Assembly (NCBI GenBank): GCA_025455885.1
Contig: JALOLR010000002.1
Location: 1-64,000, forward strand
From: Acidimicrobiales bacterium
Lineage (GTDB): Bacteria; Actinomycetota; Acidimicrobiia; Acidimicrobiales; Acidimicrobilacustridaceae
Direction of reading: 5' to 3'
Length of the DNA: 64,000 nt
Shown one piece after another: positions 1 to 64,000 of the stretch. Below the pieces are notes generated by a model. It worked only from the letters and a program-made list of their open reading frames with translations, did no database searches and was not told the DNA's origin. How positions within the stretch are numbered: the stretch's first letter is position 1; every line of letters starts with the position of its first letter. Made by a program: the position numbers and the translations under genes.

Positions 1-2018
<2,018 letters not shown>

Positions 2019-2021
2019 GGG

Positions 2022-3659
2022 TCAGGCCTCGTCCCCGCGCGAGACCTCGGTCTCGGTGAGCGTGGCCTCGGCCAGACCGCCGGCCTTCGTGAGGTCGGCG
2101 TCGCCGAGGTCCTCGGCATCGGGCATCGAGCCACTGCGGCCCTCGCTGGCGAGGAACTCGTCGGTGAAGGCCTTCACCGCGTCCTCCACGCCGGCCGGGA
2201 GCTCGCCGGTGGTGCGGATGTCGTCGAGCAGGGCGCCGTGGCGGCCGCGCATGAAGTCGAGCAGGTCGGTCTCGTAGCGGCGCACGTCGGCCACGTCGAT
2301 CCCGTCGAGGTAGCCGTTGGTCCCGGCGAAGATGACGACGACCTGCTCCTCGACCGGCATCGGCGAGTTGAGGCCCTGCTTGAGCAGCTCGGTGAGGCGG
2401 TAGCCGCGCTCGAGCTGGGCGGCGGAGATCTTGTCGAGCTCGGACCCGAACGTGGCGAAGGCCTCGAGCTCGCGGAACTGGGCCAGGTCGAGCTTGAGGC
2501 TGCCCGAGACCTTCTTCATCGCCTTGATCTGGGCGTCGCCGCCCACCCGGGACACCGAGATGCCCACGTCGACGGCGGGCCGCACGCCCGACTTGAAGAG
2601 GTCGTCCTGGAGGTAGACCTGCCCGTCGGTGATCGAGATGACGTTGGTGGGGATGTAGGCGGACACGTCGCCGGCCTTGGTCTCGATGACCGGGAGGGCG
2701 GTGAGGGAGCCGGCGCCCAGGTCGTCGGACAGCTTGGCGGCCCGCTCGAGGAGCCGGCTGTGCAGGTAGAACACGTCGCCGGGGTAGGCCTCGCGGCCCG
2801 GCGGGCGACGCAGCAGCAGCGAGAGCTGCCGGTAGGCCTCGGCCTGCTTGGAGAGGTCGTCGTAGACGATGAGGCTGTGCTCGCCGTTGTCCATCCAGTG
2901 CATCCCCATGGCGCAGCCGCCGTAGGGGGCGAGGTACTTGAACGGGGCGGGGTCGCTGGCCGGGGCCACGACGACGACCGTGTAGTCGAGGGCGCCGTAC
3001 TCGGCGAGGGTGCTCACGGTCTGGGCGACCGTGGAGGACTTCTGCCCGATGGCGACGTAGATGCACTTCACGCCCTGACCCTTCTGGTTCAGGATCGTGT
3101 CGATGCAGACGGTGGTCTTGCCGGTCTTGCGGTCGCCGATGACGAGCTCGCGCTGACCCCGGCCGATGGGGGTCATCGCGTCGATCGACTTGATGCCGGT
3201 CTGCATCGGCTCGTGCACGGGCTTGCGACCCGTGATGCCGGGGGCCTGGATCTCCATGCGGCGCAGCTGCGCGCCGACGATCGGGCCCTTGCCGTCGATG
3301 GGCTCGCCGAGGGCGTTGACCACCCGGCCGAGCATGGCGTCGCCGACCGGGACCGAGAGGATGCGGCCGGTGGCCCGCACGGGGCTGCCCTCCTCGACGG
3401 CCGCGGCGGCCTCGCCGTCGCCGAGCACGACGGCGCCGATGGAGTCCTCGTCGAGGTTGAGGGCGAGACCGACGGTGCCGCCCTCGAACTCGAGGAGCTC
3501 GTTCACGCCCACGTCGGGCAGGCCCGACACCCGGGCGATGCCGTCGCCCACCTCGAGGACGCGACCCACCTGGGTGGCCTCGAGCGACGGGGAGAACCCG
3601 GAGAGGTTCTTCTGGAGGGCGGCGGCGATGTCGCCGGTGTTGATGGTCAGTTCAGCCAT
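2022..3659 (-). CDS. atpA: F1Fo ATP synthase subunit alpha
   Basis: Non-catalytic nucleotide-binding subunit of the alpha3-beta3 hexamer. It is full length at 545 residues. The N-terminal beta-barrel, the P-loop GDRKTGKTT and the [20 protein letters not shown] segment typical of alpha subunits are present. The C-terminal tail after about residue 510 is acidic and variable. The ATG start has AAGGAAG about 8 bases upstream. It sits between atpH (22 bp upstream) and atpG (3 bp downstream), the standard operon order. Confidence 0.98.
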
Positions 3660-3681
3660 GGACGTCTTCCTTCGAAGCGGT

Positions 3682-4206
3682 TCAGAACGACTCGCGGAGC
3701 TGGGACAGGCGTTGGCGCACGGAGCCGTCGATGACGGTGTCGCCGATCTGGGTGACGAGCCCGCCGAGCACGTCGGGGTCGACGACGACCACGAGGTCGA
3801 CGTCCTTGCCGGTGTTGGCCTTGAGCGCCTCGGCGAGGCGGGCCTTCTGGTCGTCGGTGAGCGGGACCGCCGAGCGCACCTGGGCGATGACCCGGCTGCC
3901 CTCGGTCGAGGTCTTCTCGAGCAGGGCGTCGACGATCTCGCTCAGCTCGTGCACACGGCCGGTCGCCACGACGAGGGAGACCAGCCCGAGCGTGGTGGCC
4001 GTGGCCTTGGCGCTCAGCACGTCCTCGACGATCTGCTGACGCCGCTCGACGGGGATGTGGGGGTCGGAGAGCGCGTCACGCAGCTCGTCGGAGCCCTCGA
4101 GCACCCGGGCGAAGCGGAACAGCTCGTCGACGACCTCGTTGGCCCCGCCCTCGGCGTGCAGGACCAGACGGAACGCGTCGGCGTAGTGGTCGATGCGGGC
4201 GCTCAT
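3682..4206 (-). CDS. atpH: F1Fo ATP synthase subunit delta
   Basis: Delta subunit (174 residues), which ties the peripheral b stalk to the top of F1. It begins [20 protein letters not shown], typical of the OSCP/delta N-terminal helical bundle, and ends with the conserved [20 protein letters not shown] block. The ATG overlaps the stop of the upstream b-subunit gene by 4 bp (ATGA), which fixes the start and implies translational coupling. In Mycobacterium delta is fused to a second b-like domain; here it is a normal free-standing protein. Confidence 0.96.
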
Positions 4207-4739
4207 GCGCGGGATCCGACCTTGGCGATGTAGCTGTCGATGAGCTCGGCCTGCGTGGCCTCGTCGAGGCTGTTGGCCACGACGGCCTCGGCGGCGCCGA
4301 TGGCGAGCACCCCGATCTCGGCCTGCAGGTCGCTGGTCGCCTGGGCCTTGGTGGCCTCCACGTCGGCGAGCCCCCGCGCCCGCACCTCGGCGGCGTCGGT
4401 GGTGGCCCGCTCGACGAGCTGCGCCTTCACCACTTCGGCGGTCTGGCGGGCCTCGGCGACCAGCCGGGCCTTCTCGTTCTCGGCGTCCGCGATGGACGCC
4501 TCGACGGCAGCCAGCTCGGACTCGGCGCCGGCGCGCGCCGCGGCGGCCGACTCGAGCTCGTTGCGCAGCCGGTCGATCCGGCCGTTCCACATCCCCTTGA
4601 TCGCCGGGCCGCCCTTCCAGACGATGAGGGCGCCCACGATCAGGAAGGCCAGGGTCCCCCACCAGACCTCTTCGATCTTGTGCGGGAGGATCTGGCCGTT
4701 GGGCTCGCCGGCGGCGGCGATGACCAGTTGGGTGAGCAT
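4203..4739 (-). CDS. atpF: F1Fo ATP synthase b-type subunit (second of two)
   Basis: Peripheral stalk subunit of 178 residues: a short N terminus, one membrane helix (about residues 28-46, GTLAFLIVGALIVWKG) and a long charged Ala/Glu-rich coiled coil. I place the start at the second of two nearby ATGs because AGGAG lies 6 bases before it; the first ATG abuts the AGGAG. It overlaps atpH by 4 bp. A different b-type gene lies directly upstream, so the stalk could be a b/b-prime heterodimer. Confidence 0.92.
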   Translation of the reverse strand: MLTQLVIAAAGEPNGQILPHKIEEVWWGTLAFLIVGALIVWKGGPAIKGMWNGRIDRLRNELESAAAARAGAESELAAVEASIADAENEKARLVAEARQTAEVVKAQLVERATTDAAEVRARGLADVEATKAQATSDLQAEIGVLAIGAAEAVVANSLDEATQAELIDSYIAKVGSRA

Positions 4740-4762
4740 GTGCATCTCCTGTCGATCCGGCG

Positions 4763-5320
4763 CTAGTTCTGCGAGCCGGTGCGGTTGACGTAGTCCTCGA
4801 CGACCTGCACCTGAGCGGAGCGGTCGAGGGGCTTCTGCACGACGGCCTCGGCGGCACCGACGGCGATGTCGGCGAGGCTGCCGGTGAGCTCGCCCCGGGC
4901 CCGGGCCTTGGCCTCCGCGATCTCGGCGGCGGCCGCCGCCCGCTGCTCGGCCACCTCGGCCTCCGCGGCGGTGACGGCCTCGCGTCGCTGGGCCTCGCCC
5001 TCGGCGCGGCCGGCCTCGATGAGGGCGACCGCCTCGGCGCGGGCGCCTGCCATCCCCTCTTCGTACTGCGACAGCTTCGTGGTGCGCACCATCTCGGCGT
5101 GCTCGGCGGCCTGGTGGTCCTCACGGACCTTGTCGTCGCGGTCGTTCATGGTCTTCAGCACGGGCGGGAGCAGCACGAACTTCATGAGCGCCCACAGCAG
5201 CAGGAAGAACACTCCCGCCCAGAGCATCTCGCTGACCTCGGGGAGGATCGGGTTCTTGGTCTCCGCGACCGCTTCACCGGCTTCGGTGGCAGCGAGGAGG
5301 ATCGTTGAGAAAGCGACCAC
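4763..5320 (-). CDS. atpF: F1Fo ATP synthase b-type subunit (first of two)
   Basis: A 185-residue b-type subunit with one membrane helix (about residues 33-51, MLWAGVFFLLLWALMKF) followed by the LLPPVLKTMNDRDDKVRED junction and a long Ala/Glu-rich coiled coil, the classic b architecture. The GTG start has GGGAG 7 bases upstream. It is only weakly similar by eye to the b subunit encoded immediately downstream, so the two are distinct stalk proteins rather than a recent tandem copy. Which should be called b and which b-prime cannot be settled from sequence reading alone. Confidence 0.92.
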   Translation of the reverse strand: MVAFSTILLAATEAGEAVAETKNPILPEVSEMLWAGVFFLLLWALMKFVLLPPVLKTMNDRDDKVREDHQAAEHAEMVRTTKLSQYEEGMAGARAEAVALIEAGRAEGEAQRREAVTAAEAEVAEQRAAAAAEIAEAKARARGELTGSLADIAVGAAEAVVQKPLDRSAQVQVVEDYVNRTGSQN

Positions 5321-5359
5321 GGAGGGTCTCCCTTGACGATGTCGGGTGGAAGGGGAACG

Positions 5360-5414
5360 GATCCGACGGGCCGGCGCCCCGCCGCGTCGCGGCGATCGGG
5401 GCGGCCGGGCCGGA

Positions 5415-5416
<2 letters not shown>
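5360..5416 (-). other. Intercistronic hairpin between atpE and the first atpF
   Basis: The 94-bp gap between atpE and the next gene contains nested inverted repeats: GATCCG / CGGATC on the outside (overlapping the atpE stop), GCCCCG / CGGGGC inside, and a small CCGC / GCGG core. In the transcript this would be a stable hairpin just after atpE. A role in 3' protection or attenuation is an inference. Confidence 0.45.
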
Positions 5417-6998
<1,582 letters not shown>

Positions 6999-7002
<4 letters not shown>

Positions 7003-7277
7003 CGCCTCCACGATCCGCTCTCCTCGTGGGCCTTCATCTCGGCGTCGTAGCCGTAGTAGAGGCGCACGACCGCGCCGACGAGCCCGAGCACGGCGAAGAC
7101 GATCGTGATCACGGGGACGGTGCCGAAGAGCCGGTCGAGTCCGTAGCCGATGAGGGCGAACAGAACCGGGGAGAGGGCGAGCTCCCAGCCTCCGGCCTGC
7201 CGGTACATCTGTTGTGAGACCTCGCGCCGTTGCGAAACGTCCACCAACGTGACCTGTCGTTCGTCGCGATCCGCCAT
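6999..7277 (-). CDS. AtpZ/AtpQ-like small membrane protein, first gene of the atp operon
   Basis: A 92-residue protein with two membrane helices separated by a short turn (WELALSPVLFALIGYGLDRLFG, then VITIVFAVLGLVGAVVRLYY), matching the ATPase gene-1 (AtpZ/AtpQ) family found upstream of atpI. In Bacillus AtpZ and AtpI form a complex linked to magnesium or calcium transport; whether that applies here is unknown. I place the start at MADRDERQVTL; an upstream in-frame extension of 31 residues looks non-coding. Its stop overlaps the downstream gene by 4 bp. Confidence 0.7.
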
Positions 7278-7341
7278 CGGGTGCGGATCGACGGGAGCGG
7301 ATGTGCGCGCCGGTCGTCCCGGCGCTTGTGAAGCGATTCGC

Positions 7342-7370
7342 AAACTAGTGGGGCCGCCCGGGGGCCGCAA
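7342..7370 (-). promoter_or_regulatory. Candidate promoter of the atp operon
   Basis: On the minus strand a -35-like TTGCGG and a -10-like TAGTTT are separated by 17 bases, about 65 bp before the AtpZ-like start. The -10 lies in the only A/T-rich patch of the 103-bp gap after the WecA-like gene. The palindrome GCGATTCGC follows near the expected start site. Consensus match is weak (3 of 6 in each box). Confidence 0.3.
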
Positions 7371-7380
7371 CTTCGTCGCG

Positions 7381-8652
7381 CTAGCCCGCCGTGGGCTCGT
7401 CGCCCTCGTCCGGGGTCGCGGTCACCGGGAGGTGGGCGACCGGTCCCACGACGGCGGGCCGCGCACCGGGCCTCCCGGCCCCGGCGTCGGCGTCGCCGGC
7501 GCCGTCGGGTTCGTCCGCCACCCCCTCGGCGACGTCGCCCTTCGCCCCTCCCCGGCGCCACGGTCGCGAACCGGGACGCAGGACGGTGAACAGCGACAAC
7601 AGGATCGCGGCGATGCCGATGGGCACGATGGCGTCACCGGAACCGGTGTAGGTCGGGTAGAGCACGAAGCCCGACAGCAACGCCGTCCACGCCCAGAGGA
7701 TGAAGACGCTGCGCCGGTGCCCGTGGCCGAGGTCCATGAGGCGGTGGTGCAGGTGGCCCTTGTCCGCCGTCGAGATGCCCGACCGGGTGGTGGCGCGTCG
7801 CACGATGGCGAAGAGCGTGTCGAGGAGCGGGACCCCCAGGATGACGAGGGGGATGAGGAGCGGGGCGAAGAAGAAGAACGACTGGCCGCTGAACTGCTGG
7901 TCGACCCGGCCCCCGACGACCATGGTCGAAGCGGCCAGCAGGAGGCCGAGGAGCAGCGCGCCGCCGTCGCCCATGAAGATCCGGGCCGGGTGCACGTTGT
8001 GGGGCAGGAACCCGACGCACATGCCGAGCACGATCACCGAGAGCAGCGGCCCGAGGTTCCCGGGGGCGAGCAGACCCTGGTCGCCGAGCTGGAGGGAGTA
8101 GAGGAAGAAGCTGCCGGCGGCGATGGCGCCGATGCCTCCGGCCAACCCGTCGAGCCCGTCGATGAAGTTGATGGCGTTGGCCATCCCCACGACCCAGAGC
8201 ACGGACAGCAGGTACGACCAGTCGGTGGAGAGCACGAAGACCCCGAGGAAGGGGATCCGCAACACGAGGATGGCGATGCCGGAGAGCACCAGGACGGTGG
8301 CCGGGATCACCATCCCGGCGAGCTTGGCCGGCGCCGACACCTCCCTCAGGTCGTCGACGACGCCCACGACGAGCATCGCGATCGCGGCGATCACCAGGCC
8401 GAGCGGCTCGGTGGTCCCGCTGAACACGGCGGCGAAGTCGCCCATGGCCCACGCCACGCCCATCCCCGCCAGCAGCCCGACGAGCATGGCGACGCCGCCG
8501 AGGGTGGGGGTTGGCCGGTCGTGGACCCTCCGCTCGTCGGGACGGACCACTGCGCCGATGCGCACCGCCAGACGGCGGACGCCGAAGAGGACCACGAAGG
8601 TGGTGGCGGCCACGACGGCCAGCACCACCATGTAGGCGCCGAGCTCAGGCAC
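7381..8652 (-). CDS. wecA: WecA/MraY-like glycosyl-1-phosphate transferase
   Basis: Polytopic membrane enzyme (423 residues, about ten helices) that transfers a sugar-1-phosphate, probably GlcNAc-1-P, to undecaprenyl phosphate to start cell-wall polysaccharide synthesis. Family motifs are present in order: HDRPTPTLGG, VVDDLRE, NFIDGLDGLAGG, FMGDGGALLLG and the HLHHRLMDLGHGH loop. In Mycobacterium the equivalent gene (rfe) also directly precedes the atp operon, which supports the assignment. The C-terminal 50 residues are a hydrophilic Gly/Ala/Pro-rich tail. The exact sugar is not shown by the sequence. Confidence 0.9.
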   Translation of the reverse strand: MPELGAYMVVLAVVAATTFVVLFGVRRLAVRIGAVVRPDERRVHDRPTPTLGGVAMLVGLLAGMGVAWAMGDFAAVFSGTTEPLGLVIAAIAMLVVGVVDDLREVSAPAKLAGMVIPATVLVLSGIAILVLRIPFLGVFVLSTDWSYLLSVLWVVGMANAINFIDGLDGLAGGIGAIAAGSFFLYSLQLGDQGLLAPGNLGPLLSVIVLGMCVGFLPHNVHPARIFMGDGGALLLGLLLAASTMVVGGRVDQQFSGQSFFFFAPLLIPLVILGVPLLDTLFAIVRRATTRSGISTADKGHLHHRLMDLGHGHRRSVFILWAWTALLSGFVLYPTYTGSGDAIVPIGIAAILLSLFTVLRPGSRPWRRGGAKGDVAEGVADEPDGAGDADAGAGRPGARPAVVGPVAHLPVTATPDEGDEPTAG

Positions 8653-8672
8653 GGGTCAGGGAGCCGTCCCGC

Positions 8673-9911
8673 TCAGGCGTACGGCGTGAACTTCGAGCAC
8701 AGGTTGGCCACGTCGTCGCGCACGGCCGCCAGGTCCCCGTCGTCGGACCGCACCCGCAGCGCCCGGGCGATGAGCGAGCCGATCTCGGCCATCTCGGGCT
8801 CGCTCATCCCCTGGGTCGTGACCGCCGGCGTGCCGATGCGCACGCCGCTGGTGACGAAGGGCGAGCGCGGGTCGTCGGGCACGGTGTTCTTGTTCAGGGT
8901 GATGCCCGCCCGGTCGAGCACCTCCTGGGCCTCCCGGCCGGTGAGCTCGGCGTCGAAGGAGCGCAGGTCGACGAGCAGCAGGTGATTGTCGGTCCCTCCG
9001 GAGACCAGGCGAAACCCTTCGCCGGCCAACGATTCGGCGAGTGCCCGGGCGTTCGTCACGATCTGGTGGGCGTAGTCGGCGAACTCCGGTTGGGAGGCCT
9101 CGCGGAAGGCGACCGCCTTGGCGGCGATGGCGTGCTCGAGAGGACCGCCCTGGAGCCCGGGGAAGATGGCCTTGTCGATGGCCGCGGCGTGCTCGGCCCG
9201 GCTGAGGATGCAGCCACCCCGGGGACCACGGAGCGTCTTGTGGGTGGTGAAGGTCACGACGTCGCAATAGGGCACCGGGTTGGGGTGGGCGCCGCCGGCG
9301 ATGAGGCCTGCGATGTGGGCAGCGTCGAACATGAGCAGCGCCCCCACCTCGTCGGCGATCTCGCGCAGGGGGGCGGGCTCGATGACCCGGGGATAGGCGG
9401 TGGCCCCGGCGATGATCATCTTCGGGCGGGTCTCGTGGGCCAGCTCGCGCAGGGCGTCCACCTCGATCCGCTCGTCGGAGGCAGACACGCCGTAGGACAC
9501 GAAGTCGTAGAAGCGCCCCGAGATGTTCACCGGGGAGCCGTGGGTGAGGTGGCCACCGTGATCGAGGCTGAGGCCCATCACCGTGTCGCCCGCCTCGAGC
9601 AGCGCGAGGTAGACGCCGAGGTTGGCGTTGGCCCCGGAGTGCGGCTGGACGTTGGCGTGCTCGGCCCCGAACAAGGCCTTGACCCGCTCCCTGGCGAGAT
9701 CCTCGATGTCGTCGACGACGGCGTTGCCGCCGTAGTACCGCTTGCCGGGGTAGCCCTCGCTGTACTTGTTGGTGAGCACCGAGCCCGTGGCCCGCATCAC
9801 CGCGGGGGAGGTGAAGTTCTCGGAGGCGATCAGCTGCAGCGTCGTGTTCTGCCGATCGACCTCGGCGTCGATCAGCGTGAACAGCTCGCGGTCATCGTCG
9901 GCGGGCCACAT
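8673..9911 (-). CDS. glyA: Serine hydroxymethyltransferase
   Basis: PLP enzyme interconverting serine and glycine with transfer of the one-carbon unit to tetrahydrofolate. Full length at 412 residues. The [13 protein letters not shown]-terminal signature, the [13 protein letters not shown] loop, Asp196/His199 (MFDAAHIAG) and the PLP-binding Lys225 in [12 protein letters not shown] are all intact. The ATG has a GGAG-type site nearby. It lies 20 bp upstream of the WecA-like gene and 42 bp after the phosphatase gene, so probably co-transcribed. No glycine riboswitch is visible upstream. Confidence 0.97.
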
Positions 9912-9953
9912 GGTGGTGCTCCTGTCTGGCGGCGCACGCCGTCGGGGGTGCGG

Positions 9954-10541
9954 TCACGATCGGTCGGGGATGGCGTCGAGGTCGACGGGGGGCGTGCCGA
10001 GGGCGGCGGGGGCGAGCAGGCCGGCCAGGGCCGCGGCGAGCGACTCGAGCTCGGCGGCGGTCCGGGCGAACTGGGCCCGGGTCCCCCCGACGGGGTCGGC
10101 GACGTCGTCGTCGGGGTCGGGGCGGAGGTAGGTGGCGGCCACCCTGTCGCGTCCGACGGCCTCGAGCCACTCGGGGAGCGTCGAGCCCGCCGGGATCGGC
10201 CCGACCTCGCGCCCGCGACGCACCAGCTCCTTCAGCGTGAAGGTGCGCCCGAACACGCCGGGCACCGTCCCGGCGACGTCGCGGACGTGGCGGCGGGCGA
10301 GCGCGATCACGAGGTCGGCCCCGAGCACGAGGTCACGGTCGATGACCCGGGACCGGTGGCCGGCGAGCGCCAGGCCCCGGGCGGCCGCCTCGTCGACCGA
10401 GTGGGCCGCGGCCGGGTGGCCGTCCTCCCACATGCCGGCGGAGTGCACGTGGGCGTCGACACGCCGGGCGCGCAGCGCCTCGTCGAGCATCACCTCGAGC
10501 ATGGGGGAACGGCACACGTTTCCGGTGCAGACACAGAGCAC
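9954..10541 (-). CDS. Low-molecular-weight protein-tyrosine-phosphatase / arsenate-reductase-like
   Basis: Begins VLCVCTGNVCRSP, where CTGNVCR is the CX5R phosphatase loop of the low-molecular-weight phosphatase fold. It then shows the expected HSAG strand and the DLVIALARRHVRD region. At 195 residues it is longer than classical enzymes (about 155), with extra C-terminal helices. No ATG is available close to the conserved N terminus; the GTG used puts the motif at residues 5-11. Substrate (protein phosphotyrosine, arsenate or a small molecule) cannot be told. In Mycobacterium a tsaC-type gene occupies the comparable place before rfe. Confidence 0.8.
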   Translation of the reverse strand: MLCVCTGNVCRSPMLEVMLDEALRARRVDAHVHSAGMWEDGHPAAAHSVDEAAARGLALAGHRSRVIDRDLVLGADLVIALARRHVRDVAGTVPGVFGRTFTLKELVRRGREVGPIPAGSTLPEWLEAVGRDRVAATYLRPDPDDDVADPVGGTRAQFARTAAELESLAAALAGLLAPAALGTPPVDLDAIPDRS

Positions 10542-10638
10542 GTCGATGCCCGGATTGTAGGTCCGCCCCCGCCGGCCGTTACCGTCCGGGGCCGCCGTGG
10601 CCCCGGGGTGCGGAGCCCCGCCCGGCCGGGAGGGGAAC

Positions 10639-12165
10639 GTGACGACAGTGGATCCGCGGACGCCCGTGCTGGTCGGCGGCGGCCAGATCACCCACCACGC
10701 CGACGAGCCGTCGCCGGAGCCCGCCGAGTTGATGGCCCTCGCGTTGCGCGCCGCCGAGGCCGACAGTGGGGGTCGGGACCTGTTGCGGTCGATCGACTCG
10801 ATGCGCACCGTCGGGCAGCTGTCGTGGCGCTATGCCCACGTGGGACGCCTCGTGGCGGCGGCGGTCGGTGCCGCTCCCCGCCAGCACCTCCAGTCGCGCA
10901 TGGGCGGGAACCTGGCCGGCTCGATGGTGATCGACGCCGCCCGGGCCATCCAGGCCGGGGAGATCGACGTGGCCGTGGTGTGCGGCGCCGAGGCGTGGCG
11001 CACACGGAGCCGGGCCCGTGCGGCCGGGACGCCGCCGGAATGGACCGCCCAGGTCGGCACCGAGGGCGCACCCGAGCCCTACGGACCGGAGGACCCCCTC
11101 AGCTCGCCGCTCGAACGGGAGCGCGGCATCGCCGAGGCACCGCCCATCTACGCCCTCTTCGAGGTGGCGTTGCGGGCCGGGCTCGGCCTCGACGTCCTCG
11201 CCCACCGCCACCGCATCGGCGAGCTGTGGAGCGCCTTCTCCCGCGTCGCCGCGGGGAACCCCTGGGCGTGGGACCGCACGGCCCCGGCGGCCGCCGACCT
11301 CTGGGAGCCCGGCCCCGGGAATCGCATGATCGCCTTCCCGTACACGAAGCGGTTGTGCTCGAACAACCACGTCGACCAGGGCGCGGCGGTCATCCTGACC
11401 TCGGTCGCCGCTGCCGAGCACCACGGCGTGCCCCGCGACCGCTGGGTCTTCCTGCACGCCGGCGCCGAGGCCGTCGACCACTGGTTCGTGTCGAACAGGG
11501 TCGACCTGTGCTCGTCGCCGGCGATCCGCGTCGCGGGTCGCGACCTCTTCGCCCTCGCCGGCACGGAGCCCGACGCCCTCGACCACGTCGACCTGTACTC
11601 GTGCTTCCCGTCCGCGGTGCAGATCGCCGCCCGGGAGCTGGGCCTGCTCACCGAAGCCGACGGCTCGGGCTGGGGCGGGATCGGTGCCCGCCTCCCGCTC
11701 ACGGTCACCGGCGGGATGAACTTCGCCGGTGGGCCGTGGAACGACTACCCCACGCACGGCCTCGCCACGATGGCCGACGTCCTGCGCCGCGACCCGGGCA
11801 GCACCGGGTTGTGCACCGCCAACGGCGGGTGGACGACCGAGCACGCCCTCCTGGTGCTCGGCACCGAGCCGCCTGCGGCCGGGGCATTCCGCTCCTCGAC
11901 CCCCCAGGCCGAGGTCGACGCCCTCCCGGCGGTCGCCCTGGACGACGACTGGACCGGGCCGGCGGTCGTCGAGAGCGTGACCGTCGTCCACGACCGTGAG
12001 GGCCCGCACCAGGCGCGTGCCGCGGTCCGCACGCCTCGCGGCGACCGGGCCTGGTGCACGAGCACCGATCCGGGGCTGATGGCCGCCGCCGAGACGACCG
12101 AACTCGTGGGGGCGTCGGCGGTGCGCACCGGCGACGCCGGGTTCATCATCGAATCGCCGGCCTGA
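10639..12165 (+). CDS. Thiolase-like protein (TLP1 type), catalytic Cys missing
   Basis: 508 residues with a thiolase fold: PVLVGGGQ start, the QSRMGGNLAGSMVIDAARAI helix, SNNHVDQGAAVILTS, GGMNFAGGPWNDYPTHG and an NGGWTTEHALLVLG C-terminal loop, followed by about 110 extra residues. In true thiolases the nucleophilic Cys sits where this protein has MGGN, so classical thiolysis or condensation is unlikely. The architecture resembles the mycobacterial thiolase-like protein type 1 family with its added C-terminal domain. The GTG start has GGGAGGGG 3 bases upstream. It is divergent from the phosphatase gene and probably acts in lipid or acyl-CoA metabolism. Confidence 0.8.
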   Translation: MTTVDPRTPVLVGGGQITHHADEPSPEPAELMALALRAAEADSGGRDLLRSIDSMRTVGQLSWRYAHVGRLVAAAVGAAPRQHLQSRMGGNLAGSMVIDAARAIQAGEIDVAVVCGAEAWRTRSRARAAGTPPEWTAQVGTEGAPEPYGPEDPLSSPLERERGIAEAPPIYALFEVALRAGLGLDVLAHRHRIGELWSAFSRVAAGNPWAWDRTAPAAADLWEPGPGNRMIAFPYTKRLCSNNHVDQGAAVILTSVAAAEHHGVPRDRWVFLHAGAEAVDHWFVSNRVDLCSSPAIRVAGRDLFALAGTEPDALDHVDLYSCFPSAVQIAARELGLLTEADGSGWGGIGARLPLTVTGGMNFAGGPWNDYPTHGLATMADVLRRDPGSTGLCTANGGWTTEHALLVLGTEPPAAGAFRSSTPQAEVDALPAVALDDDWTGPAVVESVTVVHDREGPHQARAAVRTPRGDRAWCTSTDPGLMAAAETTELVGASAVRTGDAGFIIESPA

Positions 12166-12171
12166 GCCGCT

Positions 12172-12600
12172 TCAGCGGGCGCGGTTGGCCTTGCGCCGGT
12201 CGGCGAGCAGCCGCAGCACCCGCTCCTCGGCCTTGGGCATCTCCTCGAGCAGCATCCGGAACCGCCGGGCGTCGAACACCACGAGGGACAGGGGCGTCTC
12301 GGCCACGACACTGGCGACCCGCGGCAGGTGGTCGACCAACGCCATCTCCCCCACCATCGACCCCGGGCCGAGGGTGGTGACGTACTCGTCCGCCACGTAG
12401 ACGCCCGCCCGACCCTCGATGATCACGTAGCACTCCTGGCCGACCCGACCCTGCTCCATGAGCACTGCCCCGACCTGGGCCTCGACGTCGTCGGCCAGTT
12501 CGGCGACACGGGCCAGCTCGTCGTCGCCGAACCCCTCGAAGAACGACGTCTCGCGCAACTTGGCGACGCCGCCGATCGACTTGGAGCGCTTGTGGAACAC
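12172..12600 (-). CDS. Stand-alone cyclic-nucleotide-binding domain protein
   Basis: A 142-residue protein consisting of one cNMP-binding beta-roll (LRETSFFEGFGDDELARVAEL, VGAVLMEQGRVGQECYVIIEGRAGV, LGPGSMVGEMALVDHLPRVASVVA) and a short C-terminal helix. The phosphate-binding cassette GSMVGEMALVDHLPRVAS is recognisable, with Glu and Arg at the expected places. There is no HTH, so it is not a CRP-type regulator by itself. It ends 6 bp from the convergent thiolase-like gene. Target and ligand are unknown. Confidence 0.8.
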   Translation of the reverse strand: MFHKRSKSIGGVAKLRETSFFEGFGDDELARVAELADDVEAQVGAVLMEQGRVGQECYVIIEGRAGVYVADEYVTTLGPGSMVGEMALVDHLPRVASVVAETPLSLVVFDARRFRMLLEEMPKAEERVLRLLADRRKANRAR

Positions 12601-12686
12601 GGCCCACCGCCTCTTCCCGTGCCCCCGGCCCCCTGACCGTGGGCGACACCGCGATCGTACCCGTGGCGACCCCCTAGCCTCGCCCC

Positions 12687-13589
<903 letters not shown>

Positions 13590-13650
13590 GCGGGCGGGAA
13601 TCTCACCCGGTCGCTCACGTTCGAGCCCCAACGTGACGACGGAGAGGGGT

Positions 13651-14409
13651 ATGGGATCGAGGACCAAGGTCAGGTGCCCGAGCTGCGGCGCCAAGAACGA
13701 CGCCGACGCCCGTCGCTGCCGCATCTGCGGCACCGACGTCAGCCCGGGAGCCGAGGAGCCGATGACGGCGCCCCGGCCCGGCACGGCCCAGGTCGGGAGG
13801 GCCGGCCTCGGCCGCGTGGTCCTGATCGCCTTCGTGGTGATCCTCGGGCTCCTCGTCGCCGCGATCCTCCTCGGGGCGGTGGAGGGCCCGCGCTGGCTGA
13901 ACAACGCGGTGAACGAGATCCCCTTCCTCGATCGCGAAGCCGACGACGGCTGGACGACGCAGACCGAGGAGGCCGCCGGCTGGCAGGCCGAGATGCCGGT
14001 CGAACGGGCCCGGGGCACGACGCCCTTCCCGGGCGCCGACAGCGGCACGGCCGAGCTGTGGCTGGCCGAGTTCGGCGGGACGGCGACCGTGCCCGACACC
14101 GAGCTGTCCGTCATCTGGAGCACCGTCCCGTTCCCGGAGGGCGAGAACGTCGAGGCCTCGCTCGCCACCACCGCCGAGCAGTGGGCCGCCCAGCTCGGCG
14201 GCCGGGTGACCGAGAACGACGAGGCCACCTACGCCGGCCTCCCTGCCCGGCGGCTGAAGGTGACCGGCCTCGATCAGGGCGACGAGGCGGCCACCGTCGA
14301 TGCCCTGCTCATCCGCCGGCGCGACCAGCTGTTCGTGCTCCAGAGCCTGTCGATCTACCCCGACCACCCCCAGTTCGGCCGTCTGGTGGAGGGCTTCGAG
14401 CTGTTGTGA
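13651..14409 (+). CDS. Zinc-ribbon membrane protein of unknown function
   Basis: 252 residues. The N terminus carries a zinc ribbon (CPSCGAKNDADARRCRICG, two CXXC pairs), then a Pro/Ala linker, one membrane helix (about residues 57-78, VVLIAFVVILGLLVAAILLG) and an outside-facing domain of about 165 residues with no motif I recognise. The ATG is chosen because GGAGAGGGGT precedes it; a GTG 18 bp earlier is also in frame. The cytoplasmic-ribbon, single-helix, exported-domain layout suggests a sensor or assembly factor, but this is a guess. Confidence 0.75.
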   Translation: MGSRTKVRCPSCGAKNDADARRCRICGTDVSPGAEEPMTAPRPGTAQVGRAGLGRVVLIAFVVILGLLVAAILLGAVEGPRWLNNAVNEIPFLDREADDGWTTQTEEAAGWQAEMPVERARGTTPFPGADSGTAELWLAEFGGTATVPDTELSVIWSTVPFPEGENVEASLATTAEQWAAQLGGRVTENDEATYAGLPARRLKVTGLDQGDEAATVDALLIRRRDQLFVLQSLSIYPDHPQFGRLVEGFELL

Positions 14410-14412
14410 CGC

Positions 14413-14441
14413 CGGCCCCGGGCCCGTCCGGGCCGGGGCCG
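14413..14441. terminator. Bidirectional hairpin between convergent genes
   Basis: The 33-bp gap between two convergent stops is almost entirely one GC-rich inverted repeat: CGGCCCCGG...CCGGGGCCG with a single-base bulge. No T-run follows on either strand, so it may work with Rho or as an mRNA 3' end. Confidence 0.6.
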
Positions 14442-14442
14442 C

Positions 14443-15318
14443 TCAGCGGCGGGCGACGACGACGCGGTCGCGCCCGGCGAGGTCGGGGACGACCGTGGCG
14501 GTCGCGAAGCCCCGGTCCCGCGCCATGGCGGCCACGGGTCCGACCTGGGTCGGGGCCGACTCGAGCACCAAGGCCCCGCCGGGGGCCAGCCACCGCGGGG
14601 CCTCGGCGACGAGCTCGCGGAGGTGGTCGAGCCCGTCCGATCCCCCGAAGAGGGCCGATGCCGGCTCCCAGTCCCTGACCACCGCGGGCAACTCGTCGTC
14701 GGAGGCGACGTAGGGCGGGTTCGACACGACGACGTCGAAGCGACCGGCGAGCTCGGGCGGCAGGGCCTCGAACCAGCGTCCCTCCGCGACCCGGACCCGG
14801 GTGGCGGCCCGGCCCAGGCCGGTGAGGTTGGCCCGGGCCACGTCCAGGGCGGCGGCCGAGACATCGGTCAACCACACCTCCACGCCCGACCGCTCGGCGG
14901 CGACGGCCAGCCCGATGGCGCCCGACCCGGTGCCCAGGTCGACGACGAGACCCCCTTCGCCGCCGCTGGGGGCGCGGCAGCGGTCGAGCTCCCCGAGGGC
15001 CGCATCGACGACCTGCTCGGTCTCGGGTCGCGGGATGAGCACCCGGGGGTCGAGGAACAGCTCGAGCGAGCGGAACGACCAGACGCCCAGCACGTACTGC
15101 AGCGGCTCGCCCGTCAGTCGACGTTCGAGCATCCCGTCGAAGAAGCCCACCTCGCGGACCGTGGCGGGGCGATCGAGGGCCAGGACCAGGGCCGCTCCCG
15201 ACTCACCGGAGGCCCGCTCGACGAGGCGCCGGGCGTCGAGGACGGGGTCGCTGCCGTCGTCGAGCGCCGCCTCCAGGAGGCGGCGCTCGGCCTCGGCGCG
15301 CAGCATCCGCCACGACAC
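14443..15318 (-). CDS. prmC: Release-factor glutamine N5-methyltransferase
   Basis: SAM-dependent enzyme that methylates the Gln of the GGQ loop in RF1/RF2. The Rossmann motif DLGTGSGAIGLAVA and the catalytic NPPY (VVSNPPYVAS) are present, preceded by the helical domain that docks on the release factor (RRLTGEPLQYVLGVWSFRSLE, IPRPETEQVV). I use the GTG giving VSWRMLRAEAERRLLEA (291 residues), which aligns with usual PrmC N termini; GTG 30 bp upstream and ATG 12 bp downstream are alternatives. It follows its substrate gene prfA directly. Confidence 0.92.
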   Translation of the reverse strand: MSWRMLRAEAERRLLEAALDDGSDPVLDARRLVERASGESGAALVLALDRPATVREVGFFDGMLERRLTGEPLQYVLGVWSFRSLELFLDPRVLIPRPETEQVVDAALGELDRCRAPSGGEGGLVVDLGTGSGAIGLAVAAERSGVEVWLTDVSAAALDVARANLTGLGRAATRVRVAEGRWFEALPPELAGRFDVVVSNPPYVASDDELPAVVRDWEPASALFGGSDGLDHLRELVAEAPRWLAPGGALVLESAPTQVGPVAAMARDRGFATATVVPDLAGRDRVVVARR

Positions 15319-15352
15319 GGTGCTCTCGGGACCGGACCCCTCGTCCACCGGC

Positions 15353-16422
<1,070 letters not shown>

Positions 16423-16426
<4 letters not shown>

Positions 16427-17361
16427 GGCGCGGCGTCCGCAGCGGCCGACCCCGGGTCGAGGCGACGCCAGTCGCCGGGGACCACCACGAGCTCGGCGGG
16501 CACGGCCAGGGCCGCGGCGAGGTCGCGGGTCACGCGGTGGGCGTCACGCTCAGGCACGACGAGCACCAGTCGACCGTCGGGCGCGTGGGTGAGCCGGGCA
16601 TCGGCGGCGGCCGGCACGAGGTCGGGGTCGATCCCGACGGAGCACGCCACCACCACCGCTCCACCCCGCTCGTCGTGGCCGACGGCGATGGCCGGCGCCA
16701 CGTCCTTGACCCCGTCGCGGGGGACGGTGGGGTCGGCGGGCGACAGCCGTGACGCACCGACGAGCTCCGGGTGCTCGAGGATCCGGACGCGGAGCCACCG
16801 CTCGGCGGCGAGGCGCCCCAACGGGTGGGCCTCGGCGTCGTGGCGACGATGCGTCCTGACTTTGTCGATCACCGTCGCCAACGCCGCGGGGGTCGGCATG
16901 GCGCCGTGGAGCATGGCGAACGCGTCCCTGTCGTGGCGCCCCACGCCGACCTCGATCCGGGCCGCCACCGCCGCGCCGGCCGCGTCCTCGTCGACCACGA
17001 CCCGGGCGACCTCGAGGCCCAGCACCTCACCGCGGATCTGACCGTGCTCGGTGACCACCTCGGTGCCCGCCTCGGCGAGCGCGGCGGCGAGGCCGCGGGC
17101 CACCGCCGGTGGCTCGACCGGACCGGGCGACGGGGCCGGAACGGCGGGGCGGGCGGTTCGGCCCTCGACGGACCACACCCGAGGGGGCACGGCGAACGCG
17201 CCGGCCCGCCGGGCCAGCACGCCGGCCTCTCCGGGGTCGTCGACGAGGAGGTGCAGCTCGCTCAGCTGGTGGCGCCTCGACCACACCAGGGCCCGGCCGA
17301 GGGCGGAGGGTGCGTCGTCGACGGCGAGCACCCAGCCCACCGTGCCCCGGCGCGTCGCCAC
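16423..17361 (-). CDS. Conserved-position protein of unknown function, coupled to prfA
   Basis: At least 312 residues, acidic and Ala/Val rich, with alternating beta strands and helices but no motif I can name; no signal peptide or membrane helix. Its stop overlaps the prfA start by 4 bp, so it is a real translated gene. The first ATG/GTG/TTG in frame is the GTG used here, but the frame stays open upstream for another 50 or so codons with the same strong GC3 bias and protein-like sequence (for example LDPEQRSRLLAAKLTALVADLD). The true start may be a CTG near 17517, which would leave a 28-bp gap after rpmE. Confidence 0.7.
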
Positions 17362-17545
17362 CCCTCCGGGGAACGTGTCCTGGACGGCGGGCGGCTCGGG
17401 GTCGTCCGCGCCGGGGGAGCCCGCTGCGCCGGCGTCGAGGTCGGCGACGAGAGCGGTCAGCTTGGCGGCGAGGAGCCGCGAACGTTGCTCGGGGTCGAGG
17501 GTGACGGCGGGCCCCAGTCGACGGGCACGGACGGAGGGGACGGGG

Positions 17546-17755
17546 CTACTTGGCCCGACGCGTCCCGTACCGCTTCTCGAACTTCTCGATGCGCCCGCCG
17601 GTGTCGACCAGCTTCTGCTTCCCGGTGTAGAAGGGATGGCACTCGTTGCAGAGCTCGGAGGTGAGCTCGGCCTGCGTCGAGCGGGTGGTGAACGTGTTGC
17701 CGCACGAGCAGCGCACGGTCGCTTCGACGTACTCGGGATGGATGTCGGCCTTCAT
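17546..17755 (-). CDS. rpmE: 50S ribosomal protein L31, zinc-binding form
   Basis: 69 residues beginning [20 protein letters not shown] and containing the four zinc ligands as RCSC and LCNEC (Cys16, 18, 36, 39), so this is the C+ (zinc-containing) L31 rather than the zinc-free paralogue made under zinc limitation. The ATG has GGAGAG about 6 bases upstream. It lies between rho and the prfA group as in Mycobacterium. Confidence 0.97.
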
Positions 17756-17843
17756 GGCGCTCTCCGCTTCGAAAACTGAGGGACGGACAAGTGTGCCGGG
17801 GTCCCGCCCGGATCGCAATCTGCGGCCGGGTCGACCGGACGGC

Positions 17844-19574
17844 TCAGGCCTTCCCCATCTCGTCGAGGAAGAGGTCGTTGGAGCGGAACTCGCCGAGGCG
17901 GTCGACGAGCATCTCGAGGCCCGCTCCCCCGCTGCCGGACTCCGCGGCCAGCCCGCTCAGCACCCGACGCAGCTTCCAGACCTTCTGCAGCTGGGGCCGG
18001 TCGAAGAGCAGTTCCTCGTGACGGGTGGACGAGGCGTCCACGTCGATCGCCGGGTACACCCGCCGCTCGGCGAGGCGCCGGTCGAGGCGCAGCTCCATGT
18101 TCCCGGTGCCCTTGAACTCCTCGAAGATCACCTCGTCCATCTTCGACCCGGTCTCGACGAGGGCCGTCGCCAGGATCGTGAGCGAACCGCCCTCCTCGAT
18201 GTTGCGGGCGGCGCCGAAGAACTTCTTGGGCGGGTACAGGGCACCGGTGTCGATGCCGCCGCTCATCACGCGCCCGGTGGCGGGAGCGGCGAGGTTGTAG
18301 GCGCGGGCGAGTCGGGTGATGCCGTCGAGGATCACCACGACGTCCTTGCCCTCCTCGACCCGGCGCTTGGCCCGCTCGATGACCAGTTCGGCGATCGCGG
18401 TGTGCTCCTCGGTGGGTCGGTCGAAGGTCGAGGCGACCACCTCACCCTTCACGGACCGGCGCATGTCGGTGACCTCCTCGGGACGCTCGTCGACGAGGAG
18501 GACGATCAGCTCGACCTCGGGGTTGTTGGTCTCGATCGCCTTGGCGATCTGCTTCATGACCGTGGTCTTCCCCGCCTTGGGCGGCGACACGATCATCCCC
18601 CGCTGACCTTTCCCGATCGGGCAGATCAGGTCGATGATCCGCGCCGTCATGTCGTAGGGACTGTCAGGGGTCTCGAGCCGGAGCCGCTCGTCGGGGAACA
18701 ACGGGGTGAGGTCCTCGAACCGGCGTCGCCCGCGCGCCACCTCGACGTCGGCGCCGTTGACGGCGTCGATGCGCAGGAGAGCGGGGTTCTTCTCGTTGCG
18801 GGTCGCCGGCCGGCTGGTGCCCTTGATGTGGTCGCCCCGGCGGAGCGCGAACTGCCGGGTCTGCTTGACCGACACGTACACGTCGTCCTTGCCCGGGAGG
18901 TAGCCGTCGACCCGGATGAAGCCGTAGCCCTCGTCCCGGAGATCGAGGAGCCCCTCCACCTCCGCCGCCTCGGCGGCGGGGACGTCGTCCGGGCGATCGG
19001 GGCGCTCGCCCCGGTCGGTGCCGCGGTCCCGGCCGCGGCGTCGACGTCGCCGACCCGGTTCGGCCTCGGCGCCGTTCCCGGGGGACGACGCCGTCGGGGG
19101 GCCGTCGGTCGGGGCTGCGGGGAGGGAGGCCGGGCCGGGCTCGGCGGCCTCGACCCCGGTCGACTCGTCGTCGGTCGTGTCGGGGGCCGGCTCGTGGGAC
19201 TCGGCCTCGGCCTCGGCGTCGCGGGTCCGGCGGGTCCGGCGGGAGCGGGGTGCCGGGGAGGGGGTCGCGTCCCCCGGCTCGTCGCCCAGCTCGGACGCGA
19301 TGGCCTCGGGCTCGGACGGGGCGGCCTCCGGCTCGATGGCGACGGCCTCCGGCTCAGCCGGTGCGGGCGCCGACGCGTCGGCCGGCTCTGCGACCTCGGT
19401 GGCGACGTCGGTCCGCGTGGTGACCCCGGTCAGCTCGAGGACGAGGTCGACGATGTCGGCCTTCTTGGCCCTCGACCCGGGCTTGCCGCCCAGCGCCGTG
19501 GCGATGGTCATCAGCTCGTCGCGATCCTTGCGCTCGAGCGCCGATCGTTCGAGTTGCTCGGAATCCGCGCTCAT
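17844..19574 (-). CDS. rho: Transcription termination factor Rho, with long disordered insertion
   Basis: Hexameric RNA helicase that ends transcription. 576 residues. Rho N-terminal helical domain at about 11-50, then a low-complexity acidic/Pro/Arg insertion at about 51-203 including an R/D-rich patch ([20 protein letters not shown]), then the RNA-binding cold-shock fold (about 205-285, [19 protein letters not shown]) and the ATPase with P-loop PPKAGKTT at 332-339. Such insertions are typical of high-GC actinobacterial Rho. ATG start preceded by GAGGTG. A 434-bp gap with strong secondary structure lies upstream and may carry autoregulation. Confidence 0.97.
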
Positions 19575-19834
19575 CGGTGTGCACCTCGTCGGGGACGTGG
19601 CAGGAAGGCCACGGGGGGAAGGCCATCGCTTCGATGGCGGGGAGGGGGCTGACACGGCAGAGCGCCGGGCCCGGGCCGGAACCGACGTGAGGGCGTGAGA
19701 GCCCCCTGCGTCGACGCCGACCGCTCCGGTCGACCGGTTCGGACGCCCTCGAAGGGGTCTCCGCCGATCGACGGCCCTGACACGGTAGTGGCGGAGGGGC
19801 GGTGCGGCAACCGCCGCGACGGCCCGCGGGATCT

Positions 19835-19904
19835 CATCCGGGGCCGGTCCGGCTCCGTAGACCGGGCATCACCTCCCGCCGCGGTGATGCCCACGCCCCG
19901 GATG
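19835..19904. other. Putative structured RNA element: three-way junction upstream of rho
   Basis: Outer stem CATCCGGGGC (19835-19844) pairs perfectly with GCCCCGGATG (19895-19904). Inside are two hairpins: GGTC / GACC (about 19846-19863, 10-base loop) and a perfect 10-bp stem GGGCATCACC (19864-19873) / GGTGATGCCC (19883-19892) with a 9-base loop. Only 0-2 unpaired bases join the helices. The fold is possible on either strand; the minus strand would be part of the rho leader. I do not recognise a known riboswitch or ribozyme consensus. Confidence 0.45.
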
Positions 19905-19952
19905 ACCGGCTGACGTCATCCCCACGATGGCCGGTTCCTCCCGACCGGCGAC

Positions 19953-19984
19953 CCGGAGGTCCGACCCCAGGGTCGGGCCTCCGG
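19953..19984 (-). terminator. Terminator-like hairpin after the proposed homoserine kinase gene
   Basis: A 15-bp stem (CCGGAGGTCCGACCC against GGGTCGGGCCTCCGG, one G-T pair) with a 2-base spacer begins 25 bp after the stop of the upstream gene. No T-run follows, as is common in high-GC actinobacteria. It separates the threonine genes from rho. Confidence 0.6.
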
Positions 19985-20008
19985 CGCGTCCGGGGGCGGT
20001 CGGCCCGG

Positions 20009-21157
20009 TCAGCGCACCCCGACGAGTCGGGCCATGAGCTCGTGGCCGACCACCAGGGGGGCGTCGGCCACCCCGGCCTCGGTGTACGTGCCCCCTGCGC
20101 CCGGGTGCCGGGAGTCGACGAGCAGGTACGGGACCGGGTCGGGGGTGTGGGTCCGCAGGGCCAGAGGGGTGGCGTGGTCGGGCAGCAGCAGCATTCGCCA
20201 CGGCCCGAGTCGGTCGAGGCCGGGGACGAGGTCGGCGAGGATGCGCCGGTCCCAGTTCTCGAGGGCGCGGACCTTCTCCTCCACGTCGCCTGCGTGCCCG
20301 GCCTCGTCGCTGGCCTCGACGTGGATGATGAAGAGGTCGGCCCCGTCGGCCAGCGCGTCGAGGGCGCAGTCGCGCTTGCCCTCGTAATCGGTGTCGTACC
20401 ACCCGGTGGCCGTCTCGAGGTTGACGACCTCGATGCCGGTGAGGACCCCGAGCCCCCTGACGAGGTCGACGGCGGTCACGAGCGCCGCGTCGAGGCCGTA
20501 GGCGTCGGCGAACGACGGCATCCGGGGTTGGAAGCCCTGGCCCCACAGCCACACCTGGTTGGCGGCGAGCGGGCTGGCCCCCACGATCGACCGGGACGCC
20601 TCCATCAGTCGGCGCAGGTGCGGAGCGGCGGCACCGGTGGGCCACACGGACGGCTTGCCGGTGAGGTCGTGCGGGGGGACGCACTCGGCCTCCACCCAGT
20701 CCTGGGGGGCGACCATGATGTGGCGGTACTGCACGCCGGGGTGGAACGACACGCCGTCCCCGCCGAGCTCGCGGTCGAGCGCCTCGAGCACCCCGGCGGC
20801 CTCGGCAGTGGAGGGGTGCCCCCCGGCGAAGTCGACCATGGTGCCGTCGTCGCCGACGGTGACGAGGTTGCACCGGTAGGCGACCTGGTCGGGGGCGAGC
20901 TTCAGCCCGAGGGCGGCGGCCTCGATCGGCGCCCGACCGGTGTGGTAGCGGGCGGGGTCGTAGCCGAAGATCGACATGTTGCCGACGTCGGACCCCGGCG
21001 GCAGCCCGTCGGGGATCACCCCTGCCCGGCCGACCTCACCACGCGCCGCCAACGCGTCGAGGTGCGGCGTGTGGGCGACCTCGAGGGGCGTTCGTCCCCC
21101 GAGCGACTCGAGGGGCTCGTCGGCACAGCCGTCGGGGACGCACACCACGTACTTCAT
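20009..21157 (-). CDS. Proposed homoserine kinase (cofactor-independent phosphoglycerate mutase family)
   Basis: 382 residues of the ApgM branch of the alkaline phosphatase superfamily: metal ligand Asp9 in VPDGCADEP, nucleophile Ser62 in DVGNMSIFGYDP, ligands in HVEASDEAGHAGD and LLLPDHATP. It follows hom and thrC, where Mycobacterium has thrB, and no GHMP-type thrB is in the window. The ApgM-like subfamily described as proposed homoserine kinase (TIGR02535) is defined by this context, so phosphorylation of homoserine is more likely than glycolytic mutase activity. An ATG 12 bp upstream is an alternative start. Function is inferred, not shown. Confidence 0.8.
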   Translation of the reverse strand: MKYVVCVPDGCADEPLESLGGRTPLEVAHTPHLDALAARGEVGRAGVIPDGLPPGSDVGNMSIFGYDPARYHTGRAPIEAAALGLKLAPDQVAYRCNLVTVGDDGTMVDFAGGHPSTAEAAGVLEALDRELGGDGVSFHPGVQYRHIMVAPQDWVEAECVPPHDLTGKPSVWPTGAAAPHLRRLMEASRSIVGASPLAANQVWLWGQGFQPRMPSFADAYGLDAALVTAVDLVRGLGVLTGIEVVNLETATGWYDTDYEGKRDCALDALADGADLFIIHVEASDEAGHAGDVEEKVRALENWDRRILADLVPGLDRLGPWRMLLLPDHATPLALRTHTPDPVPYLLVDSRHPGAGGTYTEAGVADAPLVVGHELMARLVGVR

Positions 21158-21216
21158 GGTCGTGATCATGGCCCAACGCGAGGACCGCCCGCCCACCGGG
21201 CGGGTGACCGCCGCGA

Positions 21217-22611
21217 TCAGCCGAGGGCGCCGTCGATGGCCGTCTCGAGCGTGAGGAGGTCGGCGTCCACGACGTCGAAGCGCTCGGGGCGCTCGAAGAG
21301 GTCCGCCAGGTGGGCGGGCAGCGCCGGTCGGACGCCCGTCGCCGCCTCGACGGCGTCGGGGAACTTCGCGGGATGCGCCGTCGCCAGCACCACCATCGGC
21401 ACCGTCGCGTCGCCCCGGGCCCGGCGGGCGGCCGCCAGGCCGACCGCGGTGTGGGGATCGAGCAGCCGGCCGTGGCGCTCGTACTCCTCCCGGATGGTGG
21501 CCGAGGTCTCGTCGTCGTCCACCCGGGCCGCCGCCCAGTGCTCGGCAAGCAGGTCGAGGCGCCCGTCGCCGATCGCAACGGTGCCCTCGGCCCGGAACCG
21601 TGTCATCAGCTCGGCGATGGCTGCGCCGTCGCGCCCGTAGAGCTCGAAGAGCAGCCGTTCGAGGTTCGACGAGACCTGGATGTCCATGCTCGGGCTCAGC
21701 GTGGGATGGACCTCGCCGATGGTCATCGCCCCACTGGTCAGGAACCGGGTGAGGATGTCGTTGCGGTTCGAGGCGACGACGAACCGGCTGGCGGGGACGC
21801 CCATGCGCTGGGCGACGTAGCCGGCGAAGACGTTGCCGAAGTTCCCGGTGGGCACCGAGAAGGCGACGGGGGCGCCGGCCGCGAGCCGCGCCGCGGAGGT
21901 GGCGTAGTAGACGACCTGCGCCATCACCCGGGCCCAGTTGATGGAGTTCACCGCCGAGAGGCGTCGGCGTTCCCGGAACCCGGTGTCGGCGAACAGGGCC
22001 TTGACGAGGTCCTGGCAGTCGTCGAACGTGCCCCGCACCGCGAGGTTGTGCACGTTCGGGGCCGTCACGGTGGTCATCTGGCGTCGTTGGACCTCCGACA
22101 CCCGGCCCTCGGGGTGCAGGATCACGATGTCGATGCTGGCGCGGTCGCGGCACGCCTCGATGGCGGCGGACCCGGTGTCCCCGGAGGTCGCCCCCACGAT
22201 CGTCACCCGATCGCCCCGTTCGGTCAGGACGTGGTCGAACAGCCGCCCGACGAGTTGGAGCGCCACGTCCTTGAACGCCAGCGTGGGTCCGTGGAACAGC
22301 TCGGCCAGCCAGATCCCGTCGCCGATGTCGACGAGGGGCACGACGTCGGGCGCGTCGAAGGTGGCGTACGCGTCGCCCACCATCGCCACGAAGGCGTCAC
22401 GGTCGACGCTGCCCTCGACGAAGGGCCACATGACCTCGACGGCGACGTCGGCGTAGGGCATCGATGCGAACCGCCGGGGAGCGTCGGCGGCGAGCGCCGG
22501 CCAGGTCGAGGGCACGTAGAGGCCGCCGTCCACCGCCAGGCCGGCGAGCAGCACGTCGGCGAAGTCGAGGGCGGGCGCCGACCCCCTCGTGCTCACGTAG
22601 GTGACGGTCAC
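21217..22611 (-). CDS. thrC: Threonine synthase
   Basis: PLP enzyme converting O-phosphohomoserine to threonine. 464 residues, the longer threonine synthase form with the N-terminal VSTRG start and LFHGPTLAFKDVALQLVG, which contains the PLP-binding Lys. GATSGDTGSAAIE and VPTGNFGNVFAGY form the phosphate cup and cofactor loop. The GTG start overlaps the hom stop by 4 bp (GTGA), so the two are coupled. Next gene downstream is the proposed homoserine kinase, completing aspartate-semialdehyde to threonine. Confidence 0.96.
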   Translation of the reverse strand: MTVTYVSTRGSAPALDFADVLLAGLAVDGGLYVPSTWPALAADAPRRFASMPYADVAVEVMWPFVEGSVDRDAFVAMVGDAYATFDAPDVVPLVDIGDGIWLAELFHGPTLAFKDVALQLVGRLFDHVLTERGDRVTIVGATSGDTGSAAIEACRDRASIDIVILHPEGRVSEVQRRQMTTVTAPNVHNLAVRGTFDDCQDLVKALFADTGFRERRRLSAVNSINWARVMAQVVYYATSAARLAAGAPVAFSVPTGNFGNVFAGYVAQRMGVPASRFVVASNRNDILTRFLTSGAMTIGEVHPTLSPSMDIQVSSNLERLLFELYGRDGAAIAELMTRFRAEGTVAIGDGRLDLLAEHWAAARVDDDETSATIREEYERHGRLLDPHTAVGLAAARRARGDATVPMVVLATAHPAKFPDAVEAATGVRPALPAHLADLFERPERFDVVDADLLTLETAIDGALG

Positions 22612-23945
22612 CGGGGCTGGCCCTCGTCGCCGAGGACCCGCACGACGCTCCCCACCCGTGCCACCACATCGAGCTCGCGCAGGTCGGCGACGGTGTCCCA
22701 CAGGTCGCGCTCTCTGGCGAGGTGGGTGATGAAGTCGATGCGGGCCTCGGCACCGGCCGGCTCCACCGTCGGGTCCGGGGAGGGGCCCTCCTGCTCCATC
22801 GAGGCGATGGACACCCCGTGGGCGCTGAACACACCGGCGATGGTGGCCAGGACGCCCGGGCGGTCGGCGGCGTGCACCCCGACGTAGAACGCCGACGCGA
22901 GATCGTCGACCGGGAAGAGGGGGACGTCGGCGAACGTCCCCAGGCTGGCGTGGCCGCCGCGGCGCAGGTTGGCCGCGGCGTCGATGAGGTCGCCGAGCAA
23001 CGCGCTGGCGGTCGGGTCGCCGCCAGCACCTCGGCCGTAGAACATCAGGTCGCCGACGAACGTGCCCTGCACGAACACGGCGTTGAAGCTCTCGCGCACC
23101 GACGCCAGCGGGTGGGTGACCGGGACCAGGGCGGGGTGGACACGGGCCACGACCGACGGTCCGGACGCGCCGTCGAAGCGCTCGGCGACCGCCAGGAGCT
23201 TCACGACGAACCCGTGGCGACCCGCGAAGTCGATGTCGTGGGCGCTGAGCCCGCTGATGCCTTCGCAGGCCACGTCGGCAGCCCGCACCCGGGCCCCGAA
23301 GGCCAACGACGCCACGATGGCGATCTTGGCGCCGGCGTCGAGGCCCTCCACATCGGCGGTGGGGTCGGCCTCGGCGTAGCCGAGCTCCTGGGCCTCGAGG
23401 AGGGCCGCGGGGAAATCGGCTCCCGCCTCGGTCATGCGGGTCAGGATGTAGTTGGTGGTGCCGTTCATGATCCCGAGCACGCGCTCGACGGGCTCGCCGA
23501 GCAGCGACTCGCGCAACGGGCGGACGAACGGGACGCCCCCGGCCACGGCGGCCTCGAACAGCAGGTCCACCCCGGCGGCCTCGGCGGCCGCGAAGACCTC
23601 GGGACCGGCCACGGCGAGGAGCTCCTTGTTGGCCGTGACGACGGCCTTGCCGGACGCCATGGCGTCGAGGAGCAGCTCCCCGGCGGGCTCCACCCCACCC
23701 ATGACCTCGACGACCACGTCGATGTCGGGGTCGGCGACGATCGAGGCGGCATCGGTGGTCATCACGTCGGCGGCCAGCGCGACCGACCGCGGCCTCGTGG
23801 CGTCGCGTACGGCCACCCGGGCGATCTCGAGCCGGAGGCCGGTCCGGGCGGCGATGACCTCGCGCTGGTCGTCGACGAGGGCGATGAGCGACGAGCCGAC
23901 GGTGCCGCATCCGAGCACACCGACCCTGACCACGGATCCGTTCAC
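22608..23945 (-). CDS. hom: Homoserine dehydrogenase with ACT domain
   Basis: Reduces aspartate semialdehyde to homoserine. 445 residues: NAD(P)-binding GVLGCGTVG at 9-17, the ELGYAEADPTADVEGLDAG catalytic segment, and a C-terminal ACT domain (about 360-430, ADRPGVLATIAGVFSAHGVSI) for threonine feedback. It opens the hom-thrC-kinase group. In Mycobacterium lysA lies immediately upstream; here the heme island intervenes. Confidence 0.97.
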   Translation of the reverse strand: MNGSVVRVGVLGCGTVGSSLIALVDDQREVIAARTGLRLEIARVAVRDATRPRSVALAADVMTTDAASIVADPDIDVVVEVMGGVEPAGELLLDAMASGKAVVTANKELLAVAGPEVFAAAEAAGVDLLFEAAVAGGVPFVRPLRESLLGEPVERVLGIMNGTTNYILTRMTEAGADFPAALLEAQELGYAEADPTADVEGLDAGAKIAIVASLAFGARVRAADVACEGISGLSAHDIDFAGRHGFVVKLLAVAERFDGASGPSVVARVHPALVPVTHPLASVRESFNAVFVQGTFVGDLMFYGRGAGGDPTASALLGDLIDAAANLRRGGHASLGTFADVPLFPVDDLASAFYVGVHAADRPGVLATIAGVFSAHGVSIASMEQEGPSPDPTVEPAGAEARIDFITHLARERDLWDTVADLRELDVVARVGSVVRVLGDEGQPR

Positions 23946-24063
23946 GTGGCGAGGCTACCGGCGCCGTGACCGGGCCCCGGATGGCGTGCGCCCGCAGGGC
24001 GACGCGCCACGTTCCGGACCCGGACGCAACTGCCTCGCGCCGGTCGACGCCTATCCTGATCGA

Positions 24064-24384
24064 GTGGTCGACCCCGCGGCGCCGACGTTCCCACCCGAAG
24101 TCGTCGAGGCCATCACCAGGCACATGAACGACGACCACGCCGAGGACAACCTCCGGATCTGCCGGGCGCTCGGCGCCCATCCCGACGCGACCGCGGCGAG
24201 GCTCACGGGGCTCGACGGCGACGGGATGGACTTCAGCGTGTCCACGACGGGGGGCGATGCCACCGATCGCATCCTCTGGCCGGAGCGCATCACCGAGCGG
24301 GCCGAGGTGCGGGTGGCCGTGGTCCGGCTGCACGACGAGGCGTGCCGCCTCCTCGGGGTGACGCCGCCGGCCCACGACTCGTGA
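24064..24384 (+). CDS. Small DUF2470 protein
   Basis: 106 residues matching DUF2470: PPEVVEAITRHMNDDHAEDNLRICRALG, GLDGDGMDFSV and a C-terminal LHDEACRLLG helix. In other proteins this domain is fused behind a flavin- or heme-binding split barrel (HugZ and PNPOx relatives); here it stands alone beside heme uptake genes, which suggests a part in heme use. GTG start without an obvious ribosome site. It is followed 46 bp later by the TetR gene on the same strand. Confidence 0.8.
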   Translation: MVDPAAPTFPPEVVEAITRHMNDDHAEDNLRICRALGAHPDATAARLTGLDGDGMDFSVSTTGGDATDRILWPERITERAEVRVAVVRLHDEACRLLGVTPPAHDS

Positions 24385-24430
24385 TCGCCGGCGTCGGGGG
24401 CGAGCCCTCCGCCCCGGAGCCGGGACGTCC

Positions 24431-25048
24431 GTGACGCCGAGCGCCGAGCAGCGCCAGGCGACCAAGGACCGCCTGTTCGACGCCTTCGCGTCGCTCGTGC
24501 ACGAACGGGGCTACGACGCGGTGTCCCTCGCTGACGTCGCCGAGCGGGCCGGTATCGGACGCACGTCGGCGTACAACTACTTCGCCGACAAGGACGCCCT
24601 CGTCGTGGCCTTCGTCGGCCAGGAGACCCTCGGCTACATGGACGCGCTGCGCCGGACGCTCGACGGGCTCGAGGACCCGGTCGAGCGGCTCCGGGCCTTC
24701 ATCGACGCCCAGCTCCGCCATCGCGCCCACTCCCGTCTGCCCGCCGGTCCGGACCTGCGCCTGGCGCTCGCCCCGCCGACCTACGCGCGGGTCTCCCAGC
24801 ACGCCGCCGCGCTGGACGGGCTGCTGCGCGGGATGCTCGCCGACGCGTCGACAGAGGGTCTCCTGCCCCCGGGCGACGTCGCCCGGTTGGTGCCGCTGGT
24901 GACGGCGTGCCTCGCCCGCGCCGACACCGAAGGCGCCGACGAGGACGCCATCGCCGATGCGGTCGAGGTGACCACCACGTTCGTGCTGCGGGCGCTCGGG
25001 GTGCGCCTCGGCCCGGACGGCAGGGCCCGGCGCGTGGACGCCGGCTGA
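24431..25048 (+). CDS. TetR-family transcriptional regulator
   Basis: 205 residues. The N-terminal HTH is standard (LFDAFASLVHERGYDAVSLADVAERAGIGRTSAYNYFADKDALV, residues about 15-58); the C-terminal ligand domain is all helical and ends in an Arg-rich tail. GTG start. It lies with the DUF2470 gene and converges on the htaA gene, so control of heme genes or of a xenobiotic response is possible. No operator was identified. Confidence 0.9.
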   Translation: MTPSAEQRQATKDRLFDAFASLVHERGYDAVSLADVAERAGIGRTSAYNYFADKDALVVAFVGQETLGYMDALRRTLDGLEDPVERLRAFIDAQLRHRAHSRLPAGPDLRLALAPPTYARVSQHAAALDGLLRGMLADASTEGLLPPGDVARLVPLVTACLARADTEGADEDAIADAVEVTTTFVLRALGVRLGPDGRARRVDAG

Positions 25049-25057
25049 CACCCGATG

Positions 25058-25072
25058 CCGGCGAGTCGCCGG
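25058..25072. terminator. Hairpin between convergent tetR and htaA
   Basis: Perfect 6-bp inverted repeat CCGGCG-AGT-CGCCGG in the 26-bp gap between the two stops. Confidence 0.5.
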
Positions 25073-25074
25073 GG

Positions 25075-26595
25075 TCAGGCGGGGGTGCGGCGTCGCCGGG
25101 ACCCGAGGATCACCAGTCCCGCTCCGGTGACGAGGAGAGCGAGGGCCGCGCCGAGGAGTGGCCCCGTGGACGAGCCCGTGAACGGCAACGTGCCGGCCAC
25201 GACGACCGGGGTGGCGCCCGTCGGAACCGGGCCGGCGCGGCTCGGGGCGACCGGCTCCCCGGTGGCCTCGGGGACCGCGGCGACGCCGTCGAGCTCGAGG
25301 ACGACCGTGAGGGCGTCGAGATCCGAGCCGGCCTCGTAGAAGCCGGAGAAGGCCGGCGAGCCTGCTTCGGTGAGGGTCGCGCCCACCTCGGCCCACGTGA
25401 CGGTGGTGCCGACACGGGTGGCCCCGGCCCGGACGACGAGCTCGGCCAGCACGACGTCGTCGTAGACGATCGGGGTCGCCGCGATGGCCGCCGGGACGGC
25501 GACCGGCGATCCCGTGAGCGGAACCGACCTGACGTCGGCCTGCAACCGGCCGGTGCCCGTCCCCAGGTCGACCCGGAGATCGGAGAGCTCGAGGTCGAGG
25601 AGCCCTCCGTGACCGGAGAAGCGGACGGTGCCGGCGAAGCCGGCCGAGGCGATCCCGCCGTCGGGCGACACCTCGCCGCCCTCCGCGGGGAAGCGGAAGG
25701 TCGTCCCGCCGTCGGTCGCGCCCCCGCCGACCGTCACCGCGCCCTGGGCGATCCCTCCGGTGATGTAGCTGCGAAACGACGTCTTGACGCCCCAGTCGAG
25801 GTGCCCTCCGATCACCTGCAGTGGGCCGGCGGGAGGCGCCGTCCCCGGGGCGGTCGGGGCAGTCGGATCGACGGGATCGACGGGATCGACGGGATCGACG
25901 GGATCGGTGGGATCCGTCGGGTCGACCGGATCGACAGGGTCCACGGGGTCCACCGGGTCGACCGGATCGACGGGGTTCACGGGGTCGAGCGGATCCGCGG
26001 GCGGCGGCTCGGGCGCGAACGAGACAGGGACGACGAGCTCGTGGCTCGGGTTGGCGGGCCCGCCGGCGGCGAACGTGTAGACGCCGTAGTTCCCGGGCTC
26101 GGACTCCAGGAGCGACGCGTCGAGGGTGGCGGTGAAGGAGCCGTCGGGGGCCAGATCGACGCGCTGGCCGGGCGGGAGCGGGACGCTCGAGGTCGAGGTC
26201 GTGGGGACGGCCCACTTCGTCGAGATCTGACGTCGTGCCGTGGAAGGCGCGCCGTTCGAGGGTCGCCAGTCGTCGAGGAACTTGCCGAACACCACGTAGA
26301 TCCCTGCCGGCTGCCCGGCGAACGGCGGGCGGGTGCCCACGTTGGCGGTCGGGTCGAAGCCGGTGCCGGTGACGGTGATCGTCTCGCCGGCACGGGCGAG
26401 GTCGACGGTGCGATTCACCTGGAGCGCCGGCGCGAGCACGGCGGCCGACTTCGACCCTGCCTCCGGGGACGACCCCCCCTCCGCCCTGGCGGGAGCGCCG
26501 AGGGCCAGCAGGAGCAGCGCCACCAGGACGGCGCTGACGGGTGCGATCCGGCGCCGACGCCCAGCCGATGAGCGACGAGCGGTGATGACGTGCAT
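25075..26595 (-). CDS. htaA: HtaA-type heme-binding surface protein with LPFTG wall anchor
   Basis: 506 residues: signal peptide (about 1-38), an Ig-like domain (59-193, [20 protein letters not shown]), a DPV repeat linker (201-245), an HtaA heme-binding domain (about 262-435, [20 protein letters not shown]) and a sortase signal, LPFTG at 470-474, then a membrane helix and RRRR. HtaA domains take heme from host or environmental proteins at the corynebacterial surface. It is the last gene of the minus-strand heme cluster and has its own iron box 53 bp upstream. No sortase gene is in the window. The Ig-like domain is shared with the protein at 29693-30619. Confidence 0.92.
25861..25995 (-). repeat. 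9-bp coding repeat, 15 units (DPV linker of HtaA protein)
   Basis: Fifteen tandem 9-bp units encode Asp-Pro-Val/Thr triplets (one unit begins with Asn). Four consecutive units are nearly identical at DNA level (GGGATCGAC on the plus strand), pointing to recent slippage; the rest have diverged at third positions. The repeat makes a rigid spacer between the Ig-like and HtaA domains. Confidence 0.85.
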
Positions 26596-26647
26596 GGCGG
26601 TGGCCTCCGGGTCGCGATGCCGGTGTCTCGATCACCGACACCAAGTG

Positions 26648-26663
26648 TTAGGTATACCTACTA
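26648..26663. promoter_or_regulatory. DtxR/IdeR-like iron box upstream of htaA
   Basis: TTAGGTATACCTACTA, with a perfect 12-bp palindrome TAGGTATACCTA at 26649-26660. It matches the left half of the DtxR/IdeR consensus and sits in an A/T-rich patch 53 bp before the htaA start, overlapping the last codon of hmuV. It suggests that htaA can be transcribed separately and repressed by iron. Confidence 0.65.
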
Positions 26664-27536
26664 CAAGATGTCAGAACCCGCAACTCCGGCTGGTCGTCGT
26701 CGCCGAGGCACCACCACCACGGACCCGTCGTCGAGGCAGGCGACGGCGATCTCCTGTCGGTACACGGCCGTCAAGCACTCGCCCCGGAGCACCTCGCCCG
26801 GCGTTCCGGCGGCGACCACCCCACCATCGGCCACGATGACCACCCGATCGGCGAAGGCGGCTGCGGCGGTGAGGTCGTGCAGTACGACCACGGCGGCGTC
26901 GCCGGCGTCGACCCGGGCCCGGAGCAGGCCCATGGCCAGCTCCTGGTGGTGGAGGTCGAGCGCGGCGGTGGGCTCGTCGAGCAGGATGAGCGTGGTCCGC
27001 TGGGCGAGGGTGCGCGCCAGCGCCACCCTGGCGCGCTCCCCCCCCGACAGGGTCGGCACGGCACGACCGGCCAGATGGGCGACGTCGGTGGCCACCATCG
27101 CCGCCGCCACCTCCCGGTCGTCGTCGTCCTCGAACCGTGTCTCGCGCCACGGGCTCCGGCCCATGCGGATCACCTCGTCCACCCGGAAGGGGAAGGCCAC
27201 GCCGGCGTCCTGGAGCATCACCGCACGACGGCGCGCCAGGTCGAGCGGACGCCACTCCTCCACCGGGCGTCCGTCGAGCACGACCCGGCCGCCCTCGGGG
27301 CGCCGGTCCCCGGCGAGCACGGCGAGCAGCGTGGACTTCCCTGCCCCGTTCGGACCGACGATGGCCACCAGCTCACCCGTCGTCACGCCCAGCTCGACGC
27401 CGTCGAGCACCGTCCGACCGCCGAGGGCCACCGTGACATCGCTCATCTCTGCGATCAGGCCGCCGCCCGGTCGGTGACCGGGCAGGTCCGCAGGCCCGAT
27501 CGCGGGCGATCGCCGGACCCGGCTCCGGAGGCTCAC
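26661..27536 (-). CDS. hmuV: Heme ABC transporter ATPase
   Basis: 291 residues. Walker A GPNGAGKST, Q-loop VMLQDAG, signature LSGGERARVALAR, Walker B LILLDEPTAALD and switch His in VVVLHDL are all intact. The HmuV-type partner features (FPFRVDEVIRMGR, PWRET) are present. I use the GTG that overlaps the hmuU stop by 4 bp; an ATG 90 bp downstream (MSDVTVALGG) would cut the first beta strand. Powers heme import with HmuU and HmuT. Confidence 0.93.
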   Translation of the reverse strand: MSLRSRVRRSPAIGPADLPGHRPGGGLIAEMSDVTVALGGRTVLDGVELGVTTGELVAIVGPNGAGKSTLLAVLAGDRRPEGGRVVLDGRPVEEWRPLDLARRRAVMLQDAGVAFPFRVDEVIRMGRSPWRETRFEDDDDREVAAAMVATDVAHLAGRAVPTLSGGERARVALARTLAQRTTLILLDEPTAALDLHHQELAMGLLRARVDAGDAAVVVLHDLTAAAAFADRVVIVADGGVVAAGTPGEVLRGECLTAVYRQEIAVACLDDGSVVVVPRRRRPAGVAGSDIL

Positions 27537-28681
27537 GCCCACCCCCCCTGACGCGCCCGCGTCCGCCGGAGCAACCAGAAGAAGAACGGGGTGCCGAGCA
27601 GAGCGGTGAGCACGCCGAGTGGGATCTCGGCAGGGGCCACCACGGTACGGGCCACCAGGTCGGCGGCGACCACGACGACCGACCCGCCGAGCGCCGACGC
27701 GACGAGCAGGGCACGGTGGCCCGGGCCGGCCAGCATCCGCACGAGGTGGGGCACGACGAGGCCCACGAACAGCACGATCCCGGACACGGCGACCGCGGCC
27801 GCGGTGAGCACGGCCACGATCACCATCATCCGCACCCGGAGCCGCTCGACGTCCACGCCGAGGTGACGAGCGGGTCGCTCACCGAGCGCCAGGAGGTCGA
27901 GACCCCGTGCGTGGCCGACGGCCATGACGATGCCCACGACGGCCAACGGTGCGACCGCCGCGACCTTGGGCCACGTCGCCTGTGCGACGCTGCCGAGCTG
28001 CCAGAAGGTGATGCTGCGCAGCTCGGCATCGGTCGACACGTACATGAGGAGGCCGATGACCGCCCCGGCCAGGGCGTTGACGGCGACACCGGTGAGGATG
28101 AGGGTGACGACCTCGGTCCGGCCCTCCGAGCGCGCCGCGAGGTAGACCGCGACGACGGTGACCAGACCCCCGAGGAACGCCGCCACGCTCAGGCTCCACA
28201 ATCCGAGCAGGGTGAACCCGACCACGATGGCGGCCACGGCACCGAGCGCCGCGCCCGCCGAGACCCCGACCACCCCCGGCTCGGCGAGCGGGTTGGCGAA
28301 CGTTCCCTGCATGGCGGCCCCGGCGCAGCCGAGGGCCGCACCGACGACGACGGCCAGGGCCACCCGCGGGAACCGGATCTCCCAGAGCACCGACTCCGCG
28401 GTGCCCGTGGGGGCGGTGCCGATGCTCACCCCAGTCCGTTCGAGCACCGAGACGACGACGTCCAACGGGGGGATGGCGTACGCGCCGATGGCCCCTGCGA
28501 GCACGATCAACACGACGAGCGCAACGACCAGGACGCCGATCAGGACGGGAGCCCGCAGCACCGGGCGGCCGAGCTCGGCGACGCGCTCGAGCTCGCTCGG
28601 CGGGGCGGGCGGCCGGCTCGAGCCCAGCCCCGGCCCCCTCGGCGAGGACGGCGCCCCCACCGAGGCGTCGGTGTCGGTCAC
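27533..28681 (-). CDS. hmuU: Heme ABC transporter permease (FecCD family)
   Basis: 382 residues with about ten membrane helices after a 40-residue Pro/Ser-rich cytoplasmic start. FecCD signatures: EIRFPRVALAVVVGAALGCAGAAMQGTFANPLAEPGVVGVSAGAALGA is split across helices 2-4, with GLVVPHLVRMLAGPGHRALL near the end as the coupling region. Overlaps hmuT by 4 bp upstream and hmuV by 4 bp downstream, so the three are a coupled unit. Confidence 0.93.
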   Translation of the reverse strand: MTDTDASVGAPSSPRGPGLGSSRPPAPPSELERVAELGRPVLRAPVLIGVLVVALVVLIVLAGAIGAYAIPPLDVVVSVLERTGVSIGTAPTGTAESVLWEIRFPRVALAVVVGAALGCAGAAMQGTFANPLAEPGVVGVSAGAALGAVAAIVVGFTLLGLWSLSVAAFLGGLVTVVAVYLAARSEGRTEVVTLILTGVAVNALAGAVIGLLMYVSTDAELRSITFWQLGSVAQATWPKVAAVAPLAVVGIVMAVGHARGLDLLALGERPARHLGVDVERLRVRMMVIVAVLTAAAVAVSGIVLFVGLVVPHLVRMLAGPGHRALLVASALGGSVVVVAADLVARTVVAPAEIPLGVLTALLGTPFFFWLLRRTRARQGGWA

Positions 28682-29688
28682 CGCGGCACCTCGTCGGTGT
28701 CGTGGATCCCGCGGGACAGCTCGGCCAGCGCGAGCGGCGTGCGGGTGCCGAAGCTGTAGAGCACCCCATCGTCGAGCGCCACGATGCGCCGATCGGTCCC
28801 GGCCGGGGTCTGGGCGATGCCCGGGAGGGCGGCCAGGCCGTCGATCCCTCCGACCGAGTCGAGGCCGGACCGCGTCACGAGCACCACGTCGGGGGCCGCC
28901 TCCACCAGCGCCTCGCTCGTCAGGGGCGTGAAGGGCCTCGACAACCCGATCTCCGTGCCGGCGTCGTCGCCACCGGCCGCCTCGATCATGGCGTCGGCCC
29001 CCGACCCCGGGCCGCCGAGCAGGTACACCCCTGCCGAGCCGCGGACGTAGAGGAAGGCGACGCGGGGCCGGTCCCGTCCCTCCGGGACCGACTCGGCGAC
29101 CGCGGCGATCCGGTCCTCGAGATCGGCGACCACCCGCTCGCCGGCCTCGGGCACGCCGAGCGCGGCGGCGACGGTGCGGGTCCTCGGTCCGATGTCACCG
29201 AGACTCGTGGGGGCGTCGAGCACGACGACGGGAACTCCCGCGGCGCGCACCTGGTCCAAGGCCTCCGGGGGACCGGTGTCCGTCTGGGCCAGCACCACGG
29301 TCGGCTGCAACGACAGGACCGCCTCGGCGGACACGTCGTGACCGTCGGTCACCACCGGGAGCCCGTCGGCGCCGGCGAAGGTGGCCGACTCGTCCCGCCC
29401 CACGAGGGCGTCACCGAGGCCGAGCGCGACGACGATCTCGGCAAGGTTTCCCCACAGCGGGAGGATCCGGGAGGCGTCGGTGACCGTCACCGACGCTCCG
29501 TCGGCGGAGGTGACGATGGCCGGCAGCTGGGGCACGGGGGCCTCCGCCAGGCTGGACACCGGGGCGGTGGCGGCTTCGGGGGCACCGGTCGCGCCGTCGT
29601 GCCCGCACCCGGCCAGCGCGAGGACGACGGCGGCGAGGCCTGCGGCCAGACCGCGCCGTGCGACCCGGGTGGGCACCTTCGGGGTCAT
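28678..29688 (-). CDS. hmuT: Heme/iron ABC transporter substrate-binding lipoprotein
   Basis: 336 residues of the class III (helical backbone) binding protein fold. Lipoprotein signal with lipobox LALAGC (Cys28). Motifs include SRILPLWGNLAEIVVALGLGDALVGRDESATF and QPTVVLAQTDTGPPEALDQVRAAGVPVVVLDAP, typical of HmuT. The ATG lies 4 bp after the stop of the upstream surface-protein gene. Start is fixed by the signal peptide. Binds heme delivered from surface proteins; heme rather than siderophore is inferred from the HtaA and heme oxygenase neighbours. Confidence 0.92.
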   Translation of the reverse strand: MTPKVPTRVARRGLAAGLAAVVLALAGCGHDGATGAPEAATAPVSSLAEAPVPQLPAIVTSADGASVTVTDASRILPLWGNLAEIVVALGLGDALVGRDESATFAGADGLPVVTDGHDVSAEAVLSLQPTVVLAQTDTGPPEALDQVRAAGVPVVVLDAPTSLGDIGPRTRTVAAALGVPEAGERVVADLEDRIAAVAESVPEGRDRPRVAFLYVRGSAGVYLLGGPGSGADAMIEAAGGDDAGTEIGLSRPFTPLTSEALVEAAPDVVLVTRSGLDSVGGIDGLAALPGIAQTPAGTDRRIVALDDGVLYSFGTRTPLALAELSRGIHDTDEVPR

Positions 29689-29692
29689 CACG

Positions 29693-30619
29693 TCACGACC
29701 CGGACCGTCGGGCCCGGCGCAGGAGGGTGACACCGACCGCGGCGGCCCCGACCACGAGGGCCACGACGACACCGGCAAGTGCCACGGGCGGGTCCGAGCC
29801 CCCGGAGCCGCCGTCGTCGGACAGCACCGTGAGGTCGCCCGCCAGCTCGTCCTCGTCGCCGGGGAGCGTGGTCGGGGACGGCTCGGGCGCCGGTGGGTCG
29901 ATCGCAACCGCCTCGGGGGCGATCGACGGGTCCGGCACGGGGGCCGCCGGAGCCGGCCCGACGGCCGCCGTCGGCGGGGGCGCCACCGGTGGCGGAGGCG
30001 GAGGGGACGGGGACGGAGGGGGCGGGGGCGGGGGCGGGGGCGGGGGCGGGGCAGCGAACGACACGGGTACGACGACGTCCTGGCTGCGGTCCGATGACCG
30101 GGTGTGATCGGCGCGGGTCGTCACCGCGCAGCGCTGGACCCTGCAATCCGTGCTGGCGTCGAGCATCGCCGCCGGCCGCAGGGTGACGGCGAAGGAACCC
30201 CCGGGGCCCCACGGCGTCGTCAGGCCGACCGCGTAGGGCGGCGGGTTGGAGGAGATCCAGTGGGACAACCCGCCGGAGCCCCCCGTGGCCACGCCCCCAC
30301 CACACGGCGACGGGGCCCGGCCCGGGGGCGGGACCACGCAGAAGGCCACGTAGACCCCCTTGGTGACGTCGAAGCACGATCCGGTGACCGAGACGACCTC
30401 GCCGCCGGGCGCGAGGTCGACCGTTCGCGAGACCGACAGCGACGGGCTGCACTGAGCCTGTGCGGGTGCCGGGCCTGCGGCCTCCCCGGCCACGACGACA
30501 CCACCGGCCCCCGCCAGCACGACGACCAGGACCGACCCCAGCCGACCGACCCTCGACGGTCGCGGGATCCCGACGCCGGGCAGGGGATTCCGGCTCGAGC
30601 GCCGGGTGGGCATCCGCAT
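29693..30619 (-). CDS. Secreted Ig-like, proline-rich membrane-anchored protein of the heme cluster
   Basis: 308 residues: signal or anchor segment (about 27-50), Ig-like domain (58-189) with Cys at 57, 82, 94, 106, 159 and 164, a poly-Pro stalk (190-216), and a C-terminal membrane helix (279-300) followed by RRARR. The Ig-like domain matches that of the HtaA protein (LSVSRTVDLAPGGEVVSVTG) and carries the WISSNPPPY and TRADHTRSSDRSQDVVVPVSF segments seen in actinobacterial heme-locus proteins. It has no HtaA domain. ATG with AGGAGG 4 bases upstream. First gene of the heme operon, behind an iron box. Confidence 0.85.
   Translation of the reverse strand: MRMPTRRSSRNPLPGVGIPRPSRVGRLGSVLVVVLAGAGGVVVAGEAAGPAPAQAQCSPSLSVSRTVDLAPGGEVVSVTGSCFDVTKGVYVAFCVVPPPGRAPSPCGGGVATGGSGGLSHWISSNPPPYAVGLTTPWGPGGSFAVTLRPAAMLDASTDCRVQRCAVTTRADHTRSSDRSQDVVVPVSFAAPPPPPPPPPPPPSPSPPPPPPVAPPPTAAVGPAPAAPVPDPSIAPEAVAIDPPAPEPSPTTLPGDEDELAGDLTVLSDDGGSGGSDPPVALAGVVVALVVGAAAVGVTLLRRARRSGS
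30018..30052 (-). repeat. G-rich hexamer repeat coding for the poly-Pro stalk
   Basis: About five GGGGGC units on the plus strand encode Pro-Pro on the minus strand. Each indel of a whole unit would change the stalk by two residues. The run is also G-quadruplex-capable on the non-template strand. Confidence 0.7.
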
Positions 30620-30675
30620 GGGTCCTCCTCGCTCCCACCACCCCGTCGTGCACCGGATGGGAGGTGTGCGACAGA

Positions 30676-30696
30676 TAGTAGTAGGCATACCTAATA
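30676..30696. promoter_or_regulatory. DtxR/IdeR-like iron box in the divergent heme promoter region
   Basis: TAGTAGTAGGCATACCTAATA; on the minus strand TTAGGTATGCCTACTA, which is 15 of 16 identical to the box before htaA. The 12-bp core TAGGCATACCTA is a palindrome with one mismatched pair. It lies in the A/T-rich centre of the 146-bp gap between hmuO (plus) and the Ig-like gene (minus), so one site could repress both directions under iron sufficiency. Confidence 0.7.
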
Positions 30697-30765
30697 CTTT
30701 GGTGTAAAGATACTTAACCTCAACTCGGGGTCGGTGCGCAAAGCGCCCGACGAAGCGGAGGAACC

Positions 30766-31413
30766 GTGACGACGACATCGGGAACGACGACGGAGCAGCC
30801 CTTCTCGGAGGCCGTGAAGCAGGCGAGCTGGGAGGTCCACGAGCACGCGGAGCAGTCCCCCTTCATGCAGGCCCTCCTCGGGGGACACCTCGACGCCGCC
30901 GGCTTCGCCGCCCTCGTCGCGCAGTACCACGCGGTCTACGTCGAACTCGAGAGGGTGGGCGCGCTGCTGGTCGACGATCCGGTCGCCGGCCCGTTCATCG
31001 CCCCGGAGCTCCTGCGGGTCCCCGCGCTGGAGGCCGATCTGCTCGCCCTGCTCGGCCCCGACTGGCCCGCGCAGGCGGTCGCGACCCCTGCCACGGAGGC
31101 GTACCGGGCGCGGCTGGCAGAGGTCGCATCGTGGCCGGGGGGATTCGTGGCCCACCACTACGTGCGCTACATGGGTGACCTCTCGGGCGGTCAGGTCATC
31201 CGTCGGGTCGTCGAGCGCACCTACGACATCGACACCCACGGGGGAACGAGCTTCTACGTCTTCGACGAGATCGACGACCTGCGGGCGTTCAAGGCTCGCT
31301 ACCGCGACCGCCTCGATGCCGTGCCCTGGTCGGCCGCGGAGCGCGCGGCGGTGATCGACGAGGTCGTGGCCGCCTACGACCTCAACAGCGCCGTGCTCCG
31401 GTCGCTCACCTGA
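30766..31413 (+). CDS. hmuO: Heme oxygenase (biliverdin-producing)
   Basis: Opens the heme ring to release iron, CO and biliverdin. 215 residues, standard size. Proximal heme ligand His25 in SWEVHEHAEQSPFM; distal helix YMGDLSGGQVIRR (residues 135-147) with the conserved flexible glycines. GTG start with GGAGG 4 bases upstream. Divergent from the heme uptake operon and sharing its iron box, as expected for genes induced together by iron limitation. Confidence 0.97.
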   Translation: MTTTSGTTTEQPFSEAVKQASWEVHEHAEQSPFMQALLGGHLDAAGFAALVAQYHAVYVELERVGALLVDDPVAGPFIAPELLRVPALEADLLALLGPDWPAQAVATPATEAYRARLAEVASWPGGFVAHHYVRYMGDLSGGQVIRRVVERTYDIDTHGGTSFYVFDEIDDLRAFKARYRDRLDAVPWSAAERAAVIDEVVAAYDLNSAVLRSLT

Positions 31414-31419
31414 GCGCCG

Positions 31420-32151
31420 TCACCCGACGACGAGACCGACCAGCGCCACCACACCGGTGACGGCCAGCAGCACGACAACGAGGCCCCGGAACCGATCGGG
31501 GGCGATGCGTCGCCGGTGGCGCACGCCCACGGCGAATCCGAGGGCCAGGCCGGGCAGGGAGGCGAGGAACAGCACCACGACGTCACGGTCGTAGCGGCCG
31601 GTGAGGGCGAAGAGCGCGACCGTGAGGGCCCCCTGGAGCGCCAGCACCGCGCTCAGGGTGCCCCGGAAGACCGGAGGGGCGAGGTGGCGGACGTGCAACG
31701 CCATCACCAGAGGTGGACCGTTCGTCGCGAGCGCCGTGTTGAGCGCGCCGCTCACCGCGCCGGCCCCGAGGTCGACCCCGGGACCGGCCCGACGCAGCCG
31801 TATCCCCCGCACGTTGACGACCAGGAACACGGCGATCACGGCGACGAGGAGGATCCGCAGCTGGCGCTCGGACACCACGAGCAGCACCGCGAGCCCGAGG
31901 GGAGCCCCGACGAGGCCGCCCAGCACCATCCGTCGGATCGTCGGGCGGTCACCGTGATGGCGTTCGCTGACGGCCTGGCCGGTCGACGTCAACAGTCCCA
32001 ACGACGCCGACAGCACCACCGCCGACTCCGGGGGGACGACGAGGGAGAGCACCGGAACGGCCATCAGCGCGAACCCGAAGCCGGTCATCGTCTGCACCGT
32101 GGCCGCCACGGCGACCAGCAGCGCGGCTCCCACGACCAGGCCGGGGCTCAT
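31420..32151 (-). CDS. TauE/SafE-family membrane permease
   Basis: 243 residues, about eight hydrophobic helices, with the two-repeat layout of the TauE/SafE (sulfite or organo-anion exporter) family: TMTGFGFALMAVPVLSLVVPPESAVVLSA near the N terminus and GALNTALATNGPPLVMALHVRHL in the second half. Ends 7 bp from the convergent heme oxygenase and lies 5 bp after the lysA stop, so it may be read with lysA. Substrate unknown. Confidence 0.85.
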   Translation of the reverse strand: MSPGLVVGAALLVAVAATVQTMTGFGFALMAVPVLSLVVPPESAVVLSASLGLLTSTGQAVSERHHGDRPTIRRMVLGGLVGAPLGLAVLLVVSERQLRILLVAVIAVFLVVNVRGIRLRRAGPGVDLGAGAVSGALNTALATNGPPLVMALHVRHLAPPVFRGTLSAVLALQGALTVALFALTGRYDRDVVVLFLASLPGLALGFAVGVRHRRRIAPDRFRGLVVVLLAVTGVVALVGLVVG

Positions 32152-32156
32152 CGTGG

Positions 32157-33428
32157 TCAGGTCACGTCGAGCGCCACGAGGTCGGCCATCGTCTCGCGGC
32201 GCACCACGAGGCGGGCGACGCCGTCGGCCACGAAGACCACCGCCGGCCTCGGGACCTTGTTGTAGTTCGACCCCATCGAGTGGCCGTACGCGCCCGTGAC
32301 CGGTGTGGCGACGACGTCGCCGACGGCGAGGTCCTCCGGCACCAGGGCGTCACGGACGATGACGTCGCCGGACTCGCAGTGCTTGCCCACCAGGGTCACC
32401 CTCCGGGAGCGGTCGGCCTCGACCGCTCCGGGGGAGAACACCTCGTACCCGCTGCCGTACAGCACCGGGCGGGGGTTGTCGCTCATCCCCCCGTCGACCG
32501 ACACGTACGTGCGGATCCCCGGGATCTCCTTGATCGTGCCGACGGTGTAGAGGGTCAGCCCGGCGCGGGCCACGAGCGCCCGGCCGGGCTCGGCGGTCAC
32601 CGCCGCGGTGATACCCGCCGCGCCGACGGCGCGGTGCACCGCCGCCCCCCACTCGGCGATCCCGGGGGCCGACTCCCCCTCGACGTAGGCGACACCGAGA
32701 CCTCCGCCGACGGACAGCTCGGGCAGGTCGTGGCGGCGTACGAACGGGGCGAGCGCCTCGACGGCCATCTCGAAGAAGCGGGCGTCGAAGACCTGTGAGC
32801 CGATGTGGGCGTGGAACCCCCGCAGGTCGAACGCCGGCGACGCGGCCACGCGGGCCACCGCCCGCTCGGCGTCGCCCGACGCCAGGCCGAAGCCGAACTT
32901 GGAGTCGTCCTGACCGGTCCGCACGAACTCGTGGGTGTGGGCCTCCACCCCCGGCGTCACCCGCAGCAGCACCCGGGGGGCGGGGTGACCCTCGCTGACG
33001 AGGGCCTCGATCCGGTCGATCTCGTCGAACGAGTCGACGATGACCCGCCCGACACCTTCGTCGAGCGCGCGGCGGAGCTCGTCGGCGCTCTTGTTGTTGC
33101 CGTGGAGCACCAGGCGGTCCGGTGGGACCCCGGCCACCCGGGCCACGTGGTACTCGCCCCCCGTGGAGACGTCGAGGTTGCACCCCTCCTCGACGGCCAG
33201 CGCGGCCATGGCAACGCACAGGAAGGCCTTGGTGGCGTAGTTGACCCCCGGGCCGAACGCCGCCACCGCCTCGCGGCACCGCGCCCGCAACGTCGCCTCG
33301 TCGTAGACGAACAGCGGTGTGCCGAACCGCGCCGCCAGCTCGAGGGTGTCGCACCCGCCGACGAGGAGCCGGCCGTCGGGCCCGACCTCGGCGGTGTCGG
33401 GCAGCAACGAGAAGGGGAGCCGGCTCAC
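32157..33428 (-). CDS. lysA: Diaminopimelate decarboxylase
   Basis: PLP enzyme making lysine from meso-diaminopimelate. 423 residues. PLP Lys in NYATKAFLCVAMA, HIGSQVFD, EPGRALVARAG, and the C-terminal catalytic Cys in LVGKHCESGDV with YGHSMGSNYNKVPRPA are intact. GTG start overlaps the argS stop by 4 bp (GTGA). argS-lysA pairing is conserved in actinobacteria. Confidence 0.97.
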   Translation of the reverse strand: MSRLPFSLLPDTAEVGPDGRLLVGGCDTLELAARFGTPLFVYDEATLRARCREAVAAFGPGVNYATKAFLCVAMAALAVEEGCNLDVSTGGEYHVARVAGVPPDRLVLHGNNKSADELRRALDEGVGRVIVDSFDEIDRIEALVSEGHPAPRVLLRVTPGVEAHTHEFVRTGQDDSKFGFGLASGDAERAVARVAASPAFDLRGFHAHIGSQVFDARFFEMAVEALAPFVRRHDLPELSVGGGLGVAYVEGESAPGIAEWGAAVHRAVGAAGITAAVTAEPGRALVARAGLTLYTVGTIKEIPGIRTYVSVDGGMSDNPRPVLYGSGYEVFSPGAVEADRSRRVTLVGKHCESGDVIVRDALVPEDLAVGDVVATPVTGAYGHSMGSNYNKVPRPAVVFVADGVARLVVRRETMADLVALDVT

Positions 33429-35032
33429 ATCTGTTCCGGTGCGCTCACGCCGAGGAGGTCGAGCCCGATCGCGAGGCCCACCGCGGCCGCTTCCACGAGC
33501 CAGAGGCGGGCCTGGGTGAGCTCGGGCTCGACGCCCTCCCCCAGCACGTAGCAGTCGTGGTAGAAGCCGTGCACCGCGCCGGCCAGCTCCCTGACCCAGG
33601 TGGTCACCCGGTGCGGCGCGCGGTCGGCGGCCGCCGAGACGACGGTGTCCGGGAGCTCGGAGAGCACCCTGAGGATCTCGAGCTCGCGGGGGTGGTCGAG
33701 CAGGGAGCGGTCGACGGCGGCGAAGGGCACCCTCACCACGTCGCGCTCGACCGCCACCCGCTCGATCGAGCGGATGCGGGCGTAGGCCATCTGCACGTAG
33801 AAGACCGGGTTGTCCATGGCCCGGCTCTTGACGAGGTCGTAGTCGAAGGTCTGGGTGGAGTCGATCGACTGGAGCAGGTAGGTGAGCCGTGCGGAATCGG
33901 CCCCCACTTCGTCGAGGACGTCCGACAGCTCGACGATGTCGCCGGCCCGCTTGGAGAACCTCACCGGTTCGCCGCCCCGGAGGAGGTTGACGAGCTGGAT
34001 GATGGCGCACTCGAGCTCGTCGGGATCGTGGCCCAGCGCCTGCATGGCGGCCTTCATGCGGGGGACGTAGCCGTGGTGGTCGGCGCCCCACACGTCGATC
34101 AACAGGTCGTGACCCCGGGCGTACTTGTCACGGTGGTAGGCAATGTCGGGGAGCAGGTAGGTGTACTCGCCGTCGCTCTTGACGAGCACCCGGTCCTTGT
34201 CGTCGCCGAAGTCGGTCGAGCGCAACCACACCGCTCCGTCGTGGTCGTACACCACCCCACGCTCGCGGAGGTCGTCGAGGGTGGTGCCGATGGCGCCGGA
34301 GGCCACCATCGAGCGCTCGCTGAACCAGGTGTCGAAGTGCACGTTCATCCGCTGCAGCGTCTCGCGGTGGTCCTCGACCGCCCGGGCCTCGCCCCACTCG
34401 AGCAGATCGGCGCCCTCGGGGATCTCGGCGGCCCAGTCGACGATGTACTGGCCCTGGTAGCCGCCTTCCGGGGGATCCTCCCCCCGCTGGCGGGCGGCCA
34501 GCGACGCCACGAACAGCTGCATCTGCGTGCCGCGGTCGTTGAGGTAGTTCTCCCGGCTCACCACGTGGCCGGTGCGCTCGAGCACCCTGGCCAACGAGTC
34601 GCCGTAGGCGGCGCCCCGACCGTGCCCGGCGTGCAGCGGCCCGGTGGGGTTGGCGCTCACGAACTCGACGAGGACGCGGGCCCCACCACCGACGTCGACC
34701 CGGGCGTAGTGGTCCACGCCGGCCTCGACCACGTCGGCGAGCACGTCGTGCAGCCAGGAGTCGGCCAGTCGGAAGTTCACGAACCCCGGGCCGGCGACCT
34801 CGACGGCGGTGACGTGGTCGGGGAGGCCGGCGTCGAGGATCTCGGCGATGCGCCCTGCGAGCTCGCGGGGGTTCCACCCCGCCTTCTTGGCGACGGTCAG
34901 GGCCACGTTCGACGACCAGTCGCCGTGCTCGCGCCGCGCCGGCCGCTCGAGGGTCACCGTCGCCGGCATCGGGGTGACCTCGAGGGTCGAGAGCGCGACG
35001 CGAAGGGCGTCGGCGAGCTGATCGCGGATCAC
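33425..35032 (-). CDS. argS: Arginyl-tRNA synthetase
   Basis: Class I synthetase, 535 residues. The ATP-binding HIGH motif appears as HAGH in GPLHAGHGRGAAYGDSLARVL, the usual ArgRS variation region. The N-terminal tRNA-recognition domain (about 1-105) and the C-terminal DALR anticodon domain (about 415-535, ending GLDLLGVSAPEQM) are complete. GTG start. First gene of the argS-lysA unit. Confidence 0.97.
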   Translation of the reverse strand: MIRDQLADALRVALSTLEVTPMPATVTLERPARREHGDWSSNVALTVAKKAGWNPRELAGRIAEILDAGLPDHVTAVEVAGPGFVNFRLADSWLHDVLADVVEAGVDHYARVDVGGGARVLVEFVSANPTGPLHAGHGRGAAYGDSLARVLERTGHVVSRENYLNDRGTQMQLFVASLAARQRGEDPPEGGYQGQYIVDWAAEIPEGADLLEWGEARAVEDHRETLQRMNVHFDTWFSERSMVASGAIGTTLDDLRERGVVYDHDGAVWLRSTDFGDDKDRVLVKSDGEYTYLLPDIAYHRDKYARGHDLLIDVWGADHHGYVPRMKAAMQALGHDPDELECAIIQLVNLLRGGEPVRFSKRAGDIVELSDVLDEVGADSARLTYLLQSIDSTQTFDYDLVKSRAMDNPVFYVQMAYARIRSIERVAVERDVVRVPFAAVDRSLLDHPRELEILRVLSELPDTVVSAAADRAPHRVTTWVRELAGAVHGFYHDCYVLGEGVEPELTQARLWLVEAAAVGLAIGLDLLGVSAPEQM

Positions 35033-35151
35033 GGGTGCTCCGGGAGGACGGACGGGAACGGGCGGCCGAGCCTACCGTCGGCCCTCCACCGCACCGGGGG
35101 GTTTGACCGGGGCCGCGCACCGGACCCACCCCGTCTCGGCGTGACCGACGA

Positions 35152-35184
35152 CCGCCCCGACCCGTGGAATAGGGGCCGGGGCGG
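35152..35184. other. Hairpin in the argS / MMPL divergent region
   Basis: CCGCCCCG / CGGGGCGG, perfect 8 bp with a further CCC/GGG inside, in the 221-bp gap between argS and the transporter gene. The rest of the gap shows no other clear element. It could be an operator or leader structure. Confidence 0.4.
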
Positions 35185-35253
35185 TGGCATTGTCGACCAC
35201 GGGCCCCGGCAGGGTCCGCTCCCCCGCCAACCACCGTTCCCCCCGGAGGCGTC

Positions 35254-37641
35254 GTGTTCCACAGGCTCGGTTCGTGGTGCCACCGGCACCGCCTCGCGGT
35301 GGTGGTCGCGTGGGTCGTCGTCCTGGTCGGGGCGAACGCGCTGACCGGCTTCGTCGGCCGGGACTTCTCCCAGGACATCGGGCTCCCGTCGGTGGAGTCG
35401 AAGGCCGGCCTCGACCTGCTCGACGCCGAGTTCGGCGGCCAGGGGGCGGGCGAGTCGGGCACCATCGTCGTCCAGGCCGCTCGGGGCATCGACGATCCCT
35501 CCGTGCGGGGCCCGATGGAGGCCTACCTCGCCCGGGTGGACGCCATCCCCGGCGTCGACGTGTCCAGCCCCTACACGTCCGGCAACGAGCGCCAGGTGGC
35601 CCCCGCCGCCGGGGGGGACGGGCAGGTCGCCTACGCCGCCGTGGAGATCATCGACGCGGAGACCGACGTCGGGACCGACCGGCTCGCCGAGGAGATCACC
35701 GCCGACGCCCCCGAGGTCGACGGACTGACCGTCGAGTACGGCGGGATGATGTTCGCCACGTTCGAGCCGCCGGCCTCGGAGCTGCTCGGGCTGGCCTTCG
35801 CCATCGTGATCCTCATCCTCGCCTTCGGGTCGGTGCTGGCCATGGGCCTGCCGATCGGGGTGGCGCTGGCCGGCGTCGGCGTGGGGGCCGCGCTCATCGG
35901 CCTGCTCTCGAACGTGGCCACCGTCCCCGAGTTCGCCACCACCCTCGGCGTGATGATCGGGCTGGGCGTGGGCATCGACTACGCCCTGTTCATCGTCACC
36001 CGCTACCGCGAGCAGCTGCGCGCCGGCCACCCCGTCGGCGAGGCGATCGCCATCGCCATCGACACCTCGGGACGGGCGGTGGCCTTCGCGGGGCTCACCG
36101 TCGTGATCTCGCTCCTCGGCATGCTCCTCATGGGGATCTCGTTCGTGAGCGGGCTCGGCCTCGGCGCCGCGTCCGTGGTCGCCGTGACGATGGTCGCCTC
36201 CCTCACCCTGCTGCCGGCGCTGCTGGGCTTCGCCGGCCCACGGGTCGAGCGCACCCGCTGGCGGGGCCTCGTCGCCGCCGGCCTCGTGGCCGTGGCCCTG
36301 GTGGGCGCCGCGCTGCGCATCTCGCCGCTCCTGGTCGGTCTGCCGCTGGCCGTCGTGGTCGTCGCCGCCGGCTCCGCGATCGCCCCGCTGCGAAAGGAGG
36401 TGCGACGCCGGCCGCCGAAGCCCGTCGACGAGACGATCGCCTACCGATGGAGCCGAGGCGTCCAGCGCCACCCGTGGGCGGTGGCCGTCGTCAGCACCGC
36501 CGCCCTCGTGGTGCTGGCCCTGCCCGTGCTGGGCCTGCGCCTCGGATTCTCCGACCAGGGCAACGACCCGGTCGGCACGACCACCCGTGACGCCTACGAC
36601 CTGCTCGCCGAGGGGTTCGGCCCCGGGTTCAACGGGCCGCTCACGGTGGTCACGGCCCTTCCCGACGGCACCTCGCCCGAGGCGCTCGCCCCCGTCGGCG
36701 CCGCCCTGGCCACGACCCCCGGGGTGGCGTTCGCATCCCCGGCGATCCCGAACGACCCGACCTCGCCCACCGCCGTGCTCTGGCGCGTCGTCCCGGACAC
36801 GGCTCCCCAGGAGGAGGCGACCGCCGACCTCGTGCGCCGCCTCCGCAGCGAGGTCCTCCCGGCCGCCGAGACCGTCCCCGGGGTCGAGCCGGTCGTCACC
36901 GGGTCGGTCGCCATCCAGGTCGACTTCTCCGACTACCTCGCCTCACGGCTCCCGATCTTCTTCGGGGTCGTCCTCGGGCTGTCGTTCCTGTTGCTGATGG
37001 CCGTCTTCCGCTCACTGCTGGTGCCGCTCAAGGCGGTCATCATGAACCTCCTTTCGATCGGCGCCGCCTACGGGATCATCGTGGCGGTCTTCCAGTGGGG
37101 GTGGGGAGGCAGCGTGATCGGCATCGCCGGGGCTCCCATCGAGCCGTTCATCCCGATGATGCTCTTCGCCATCGTGTTCGGCCTGTCCATGGACTACGAG
37201 GTGTTCCTGCTCTCACGCATCCGCGAGGAGTACGACCGCACCGGCGACCCGCACACGTCGGTCGCCGACGGCCTGGCCGCCACGGCGCGGGTGATCACCG
37301 CCGCCGCAGCGATCATGGTCGTGGTGTTCGGGAGCTTCCTGCTCGAGGACCTCCGGGTCATCAAGCTGTTGGGGGCGGGACTGGCGGTGGCGGTGCTGCT
37401 CGACGCCACCGTGGTCCGGATGCTGCTGGTCCCCGCGACGATGGAACTGCTCGGCGACCGGAACTGGTGGCTGCCGGGATGGCTCGACCGGGTGCTCCCC
37501 CGCATCGACGTCGAAGGGCACGCAGCCACGGTCGGAGGCGACGACGACACCCCGGACCCGGGTCCCGGTGGGTCACCGCCCGACGGCCCCGGACCGCCGC
37601 GGACCCCCGACGACGACCGGCAGCTGACCGGCGTCGGCTGA
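35254..37641 (+). CDS. MMPL-family (RND) transporter
   Basis: 795 residues with twelve membrane helices in two halves. Each half has the family signature: GLGVGIDYALFIVTRYREQL and FGLSMDYEVFLLSRIREEYDRTGDP, with the Asp-Tyr pair thought to carry protons. The periplasmic domains are about residues 30-165 and 420-560. C-terminal tail is acidic and Pro-rich. GTG start with GGAGG 6 bases upstream. Such proteins export lipids or drugs across the cell membrane; the substrate cannot be read from sequence. Confidence 0.93.
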   Translation: MFHRLGSWCHRHRLAVVVAWVVVLVGANALTGFVGRDFSQDIGLPSVESKAGLDLLDAEFGGQGAGESGTIVVQAARGIDDPSVRGPMEAYLARVDAIPGVDVSSPYTSGNERQVAPAAGGDGQVAYAAVEIIDAETDVGTDRLAEEITADAPEVDGLTVEYGGMMFATFEPPASELLGLAFAIVILILAFGSVLAMGLPIGVALAGVGVGAALIGLLSNVATVPEFATTLGVMIGLGVGIDYALFIVTRYREQLRAGHPVGEAIAIAIDTSGRAVAFAGLTVVISLLGMLLMGISFVSGLGLGAASVVAVTMVASLTLLPALLGFAGPRVERTRWRGLVAAGLVAVALVGAALRISPLLVGLPLAVVVVAAGSAIAPLRKEVRRRPPKPVDETIAYRWSRGVQRHPWAVAVVSTAALVVLALPVLGLRLGFSDQGNDPVGTTTRDAYDLLAEGFGPGFNGPLTVVTALPDGTSPEALAPVGAALATTPGVAFASPAIPNDPTSPTAVLWRVVPDTAPQEEATADLVRRLRSEVLPAAETVPGVEPVVTGSVAIQVDFSDYLASRLPIFFGVVLGLSFLLLMAVFRSLLVPLKAVIMNLLSIGAAYGIIVAVFQWGWGGSVIGIAGAPIEPFIPMMLFAIVFGLSMDYEVFLLSRIREEYDRTGDPHTSVADGLAATARVITAAAAIMVVVFGSFLLEDLRVIKLLGAGLAVAVLLDATVVRMLLVPATMELLGDRNWWLPGWLDRVLPRIDVEGHAATVGGDDDTPDPGPGGSPPDGPGPPRTPDDDRQLTGVG

Positions 37642-37717
37642 CGCCCGACGGGCCGGTGGTCGACCCGCCGGGGACGGGCCCTTCCCGGACCGACCCCCGG
37701 GGCGCGACACTGGCGCC

Positions 37718-38119
37718 ATGAGGACCATCGGCAACATCTTGTGGACCGTCCTGGCCGGGATCTGGCTGGCCATCGGCTACGTGATCGCCGGGTTGGCCTT
37801 CTGCATCACCATCATCGGCATCCCCTTCGGCATCCAGGCCTTCAAGATGGCGGGGTTCGCGCTGTGGCCGTTCGGCCGGGTCATCGTCGACCGCGACGGT
37901 CGGGTCGGCGTCTTCTCCACCATCGCGAACGTCATCTGGCTGGTGCTGTTCGGGTGGGCGCTGTTCCTGGCCTGGATCGTCTCCGGGGTGCTCCTCTGCA
38001 TCACCATCATCGGCATCCCCTTCGGGATCCAGGCCTTCAAGCTGTCCGTCTTCGCGCTCTGGCCGTTCGGCCGGACCATCGTCGAGGACCGCGACTACCG
38101 GGCCGGACGCCTGGCCTGA
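37718..38119 (+). CDS. YccF-domain membrane protein
   Basis: 133 residues built from two copies of the YccF repeat: TIGNILWTVLAG...CITIIGIPFGIQAFKMAGFALWPFG and IANVIWLVLFGW...CITIIGIPFGIQAFKLSVFALWPFG. The internal duplication is nearly perfect over IIGIPFGIQAFK, and four membrane helices are predicted. Function of the family is unknown. It lies 76 bp after the MMPL gene and could be co-transcribed. Confidence 0.9.
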   Translation: MRTIGNILWTVLAGIWLAIGYVIAGLAFCITIIGIPFGIQAFKMAGFALWPFGRVIVDRDGRVGVFSTIANVIWLVLFGWALFLAWIVSGVLLCITIIGIPFGIQAFKLSVFALWPFGRTIVEDRDYRAGRLA

Positions 38120-38139
38120 ACCCCGTGACGCCGGCCTCC

Positions 38140-38171
38140 GGCCCCCCACGCCCGCCGGCGGTGTGGGGGCC
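38140..38171 (+). terminator. Terminator-like hairpin after the YccF gene
   Basis: GGCCCCC / GGGGGCC stem extended by an AC/GT pair past a bulge, 21 bp after the stop and before the tRNA gene. Confidence 0.5.
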
Positions 38172-38227
38172 AGGCGCTATCGTGGCGCTCCGGCCGTTCC
38201 GGCCGGTGTCGGCGTCGCCCGACCCCC

Positions 38228-38299
38228 GCCCTCGTAGCTCAGGGGATAGAGCATCGGCCTCCGGAGCCGTGTGCGCAGGTTCGAATCCTGCCGAGGGCG
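38228..38299 (+). tRNA. tRNA-Arg (anticodon CCG)
   Basis: Full cloverleaf: acceptor GCCCTCG / CGAGGGC with discriminator G, D arm GCTC / GAGC, anticodon loop CTCCGGA giving CCG, T arm GCAGG-TTCGAAT-CCTGC. The first anticodon-stem pair is a T-T mismatch. CCA is not encoded. It decodes CGG, a frequent codon in this GC-rich genome. Confidence 0.95.
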
Positions 38300-38399
38300 C
38301 TCACGAGCCCGACCGACGCCGACCTTCGGCGGGTCGTGCTTCCGGGGCTCTGGTGGCCCCGGACGTCGTGCGGACCGGGGGGCTCGCCGTGGGGACAGG

Positions 38400-39821
38400 A
38401 TGGCGGCACCGATGGATCGCATGAACCCGATCGACGTCTCGTTCCTCCACATCGAGGACAGCGATCGGGCCGCCGGGCTGCACATCGGTTCGATCGGCAT
38501 CTTCGAGGGACCCCCTCCACCGCAGTCCCGGATCAGCGCACTCGTGGACGGGCGCCTCGACCTCGTACCCCGCTACCGCCAGCGGGTCGTGACCGTGCCC
38601 ATGGGGCTCGGGCGGCCGGTGTGGGTCGACGACGACGCCTTCGAGCTCGACTACCACCTGCGACGGACGGCGTTGCCCTCCCCGGGCGACGAGGAGACCC
38701 TTCGCCGGCTCACCGGGCGCATCATGTCCCAGCGCCTCGACCGCACCAAGCCGCTCTGGGAGATCTGGATCGTCGAGGGGCTCACCGGCGACCGGTGGGC
38801 GATGATCTCCAAGGTCCACCACTGCATGGTCGACGGCGTGTCGGGCAGCGAGCTGCTCGCCGTCATCCTCGACCTCGTGCCCGAGCCCCCCGAGCCCGTC
38901 CCGAGCACCTGGGTCCCCCAGCACCCGCCGTCGTCGGCCGAGCTGGCCGCCGACGCGCTCTGGGAGCTCGCCACCAGCCAGTACGAGCAGCTCCGTGCGT
39001 TCGGGTCGGCGTTGCGCCGACGCAACCAGCTCGTCGAGGACGCCCGCACGCTGCTCACCGGCATCGCGTCGCTGCGCGACGTCACCGCCCCCACGCCCGA
39101 CCTCACGCTCACCGGGCCGGTCGGACCCCACCGCGAGGTGGCCTGGGCGTCGGCACCCCTCGCCGACGTCAAGCGCGTCCGCGCCGAGTTCGGGGGCACC
39201 GTCAACGACGTCGTGCTGACCGCGATCGCCGGGGGCTTCCGCGCCCTCCTGATGAGCCGTGGCGCTCCCCTCGACGAGGGTGGGGTGCGCAGCCTGGTCC
39301 CCGTGTCGGTGCGCGCCACGAGAGCCGACGGAGCGGCCGCCGGTGACGGGCAGCTGGACAACAAGATCTCCGGGATGTTCGCCGTCCTGCCGGTCGCCGA
39401 ACCCGACCCGGTGGTCCGCCTCGAACGCGTGCGGATCCAGCTGGCGGGCGTCAAGGACTCGCACCAGGCGGTGGCCGGCGAGGCCCTCACCTCGGCCACC
39501 GGCTTCGCGCCACCGGCCCTTCTGGCCCTCGGCACGCGGCTGGCGTCGCGGCTGGCGGCACGGACCTCGAACGTCCACACCGTCACCACGAACGTGCCCG
39601 GTCCGCAGATCCCGCTCTACCTGGGTGGGCGACGCATGCTCACCGCGTACCCGTACGTGCCTCTCGGGGCGCCGCTGCGCACCGGGGTGGCGGCCTTCTC
39701 CTACGACGGGACCGTGACCTTCGGCGTCACCGGGGATCGCGACAGCGCCGGCGACGTGGCCGTGCTGGCCGAGGGCATCGCCGAGTCGCTCGACGCCCTG
39801 GTCGAGGCGGCCGGCGGCTGA
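38400..39821 (+). CDS. WS/DGAT-type acyltransferase
   Basis: 473 residues. Acyl-CoA-dependent wax ester/triacylglycerol synthase family: catalytic HHCMVDG at 140-146, the MNPIDVSFLHIED start, the TVNDVVLTAIAGGFRALL helix and the NVPGPQIPLYLGG C-terminal motif. ATG start with GGGGA upstream; another ATG 12 bp later is possible. Lies 100 bp after tRNA-Arg. Likely makes storage lipid. Confidence 0.92.
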   Translation: MAAPMDRMNPIDVSFLHIEDSDRAAGLHIGSIGIFEGPPPPQSRISALVDGRLDLVPRYRQRVVTVPMGLGRPVWVDDDAFELDYHLRRTALPSPGDEETLRRLTGRIMSQRLDRTKPLWEIWIVEGLTGDRWAMISKVHHCMVDGVSGSELLAVILDLVPEPPEPVPSTWVPQHPPSSAELAADALWELATSQYEQLRAFGSALRRRNQLVEDARTLLTGIASLRDVTAPTPDLTLTGPVGPHREVAWASAPLADVKRVRAEFGGTVNDVVLTAIAGGFRALLMSRGAPLDEGGVRSLVPVSVRATRADGAAAGDGQLDNKISGMFAVLPVAEPDPVVRLERVRIQLAGVKDSHQAVAGEALTSATGFAPPALLALGTRLASRLAARTSNVHTVTTNVPGPQIPLYLGGRRMLTAYPYVPLGAPLRTGVAAFSYDGTVTFGVTGDRDSAGDVAVLAEGIAESLDALVEAAGG

Positions 39822-39879
39822 GCGCACCGGCCACCGGACCATCGGACTCCCGCGCCGACACGGCGAGCGGGCAGAACAG

Positions 39880-41397
39880 CTAGCGGCAGTCGGCGCCCTC
39901 GGGCGCCGGCGGAGGGGCGACGCCCTCGATGCCGGTCATCTCCTCGGGGTCGTCCGCCGCGTCGCTGGTGGCGGCGGTGACCCGCCCGTCGACCACGGTG
40001 GTGGACGGAGAGGTGGTGGCCGGGTCCGCCGGCGGGCGGGCTTCGGGCAGCACCGTGGTGAAGTCCGTGCCGGTCACGAGGACGACGGGCGCGGCGGCCC
40101 CTTCGAGGGACTCGTCCTCCTCGAGGACGGCCCCCGAGGCCACCTGGCGGGCCACGAGATCGGCCTGGCGCTCGAGACCCGGCGCGTGGCGGACCACCGT
40201 CCGGGCGGACCTCGTCGACGCGTCGGCCGTGACCGAGGCCTCGTAGCCCATCGCGGCGAGCGCCCGCGACACGGTGGTGGCCTGCATCTCGGCGCCGCTG
40301 CCGTTGCTCACCGCGACCGTGACCGAGTCGGGCGACACGGTGCCCGGCGGCAGGCCCCGGAACACGTTGAGCGTCTCCTCGGCGAGCGTCTCGTCGAGGC
40401 GCAGCACCGAGGCGCCCCCGTTGGTCATGTAGGGGGTGACGGGCAACGCGTGGGTGACGATCTGGTCGCCCGAGAAGCCCTTGAACGCCCGAGCCAGATC
40501 GATCATGTCGCCGACGGTGAGCTCGCTGTCGACCGTGAGGTTGTCGGCGGTCGAGCTGACGATGTCGTTGATCGCCTTCACGTCGAGGCTGCCGAACCGG
40601 TCCTGGGAGCGGTCGATCATCGCCCGCATGAGGACCTGCTGGCGGTTGATGCGGCCGAGGTCCCCGGTCGGGTCGCTCGCCCAGCGGTCCCGGTCGTCCT
40701 TGTACTCCAGATGGCGGGCCCGGGCGAAGGCCAGACCCTGCTCCCCGTTCAGGTTCACGCACCCGAGCTCGTACTGGTAGAGGCCGGTGTGCTCGTCGCG
40801 CATCGGGCTGTCGAAGAACATGGGCACGCCGCCCACGGCGTCGACGATCCCCTTGAAGCTCTTGAAGTTGATCTCGACGTAGTGGTTGATCTCGATGCCG
40901 AAGTCGGCCTGCAGCGTGTCGATGAGCGCCTGGGGCCCGTTGCCGGTGTACGCCGTGTTGATCCGCTGGTTCTCCCCGCTCGGCATGATCGGGATCCACA
41001 GATCGCGGGGGAACGAGAGCAGGTCGATCGTCGTGGCCTGCGGATCGACCCTCGCGATCATGATCGTGTCGGCCCGCTGACCGGTCTGGTCGGCGCCGGC
41101 CTCGTTGAGGAAGGCGTCGGCGTCGGCGTCGCCGTCGGCGACGACGTCACGGCTGTCCGAGCCGACGATCAGGAAGTTCTGCGGCCCGCCGAGGCTCTCG
41201 GCGAGGGCGAGGTCCTCCTGACCGATCTGGTTGAAGCGGTACCAGCCGTAGCCGAGCACCCCACCGGCGGCCACGAGGACCACCACCGCCACCACGCCGA
41301 AGCCGAGGAGCACCCGTTGCCAGGTGGAGCGTCGGGGTCGACGGGCGCGAGCGGGGCTGGGTGCCGGCTGGGACGGCATCGGGGGGACAGCGGACAT
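39880..41397 (-). CDS. LytR-CpsA-Psr (LCP) family cell-wall ligase with LytR_C domain
   Basis: 505 residues: cytoplasmic basic start, one membrane helix (about 30-52), an LCP domain (about 105-270; RADTIMIARVDPQATTIDLLSFPRDLWIP with the conserved Arg and Asp, and INHYVEINFKSFKGIVDAVGG), then a LytR_C domain (about 350-410). LCP enzymes join glycopolymers to peptidoglycan from undecaprenyl-linked carriers, which fits the WecA-like enzyme elsewhere in the window. C terminus is Pro/Thr/Asp-rich. Confidence 0.93.
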   Translation of the reverse strand: MSAVPPMPSQPAPSPARARRPRRSTWQRVLLGFGVVAVVVLVAAGGVLGYGWYRFNQIGQEDLALAESLGGPQNFLIVGSDSRDVVADGDADADAFLNEAGADQTGQRADTIMIARVDPQATTIDLLSFPRDLWIPIMPSGENQRINTAYTGNGPQALIDTLQADFGIEINHYVEINFKSFKGIVDAVGGVPMFFDSPMRDEHTGLYQYELGCVNLNGEQGLAFARARHLEYKDDRDRWASDPTGDLGRINRQQVLMRAMIDRSQDRFGSLDVKAINDIVSSTADNLTVDSELTVGDMIDLARAFKGFSGDQIVTHALPVTPYMTNGGASVLRLDETLAEETLNVFRGLPPGTVSPDSVTVAVSNGSGAEMQATTVSRALAAMGYEASVTADASTRSARTVVRHAPGLERQADLVARQVASGAVLEEDESLEGAAAPVVLVTGTDFTTVLPEARPPADPATTSPSTTVVDGRVTAATSDAADDPEEMTGIEGVAPPPAPEGADCR

Positions 41398-41468
41398 GAC
41401 CCGTCGATCGTATCGGCCGAGGTCGGCGCGATCGGGTCACCTGCGGTGTGCGTTCGAACACACCCGGG

Positions 41469-42710
41469 TCAGGTGGCGGCCTTCGGCTCCTTCGGCAACC
41501 CGAGCACCCGTTCGCCGACGATGTTGCGCTGGATCTGCGACGTGCCCCCCCAGATGGTCTCCGAACGGCTGAAGAAGAACGACGACTGCAGGGCGTTCGC
41601 CGGGTACCGCGCGCTGGTCCGTCGCCGGCCGTAGCCGGGCACGGACTCCTCCACGGAGGGGTCGCCGAGGAGGATCTGGCCCTCCATGCCCAGGATGTCC
41701 ATGGCCAGTGCCATGACCTCCTGGTGGTACTCGCTCCAGAACATCTTGTTGGTCGCCCCGAGCGCGGTGACCCCCCGGTCCTTCTTCCCCGAGATCACCG
41801 TGGCCAGTGAGCGCAGCCCGTTGATCCGCATGATCTGGACCTTGCTGTGGCATCGGGCCAGGCGCTGGCGGATCAGCGGGTCGTGGACGGCCCCGTTGGC
41901 GCGGGCCAGCTCGATGACGTGGTGCAGCTCGGTCTCGAAGCGGCGGTGCCCGGTGGTGGCCGAGCTGCCCCGCTCGAAGCCGAGCGTGGTCATGGCGACC
42001 GCCCACCCGTTGTTCAGCCCCCCGACCACGTTCTCCACGGGACAGCGGGCGTCGGTGAAGAACACCTCGGCGAACTCGGCGGCGCCGTCGATCTGGTTGA
42101 TGGGCCGTACCTCGACGCCGGGCTGGTCCATCGGGCACAGGAGGTAGGAGATGCCCTTGTGCTTCGGTGCGTCGGGGTCGGTACGGCACAGGACGAAGAC
42201 GTAATCGGCCACGAAGCCCTGGGTCGTCCAGATCTTCTGGCCGTTGATGACCCACTCGTCGCCGTCGCGGACCGCCCGGGTGCCGAGCGCGGCCAGGTCC
42301 GACCCGGCGTCGGGCTCGGAGAAGCCCTGGCACCAGGCGATGGTGCCCGAGAGGATGCGGGGCAGGAACTCCTTCTTCTGCTCCTCGGTACCCCACTGCA
42401 GGATGGTCGGCCCCACGAGGGTGTCGCCGAAGAAGTCGGCACGCATCGGGGCCCCGGCCCGCGCGAACTCCTCGTTCAGCACGACGGCCTCCATGGTGGT
42501 GAGGCCCTTCCCTCCGTACTCCTTCGGCCAGGTCGCGCAGATCCATCCACCCTCGAAGAGCTTGCGGGTCCACTCCTCGCTCCACGCCGCCCGCTCGGCG
42601 TCGCCCATCCGAAACCCGGGCTCGAACCAGCCGTCGGGCAGGTTCTCCTCCAGCCAGGCACGGGCCTCGGCGCGGAAGGCATCGGTCTCGGGCGGATAGG
42701 TCAGGTCCAT
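41469..42710 (-). CDS. Acyl-CoA dehydrogenase
   Basis: FAD enzyme, 413 residues, that oxidises acyl-CoA and passes electrons to ETF. GFSEPDAGSDLAALGTRAVRDGDEWVINGQKIW and the flavin-binding WTTQGFVADYVFVL region are typical; the C-terminal TIWGGTSQIQRNIVGERVLGLP signature is present. The start is the ATG giving MDLTYPPETDAFRAEARAWLEENLPDGW, the usual N terminus. Chain-length or substrate class cannot be told. etfA and etfB are 5 kb away in the same window. Confidence 0.94.
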   Translation of the reverse strand: MDLTYPPETDAFRAEARAWLEENLPDGWFEPGFRMGDAERAAWSEEWTRKLFEGGWICATWPKEYGGKGLTTMEAVVLNEEFARAGAPMRADFFGDTLVGPTILQWGTEEQKKEFLPRILSGTIAWCQGFSEPDAGSDLAALGTRAVRDGDEWVINGQKIWTTQGFVADYVFVLCRTDPDAPKHKGISYLLCPMDQPGVEVRPINQIDGAAEFAEVFFTDARCPVENVVGGLNNGWAVAMTTLGFERGSSATTGHRRFETELHHVIELARANGAVHDPLIRQRLARCHSKVQIMRINGLRSLATVISGKKDRGVTALGATNKMFWSEYHQEVMALAMDILGMEGQILLGDPSVEESVPGYGRRRTSARYPANALQSSFFFSRSETIWGGTSQIQRNIVGERVLGLPKEPKAAT

Positions 42711-42782
42711 GCCGCCATTCTCGGCCGGTCCCCGCAGTCGTGCCAGACGGACGGCACCGGGTCGACGGCGGCCGGGGCGGGA

Positions 42783-42793
42783 CCCCCCCCCCC
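42783..42793 (+). repeat. Run of eleven C residues in a divergent promoter region
   Basis: The 135-bp gap between the acyl-CoA dehydrogenase and FrhB-like genes contains an 11-base C tract, 53 bp before the plus-strand start. Slippage here would alter promoter spacing, or it may be a sequencing-prone homopolymer. Confidence 0.8.
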
Positions 42794-42845
42794 GCAGGCC
42801 GGTGCCGGTGAGGGCGTCGTTGCCCGGGTTCACTAACCTCCGGGC

Positions 42846-44048
42846 ATGACGACGACCGACGCAGCCGCCCCCTCGCCCGCGCCGGCCAAGCCGGAACGCT
42901 GGACGTTCCAGTGGAAGGAGCTCTACAGCGAGGTCATCACCTCGGGGCTCTGCACGGGCTGCGCCGGATGCGTCATCTCCTGCCCGCACGACGTGATCGG
43001 CTACGACCACACCGCCGGCGGGTACAAGCCCTTCCACCTCGAGGAGGAGCTCGGGCTCGACAACTGCCTCCACGGGGAGAAGGGGTGCACGAGCTGCACG
43101 CGGGCCTGCCCCCGCTTCCGGCTCTGGGAGCCCCAGGCCGACGAGCACCTCTTCGGGCGCACCCGGGAGGACGACGAGGTCGCCGGCGTCCACGGCGACA
43201 TCCTGCTCACCAGGGCCAGCGACGACATGGTCCACGAGATGGGCCAGGACGGCGGGCTGGTGTCGGCCATCCTCATCTGGGCGATGCGCGAGGGCTACAT
43301 CGACGGGGCGCTGACGTCGTACCTCGAGGGCGGCGACGCCGCCAGCTGGAAGGCGGTGCCCGGCGTGGCCACCAACCGCGACGAGGTGCTGGCCGCCGCC
43401 GGGAGCCGCTACACCTACTCGGCCAACACCCTCGCCCTCGACGAGGCCCTCGAGCGGGGGCTGAAGCAGCTCGCGCTGGTCGGGATGAGCTGCCAGTCCT
43501 CGGTGCCGCCCGTGATGTGGAGCCGCAAGATCGGCAAGATCGGCAAGCCGATCGTGTTCAACATCGGGCTCCTGTGCTCGAAGACCTTCGACGACGCCAT
43601 CTTCGAGGAGCTCTTCGAGGCGAAGTACCGCCTGGCCAAGTCCGAGATCGTGAAGATGAACATCAAAGGGGTCTTCCAGATCTGGATGCGCGACGGGAGC
43701 TACCACGAGGTCAACCTGAAGGAGTGCCACGCCTGGACGAGGGAGGGCTGCACGCACTGCCCCGACTTCGCCGCCGAGCACGCCGACATCTCCACCGGGG
43801 GGATCGGCAAGGACAACGACTGGACGCTCACCATCGTCAGGACGGACCTCGGTCGGGAGATCATCACGCGGATGATCGCCGACGGATCGATCATCGCCCG
43901 CCCGGGCGACGAGGACCCGGGCGCGATCGCGCTGATGCGCAAGCTGGCCGAGAAGAGCCGGTCGCGCTGGCCGAAGTGGGCCGAGCCCGGCGTCCGCCTC
44001 GGCCTCCCCGAGAAGAAGGCCCCGGCGAAGGCCGGGGCGGGAGGCTGA
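42846..44048 (+). CDS. Coenzyme F420 hydrogenase/dehydrogenase beta-subunit-like Fe-S flavoprotein
   Basis: 400 residues of the FrhB/FdhB family. Two ferredoxin-like cysteine sets near the N terminus, CTGCAGCVISCP (Cys36, 39, 42, 46) and Cys74/81/84/88 (CTSCTRACP), suggest two [4Fe-4S] clusters; then the FrhB N domain (DMVHEMGQDGGLVSAILIWA) and C domain (IVFNIGLLCSKTFDD and ECHAWTREGCTHCPDFAAEHADIS). No alpha/gamma hydrogenase genes are adjacent, so it likely works as a stand-alone F420 or flavin reductase. ATG start. Confidence 0.88.
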   Translation: MTTTDAAAPSPAPAKPERWTFQWKELYSEVITSGLCTGCAGCVISCPHDVIGYDHTAGGYKPFHLEEELGLDNCLHGEKGCTSCTRACPRFRLWEPQADEHLFGRTREDDEVAGVHGDILLTRASDDMVHEMGQDGGLVSAILIWAMREGYIDGALTSYLEGGDAASWKAVPGVATNRDEVLAAAGSRYTYSANTLALDEALERGLKQLALVGMSCQSSVPPVMWSRKIGKIGKPIVFNIGLLCSKTFDDAIFEELFEAKYRLAKSEIVKMNIKGVFQIWMRDGSYHEVNLKECHAWTREGCTHCPDFAAEHADISTGGIGKDNDWTLTIVRTDLGREIITRMIADGSIIARPGDEDPGAIALMRKLAEKSRSRWPKWAEPGVRLGLPEKKAPAKAGAGG

Positions 44049-44067
44049 CCGCTTCCCGCGTGGCGAC

Positions 44068-44583
44068 CTAGCCGTCGCGGGCCACTCCGCCGGGGGTGGT
44101 GTCCTGGGAGACGGGCGGCAGCGAGGTCGTCGTCTCGGTCGGGAGCGTCGTGGCCGAGCCACCCGTCGGGCCGGACCGTGCGCACGCCTTCAGGTCGTCC
44201 TGCACGGCGGCCGGGAGCGTGTTGAACGCCTCTCCCGGGTTGTCGCCCTCCAGGTCGTCGTTGAGCTCGATGAAGGTGGGGCCCACGTACCCGGGCTTCG
44301 AGGTGTCGTCGGAGTTGAACGGCACCTGATCGACGAACACCTGGAACTGGCACTCGCACTGCGGCTGGGAACCACCGGCCACGTCGGGCGAGAGCGTGTC
44401 GTCGGTGACGGCGAGGGTGTCGTTGGTGAGGTTCACGTAGCGGTTGAGGCAGCCCTCGAGGAAGTTCTGCTCCACGACGGCGTCGTCGTACGACGTCGGG
44501 GTGTTGCTGGGGGCGCACGCCGTGAGGCCGAGCGCGACCACCGCGGCCAGCCCGGCCATCCTGGCGCCCGTTCGTCGCTGCAT
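44068..44583 (-). CDS. Putative lipoprotein of unknown function
   Basis: 171 residues: lipoprotein signal with lipobox LGLTAC (Cys at about 23), then a small exported domain with Cys pair in QPQCECQF and further Cys in EGCLNRY and KACARSG, ending in a Thr/Ser/Pro-rich tail. No family recognised. It converges with the FrhB-like gene, 19 bp apart. GAGGA lies about 12 bases before the ATG. Confidence 0.75.
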   Translation of the reverse strand: MQRRTGARMAGLAAVVALGLTACAPSNTPTSYDDAVVEQNFLEGCLNRYVNLTNDTLAVTDDTLSPDVAGGSQPQCECQFQVFVDQVPFNSDDTSKPGYVGPTFIELNDDLEGDNPGEAFNTLPAAVQDDLKACARSGPTGGSATTLPTETTTSLPPVSQDTTPGGVARDG

Positions 44584-44645
44584 GTTCTGGAACCGTCCTC
44601 GTCGTGGAGTCCGGGAGAGCCCGGGCCGCCGGACACCGTATCGGC

Positions 44646-45410
44646 TCACCGTGACGACCCGGAATCGGGGACGGGGCCACGCAGCCCTGCGAGGGTGGCG
44701 GCGCGCTCGAACGCCGCGTCGAGCATCGGCTCGGTGAGGCGCCCGGTGAACGTGTTCTGCTGGCTCACGTGGTAGCAGCCGAGCAGGGTGAGGCCCGACC
44801 CGAGCGCCACCTCGACCCCGTGGCCGAACCGGGGGCGGGGGCGGAGGTCGAAGTGGGCGGCGACGGCCGCGAAGCCCACTCCGCCGAGCGCCACGACGAC
44901 CCGCATCGACCGCAGCAGGGCGAGCTCCCGGCGCAGGAACGGGGCGCACGCGGCGCGTTCGTCGGCCGTGGGTCGGTTGGCCGGCGGTGCGCAGCGCACG
45001 GGGGCGGTGACCCACGCTCCCCGCAGCCCGAGCCCGTCGTCGCGGTGGCGGCTCTCCGGTTGGTTGGCCAGGCCGGCCCGCCACATCGCGCCGAAGAGCC
45101 AGTCACCCGAGCGGTCCCCGGTGAACATGCGCCCGGTCCGGTTGGCGCCGTGCGCGGCGGGCGCCAGGCCGACGACGACGATGCGGGCGTCGGGGTCGCC
45201 GAACCCGGGCACGGGCCGACCCCAGTACTCCTGGTCGGCGTAGGCCGCCCGCCGCTCGCGCGCCACCTGGGCCCGCCACGCCACCAGTCGGGGGCACCGA
45301 TCGCACGCGACGACGTCTGCGGCCACCGTCTCGAGCGAATCGTGCACCGACGGACCGTACCCAGCCAGGTCGGTCCTCGGGGACGACCTCGGTATCGTGA
45401 CCCCGCTCAT
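44646..45410 (-). CDS. Family 5 (UdgB-type) uracil-DNA glycosylase
   Basis: Removes uracil, and in this family also hypoxanthine or xanthine, from DNA. 254 residues. Four Fe-S cysteines at 36, 39 (CDRCPRLVAW), 140 (VRCAPPANRP) and 212 (LLGCYHVSQQNT). Motif A is GLAPAAHGANRTGRMFTGDR, lacking the catalytic Asp/Asn of other families as expected for family 5; motif B is HVSQQNTFTGRLT. ATG with GGGGAG just upstream; GTG at 45347 is an alternative. The ATG overlaps the divergent phosphatase start. Confidence 0.94.
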   Translation of the reverse strand: MSGVTIPRSSPRTDLAGYGPSVHDSLETVAADVVACDRCPRLVAWRAQVARERRAAYADQEYWGRPVPGFGDPDARIVVVGLAPAAHGANRTGRMFTGDRSGDWLFGAMWRAGLANQPESRHRDDGLGLRGAWVTAPVRCAPPANRPTADERAACAPFLRRELALLRSMRVVVALGGVGFAAVAAHFDLRPRPRFGHGVEVALGSGLTLLGCYHVSQQNTFTGRLTEPMLDAAFERAATLAGLRGPVPDSGSSR

Positions 45411-46056
45411 GGCTCCCCGACGCACGACCCCTCCGCCGACGATGGTGCTCCTGGTGCGCCACGGCCAGACGCCGACGACGGGCACCACCCTTCCCGGACG
45501 GGCCAAGGGGCTCCACCTGGCGGACAGCGGACGGGCCCAGGCGCAACGAGCCGCCGAGCGCATCGCCGCGCTGAAGAAGGTCACGGCGGTCTACGCGTCA
45601 CCGCTCGAGCGGGCCCGCGAGACGGCCGCGCCGATCGCCGCGGCACGAGGGCTGCGGGTGATCCGCGAGCGCGGTCTGCTCGAGTGCGACTTCGGCGACT
45701 GGACGGGCGAGAAGCTCTCCAAGCTCAACAAGCTCCCGGAGTGGACGACGGTGCAGCGCTACCCGAGTGGGTTCCGCTTCCCCGGCGGTGAGTCGTTCGT
45801 GGAGATGCAGACCCGGATGTGCTCGACGATCGACCGCCTGGTGGCCCGCCACCCCGGCGAGACGATCGTGGCGGTCTCCCATGCCGACCCCATCAAGGGC
45901 GCGCTCGCCCAGGCCCTCGGCACCCACCTCGACCTCTTCCAGCGGATCGTCGTGTCGCCCTGCTCGATCTCGGTGGTGCTCTACGGGGCCGGCGGGCCGG
46001 CGGTGCTGGCCGCCAACTCCACCGGCGACGACCTCACCACGCTCGGTCTGTCGTGA
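45409..46056 (+). CDS. Histidine phosphatase family protein (MSMEG_4193 type)
   Basis: About 215 residues, phosphoglycerate-mutase-like. Catalytic RHG in VLLVRHGQTPTTG, the VYASPLERARETA segment, the second-half Glu in LLECDFGDWTG and the second catalytic His in VAVSHADPIKGALAQAL. Start is uncertain between GTG 45397, ATG 45409 and ATG 45442. First gene of a conserved actinobacterial trio with DUF3090 and SCO1664 proteins; its stop overlaps the next start by one base. Confidence 0.88.
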   Translation: MAPRRTTPPPTMVLLVRHGQTPTTGTTLPGRAKGLHLADSGRAQAQRAAERIAALKKVTAVYASPLERARETAAPIAAARGLRVIRERGLLECDFGDWTGEKLSKLNKLPEWTTVQRYPSGFRFPGGESFVEMQTRMCSTIDRLVARHPGETIVAVSHADPIKGALAQALGTHLDLFQRIVVSPCSISVVLYGAGGPAVLAANSTGDDLTTLGLS

Positions 46057-46562
46057 TGATCGAGTCGTTCGACTTCCCGAGCCCCGACCTGGTGATGCCG
46101 TGCACGATCGGCGAACCGGGTGACCGCCTCTTCCTGCTGCACGTCGTGCACGACCGGGTGCCCGTCCTCTTCAAGCTCGAGAAATCGCAGGTGGCGGCGC
46201 TGTGCGACTACCTCGCCGGCATCCTCGCCGACCTCCCGCCCATCGCCGAGGCCGACATCCCCGCGGCGTGCGGGCCCCCCGACCCGCAGTCGGCCATCAC
46301 GTCGTGGCCGATCGGGTCTCTGGCCGTCGCCTACGAAGAGGACGACGACCGGATTCTGATCGTCGCCGAGCCGTTCGAGGACGCCGCGGACGAGGACGGG
46401 CTCGACGAGGGACTTCCCACGGCCCGCATCCGGATGACCCGCGCCCAGGTCGCCGGCTTCATCCGTGCCGGGCGCGAGCTGGTGGCGGCGGGGCGCCCGC
46501 CGTGCCCTCTGTGCGGCCAGCCCATGGGCCCCGGGAGGCATGCGTGCCCCCGCATGAACTGA
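46056..46562 (+). CDS. DUF3090 family protein
   Basis: 168 residues: PSPDLVMPCTIGEPGDRLFLLHVVHD start, a central acidic strand-rich domain, and a C-terminal zinc-ribbon-like CPLCGQPMGPGRHACPRMN, all typical of DUF3090. ATG shares one base with the upstream stop (TGATG). Function unknown; always found beside the histidine phosphatase and SCO1664 genes. The gene overlaps the next by 19 bp. Confidence 0.9.
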   Translation: MIESFDFPSPDLVMPCTIGEPGDRLFLLHVVHDRVPVLFKLEKSQVAALCDYLAGILADLPPIAEADIPAACGPPDPQSAITSWPIGSLAVAYEEDDDRILIVAEPFEDAADEDGLDEGLPTARIRMTRAQVAGFIRAGRELVAAGRPPCPLCGQPMGPGRHACPRMN

Positions 46563-47254
46563 GCGACCGGGAGCTGCTGGAGCGAGGACGGCTCGAGATC
46601 CTCGGGCGGATGCCCTGGAGCTCCAACGGGACCTTCCTCGCCGAGGCCTGCCTGGACGGCCGGACGACGAAGGCGATCTACAAGCCCCACCGCGGCGAGC
46701 GACCCTTGTGGGACTTCCCCGACGGCCTCTACCGGCGGGAGGTGGCCGCCCACGAGCTGAGCACGGCGCTGGGCTGGGAGCTCGTCCCCCTCACGATCGT
46801 CCGCGACGAGGGCCCTCTCGGGGTGGGGTCGCTCCAGGCGTTCGTCGACGCCGACTTCGAGCAGCACTACTTCACCCTCGTCGAGGACGAGGCCCACCAC
46901 GAGACGTTCCGTCGCATGGCCGCCTTCGACTTCGTCGCCAACAACACCGACCGCAAGAGCGGCCACTGCCTCATCGACGGCGACGGTCACATCTGGGGGA
47001 TCGACAACGGGTTGTCGTTCCACGCCGACTTCAAGCTGCGCACCGTCATCTGGGAGTTCGCCGGCGAGCCGCTCGACGACGCCGTGCTCGCCGACCTCGA
47101 TCGCCTGGCCTCGGACGACCTCCCCGAGGCGCTCGTTGCGCTGCTCGGGGTGTTCGAACGTGACGCGCTCCAGGCCCGGGCGAGAGCGCTGGTGCGCAAC
47201 GGCGAGCTCCCCACCGACCCGAGCGGGCAGCGCTACCCCTGGCCCCTGGTCTAG
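46544..47254 (+). CDS. SCO1664-family protein (PI3/4-kinase-like fold)
   Basis: 236 residues. Kinase-like features include KAIYKPHRGERPLWDFPDGLYRREVAAHELS (ATP-binding Lys), FDFVANNTDRKSGHCLID (catalytic loop-like Asn/Asp) and HIWGIDNGLSFHADFKLRT (DNG metal motif). GTG start lies inside the DUF3090 gene with GGGAGG 6 bases upstream. In Mycobacterium this trio is followed by mshC; here it is followed by a convergent etf pair, so mshC is not local. Substrate unknown. Confidence 0.9.
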   Translation: MPPHELSDRELLERGRLEILGRMPWSSNGTFLAEACLDGRTTKAIYKPHRGERPLWDFPDGLYRREVAAHELSTALGWELVPLTIVRDEGPLGVGSLQAFVDADFEQHYFTLVEDEAHHETFRRMAAFDFVANNTDRKSGHCLIDGDGHIWGIDNGLSFHADFKLRTVIWEFAGEPLDDAVLADLDRLASDDLPEALVALLGVFERDALQARARALVRNGELPTDPSGQRYPWPLV

Positions 47255-47265
47255 GTCGCGCACGC

Positions 47266-47280
47266 GGAACCGGAGGTTCC
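47266..47280 (+). terminator. Hairpin after the SCO1664-family gene
   Basis: GGAACC-GGA-GGTTCC, perfect 6-bp stem, 11 bp after the stop. A second hairpin GGAGGG-GAA-CCCTCC follows at 47327-47341. Confidence 0.5.
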
Positions 47281-47381
47281 CCGGCGAGTTGACCGACCCG
47301 AGCTCCGCTCGGCGCTCAGGCCCCTCGGAGGGGAACCCTCCTGCAGGCCCTGTGCGGGGGCGATGCCCCCACACCCCCTGA

Positions 47382-47410
47382 GCGGGTGGCGACCTGGCGG
47401 CGCCACCCGC
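47382..47410 (-). terminator. Strong hairpin after etfA
   Basis: GCGGGTGGCG / CGCCACCCGC, perfect 10-bp inverted repeat with a 9-base loop, 18 bp after the etfA stop in the 174-bp convergent gap. A further GGGGGC-GAT-GCCCCC hairpin lies at 47356-47370. Confidence 0.6.
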
Positions 47411-47428
47411 AGGGAACGGGGAGCCGGG

Positions 47429-48400
47429 TCAGCGGCCGTTGAGCGCCTCGAGGAGGGCGGGGAGCACCTTGTGCACGTCGCCCACGATGCCCAGGTCGCT
47501 GATCCCGAAGATGGGGGCCTCGGCGTCCTTGTTGATGGCGATGATGTTCTTGGAGCCCTTCATCCCGACCATGTGCTGCGTGGCCCCGGAGATGCCCGCG
47601 GCGATGTAGACGGTCGGCTTGACCACCTTGCCGGTCTGGCCGACCTGGTAGCTGTAGGGCACCCAACCGGCGTCGACGATGGCGCGGCTCGCACCCGGGG
47701 CGCCCTTGAGCGCCTTGGCGAGGTCCTCGATCATCTCGAACTTCTCGCTCTCGCCGAGCCCTCGCCCGCCGGCGACGACGATCGCGGCCTCGTCGAGGGA
47801 GGGGCCGGAGCGCTCCTCGACGTGCCGGTTGACGATCGTGGCCCCCCCGCTGCGGCCGGAGTCCGGCACGGCGATCGTCTCGACCCCGGCCGGTGCGCCA
47901 CCGGACGGCTCGGCCGCGAAGGACTTCGGGCGGACGAGGACCAGGTAGGGGCCATCCGAGGTGAAGGTCGTCTTCACGTTGGTCGAACCGCCGAAGACCG
48001 GCTCGGTGGTGACGAGGCTGGAGCCCTCGACCTCGACGTCGACGTTGTTGGTGATGACGGTCCGGTCGAGCTTCACGGAGAGCCGACCGGCGACGTCACG
48101 ACCGGTGTAGGAGGTCGGGAAGAGGATGGCGTCGGGGGCGTGGGTCGCCACGGCGTCGGCGAGGGCACCGGCGACGGGGACGCCGGGGAGCGCCCCGCCG
48201 AGGTCACCGGTGGTCAGCACCTTCGTGGCGCCGTACTCGCCGAGCACGGCGGCCACGGCATCGGCGTCGCCGCCGGCGTAGACGGCCTCGACGGTGTCGC
48301 CGAGCTCGCGGGCCTTGGTGAGGAGCTCGAGGGTGGCGGAGCTCGGCGTGGCGTCGGCCGCCTCGGCGAACACCCAGATCTTGGGAAGCGTCATTGTCAT
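47429..48400 (-). CDS. etfA: Electron transfer flavoprotein subunit alpha
   Basis: 323 residues. The C-terminal FAD site is complete: VAGGRGLGESEKFEMIEDLAKALKG, SRAIVDAGWVPYSYQVGQTGK, YIAAGISGATQHMVGM and IIAINKDAEAPIF. The ATG is chosen by AGGAGAAC directly upstream; a second ATG lies 6 bp downstream. Pairs with EtfB to carry electrons from acyl-CoA dehydrogenases to the menaquinone pool. Confidence 0.97.
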   Translation of the reverse strand: MTMTLPKIWVFAEAADATPSSATLELLTKARELGDTVEAVYAGGDADAVAAVLGEYGATKVLTTGDLGGALPGVPVAGALADAVATHAPDAILFPTSYTGRDVAGRLSVKLDRTVITNNVDVEVEGSSLVTTEPVFGGSTNVKTTFTSDGPYLVLVRPKSFAAEPSGGAPAGVETIAVPDSGRSGGATIVNRHVEERSGPSLDEAAIVVAGGRGLGESEKFEMIEDLAKALKGAPGASRAIVDAGWVPYSYQVGQTGKVVKPTVYIAAGISGATQHMVGMKGSKNIIAINKDAEAPIFGISDLGIVGDVHKVLPALLEALNGR

Positions 48401-48413
48401 GTTCTCCTGTGAC

Positions 48414-49193
48414 CTAGATGACCTTGAGGTTGTCGAGGTAGGCGACGATCTTCTCGAAGCCGGTGCCGTCGTCTTCGACGACCTCGCCGGCCTCACGGGC
48501 CGGGGCGTCCTCGATCGAGACGATCTCCTGGCGGGCGCCCGCCCAGCCGACCTGGCCGTCGAGCCCGAGGTCGGCGACGGTCAGGTTCTCGACCGGCTTC
48601 GACTTGGCGGCCATGATCCCCTTGAACGACGGGTAGCGGGGCTCCACCACGCCGGCGGTGACCGACACGACGGCGGGCAGCGGGCACTCGACGTCGTCGT
48701 AGCCGTTGTCGGTCTGGCGCTGCACCTTGGCGGTGGTGCCGTCGACCTCGATCTGCTTGGCGAAGGTGACCGACGGGAGGTCGAGCAGCGCGGCGATCTG
48801 CTCGGGCACCGTGCCCGTGTAGCCGTCGCTCGACTCGGTGGCGGTGAGCACGAGGTCGGCGCCCTCCACCCGCTCGACGGCCTTGGCCAGCACCTTGGCG
48901 GTGCCGAGGGCGTCGGTCCCGGCGAGGGCGGGGTCGCTGACGAGGATGGCCTTGGCGGCGCCCATGGCGAGGGCGGTGCGCAGCCCGCTCACCTCGTCGT
49001 TCGGGGCCATGGAGACGAGGGTGACCTCGCCGCCCCCGGCCGCGGTGACGAGCTGGAGGGCCATCTCGACCCCGTAGGAGTCCGACTCGTCGAGGATGAG
49101 CTTGCCGCTCCGATCGAGGGTCTTGGTGGTGGGATCCAACGAACCCGGGTCAGCCGGGTCCGGGATCTGCTTGACGCAGACGACGACGTTCAT
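48414..49193 (-). CDS. etfB: Electron transfer flavoprotein subunit beta
   Basis: 259 residues beginning MNVVVCVKQIPDPADPGSL. AMP-binding DLVLTATESSDGYTGTVPEQIAALLDLP and the recognition-loop region VECPLPAVVSVTAGVVEPRYPSFKGIMAAKSKP are intact. An ATG 9 bp upstream is in frame, but the conserved start is the one used. etfA follows after 13 bp. Confidence 0.97.
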   Translation of the reverse strand: MNVVVCVKQIPDPADPGSLDPTTKTLDRSGKLILDESDSYGVEMALQLVTAAGGGEVTLVSMAPNDEVSGLRTALAMGAAKAILVSDPALAGTDALGTAKVLAKAVERVEGADLVLTATESSDGYTGTVPEQIAALLDLPSVTFAKQIEVDGTTAKVQRQTDNGYDDVECPLPAVVSVTAGVVEPRYPSFKGIMAAKSKPVENLTVADLGLDGQVGWAGARQEIVSIEDAPAREAGEVVEDDGTGFEKIVAYLDNLKVI

Positions 49194-49301
49194 GCCCGCC
49201 ATTCTCGGCCGTCAGTCGGCTGTGGGCCAAATTCCGCGGGGTGCTCGGGGCAGGGGACGGCGGAGGCGGGCCGGTCGGGCCTCCGCTACCGTCGCCGTCT
49301 C

Positions 49302-50225
49302 GTGCGCATCCTGCTCATCGTCAACGCCTCCGCCTCGTCGGTCACCGCCCGGGGCCGGGTGGTCATCGCCAAGGCCCTGGCGGCCGACCACCGCGTCACC
49401 GTGGCCGAGACCTCCCGTCGCGGGCACGCCACGCGCCTGGCGAGGGGCGCGGCGGCCGACGGCGCCGACCTGGTCGTGGTGCTCGGTGGGGACGGGACCC
49501 TGAACGAGGCCGCCAACGGCCTCGCCGGCACGGACACCGCGCTGGCGGCGCTCCCCGGCGGTTCGACCAACGTCTTCGCGCGGACGCTCGGCCTGCCCGA
49601 CGACCCGATCGAGGCGACCGGCGTGCTGCTCGACGCATTGGCGCGGGGGGCCATCCGCCGTGTCGGTCTCGGTGTGGCCAACGGCCGCTACTTCCTCTTC
49701 CACGTGGGCATCGGCTTCGACGCCGCCGTGGTCGCCCAGGTGGAGCGGCGCGGCTCGCTGAAGCGCTGGGCGAGCCACGCGCTCTTCGCGTGGGCCGGAG
49801 TGGACACCTGGTTGCGCCACTACGAGCGCGACCGACCCCGCTTCGCGGTCCGCATCGAAGGACGCACCACCGTCGACGACGGGGTGTTCGCCATCTGCGA
49901 GAACACCGATCCGTACACGTTCGTCGGCACCCGGCCCTTCACCGTCGCCCCCGGTGCCGACCTCGACAACGCCCTCTTCGTGGTCACGTTGCGCACGCTC
50001 GACGCGATCCCGTTGCTCGGTGTCCTGGCCTCCGCCCTCGGCTCGGGACGGCGGATGCGTCGGAGCCGTCACGTGGCCGTCGGCGACGACGTCACGTCGA
50101 TCGAGGTCGACGGGTACGGGCCGTTCCCCTACCAGGTCGACGGCGACTACCTGGGCGAGGTCGAGCAGCTCACGTTGCGCCACGAACCGGACGCGCTCGC
50201 CCTGGTCGTGCCCACCATGGCCTGA
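49302..50225 (+). CDS. Diacylglycerol/sphingosine kinase family lipid kinase
   Basis: 307 residues. DAGK catalytic motif VVVLGGDGTLNEAANGL and LPGGSTNVFARTLGLP, plus the C-terminal beta-sandwich half with FLFHVGIGFDAAVVAQVERRG and YQVDGDYLGEVEQLTL. GTG start. Likely phosphorylates a lipid alcohol such as diacylglycerol or an undecaprenol-type lipid. Its stop codon lies within the first unit of the 18-bp repeat array. Confidence 0.92.
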   Translation: MRILLIVNASASSVTARGRVVIAKALAADHRVTVAETSRRGHATRLARGAAADGADLVVVLGGDGTLNEAANGLAGTDTALAALPGGSTNVFARTLGLPDDPIEATGVLLDALARGAIRRVGLGVANGRYFLFHVGIGFDAAVVAQVERRGSLKRWASHALFAWAGVDTWLRHYERDRPRFAVRIEGRTTVDDGVFAICENTDPYTFVGTRPFTVAPGADLDNALFVVTLRTLDAIPLLGVLASALGSGRRMRRSRHVAVGDDVTSIEVDGYGPFPYQVDGDYLGEVEQLTLRHEPDALALVVPTMA

Positions 50226-50346
50226 CCGGGCGTCGCGGCCTGACCGGGCGTCGCGGCCTGACCGGGCGTCGCGGCCTGACCGGGCGTCGCGGCCTGACCG
50301 GGCGTCGCGGACAGACCGGGCGTCGTGAACTGGTCGGGCGTCGCCC
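50221..50346. repeat. 18-bp minisatellite, 5 perfect plus 2 degenerate copies
   Basis: Unit CCTGACCGGGCGTCGCGG repeats exactly five times from 50221 to 50310, then twice in diverged form to 50346. It fills the whole gap between convergent lipid kinase and GDPD genes, and the first unit supplies the kinase stop (TGA). Perfect identity suggests recent expansion. Confidence 0.95.
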
Positions 50347-50352
50347 GTCGGC

Positions 50353-51045
50353 TCACCGGAACCCGTCGACCACGGCCCGGGCGACGTCGGGCACGTTGGT
50401 GATGATCCCGTCGACGCCCATCGTCACGAGGTCCGCCATGCGGAGGGGGTCGTCGACCGTCCAGGCGTGCACCTCGATGCCGGCGGCGTGGGCCCGGACC
50501 ACGAGGTCGGGGGTCACGAAGGGATCCCACGGGTTCACGCCTCGGTGCCCTCGGGCGACGGCCGCGGCGATCGGGTCGGGTTCCCGGTCGAGGTCGAAGG
50601 CCAACAAAGCGGTCGCCAACCCGGGCGCCTCGGCGCGGACACGGTCCACGACCGACCAGTCGAAACACGACACGACGAGCCCCGTGACGGGGCCGGGGTC
50701 GTGGAGCACGGCGATCGTGTCGGCCACGAGGCTCGCCCCGGCGGCGGTCGTGGGGGCCGGGTCGTCGGCCTTGATCTCGACGTTCACCCCCATCCCGGCG
50801 CACGCCTCGAGCGACGCCCGCAGCGTCGGCACCCAGTCGGGGAGGCGGTCGGCGACCGTGGCGGCAAGGGCCCGTCCGTCGGGGAGGTGCTCGTCGTGGT
50901 GGACCACCACCACACCGTCGGCGGTGCGGCGGACGTCGAGCTCGACCCAGTCGGCGCCCTGCGCCCGGGCGCCCCGGAAGGCGGCCAGCGTGTTGCCCGG
51001 AGGGTGGGCGGCCGAGGCGCCGCGGTGGGCGGTGACGACGGTCAT
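50353..51045 (-). CDS. Glycerophosphodiester phosphodiesterase
   Basis: 230 residues, TIM barrel of the GDPD family. HRGASAAHPPGNTLAAF (catalytic His), WVELDVRRTADGVVVVHHDEHL (metal Glu/Asp and second His) and VNVEIKAD are present; EVHAWTVDDPLRMADLVTMGVDGIITNVPD closes the barrel. No signal peptide, so likely cytoplasmic. Hydrolyses glycerophosphodiesters to glycerol-3-phosphate. Confidence 0.95.
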   Translation of the reverse strand: MTVVTAHRGASAAHPPGNTLAAFRGARAQGADWVELDVRRTADGVVVVHHDEHLPDGRALAATVADRLPDWVPTLRASLEACAGMGVNVEIKADDPAPTTAAGASLVADTIAVLHDPGPVTGLVVSCFDWSVVDRVRAEAPGLATALLAFDLDREPDPIAAAVARGHRGVNPWDPFVTPDLVVRAHAAGIEVHAWTVDDPLRMADLVTMGVDGIITNVPDVARAVVDGFR

Positions 51046-51122
51046 CTCCCGACGCTACGACACCCCTCCGGGCGCCCGCTCGACCACGCCCCGCGGTGAT
51101 CAGGATGTGACGAAGGTGACCC

Positions 51123-51162
51123 TTGTCAAGCACTCCCGGGACCGATAAGTTCCAGAGGTCCC
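51123..51162 (+). promoter_or_regulatory. Candidate whiB1 promoter with overlapping inverted repeat
   Basis: TTGTCA (51123-51128) and TAAGTT (51146-51151) are 17 bases apart, about 110 bp before the whiB1 start. GGGACC (51138-51143) and GGTCCC (51157-51162) form a perfect inverted repeat that brackets the -10, a layout suited to a repressor. Confidence 0.45.
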
Positions 51163-51192
51163 AGCCACACGGATGCGTGCATCGCGGTGGCA

Positions 51193-51208
51193 TGTGAACA
51201 GCTTCACG
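51193..51208 (+). promoter_or_regulatory. CRP-like site upstream of whiB1
   Basis: TGTGA-ACAGCT-TCACG matches the CRP consensus TGTGA-N6-TCACA at 9 of 10 positions, and GTGAA/TTCAC is a perfect inverted repeat. It is 53 bp before the start codon. The M. tuberculosis whiB1 promoter is known to be controlled by its CRP (Rv3676), so a conserved control is plausible. Confidence 0.5.
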
Positions 51209-51260
51209 ATTGCTCGGGCGTTCGGCCCTCGTCGTCGTGGGCCCGATCAGTGGAGGCACC

Positions 51261-51557
51261 GTGGCCCTCACCACGTCCCGCTCGTTGTCCCTGTCCGCCG
51301 CGTCCGACGACTGGCGTGACCTGTCGGCCTGCCGCGACACCGACCCCGACCTGTTCTTCCCGGTCGGGACCACCGGTCCCGCCGTCGAGCAGATCGAGAG
51401 CGCCAAGGCGGTGTGCGACACCTGCGAGGCCAAGGACCCGTGCCTCGACTTCGCCCTGACGACGAACCAGGACTCGGGGATCTGGGGCGGCACCTCCGAG
51501 GAGGAGCGCCGCAAGATCCGACGCCAGTGGCTGAGCGCCCGGCGCCGCGCCTCCTGA
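51261..51557 (+). CDS. whiB1: WhiB-family [4Fe-4S] transcription factor
   Basis: 98 residues. The four cluster ligands are Cys24, 52, 55 and 61 (ACRDTDPDLFFP, VCDTCEAKDPC), followed by the GIWGGTSEEERR turn and basic tail. GTG start with GGAGG 5 bases upstream. Convergent with a PdtaS-type kinase, exactly as Rv3219 (whiB1) with Rv3220c, so WhiB1 orthology is likely. WhiB1 is an NO-responsive, sigma-factor-bound regulator in Mycobacterium. Confidence 0.93.
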   Translation: MALTTSRSLSLSAASDDWRDLSACRDTDPDLFFPVGTTGPAVEQIESAKAVCDTCEAKDPCLDFALTTNQDSGIWGGTSEEERRKIRRQWLSARRRAS

Positions 51558-51600
51558 CCCGAACCCCGACCGGCCGCCGCCGGTCCCCCGCACCACCGAC

Positions 51601-51620
51601 GGCCTCCCTCCGGGGAGGCC
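51601..51620. terminator. Bidirectional terminator between whiB1 and pdtaS
   Basis: GGCCTCCC-TCCG-GGGAGGCC, perfect 8-bp stem with tetraloop, in the 74-bp gap between convergent stops. Confidence 0.65.
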
Positions 51621-51631
51621 GCTTCGCGTCC

Positions 51632-53122
51632 TCAGCCCGCGTCGAGGGGGACGACCACCCGGGCCACCGTGCCGGTGCGCCCCGGCGGCCCCTCCCCGCG
51701 GACCATCTCGATGGTGCCGGCCAGCTCGGTGGTCACCAGGGTCCGCACGATCGACAGCCCGAGCCCCGTCGAGGTCTCCAGGTCGAACCCCTCGCGCAGG
51801 CCCACACCGTCGTCGCTGACCGTCACCGTGAGCCCGCCGTCGTCGCGACGCATGTCGACCACGACGTGGCCCTCTCCCTCCACCCCGTCGGCGTAGGCGT
51901 GCTCGACGACGTTCTGCAACAGCTCGGTCAGGGCCACGGCCATGGGGGTGGCCACCGTGGCCGGGAGCGTCCCTGCGTCGCCACGGATGGAGAACCGGAT
52001 GGGCTCGTCGGGAGCGATCAGGCCCTCCTCGACCATGCGGATCAGGGGCCGCACGATCTCGATGAAGGGCACGTCGTCGCCGGCCTCGTAGGAGAGGGTC
52101 TCGTGCACCAGGGCGATCGAACGGATCCGGCGCACGGACTCCTCGATGGCGGCCTTCGCCTCGGGTGACGACAGGCGTCGGCCCTGGAGGCGCAGGAGCG
52201 AGGAGATGGTCTGGAGGTTGTTCTTCACCCGGTGGTGGATCTCCCGGATGGTGGCGTCCTTGCTGAGCAGGAGCCGGTCCCGCCGGCGCAGCTCGGAGAT
52301 GTCACGCAGCAACACCAGCGCACCGCTCACCTCGGACGTCTCGACGAGGGGTATGAAGCGCATGAGGACCGTGATCTCGGGGCCTCGCTCGATCTCCTCG
52401 GTGGCGGGGCGGGCCTGGGCGTAGGCGATGCGCATGGCCGCCTCGGGCAGGCCCAGCTCGCCGAAGCGCATCCCCTCGGTGTTGGCGTGCACCCCGACCC
52501 GGTGCAGGGCCGAGACGCCGTTCGGCGAGGAGTAGGCGACGCGCATCGTGGCGTCGAGCAGGATGACGCCGTCGCCGACCCGGGGAGCCTCCTCGGTCGG
52601 GCCCAGCTCGCCGGCGAACGGGAAGGCCCCGGCGGCGATCATCCGGGCGAAGCGGTGGAAGACCTCGACGTAGGTGCGCTCGAGCTCGCCGGGTTGGCGC
52701 CCGACGGTGGGCGTGGACACCTTGGTGAGCACGCCGACGGTCCGGCCGGCGAAGGCGACGGGGATGCACAGCTCGCGGACGGGCTCGTGGCGGATCTCGG
52801 CACGCGACTCGCCCTCCATGATCGTCCCGGAAGCGAGGCTGCGTGACACGAACGGTCGGTCGACGGCGGGGACGACCCGGCCCACCCAGTCCTGCAGGAA
52901 GAGGGTCTGGCTGGTGGTCGGGCGGATCTGGCCCACCACCAGCAGCGGGGGTTCGGAGCCCGGGCCCGCGTCCGGATCGCGGTCGCCGGCCACGAACAGC
53001 ATCAGGTCGGCGAAGCACAGGTCGGCGAGGAGGCCCCACGACGCCACCAGGCGTTGGAGGTGGTCGACCTCCCGGGGGCCGAGGCGGGTGTGCGACCGGG
53101 CGAGCTCGGCGAGGCTGGCCAT
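51632..53122 (-). CDS. pdtaS: Soluble sensor histidine kinase, PdtaS type
   Basis: 496 residues, no membrane helix: GAF-like domain (about 1-150), PAS domain (about 180-275), HisKA_2 dimerisation helix with His296/His297 in REIHHRVKNNLQTISSLLRLQ, and HATPase (ELLQNVVEHAY, VSDDGVGL, STGLGLSIVRTL). In Mycobacterium PdtaS phosphorylates the RNA-binding anti-terminator PdtaR; no pdtaR is in this window. Gene order with whiB1 supports orthology. Confidence 0.93.
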   Translation of the reverse strand: MASLAELARSHTRLGPREVDHLQRLVASWGLLADLCFADLMLFVAGDRDPDAGPGSEPPLLVVGQIRPTTSQTLFLQDWVGRVVPAVDRPFVSRSLASGTIMEGESRAEIRHEPVRELCIPVAFAGRTVGVLTKVSTPTVGRQPGELERTYVEVFHRFARMIAAGAFPFAGELGPTEEAPRVGDGVILLDATMRVAYSSPNGVSALHRVGVHANTEGMRFGELGLPEAAMRIAYAQARPATEEIERGPEITVLMRFIPLVETSEVSGALVLLRDISELRRRDRLLLSKDATIREIHHRVKNNLQTISSLLRLQGRRLSSPEAKAAIEESVRRIRSIALVHETLSYEAGDDVPFIEIVRPLIRMVEEGLIAPDEPIRFSIRGDAGTLPATVATPMAVALTELLQNVVEHAYADGVEGEGHVVVDMRRDDGGLTVTVSDDGVGLREGFDLETSTGLGLSIVRTLVTTELAGTIEMVRGEGPPGRTGTVARVVVPLDAG

Positions 53123-53138
53123 CGTGGACCCGTCCCGG

Positions 53139-54308
53139 CTACCAGACGCGCTGGCCGAGGGCGAGGAGCCCGGCCAGGTCGGCGACGTCGTGGTCCAGGT
53201 AGGGCGCCATGACCGTCATCTCGGTGTGGCGGCCGAGCTCGGCGGCCTGCTCGGCTTCGCGGGTGGCCACGACGCGGTAGTCGAGGAAGCTCTGGCCGAC
53301 CTCGCGCAGGACACGGCCCACCTGGGCGGGCTCGCCGGGACCGTGCGGACGGCCGGCCCCGAGGACCTCGGCGAGCTTCTCGTGCCCCCCGACGAGGGCG
53401 TTGGCGACCTCGCAGGCGGCGTCGTCGGTGAACCAGGGAGGCAGCACCTTGTTGAGCACCAACGCCCCCAGGTTGAGCTCGCGGCGCTGCAGCTCGGTGA
53501 TGAAGAAGTCGGCCTCGCGCACCGGACCGTCCTCGAGCGTGGACACCACGACGAAGCTCGTCCGGCGGTCCGACAGGGTTCGGCTCACCGCCTCCGCCCG
53601 CTCGACGAACCCGTCGTACATGCTCTGGAAGAGCAGGAAGAACTCGGCGATGTCGGCCAGGAACTGCGACCCGAGGATCCGGTCGGCGACTGAGTAGAAG
53701 GGTCGCGAAGCGGCGTTGAGGAACCGGGAACGCGCCGGGGTGATGAGCCACCTCAGCAATCGGGAGGAGAAGAAGTCGGCCATCCGCTCGGGGGCCTCGA
53801 GGAAGTCGATGGCGTTGCGGGTCGGCGGGGTGTCGACCACGATCAGGTCGTAGCGGCCCGACTGGTGGATCTCGTAGAGCCGCTCCATGGCGATGTAGTC
53901 GTGGCTCTGGACGAACTTCCCGGTGATGTTGCGGTAGAGCGGGTTGGCCAGGATCTGGTCGCGGGTGCGGGCGTCGGGGGCGTGGGCGCGCACCAGGGCG
54001 TCCCACGACTCCTTCGTATCGAGCATCGCCGCCCACAGCTCGCCGTGAGGCTGGACCCCGGCGGCCGTGAAGAGCTCGTCGGGCACCCTCGTCTCGACGT
54101 TGCCGAACTGCTCGAGCCCGAGCGCGCTGGCCAGCCGGCGGGCGGGGTCGACCGTGAGCACGAGCACCTTGCCGCCCAGGTTCGCCGCCGCCATGGCCGC
54201 CAACGACGCCGCCATCGTGGTCTTGCCGACGCCCCCCGACCCGCAGGTGATGACGATCTCGCGCGACGCCAGCAGCGGCTGCAGCCCGGGAGGGACGGCC
54301 GGCGGCAT
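53139..54308 (-). CDS. ArsA/GET3-like ATPase (second of pair)
   Basis: 389 residues. P-loop ITCGSGGVGKTTMAASL near residue 20, switch region LTVDPARRLASALG, and YDLIVVDTPPTRNAIDFLEAPERM. Central region is helical (FFSSRLLRWLI), as in the actinobacterial Rv3680 group. Its ATG shares one base with the stop of the other ArsA-like gene. The pair probably forms a heterodimer; Rv3679/Rv3680 is the best-known counterpart. No Cys-based arsenite site was seen, so arsenic transport is unlikely. Confidence 0.88.
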   Translation of the reverse strand: MPPAVPPGLQPLLASREIVITCGSGGVGKTTMAASLAAMAAANLGGKVLVLTVDPARRLASALGLEQFGNVETRVPDELFTAAGVQPHGELWAAMLDTKESWDALVRAHAPDARTRDQILANPLYRNITGKFVQSHDYIAMERLYEIHQSGRYDLIVVDTPPTRNAIDFLEAPERMADFFSSRLLRWLITPARSRFLNAASRPFYSVADRILGSQFLADIAEFFLLFQSMYDGFVERAEAVSRTLSDRRTSFVVVSTLEDGPVREADFFITELQRRELNLGALVLNKVLPPWFTDDAACEVANALVGGHEKLAEVLGAGRPHGPGEPAQVGRVLREVGQSFLDYRVVATREAEQAAELGRHTEMTVMAPYLDHDVADLAGLLALGQRVW

Positions 54309-55270
54309 CAGTACCCCAGCTCGGCGCCGAGCGCGTCGGCGATGTTGTGGGTGGCCCGCAGACCGTGGGCTCGGGTGAAGAGGTAGGGCACGTAGAGAAG
54401 CGCCAGGTTCGCGGGCAGGGCATCGCGCAGCCGCGTGATGTGCTCGGCACGGGTCCGCCGCAGCGTGACGGCGAGGCGGGCTCCGTCGAACACGGGGTCC
54501 ACCGGTCCGCCGACGGCCGCCGAGAGGGGGTCGGACCACTCGGGCGCCTGGAGGCGGTCGAAGACCTCCTCCTCACCCCGGCCGAACAGCTCGGGGAGGA
54601 CCTTGTTCACGACGACTGCGGCGAGCGGCACCTGGGTCTCGGTCTCGAGCCGGTCGACGAGCTCGAGGGTCTCGGTGACCGGCATCTCCTCGGGCGTGGC
54701 CACCACCACCGCACCGGTGATCACGGGGTCGGACAACAGGTCGAGCATCCATCGGGTCTGGTCGCGCACACGACCCACCTTCACCAGGTCGTTGATCGCC
54801 TCCGGCGCGGCCAACTGGCCCACCACGTGGCCGGTGGCCGATGCGTCGACGACGACGAGGTCGTAGTGGCGCTCCTTGACCTCCCACGCGATCTTGCCGA
54901 CCGTGAGGATCTCCTTGACCCCGGGCGCAGCGGTGGCCACGAAGTCGAGCGACTTGGCCAACGGGCCGATCCGTCCGAGCAACGGCACCCGGAGCTGGAG
55001 GCGCAGGTACTCCTTGAGCGACTCCTCGGTGTCCATCGCCATGGCGAACAGGTTCGGAGCCAGCTGCCGCGGTGCGAAGGCCATCGGACCGGACTCGAAG
55101 ACGTCGCTCAGCGAGCCCTTGGCGTCGATCTCGACGATCAGCGTCCGCTGCCCGCGCTCGGCGGCGAGGAGCCCGAGGGCGGCGGCGACGCTGGTCTTGC
55201 CGACGCCGCCCTTCCCGGTGACGAACAGCAGTCGACGCTCGAGCAGCTCGAGCCGGGGCGGGCGGTCCAC
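54308..55270 (-). CDS. ArsA/GET3-like ATPase (first of pair)
   Basis: 320 residues. P-loop FVTGKGGVGKTSVAAALG at about 17-34, EIDAKGSLSDVF in place of the usual VDPA, and YDLVVVDASATGHVVGQLAAPE. Matches the Rv3679-like partner. It is 9 bp downstream of the DUF3107 gene, so all three are likely one transcript. Role in Mycobacterium is reported for the Rv3679/Rv3680 pair in stress tolerance; the client here is unknown. Confidence 0.88.
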   Translation of the reverse strand: MDRPPRLELLERRLLFVTGKGGVGKTSVAAALGLLAAERGQRTLIVEIDAKGSLSDVFESGPMAFAPRQLAPNLFAMAMDTEESLKEYLRLQLRVPLLGRIGPLAKSLDFVATAAPGVKEILTVGKIAWEVKERHYDLVVVDASATGHVVGQLAAPEAINDLVKVGRVRDQTRWMLDLLSDPVITGAVVVATPEEMPVTETLELVDRLETETQVPLAAVVVNKVLPELFGRGEEEVFDRLQAPEWSDPLSAAVGGPVDPVFDGARLAVTLRRTRAEHITRLRDALPANLALLYVPYLFTRAHGLRATHNIADALGAELGY

Positions 55271-55279
55271 GGCGCCGGC

Positions 55280-55516
55280 TCAGCCGGCGCCGAAGCCGAT
55301 GCGCCGCTCGCTGTCGGGGCTGCCGAGCTCGATGTAGGCGATCTTGGCGCCCGGAACGCCGATCAGCCGTCCGTGGCGGTCGGTGAGCCAGAGCACGGCG
55401 TCGTCGTCGCCCAGGACCTTCTCGATCGAGTCGCGAAGCTCGTCGCGGTCGGCGTCGGACGGGAGCTCGACGTCGATCTCCTTGGGGGTGTGGGTCACAC
55501 CGATGCGGACGTCCAC
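55280..55516 (-). CDS. DUF3107 protein
   Basis: 78 residues: MDVRIGVTHTPKEIDVELPSD, DAVLWLTDRHGRLIGVPGAKIAYIELG. Matches the small DUF3107 family (Mycobacterium Rv3208A, TB9.4), restricted to actinobacteria. No catalytic motif. The ATG is preceded by a GGAG-type site. Encoded 9 bp before the ArsA-like pair. Confidence 0.88.
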   Translation of the reverse strand: MDVRIGVTHTPKEIDVELPSDADRDELRDSIEKVLGDDDAVLWLTDRHGRLIGVPGAKIAYIELGSPDSERRIGFGAG

Positions 55517-55610
55517 GGGGGCACTCCTGCGAGGGTCGTTCGGGCGGGGCGTGCCCGCCGGCCGGTGGGCACGGGGTCAGCCTAGGCGGGGGTCGCCGCC
55601 GCTCCCTCCT

Positions 55611-56753
55611 TCAGGACAGCAGCTTGAGGCCGGGGTTGTAGCGACGGGTGGGGGCCAGCTCGACGTCGATGCGACGGGCGATGGCCCGGACGGCCTCGGC
55701 CGCCTCGCTGGTGGGGTCGGTGGCCATGATCGGCCGACCCGAATCGGAGCCCTCCCGGAGAGCCTGCACCAGGGGCACCTGGCCGAGGAGGGGCACCTCG
55801 AGGCGCTCGGCGAGGTCGGCGCCGCCGCCGGATCCGAAGAGGTCGTACCGCGTGCCGTCGTCGCCCGTGAACCACGACATGTTCTCGATCACGCCGCGCA
55901 CCTGGAGGTTCACCTTCTCGCCCATGAACGCCACCCGCTGGGCCACCCGCTGGGCCGCCGGCTGGGGGGTGGTGACGACGTAGAGCTCGGCCCGGGGCAG
56001 GAACTGGGCGAGGGACAGCGCGATGTCGCCGGTGCCGGGGGGGAGGTCGATCAGGAGGTAGTCGGGATCGTCCCAGAAGACGTCGGTGAGGAACTGCTCG
56101 AGGGCCTTGTGGAGCATCGGGCCCCGCCAGATGACCGGCTGGTCCTCCTCGACGAAGAAGCCCATCGAGATGCAACGCACCCCGTGGACCTCGGGCGGGA
56201 CGAGCATCTCGTCGATGACCACCGGGGCCCGGTCGACGCCCAGCATCCGCGGGATCGAGAAGCCCCAGACGTCGGCATCGACGACGGCCACCTTGCGGCC
56301 CTCCTGGGCGAGGGCGATGCTGAGGTTGGCGGTGAGCGACGACTTGCCGACGCCCCCCTTGCCGGAGGCGACGAGCAGCACCCGGGTGGCGTTGGCGGGA
56401 TCGGCGAACGGGATGGTGCGTCCCTCGGCGTGTCCGTGCGCCGGCTGGCTGCCGGCCGTCGCCGCCGGGTCGCCGTGGAGCTTCTGGCGCAGCTCGGCCC
56501 GTTCGGTGTCGGTCATGACCGTGAAGTCGAGCTCGGTCCGGTCGATGCCGGGGAGGGCCTCGACGGCCGAGCTGACCCGGTTCTGGATCTCGTTGCGGAG
56601 CGGGCAGCCGGCGACGGTGAGGGCGATGCGCACCGCCACCACCCCCCCGTCGATGGCCACCCCGCGCACCATCCCGAGGTCGACGATGCTGCGGTGCAGC
56701 TCGGGGTCCTCGACGGGCCGGAGAGCCTCGATGACGTCGGCTTCGGTGGGCAT
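55611..56753 (-). CDS. apbC: Mrp/ApbC-family Fe-S carrier P-loop ATPase
   Basis: 380 residues. N-terminal MIP18/DUF59 domain (about 1-85, PVEDPELHRSIVDLGMV, VAGCPLRNEI), then a P-loop ATPase with SGKGGVGKSS at 130-139, DADVWGFSIPRMLG and LIDLPPGTGDIALSL. The CXXC that bridges a cluster in E. coli Mrp is absent: after VIENMS comes WFTGDDGTRYDLFG, as far as I know a common state in actinobacterial members. ATG with AGGAG 6 bases upstream. Divergent from a SufR-like regulator. Confidence 0.92.
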   Translation of the reverse strand: MPTEADVIEALRPVEDPELHRSIVDLGMVRGVAIDGGVVAVRIALTVAGCPLRNEIQNRVSSAVEALPGIDRTELDFTVMTDTERAELRQKLHGDPAATAGSQPAHGHAEGRTIPFADPANATRVLLVASGKGGVGKSSLTANLSIALAQEGRKVAVVDADVWGFSIPRMLGVDRAPVVIDEMLVPPEVHGVRCISMGFFVEEDQPVIWRGPMLHKALEQFLTDVFWDDPDYLLIDLPPGTGDIALSLAQFLPRAELYVVTTPQPAAQRVAQRVAFMGEKVNLQVRGVIENMSWFTGDDGTRYDLFGSGGGADLAERLEVPLLGQVPLVQALREGSDSGRPIMATDPTSEAAEAVRAIARRIDVELAPTRRYNPGLKLLS

Positions 56754-56798
56754 GGGGGCTCCTGGCGTGAGGGGGAGGAGCGGCGGGGCGGGCCCAGC

Positions 56799-56832
56799 CG
56801 GTATTTCTCCTACGGCGATAGGTAGAATACCG
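56799..56832. promoter_or_regulatory. Inverted repeat and -10-like box between apbC and the SufR-like gene
   Basis: CGGTATT (56799-56805) and AATACCG (56826-56832) are a perfect 7-bp inverted repeat with 20 bases between. TAGAAT (56823-56828) lies 6 bp before the GTG at 56835, fitting a leaderless message. The area is the only A/T-rich patch in the 81-bp divergent gap. Confidence 0.5.
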
Positions 56833-56834
56833 AG

Positions 56835-57554
56835 GTGGACCAGGCGAGCCTCACCCCGACCGAGTTCTCCTCGGTGGTCACGGCCATCACGTCGGCCTTC
56901 GGCGACCCCACCCGCCGGGAGATCTACCTCGCCGCCCGGTCGAGCGCCGAGGGCGTGACCGCCACCGAGGTGGCCCGCCGCTTCGACCTGCACCCGAACG
57001 TGGCCCGACACCACCTCGACAAGCTGACCGGCGGGGGCTACCTCGAGGTCCACGTGGCCAAGCCCACCGGGGGTGCCGGGCGCCCGTCGAAGCGCTACCA
57101 GGCGACGACCAAGGGCGACCACCTCGACCTGCCCGTCCGCCACGACGACGTGCTCGTCACCCTCCTCGGGCGGGCCCTCGACATGCTCCCCCGGGAGCAG
57201 GCCGAGGCCATGGCCGAGGAGGTCGGCCGCGAGTACGGGCGGCTCATGGCCGCGAGCGTCGGCGACCGGACCGACGCCCAGCGTTCCGTGAGCTCGGCGC
57301 TGCACACCGTTGCCGACGCGCTCACCGCCCATGGCTTCGCGGCCCACGCCGAGAAGCGGAACAACGAGCTGCGCATCGTGAGTGAGCACTGCCCCTTCGG
57401 CGACGCCGTCATGGCCAACCCGGTGATCTGCGCGGTCGACCGGGGCATGATGAAGGGGATGGTGAGCGAGCTCTACGGCGACGGGGCCAGCCTCGCCCTC
57501 GAGGCGTCCCTGCCGATGGGCGACGACGTCTGCATCACCGCCGTCGAGGCCTGA
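56835..57554 (+). CDS. SufR-like ArsR/DeoR-type Fe-S regulator
   Basis: 239 residues. Winged HTH at about 20-90 (AFGDPTRREIYLAARSS, TATEVARRFDLHPNVARHHLDKL, then wing GGAGRPSKRYQ). C-terminal domain has Cys186 and Cys199 (CX12C, HCPFGDAVMANPVICAV) plus Cys233, resembling the cluster-binding half of SufR. It probably senses Fe-S or redox status and may control itself and apbC through the inverted repeat upstream. Direct suf targets are not in the window. GTG start, apparently leaderless. Confidence 0.8.
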   Translation: MDQASLTPTEFSSVVTAITSAFGDPTRREIYLAARSSAEGVTATEVARRFDLHPNVARHHLDKLTGGGYLEVHVAKPTGGAGRPSKRYQATTKGDHLDLPVRHDDVLVTLLGRALDMLPREQAEAMAEEVGREYGRLMAASVGDRTDAQRSVSSALHTVADALTAHGFAAHAEKRNNELRIVSEHCPFGDAVMANPVICAVDRGMMKGMVSELYGDGASLALEASLPMGDDVCITAVEA

Positions 57555-58497
57555 GCTCCCCCGGATGGGTCGGACCCGTCTCCACCGCCTGCCAGATTCG
57601 ACGCTGGACGGCGAGCGTGACGGTGCCCGCCAGCACCAGGCAGCTCACGTTGACGAGGAGCTGCAGGCTCGAGCCCCACACCTCGGAGCGATCACCCAAC
57701 GCCATCGCCACGCCGACGTTGGCGGCCGCCGGAATCGTGGTGACCGAGACCAGCACGCCCACCAACGCCCCCGCCCGGTCCTCGGTCACGGTGAGCATGC
57801 CCGCCACGCCCGCCGCCAGCGCGACGACGACGGAGATCAGGTCGGGGCGGGAGATGAAGGCGGTGAGGCCACGATCGGCGAGGACGAAGTCGTCCTCCAC
57901 CAGCCCGGCCGCCCGTAGGACCAGGGTGAGCAGCAGCGACGCCACCACGCCGGTGGTGAGGCCCAGCACCAGGGTGAGCGCGGCGCGGACGAGCCGGGCT
58001 CGGCGGAACTTCACGAGTGCCACGCAGATGGCGGCGACCGGACCGAAGTCGGGACCGATCACCATGGCCCCCACGATGAGCACCGGGCTGTCGACGATGA
58101 TGCCGCAGGCGGCGATGATCGCTGCCAACGCCATCAACAGGAAGTACGAAGGCGCAGGCGCCGACTCGTCCCGGGCCCGGGCCTCGACCTCCTCCCAGAC
58201 CAACGCGTCCGTCCCCAGCCCCGGACTGGCCTCCTCGGCCCGCATGGCCGCATCGGACAACGCCATCTCGGTCGTCTCGACGTTGATCGACCCGTCGTGG
58301 TGGAGGCCACAGGAGCGGAGCGCGGCGATGACCCGGTCGGCGCCCTCCCGGACCACGTCAGCGGTGACGAGGTCCCCCGGCGGTTCGACCGCGGCCCCGG
58401 GAACCCGGGTCACCACCGCCACGGCGGGATCGGAGGTGAGCAGGTCGACGACCGCGTCCGTCCGATCCGCCGGCACGACCAGGCGCAGATGCAGCAC
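57535..58497 (-). CDS. DUF389 membrane protein
   Basis: 320 residues: an N-terminal ACT-like soluble domain (about 1-110) then six or so membrane helices starting YFLLMALAAIIAACGIIVDSPVLIVGAMVIGPDFGPVAAICVALV, the DUF389 hallmark. GTG start with GGGAGG 7 bases upstream. Its 3' end overlaps the convergent SufR-like gene by 20 bp. Function unknown; proposed transporter or channel family. Confidence 0.88.
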   Translation of the reverse strand: MLHLRLVVPADRTDAVVDLLTSDPAVAVVTRVPGAAVEPPGDLVTADVVREGADRVIAALRSCGLHHDGSINVETTEMALSDAAMRAEEASPGLGTDALVWEEVEARARDESAPAPSYFLLMALAAIIAACGIIVDSPVLIVGAMVIGPDFGPVAAICVALVKFRRARLVRAALTLVLGLTTGVVASLLLTLVLRAAGLVEDDFVLADRGLTAFISRPDLISVVVALAAGVAGMLTVTEDRAGALVGVLVSVTTIPAAANVGVAMALGDRSEVWGSSLQLLVNVSCLVLAGTVTLAVQRRIWQAVETGPTHPGELRPRRR

Positions 58498-58605
58498 GAC
58501 CCACCTCCCGGGAGGATCGTAGGCCGGCGAGTTCGGCACGCCTGATGACCACCCTCGACGCGGACCGGGGGATCTGGCCACGATCCGACTCCGTAGGCTG
58601 CGGCG

Positions 58606-59796
58606 ATGGTTCGCCACTACCTCGACCACGCGTCGACGGCGCCGCTGCGCCCGGAGGCCCGTGACGCGACGGTGACGTGGCTCCGGGGGGACGACGGCAC
58701 GGGCCTGGTGGCCGGTGATCCCGGCCGGATCCACAGCGAAGGGCTGCGCGCCAGGGTCGCCGTCGAGCAGGCCCGTGACGAGGTCGCGGCCCTTCTCGGA
58801 GCCCGCAGTCGAGAGATCGTGTTCACCGCCGGCGCCACCGAGTCGATCGCCACCGCGACATGGGGGGCGGTGCGCCGCAGCGTCGAGAGCGGTCGGCCAC
58901 CCCACATCGTGCTGGCCGCCGTCGAGCACTCCGCGGTGCGTCAGTCGGCCGCGACCTTCAGCGCCGCCTTCGGCGGCACCACGACGGTCGTCGGCGTCGA
59001 CGGTCTCGGACGGGTCGATCCCGACGAGCTGTTGGCCTCCGTCGACGACACCACCACGCTCGTGCACCTGCAGTGGGGCAACCACGAGGTGGCGACGGTG
59101 CAGCCGGTCAGTGCCGTGGTCGCCGCCTGCCGGGAACAGGACGTGCTGGTGCACGTCGACGCCGCCCAGGCCGCGGGACGGGTGCCGATCGACGCTCGGG
59201 CGCTGGGCGTCGACCTGCTGTCGGCCAGCGGGCACAAGTTCGGCGCGCCCCCCGGCACAGGGGTGCTGTTCATCCGCCGGGGGCTGCGACTGGACCCGCT
59301 GCTCCGGGGCGGGGACCAGGAGCGGGCCCGTCGGGCCGGTCTGGAGAACGTGCCGGCCATCGTGGGCCTGGGGGCGACGGCCGCTGCGCTCCTGGCCGCC
59401 TCGGCCGACGGTTCGACACGGCTCGCCGCCGAGCGGACCCGGTCGATGGCCCAGACCCGCCGGCTCATCGACGGGCTGGCGGCGATGGACGGCGTCCACC
59501 CCTTGGGCGACACGGCCGACGGAGGTCGGCTCCCCCACAACGTCTGCGTCGCCATCGACGGGGTGGAGCCCCAGGCGGTGCTGCTCGGGCTCGACCAGGC
59601 CGGCATCGCCGCCCACTCCGGGAGCGCGTGCTCGTCGGAGTCGCTCGAGCCGTCACCGGTGCTCGAGGCGATGGGGGTCGACGCCCACCGGTCCTTGCGG
59701 CTCTCGGTGGGGTGGGACACCACGGACGATGACGTGGACGCCGCGCTGGCGGCCGTGCCCGAGGTCGTCGCCCGCCTGCGGGCCCTCGCCTCCTGA
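58606..59796 (+). CDS. Cysteine desulfurase (NifS/IscS-like)
   Basis: PLP enzyme giving sulfane sulfur from cysteine. 396 residues. YLDHASTAPLRPEA start, Asp185 and Gln188 (HVDAAQAAG), PLP Lys211 in SASGHKFGAPPGTG, and the sulfur-carrying Cys342 in SGSACSSESLEPSP, on a long flexible loop as in group I enzymes. No iscU or suf genes adjoin. It probably supplies sulfur for Fe-S clusters or tRNA thiolation (mnmA often lies nearby in related genomes). Confidence 0.93.
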   Translation: MVRHYLDHASTAPLRPEARDATVTWLRGDDGTGLVAGDPGRIHSEGLRARVAVEQARDEVAALLGARSREIVFTAGATESIATATWGAVRRSVESGRPPHIVLAAVEHSAVRQSAATFSAAFGGTTTVVGVDGLGRVDPDELLASVDDTTTLVHLQWGNHEVATVQPVSAVVAACREQDVLVHVDAAQAAGRVPIDARALGVDLLSASGHKFGAPPGTGVLFIRRGLRLDPLLRGGDQERARRAGLENVPAIVGLGATAAALLAASADGSTRLAAERTRSMAQTRRLIDGLAAMDGVHPLGDTADGGRLPHNVCVAIDGVEPQAVLLGLDQAGIAAHSGSACSSESLEPSPVLEAMGVDAHRSLRLSVGWDTTDDDVDAALAAVPEVVARLRALAS

Positions 59797-59810
59797 CGGA
59801 GGCGGCGAGG

Positions 59811-60182
59811 CTAGCGAGAGCCGGTGATGCCGTCGGTCTGCTCACGCAGCTCGAAGATGAGCCGCACCAGCCAGAACCGGAAGTAGCGGCGCAGCGACAT
59901 GACGGTGAACACCGCCGCCGACGCGAAGGTCAGGGCGATGCCGAAGTTGCCCATCGCGTTGTAGCTCGCGAAGTCGAGGGTGCTCGTCGTGCCCTGGGTG
60001 AGGATCCATCCCACGAGGGCGAGGACGACCCCGACGACCATGCCGATGGTCGAGAGGATGACCCACACCCGTTCGGGGTTGGCCTTGCCTCCGGTCACCT
60101 TGAGCTCGTCGACCTCGCTCTGGAACTCCTGGAGCCGGGGCGACGGGGTGGTCGGCGTCGAGGTGGCGTCGGTGGCGGTCAC
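59811..60182 (-). CDS. Small membrane protein of unknown function
   Basis: 123 residues: polar Thr/Pro-rich start, two membrane helices (about 42-62 VWVILSTIGMVVGVVLALVGWIL, and 78-100 GNFGIALTFASAAVFTVMSL), then a basic RRYFRFWLVRLIFELREQ end. GTG chosen because AAGGAGAACCC directly precedes it; an ATG 21 bp upstream lacks a site and overlaps livF. Follows the branched-chain transporter genes and may be an accessory subunit. Confidence 0.75.
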   Translation of the reverse strand: MTATDATSTPTTPSPRLQEFQSEVDELKVTGGKANPERVWVILSTIGMVVGVVLALVGWILTQGTTSTLDFASYNAMGNFGIALTFASAAVFTVMSLRRYFRFWLVRLIFELREQTDGITGSR

Positions 60183-60195
60183 GGGTTCTCCTTGG

Positions 60196-60915
60196 TCAGG
60201 CATGGGTGGTGTCGGCGGCGGACCCGAGGTAGGCCTCGGTGAGCTCCTCCGCGATCTCTGCGGGTGGTCCGGTACGGGTGATGCGGCCGTGCAACATGAT
60301 CGAGGCGACGTCGGAGACGCCGAGCACGGCCTGCGCGAACTGCTCGACCACGAGGATCGACACGCCCTGGGAGGCCAGCTCGGCCACCCGCTCGTAGAGC
60401 TCCTCGACGATCAGCGGAGCGAGGCCCATGGACAGCTCGTCGAGCAGCAGGAGGGCGGGGTCGGTGGCCAGCGCCCTCGACATGGCGAGCATCTGCTGCT
60501 CGCCGCCCGACATCGTGCCCGCCACCTGCCTGCGGCGCTCCTGGAGGCGGGGGAACTGGGTGAAGGCCTTGTCGGCGACCTCGGAGAACGAGCGCCCGGC
60601 GTGGGTGAACATGCGCAGGTTCTCGGTGACGGTGAGGTTCGGGAAGATCCCGCGGCCCTCGGGGACCAGGCACACCCCGGCGCGGGCCAGGCTGTCGCTC
60701 GACACCCCGTTCACCTCACGCCCGCTGATGAGCAGCTGGCCCGCCGAGGGGGTGATCTGGCCGCTGCACACCGCCAGCGTCGTGGTCTTGCCGGCGCCGT
60801 TGGGTCCGAGGAGGGCGTGGACCTGCCCGGCCTCCACGGTCAGGTCGAGGCCGTGGAGCACGTCGATGGTGCCGTAGCCGCCCCGCACGCCGCGCAGCTC
60901 GAGGATGGGGGTCAT
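60196..60915 (-). CDS. livF: Branched-chain amino-acid type ABC transporter ATPase, LivF
   Basis: 239 residues. Walker A GPNGAGKTT, signature MSGGEQQMLAMSRAL, Walker B LLLLDELSMGLAP, switch VEQFAQ. LELRGVRGGYGTIDVLHGLDLTVEAGQ is the usual LivF start. Overlaps livG by 4 bp (ATGA). Works with LivG on the fused permease. Confidence 0.95.
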   Translation of the reverse strand: MTPILELRGVRGGYGTIDVLHGLDLTVEAGQVHALLGPNGAGKTTTLAVCSGQITPSAGQLLISGREVNGVSSDSLARAGVCLVPEGRGIFPNLTVTENLRMFTHAGRSFSEVADKAFTQFPRLQERRRQVAGTMSGGEQQMLAMSRALATDPALLLLDELSMGLAPLIVEELYERVAELASQGVSILVVEQFAQAVLGVSDVASIMLHGRITRTGPPAEIAEELTEAYLGSAADTTHA

Positions 60916-61655
60916 GCCACCGACTCCTCGGCGAGGGCGCCCAGGTAGGCCGCCTGCACGGTCGGGTCCTTCTGTACCTCGGCAGGCGTGCCGGTGGCGA
61001 TGACCCGCCCGAAGTCGAGGACGTAGATGTACTCGCAGGTGCCCATCACGAACGACATGTCGTGCTCGACGAGCAGGACGGCGAGGCCGTCACCGACGAG
61101 GCGCCGCAACAGCGCCGCCATGTCCTCGGTCTCCTCCTCGTTGAGGCCCGAGGACGGCTCGTCGAGCAGGAGCACCTTCGGGTCGGTGGCCAGGGCCCGG
61201 GCCAGCTCGACGAGGCGGGCGGTCCCGGTGGGCAGCGTGCCCACCATGAAGTCGGCCACATCGCTGATGCCGACCCGCGCGAGCATCTCGTCGGCCACGG
61301 CGGAAGGGTCGAACTTCGACTTGTCCCACGCCCGACGCTGCTCGGCGGCCACGAGCACGTTCTCGCGGGCCGAGAGGCTGCTGAAGGCCTCGAGCTTCTG
61401 GAACGTGCGGGCGATGCCGAGCCGGGCGCGCTTGAACGGGCTCTTCCCGGTGATGTCGGCGCCCTCGAGGAAGACCTTGCCGGAGGTGGGCTCCTGGAGC
61501 CCCGTCACGACGTTGAAGAAGGTCGTCTTCCCGGCACCGTTGGGCCCGATGAGCCCGGTGACCCGGCCCGCCTCGACCTCCAGGCTGGCGTTCGACACCG
61601 CCTGGAGCACCCCGAAGCGCACCACGACGTCCTCGGTCGTCAACAGCGCGGTCAT
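60912..61655 (-). CDS. livG: Branched-chain amino-acid type ABC transporter ATPase, LivG
   Basis: 247 residues. VVVRFGVLQAVSNASLEV, Walker A GPNGAGKTT with FFNVVTGLQEPTSGKVFLEG, GIARTFQKLEAFSSLSARENV (LivG Q-loop region), Walker B LLLDEPSSGLN, switch LVEHDM. The ABC signature reads LPTGTARLVELARAL instead of LSGGQ, a LivG-type variation. Overlaps the permease gene by 4 bp. Substrate may be an amino acid, amide or urea-like compound. Confidence 0.95.
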   Translation of the reverse strand: MTALLTTEDVVVRFGVLQAVSNASLEVEAGRVTGLIGPNGAGKTTFFNVVTGLQEPTSGKVFLEGADITGKSPFKRARLGIARTFQKLEAFSSLSARENVLVAAEQRRAWDKSKFDPSAVADEMLARVGISDVADFMVGTLPTGTARLVELARALATDPKVLLLDEPSSGLNEEETEDMAALLRRLVGDGLAVLLVEHDMSFVMGTCEYIYVLDFGRVIATGTPAEVQKDPTVQAAYLGALAEESVA

Positions 61656-63913
61656 GCCGGGACCTCCGCGGACGACGCCGACCGTGTGCCGTTCCCCCCG
61701 GGTGCAGGGCCGTGCCCGTTGCCGCCGACCGGGACCATCGGCGTCTCGTCGACCTCGTCGGCCACGCTGAGCACCCGGTCGAGCTGGGCGATCTTGTCGG
61801 GGGTGAAGGCACGGGTGAGGCCGAGGTCGTTGATCTCGTCCTTCTCGATGTTCTGCTCGCGCTCGACGGCCAACCGGAGCTCCTTCTCGATCCGGGCGTC
61901 CTTGCGCCACGGCAACAGCCCCGCCAGGTCTCGCCCGGCGTAGAAGACCGCTCCCTCGGGCCGGAAGGCCATGGTGACCGCGGCGAGGCCCGGGCCGATG
62001 AGCTCGATCGCCGTCAGCCACGACGGCTTGCCCAACAACTCGTTGATGGCCGGGAACGACGCCAACCCGATGACGGCCATGAAGGCGGCGATCGGGTAGC
62101 GGACCCCCTGCACGGCCAGCAGCAGCACGAGCGGCAGGCCGGCGAAGAGCGGGAAGGAGTCGACCCGCAGCGCCCCCGAGGACAGCCCGAGCATGCACCC
62201 GGCGAAGCCGGCGACCGCACCGGAGAGGGCGAACACGAGCATCTTCTGGGTCGTGAGGTTCACGCCGATGGTGGCCGACGCCGCAGGGCTGTCGGACATG
62301 GCGATCCACCGCCGCGCGAAGCGGGTGAGGCGCATCAACATGAAGCCGAGCATGAAGATGCTGAAGATCAGCGCGAGGAAGATCACGAACGCCTGGCGGT
62401 CGCCCGTGTCGGTGCTGATCTGGAATCCGAAGAGCTGGAGGGGCTCGAAGAGGGTGCCGGTCGCCGACGGGTCGATCATGTTCGGGTGGCGCACGATGAC
62501 CTTGTCGGCGAACTCCGCAAACGCCAAGGTGGCCAAGGCCAGATAGAGGCCCTTCAATCGCAGGGCCGGGAGGGCCACCAACAGCCCGAGGGGCGCGCAG
62601 ACGGCCATGACGAGCAGGATCCCGATGGGATCGCCGTTCTGGCCCCCGAAGTGGCTGAACAGCACGGCGCCGATGCCGGCGATGGCGAAGTTGGCGAAGC
62701 TCACCTGCCCCGCCCAGCCGATGAGCGGCACCAGCGAGAGGGTGATCACGCCGAGGACCATGAAGCCGGCGGCCCGTCCCAGCCACACGTCGGAGCGGGT
62801 GCCGAACGTGGTGCCGAACCAAGGGATCCACCCCTGGGCCCACACGAACACGAGGCCGAAGACCACGCCCGAACCGAGGAGCGCCTCCCACGGTTTTGTG
62901 AGCCGTTCCGTGCGCTTGGTCAGCTTGGCCTTGCCGGTCTCCAGGCGGGCCTGGGGGAGGAACAACAGGGCGATGAACAAGATGACGGCCGGGATGGCCT
63001 CCGACGCGTAGCTCCAGTCCCCGCCGAAGCTGAGGAAGACGCCGGCGAACGCCTTGGCCAGGCCGATGATCAGGCCGCCGGCGATCGTCCACGGAAGGCT
63101 CTTGAGCTGCCCGATGGCTGCGGCTGCTGCGGCCACCACGATGAGCAGAGCCAGGTTCTCGACCACGAGGCCGGTCTCGGGGGCGATGAGGATGCCGGCC
63201 AGGCCGGCGGTCATGCACCCGAGTGCCCACGACGCCCCGCTGACCCGAGAGGGCTTGGCGCCGGTGAGGCCGGCCAGGCTGCGGCTGTCGACGACGGCCC
63301 GCATGGAGATGCCGAGCCGGGTCCGGTAGAGCAGCCAGCGCAGGCCGAGGGCGATGCCGATGGCCACGATCACGGTGATGATGCGGTGCCACGTGGCGGT
63401 GACGTCACCGATCTGCACACCGCTCGTGTCGCGGAAGAACTGCGGGAGCGTGCGCCCCGTGGTGGGCTTCCAGATGGTGAGGGTGACGCCCATGAACGCC
63501 AGCATCAGGCCGACCGTGACCATGAGCTGGACCACGAGGGTGGCGTCGCGGAGGCGGCGCATGATGAGCCGGTCGAGCCCTATGCCGATGGCGGGGGCGA
63601 TCACGAACAGGACGATCACCAGCGAGACGGGGACCGGAAGACCCCAGTCGACGCTGAACTGCCAGTAGACGAAGGCCAGGAAGCAGCCGATGGCAGCATG
63701 GGCGAAGTTGAAGATGCCGGTGGTGGCGTAGGTGACCACCAGGCCCCCGGCGAGGATGGCGTAGATGCCCCCGAGGGCGACGCCGACCACCAGGAAGGTG
63801 GCGATGTTCTTGAAGCTGAGGGGGTTGCCGCCCCAGTTGGCCACGACGATGTAGAGCGTGAACAGGGCCACGCCGACTGCGGCGAACAACTTGGGTGAGA
63901 CCTTCAACCGCAT
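61652..63913 (-). CDS. Fused LivH-LivM permease of branched-chain amino-acid type ABC transporter
   Basis: 753 residues. N half (about 1-315) is LivH-like: LVVGVALGGIYAILAGGLVVTYATTGIFNFAHAAIG and RTRLGISMRAVVDSRSLAGLTG. After a basic linker (RLETGKAKLTKRTERLTKPWE) the C half (about 345-650) is LivM-like: LIGWAGQVSFANFAIAGIGA, SDSPAASATIGVNLTTQKMLVFALSGAVAGFAG. A hydrophilic tail of about 90 residues (EKELRLAVEREQNIEKDEIND..., then Gly/Pro/Asn-rich) follows. No substrate-binding protein is in the window; it is probably just upstream, beyond 64000. Confidence 0.94.
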   Translation of the reverse strand: MRLKVSPKLFAAVGVALFTLYIVVANWGGNPLSFKNIATFLVVGVALGGIYAILAGGLVVTYATTGIFNFAHAAIGCFLAFVYWQFSVDWGLPVPVSLVIVLFVIAPAIGIGLDRLIMRRLRDATLVVQLMVTVGLMLAFMGVTLTIWKPTTGRTLPQFFRDTSGVQIGDVTATWHRIITVIVAIGIALGLRWLLYRTRLGISMRAVVDSRSLAGLTGAKPSRVSGASWALGCMTAGLAGILIAPETGLVVENLALLIVVAAAAAAIGQLKSLPWTIAGGLIIGLAKAFAGVFLSFGGDWSYASEAIPAVILFIALLFLPQARLETGKAKLTKRTERLTKPWEALLGSGVVFGLVFVWAQGWIPWFGTTFGTRSDVWLGRAAGFMVLGVITLSLVPLIGWAGQVSFANFAIAGIGAVLFSHFGGQNGDPIGILLVMAVCAPLGLLVALPALRLKGLYLALATLAFAEFADKVIVRHPNMIDPSATGTLFEPLQLFGFQISTDTGDRQAFVIFLALIFSIFMLGFMLMRLTRFARRWIAMSDSPAASATIGVNLTTQKMLVFALSGAVAGFAGCMLGLSSGALRVDSFPLFAGLPLVLLLAVQGVRYPIAAFMAVIGLASFPAINELLGKPSWLTAIELIGPGLAAVTMAFRPEGAVFYAGRDLAGLLPWRKDARIEKELRLAVEREQNIEKDEINDLGLTRAFTPDKIAQLDRVLSVADEVDETPMVPVGGNGHGPAPGGNGTRSASSAEVPA

Positions 63914-63958
63914 GCTTCCCCCGGGTTGCGCTCTCGAGTCGGATGGAACGAGCGGCGC

Positions 63959-63984
63959 GGGGCCGGCGGCGTGCCGCCGGCCCC
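63959..63984. terminator. Strong hairpin upstream of the permease gene
   Basis: GGGGCCGGCGGC / GCCGCCGGCCCC, perfect 12-bp inverted repeat with GT between, 45 bp before the permease start. Probably the 3' end or attenuator of an upstream minus-strand gene, such as the binding protein, with partial read-through into the transporter. Confidence 0.6.
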
Positions 63985-64000
63985 GGACCGGTGCTGCGTC

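Follow-up and report, generated by a model that had tools for sequence, protein, structure and literature searches.

Autoregulation of rho through a leader of the E. coli type exists, and the element described here resembles that arrangement in lying upstream of rho on the same strand, and differs from it in standing outside the predicted transcript and in being unconserved. Inverted repeats generated by template switching are reportedly the topic of one study (PMC7202029) further to that cited below. In the accessible part of PMC8794818 template switching is described as a known source of perfect stems; the element agrees with the repeats described there in containing an exact inverted copy of a short adjacent sequence and in having a stem that could arise in one mutational step, whereas its copy is split by 19 nt and stands at a presumed gene-loss edge, and the event itself is our reconstruction. 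The accessible part of PMC8269248 reports highly structured transcript ends without U in Streptomyces clavuligerus and cites Mitra 2009 for the I-shaped terminators of GC-rich bacteria. With these, as that part presents them, the element shares a stable GC-rich hairpin after a gene and the lack of a U-tract, but it is a three-way junction and not one hairpin, a separate simple hairpin already follows the gene, and nothing like the element was seen in relatives.

The window (the whole stretch of DNA analysed, 64,000 nucleotides) comes from an Acidimicrobiales genome, referred to below as G000, and contains the following features between and around apgM and rho:

17844-19574, minus strand: rho (Pfam Rho_RNA_bind and ATP-synt_ab; start placed at the N-terminus shared with relatives)
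19782-19811, minus strand: putative rho promoter GTTGCCG-N17-TACCGT, downstream of the element (from a motif in rho upstream regions)
19834-19905, no strand assigned: the element, an interrupted inverted repeat resembling a three-way junction (stem scan, fold and direct reading)
19834-19844, no strand assigned: left arm of the outer stem (stem scan and direct reading)
19845-19863, no strand assigned: 19-nt interruption holding the third hairpin (fold and direct reading)
19864-19873, no strand assigned: left arm of the inner stem (stem scan and direct reading)
19866-19913, plus strand: presumed 3' remnant (the relic) of a convergent DUF4397 gene, reading ASPPAAVMPTPRMTG-stop (tail rank, alignment with G004 and synteny)
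19883-19892, no strand assigned: right arm of the inner stem, coding for V-M-P of the relic tail
19895-19905, no strand assigned: right arm of the outer stem, within the relic tail (stem scan and direct reading)
19953-19984, minus strand: hairpin A, terminator-like and U-less (fold -34.7 kcal/mol, z -3.1)
20009-21169, minus strand: apgM, cofactor-independent phosphoglycerate mutase, the upstream neighbour (Pfam PhosphMutase and Metalloenzyme; borders from a rough, self-written gene caller)

The order on the minus strand is apgM, hairpin A (19984-19953), the element and rho (start 19574). Hairpin A begins 24 nt past the apgM stop codon (20011-20009), and the element lies 103 nt beyond that stop, behind hairpin A. 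A strong hairpin without a T-run is also found just after apgM, at about the place of hairpin A, in the relatives G001, G004 and G006, and hairpin A is therefore probably the apgM terminator; the terminator-like hairpin that an earlier note on this DNA had placed ahead of the element is real. Examination of both strands of 19480-20120 revealed no terminator-like site with a T-run, and the element was discarded as a canonical intrinsic terminator, the interval containing no GC-rich hairpin followed by such a run. The Rho protein itself has an acidic, arginine-rich stretch at residues ~51-180 (by eye), which is missing from many alignments with relatives.

On the plus strand the element consists of an 11-nt arm, a 19-nt piece, a 10-nt arm, a 9-nt loop and GGTGATGCCC-AC-GCCCCGGATGA, in which the first ten and the last eleven bases are the reverse complement, without a mismatch, of the inner and the outer left arm respectively. 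The outer stem (19834-19844 with 19895-19905) has 11 perfect base pairs, the inner stem (19864-19873 with 19883-19892, loop of 9 nt) has 10, and a third hairpin of 5 bp is located inside 19845-19863; the predicted fold leaves 2, 0 and 1 bases of the junction unpaired. The earlier description of two perfect 10-bp stems with a small third hairpin was accurate, except that the outer stem is one pair longer. The 72 nt of the minus strand fold at -49.3 kcal/mol (z -5.1), an energy not attained by any of 200 dinucleotide shuffles (mean -33.0, sd 3.2), a comparison made after the borders of the element had been picked to fit the structure; a looser 90-nt stretch gives z -3.5 on the plus strand (0 of 200 shuffles) and z -3.0 on the minus strand (1 of 200). 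The element is thus predicted to be foldable as described on either DNA strand.

The apgM-rho region was compared among relatives; of 12 chosen genomes 10 yielded rho, and all of 17 yielded apgM. In half of the ten relatives with rho, a secreted DUF4397 gene is found between apgM and rho on the strand opposite to both, namely in G001 (a sister species of the same genus), G004, G005, G006 (two copies) and G007, and the Pfam DUF4397 profile scores above its cut-off at all five places. In the other five, apgM either adjoins rho (G008, G009 and G010) or is separated from it by other genes (G003 and G013, contents judged by eye). A Pfam profile search of G000 found no DUF4397 match between apgM and rho and four matches elsewhere (C1, C16 and C17), of which one exceeds the cut-off. 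When the rho-linked protein of G001 was used as the query, no DUF4397 protein was found in G000; the four proteins there share 28 to 35% identity with it over the aligned part, and the rho-linked proteins of G001 and G004 are 69% identical. Judged by these identities, the four copies of G000 would be distant paralogs only, and thus the local gene appears to be missing and not merely moved to the places found. At the DNA level, a homology search with 291 nt against 61 genomes matched five, the own genome and four others with short matches of 22 to 43 nt; these four 3-kb loci were discarded, as tblastn found no rho in them. The own genome held further matches of at most 37 nt only.

The plus strand of the element, read through to the stop codon at 19911-19913, gives ASPPAAVMPTPRMTG, which resembles the protein tails of four of the five relatives with a DUF4397 gene at this place (...AAVPSVTG in G001, ...GVMATPAMTG in G004, ...ATATPRYTG in both G006 copies and ...TAQPRVTG in G007); the gene of G005 ends differently, without such a tail. 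In particular, VMPTPRMTG of the window agrees with VMATPAMTG of G004 in seven of nine positions, a joint first place out of the 16,110 ORF ends of 864 kb that is flattered by the choice of G004 as yardstick owing to its likeness, and the other ORF end with seven of nine is the tail of a called gene bearing the same motif. The alignment score of the tail DNA with G004 is 42 (shuffles 27.5, sd 3.5, 1 of 300 reaching it). With the sister species G001 the first 12 bases are identical, and the score of 30 is not significant, being reached by 78 of 300 shuffles. The relic reading frame includes the inner hairpin, and the best-matching part of the relic contains the right outer-stem arm. Alignment with G001 and G004 gave nothing significant for the third hairpin or for the left outer-stem arm, which would fit a position of both beyond a deletion edge, and nothing significant for the stretch between the tail and the promoter. 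The DUF4397 domain itself is absent, and just the tail that follows it would remain. These observations support the proposal that roughly 15 terminal codons of a DUF4397 gene, with its stop, have been left at the locus, a reading that rests on about nine residues and on synteny. Because P-x-F-T-G tails are carried by many secreted proteins here, among them four other DUF4397 proteins of G000, a gene of another family may equally have been lost. A 72-aa ORF overlapping the element has no Pfam or NCBIfam match. Two further candidates were rejected: homology of 19868-19812 to the region upstream of the DUF4397 gene in G001, a resemblance seen by eye (TCTACGGnGCCGG) that is not significant, and a short minus-strand ORF after GGGAGGTG (MPGLRSRTGPG, by eye), whose start spacing is too short and which lies upstream of the promoter.

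On balance we favor, as the probable explanation, that the element is the relic 3' end of a lost gene together with a 23-nt inverted copy of it, a species-specific palindromic scar upstream of the rho promoter. In the ancestor, apgM and rho would have been separated by a secreted DUF4397 gene that converged on apgM, and this lineage would have lost the gene body from that place. A fold-back or template-switch replication error, at or after the loss, could have created both long stems in one step. Adjoining the tail is a reverse-complement copy of 21 of the 23 bases of GGTGATGCCC-AC-GCCCCGGATGA, the middle two bases being replaced in the copy by the 19-nt piece that forms the third hairpin. By itself, the description as an interrupted inverted repeat does not favor a scar over a selected structure, since any nested three-way junction can be rewritten in this way. 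Evolutionary intermediates of the scar were not found among the relatives examined.

Other explanations begin with chance, by which two unrelated stems would have nested accidentally in GC-rich DNA. Single stems of 10 bp or more inside an 80-nt span are indeed frequent (198 in 464 kb of the own genome, against a shuffle mean of 118), and the architecture was selected post hoc. Nested pairs are another matter: when two perfect stems, each of 10 bp or more, had to nest inside 80 nt and leave space for a third hairpin, the 464 kb contained one case, the element itself, and 20 shuffles of this sample contained one in total, a mean of 0.05 that overstates the rarity, the rule having been drawn up after the element was seen and being thus a lenient test. 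A further 400 kb of the own genome and 400 kb of the sister species had no cases, and the element is the sole such arrangement in 864 kb of its genome. Against this rate, and with none of the 200 shuffles of the element folding equally well, accidental nesting is improbable, and the earlier claim of complementarity beyond chance is borne out. The stable, well-defined fold predicted for both strands and the position 3' of apgM would be consistent with a small RNA, or with an apgM transcript that ends in a structured segment, but we regard this as very unlikely. The Rfam covariance-model search gave no match for the element, and no second copy is present in the own genome, so the separate small RNA proposed earlier finds no support from either. 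A promoter-like site is also missing from 19480-20120, a weak argument, as the sigma-70 consensus missed the putative rho promoter as well. Moreover, the homologous structure is absent from both aligned relatives: in G001 and G004 the DUF4397 gene body occupies the place of the outer-stem partner, and G004 has a different 9-bp hairpin of its own over the same codons. Compensatory changes, to which the earlier note had looked, are not visible as far as this alignment of three sequences allows, because two of them, G001 and G004, lack the outer-stem partner.

The proposal that the element acts in the rho 5' UTR, as a leader sensor or an attenuator, is favored by its position upstream of rho and on the rho strand, the start of the rho transcript being placed by a promoter motif. 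This motif, GTTG[C/T] and TAnnnT spaced by 18-20 nt, is present in 17 of 23 rho upstream regions from the order and its relatives, the window included, and has no match in the other six; mononucleotide shuffles predict 0.22, an excess inflated by composing the pattern after many of the same sequences had been read. The count omits L096 and L102 (rho start unsettled) and loci where the match began inside rho. The motif occurs once in the window (19811-19782), on the rho side of the element and 22 nt from it, and a rho transcript starting from it, at ~19775, would exclude the element. Since the putative promoter sits between the element and rho, a leader role is disfavored, unless rho is expressed mostly by readthrough from apgM. 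Neither the sister species nor G004 has such a structure at rho; the outer-stem counterpart is absent from both, and the other upstream regions inspected by eye showed none. Hence the earlier assignment to the rho upstream region stands for the gene and probably fails for the message, the leader sensor is unsupported, and we consider it most improbable of all. Another possibility is that the element works as a second U-less (I-shaped) terminator or insulator that backs up hairpin A, the first barrier, in shielding the rho promoter from apgM-operon readthrough. Across three samples of two genomes (L123-L193), perfect hairpins of at least 9 bp number 24.6, 13.7 and 20.7 per 10 kb of convergent intergenic DNA versus 4.9, 5.8 and 5.0 in coding DNA, i.e. 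they are 2 to 5 times denser, and the 13 convergent hairpins of the first sample are followed on the plus strand by 8 bases with 0 to 3 T. Given this density and the few T, hairpin ends without a U-tract seem normal here, which suggests that I-shaped terminators may occur in this family; the U-lacking structured ends reported for S. clavuligerus in the accessible part of PMC8269248 point the same way. However, tandem intergenic DNA, the present class of the region, has just 6.8, 8.8 and 10.7 such hairpins per 10 kb, a weak excess, the relatives examined that share the apgM-rho order showed no such element, the search of 19480-20120 gave no T-run terminator-like site on either strand, and the element stands behind hairpin A, which fits an I-shaped terminator better. 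We therefore judge a functional barrier unlikely. The scar has probably no dedicated regulatory role, being at most a U-less hairpin barrier after the terminator hairpin of apgM.

The tail itself belongs to a wider pattern. The motif P-x-[FVMYLI]-T-G was found at the extreme C-terminus of 11 of 1,092 called genes from G000 and G001 (3 of 376, 3 of 362 and 5 of 354 in three samples), with 0.12 expected from residue frequencies; DUF4397 tails served to define it, and its first three hits preceded the count, the last two samples being fresh. The proteins that bear it look secreted and have unrelated folds. Its loci are L126:9784-11019 (minus strand), L131:10964-12895 (minus), L140:9427-10662 (plus), L107:603-1394 (plus) and further ones in L214-L217 and in the samples L154-L193, besides the relic at 19866-19913 of the window. 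By eye, nine of the 11 proteins have a Thr/Pro/Ala/Gly-rich stretch before the tail, and nine have a hydrophobic, signal-like start. Three of them, when scanned, showed a YVTN beta-propeller, a bacterial Ig domain with a weak GDSL match and a PD40 propeller, respectively. The motif also ends all four DUF4397 proteins found in G000 and another two in G001, and is missing from those of G042, G005 (beside rho) and G006 (C50). When ORFs of 80 codons or more are counted, 8 of 5,573 in G000 (relic included) and 5 of 2,524 in G001 bear it, as compared with 0 of 1,341 and 0 of 1,223 in samples of 200 kb each from two other families of the order, where about 4 would be expected by the per-base rate. 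The DUF4397 protein beside rho in G005 (L145:790-2652, plus strand) has three S-layer homology stretches instead of a TPxFTG-type tail, as if one surface anchor had replaced another, and this substitution suggests that the tail may also serve in surface attachment. The TPxFTG tail is possibly an undescribed surface-sorting tag; a literature search on the C-terminal motif found nothing, and in an NCBIfam scan of four proteins no listed best stretch extended to the tail.

Finally, it is conceivable, if improbable, that through one template-switch event the gene-loss scar became a perfect three-way junction, now serving as a new transcription barrier or cruciform before the rho promoter; if true, this would be a newly born structural element seen before it has relatives. 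More generally, a striking multi-helix fold can arise without serving as an RNA regulator, through gene loss and an inverted copy of the remaining tail, and at this locus synteny and promoter position are better judges than folding energy. The analysis of the scar has also led to a C-terminal motif on secreted proteins of these bacteria that may represent an undescribed surface-sorting tag.
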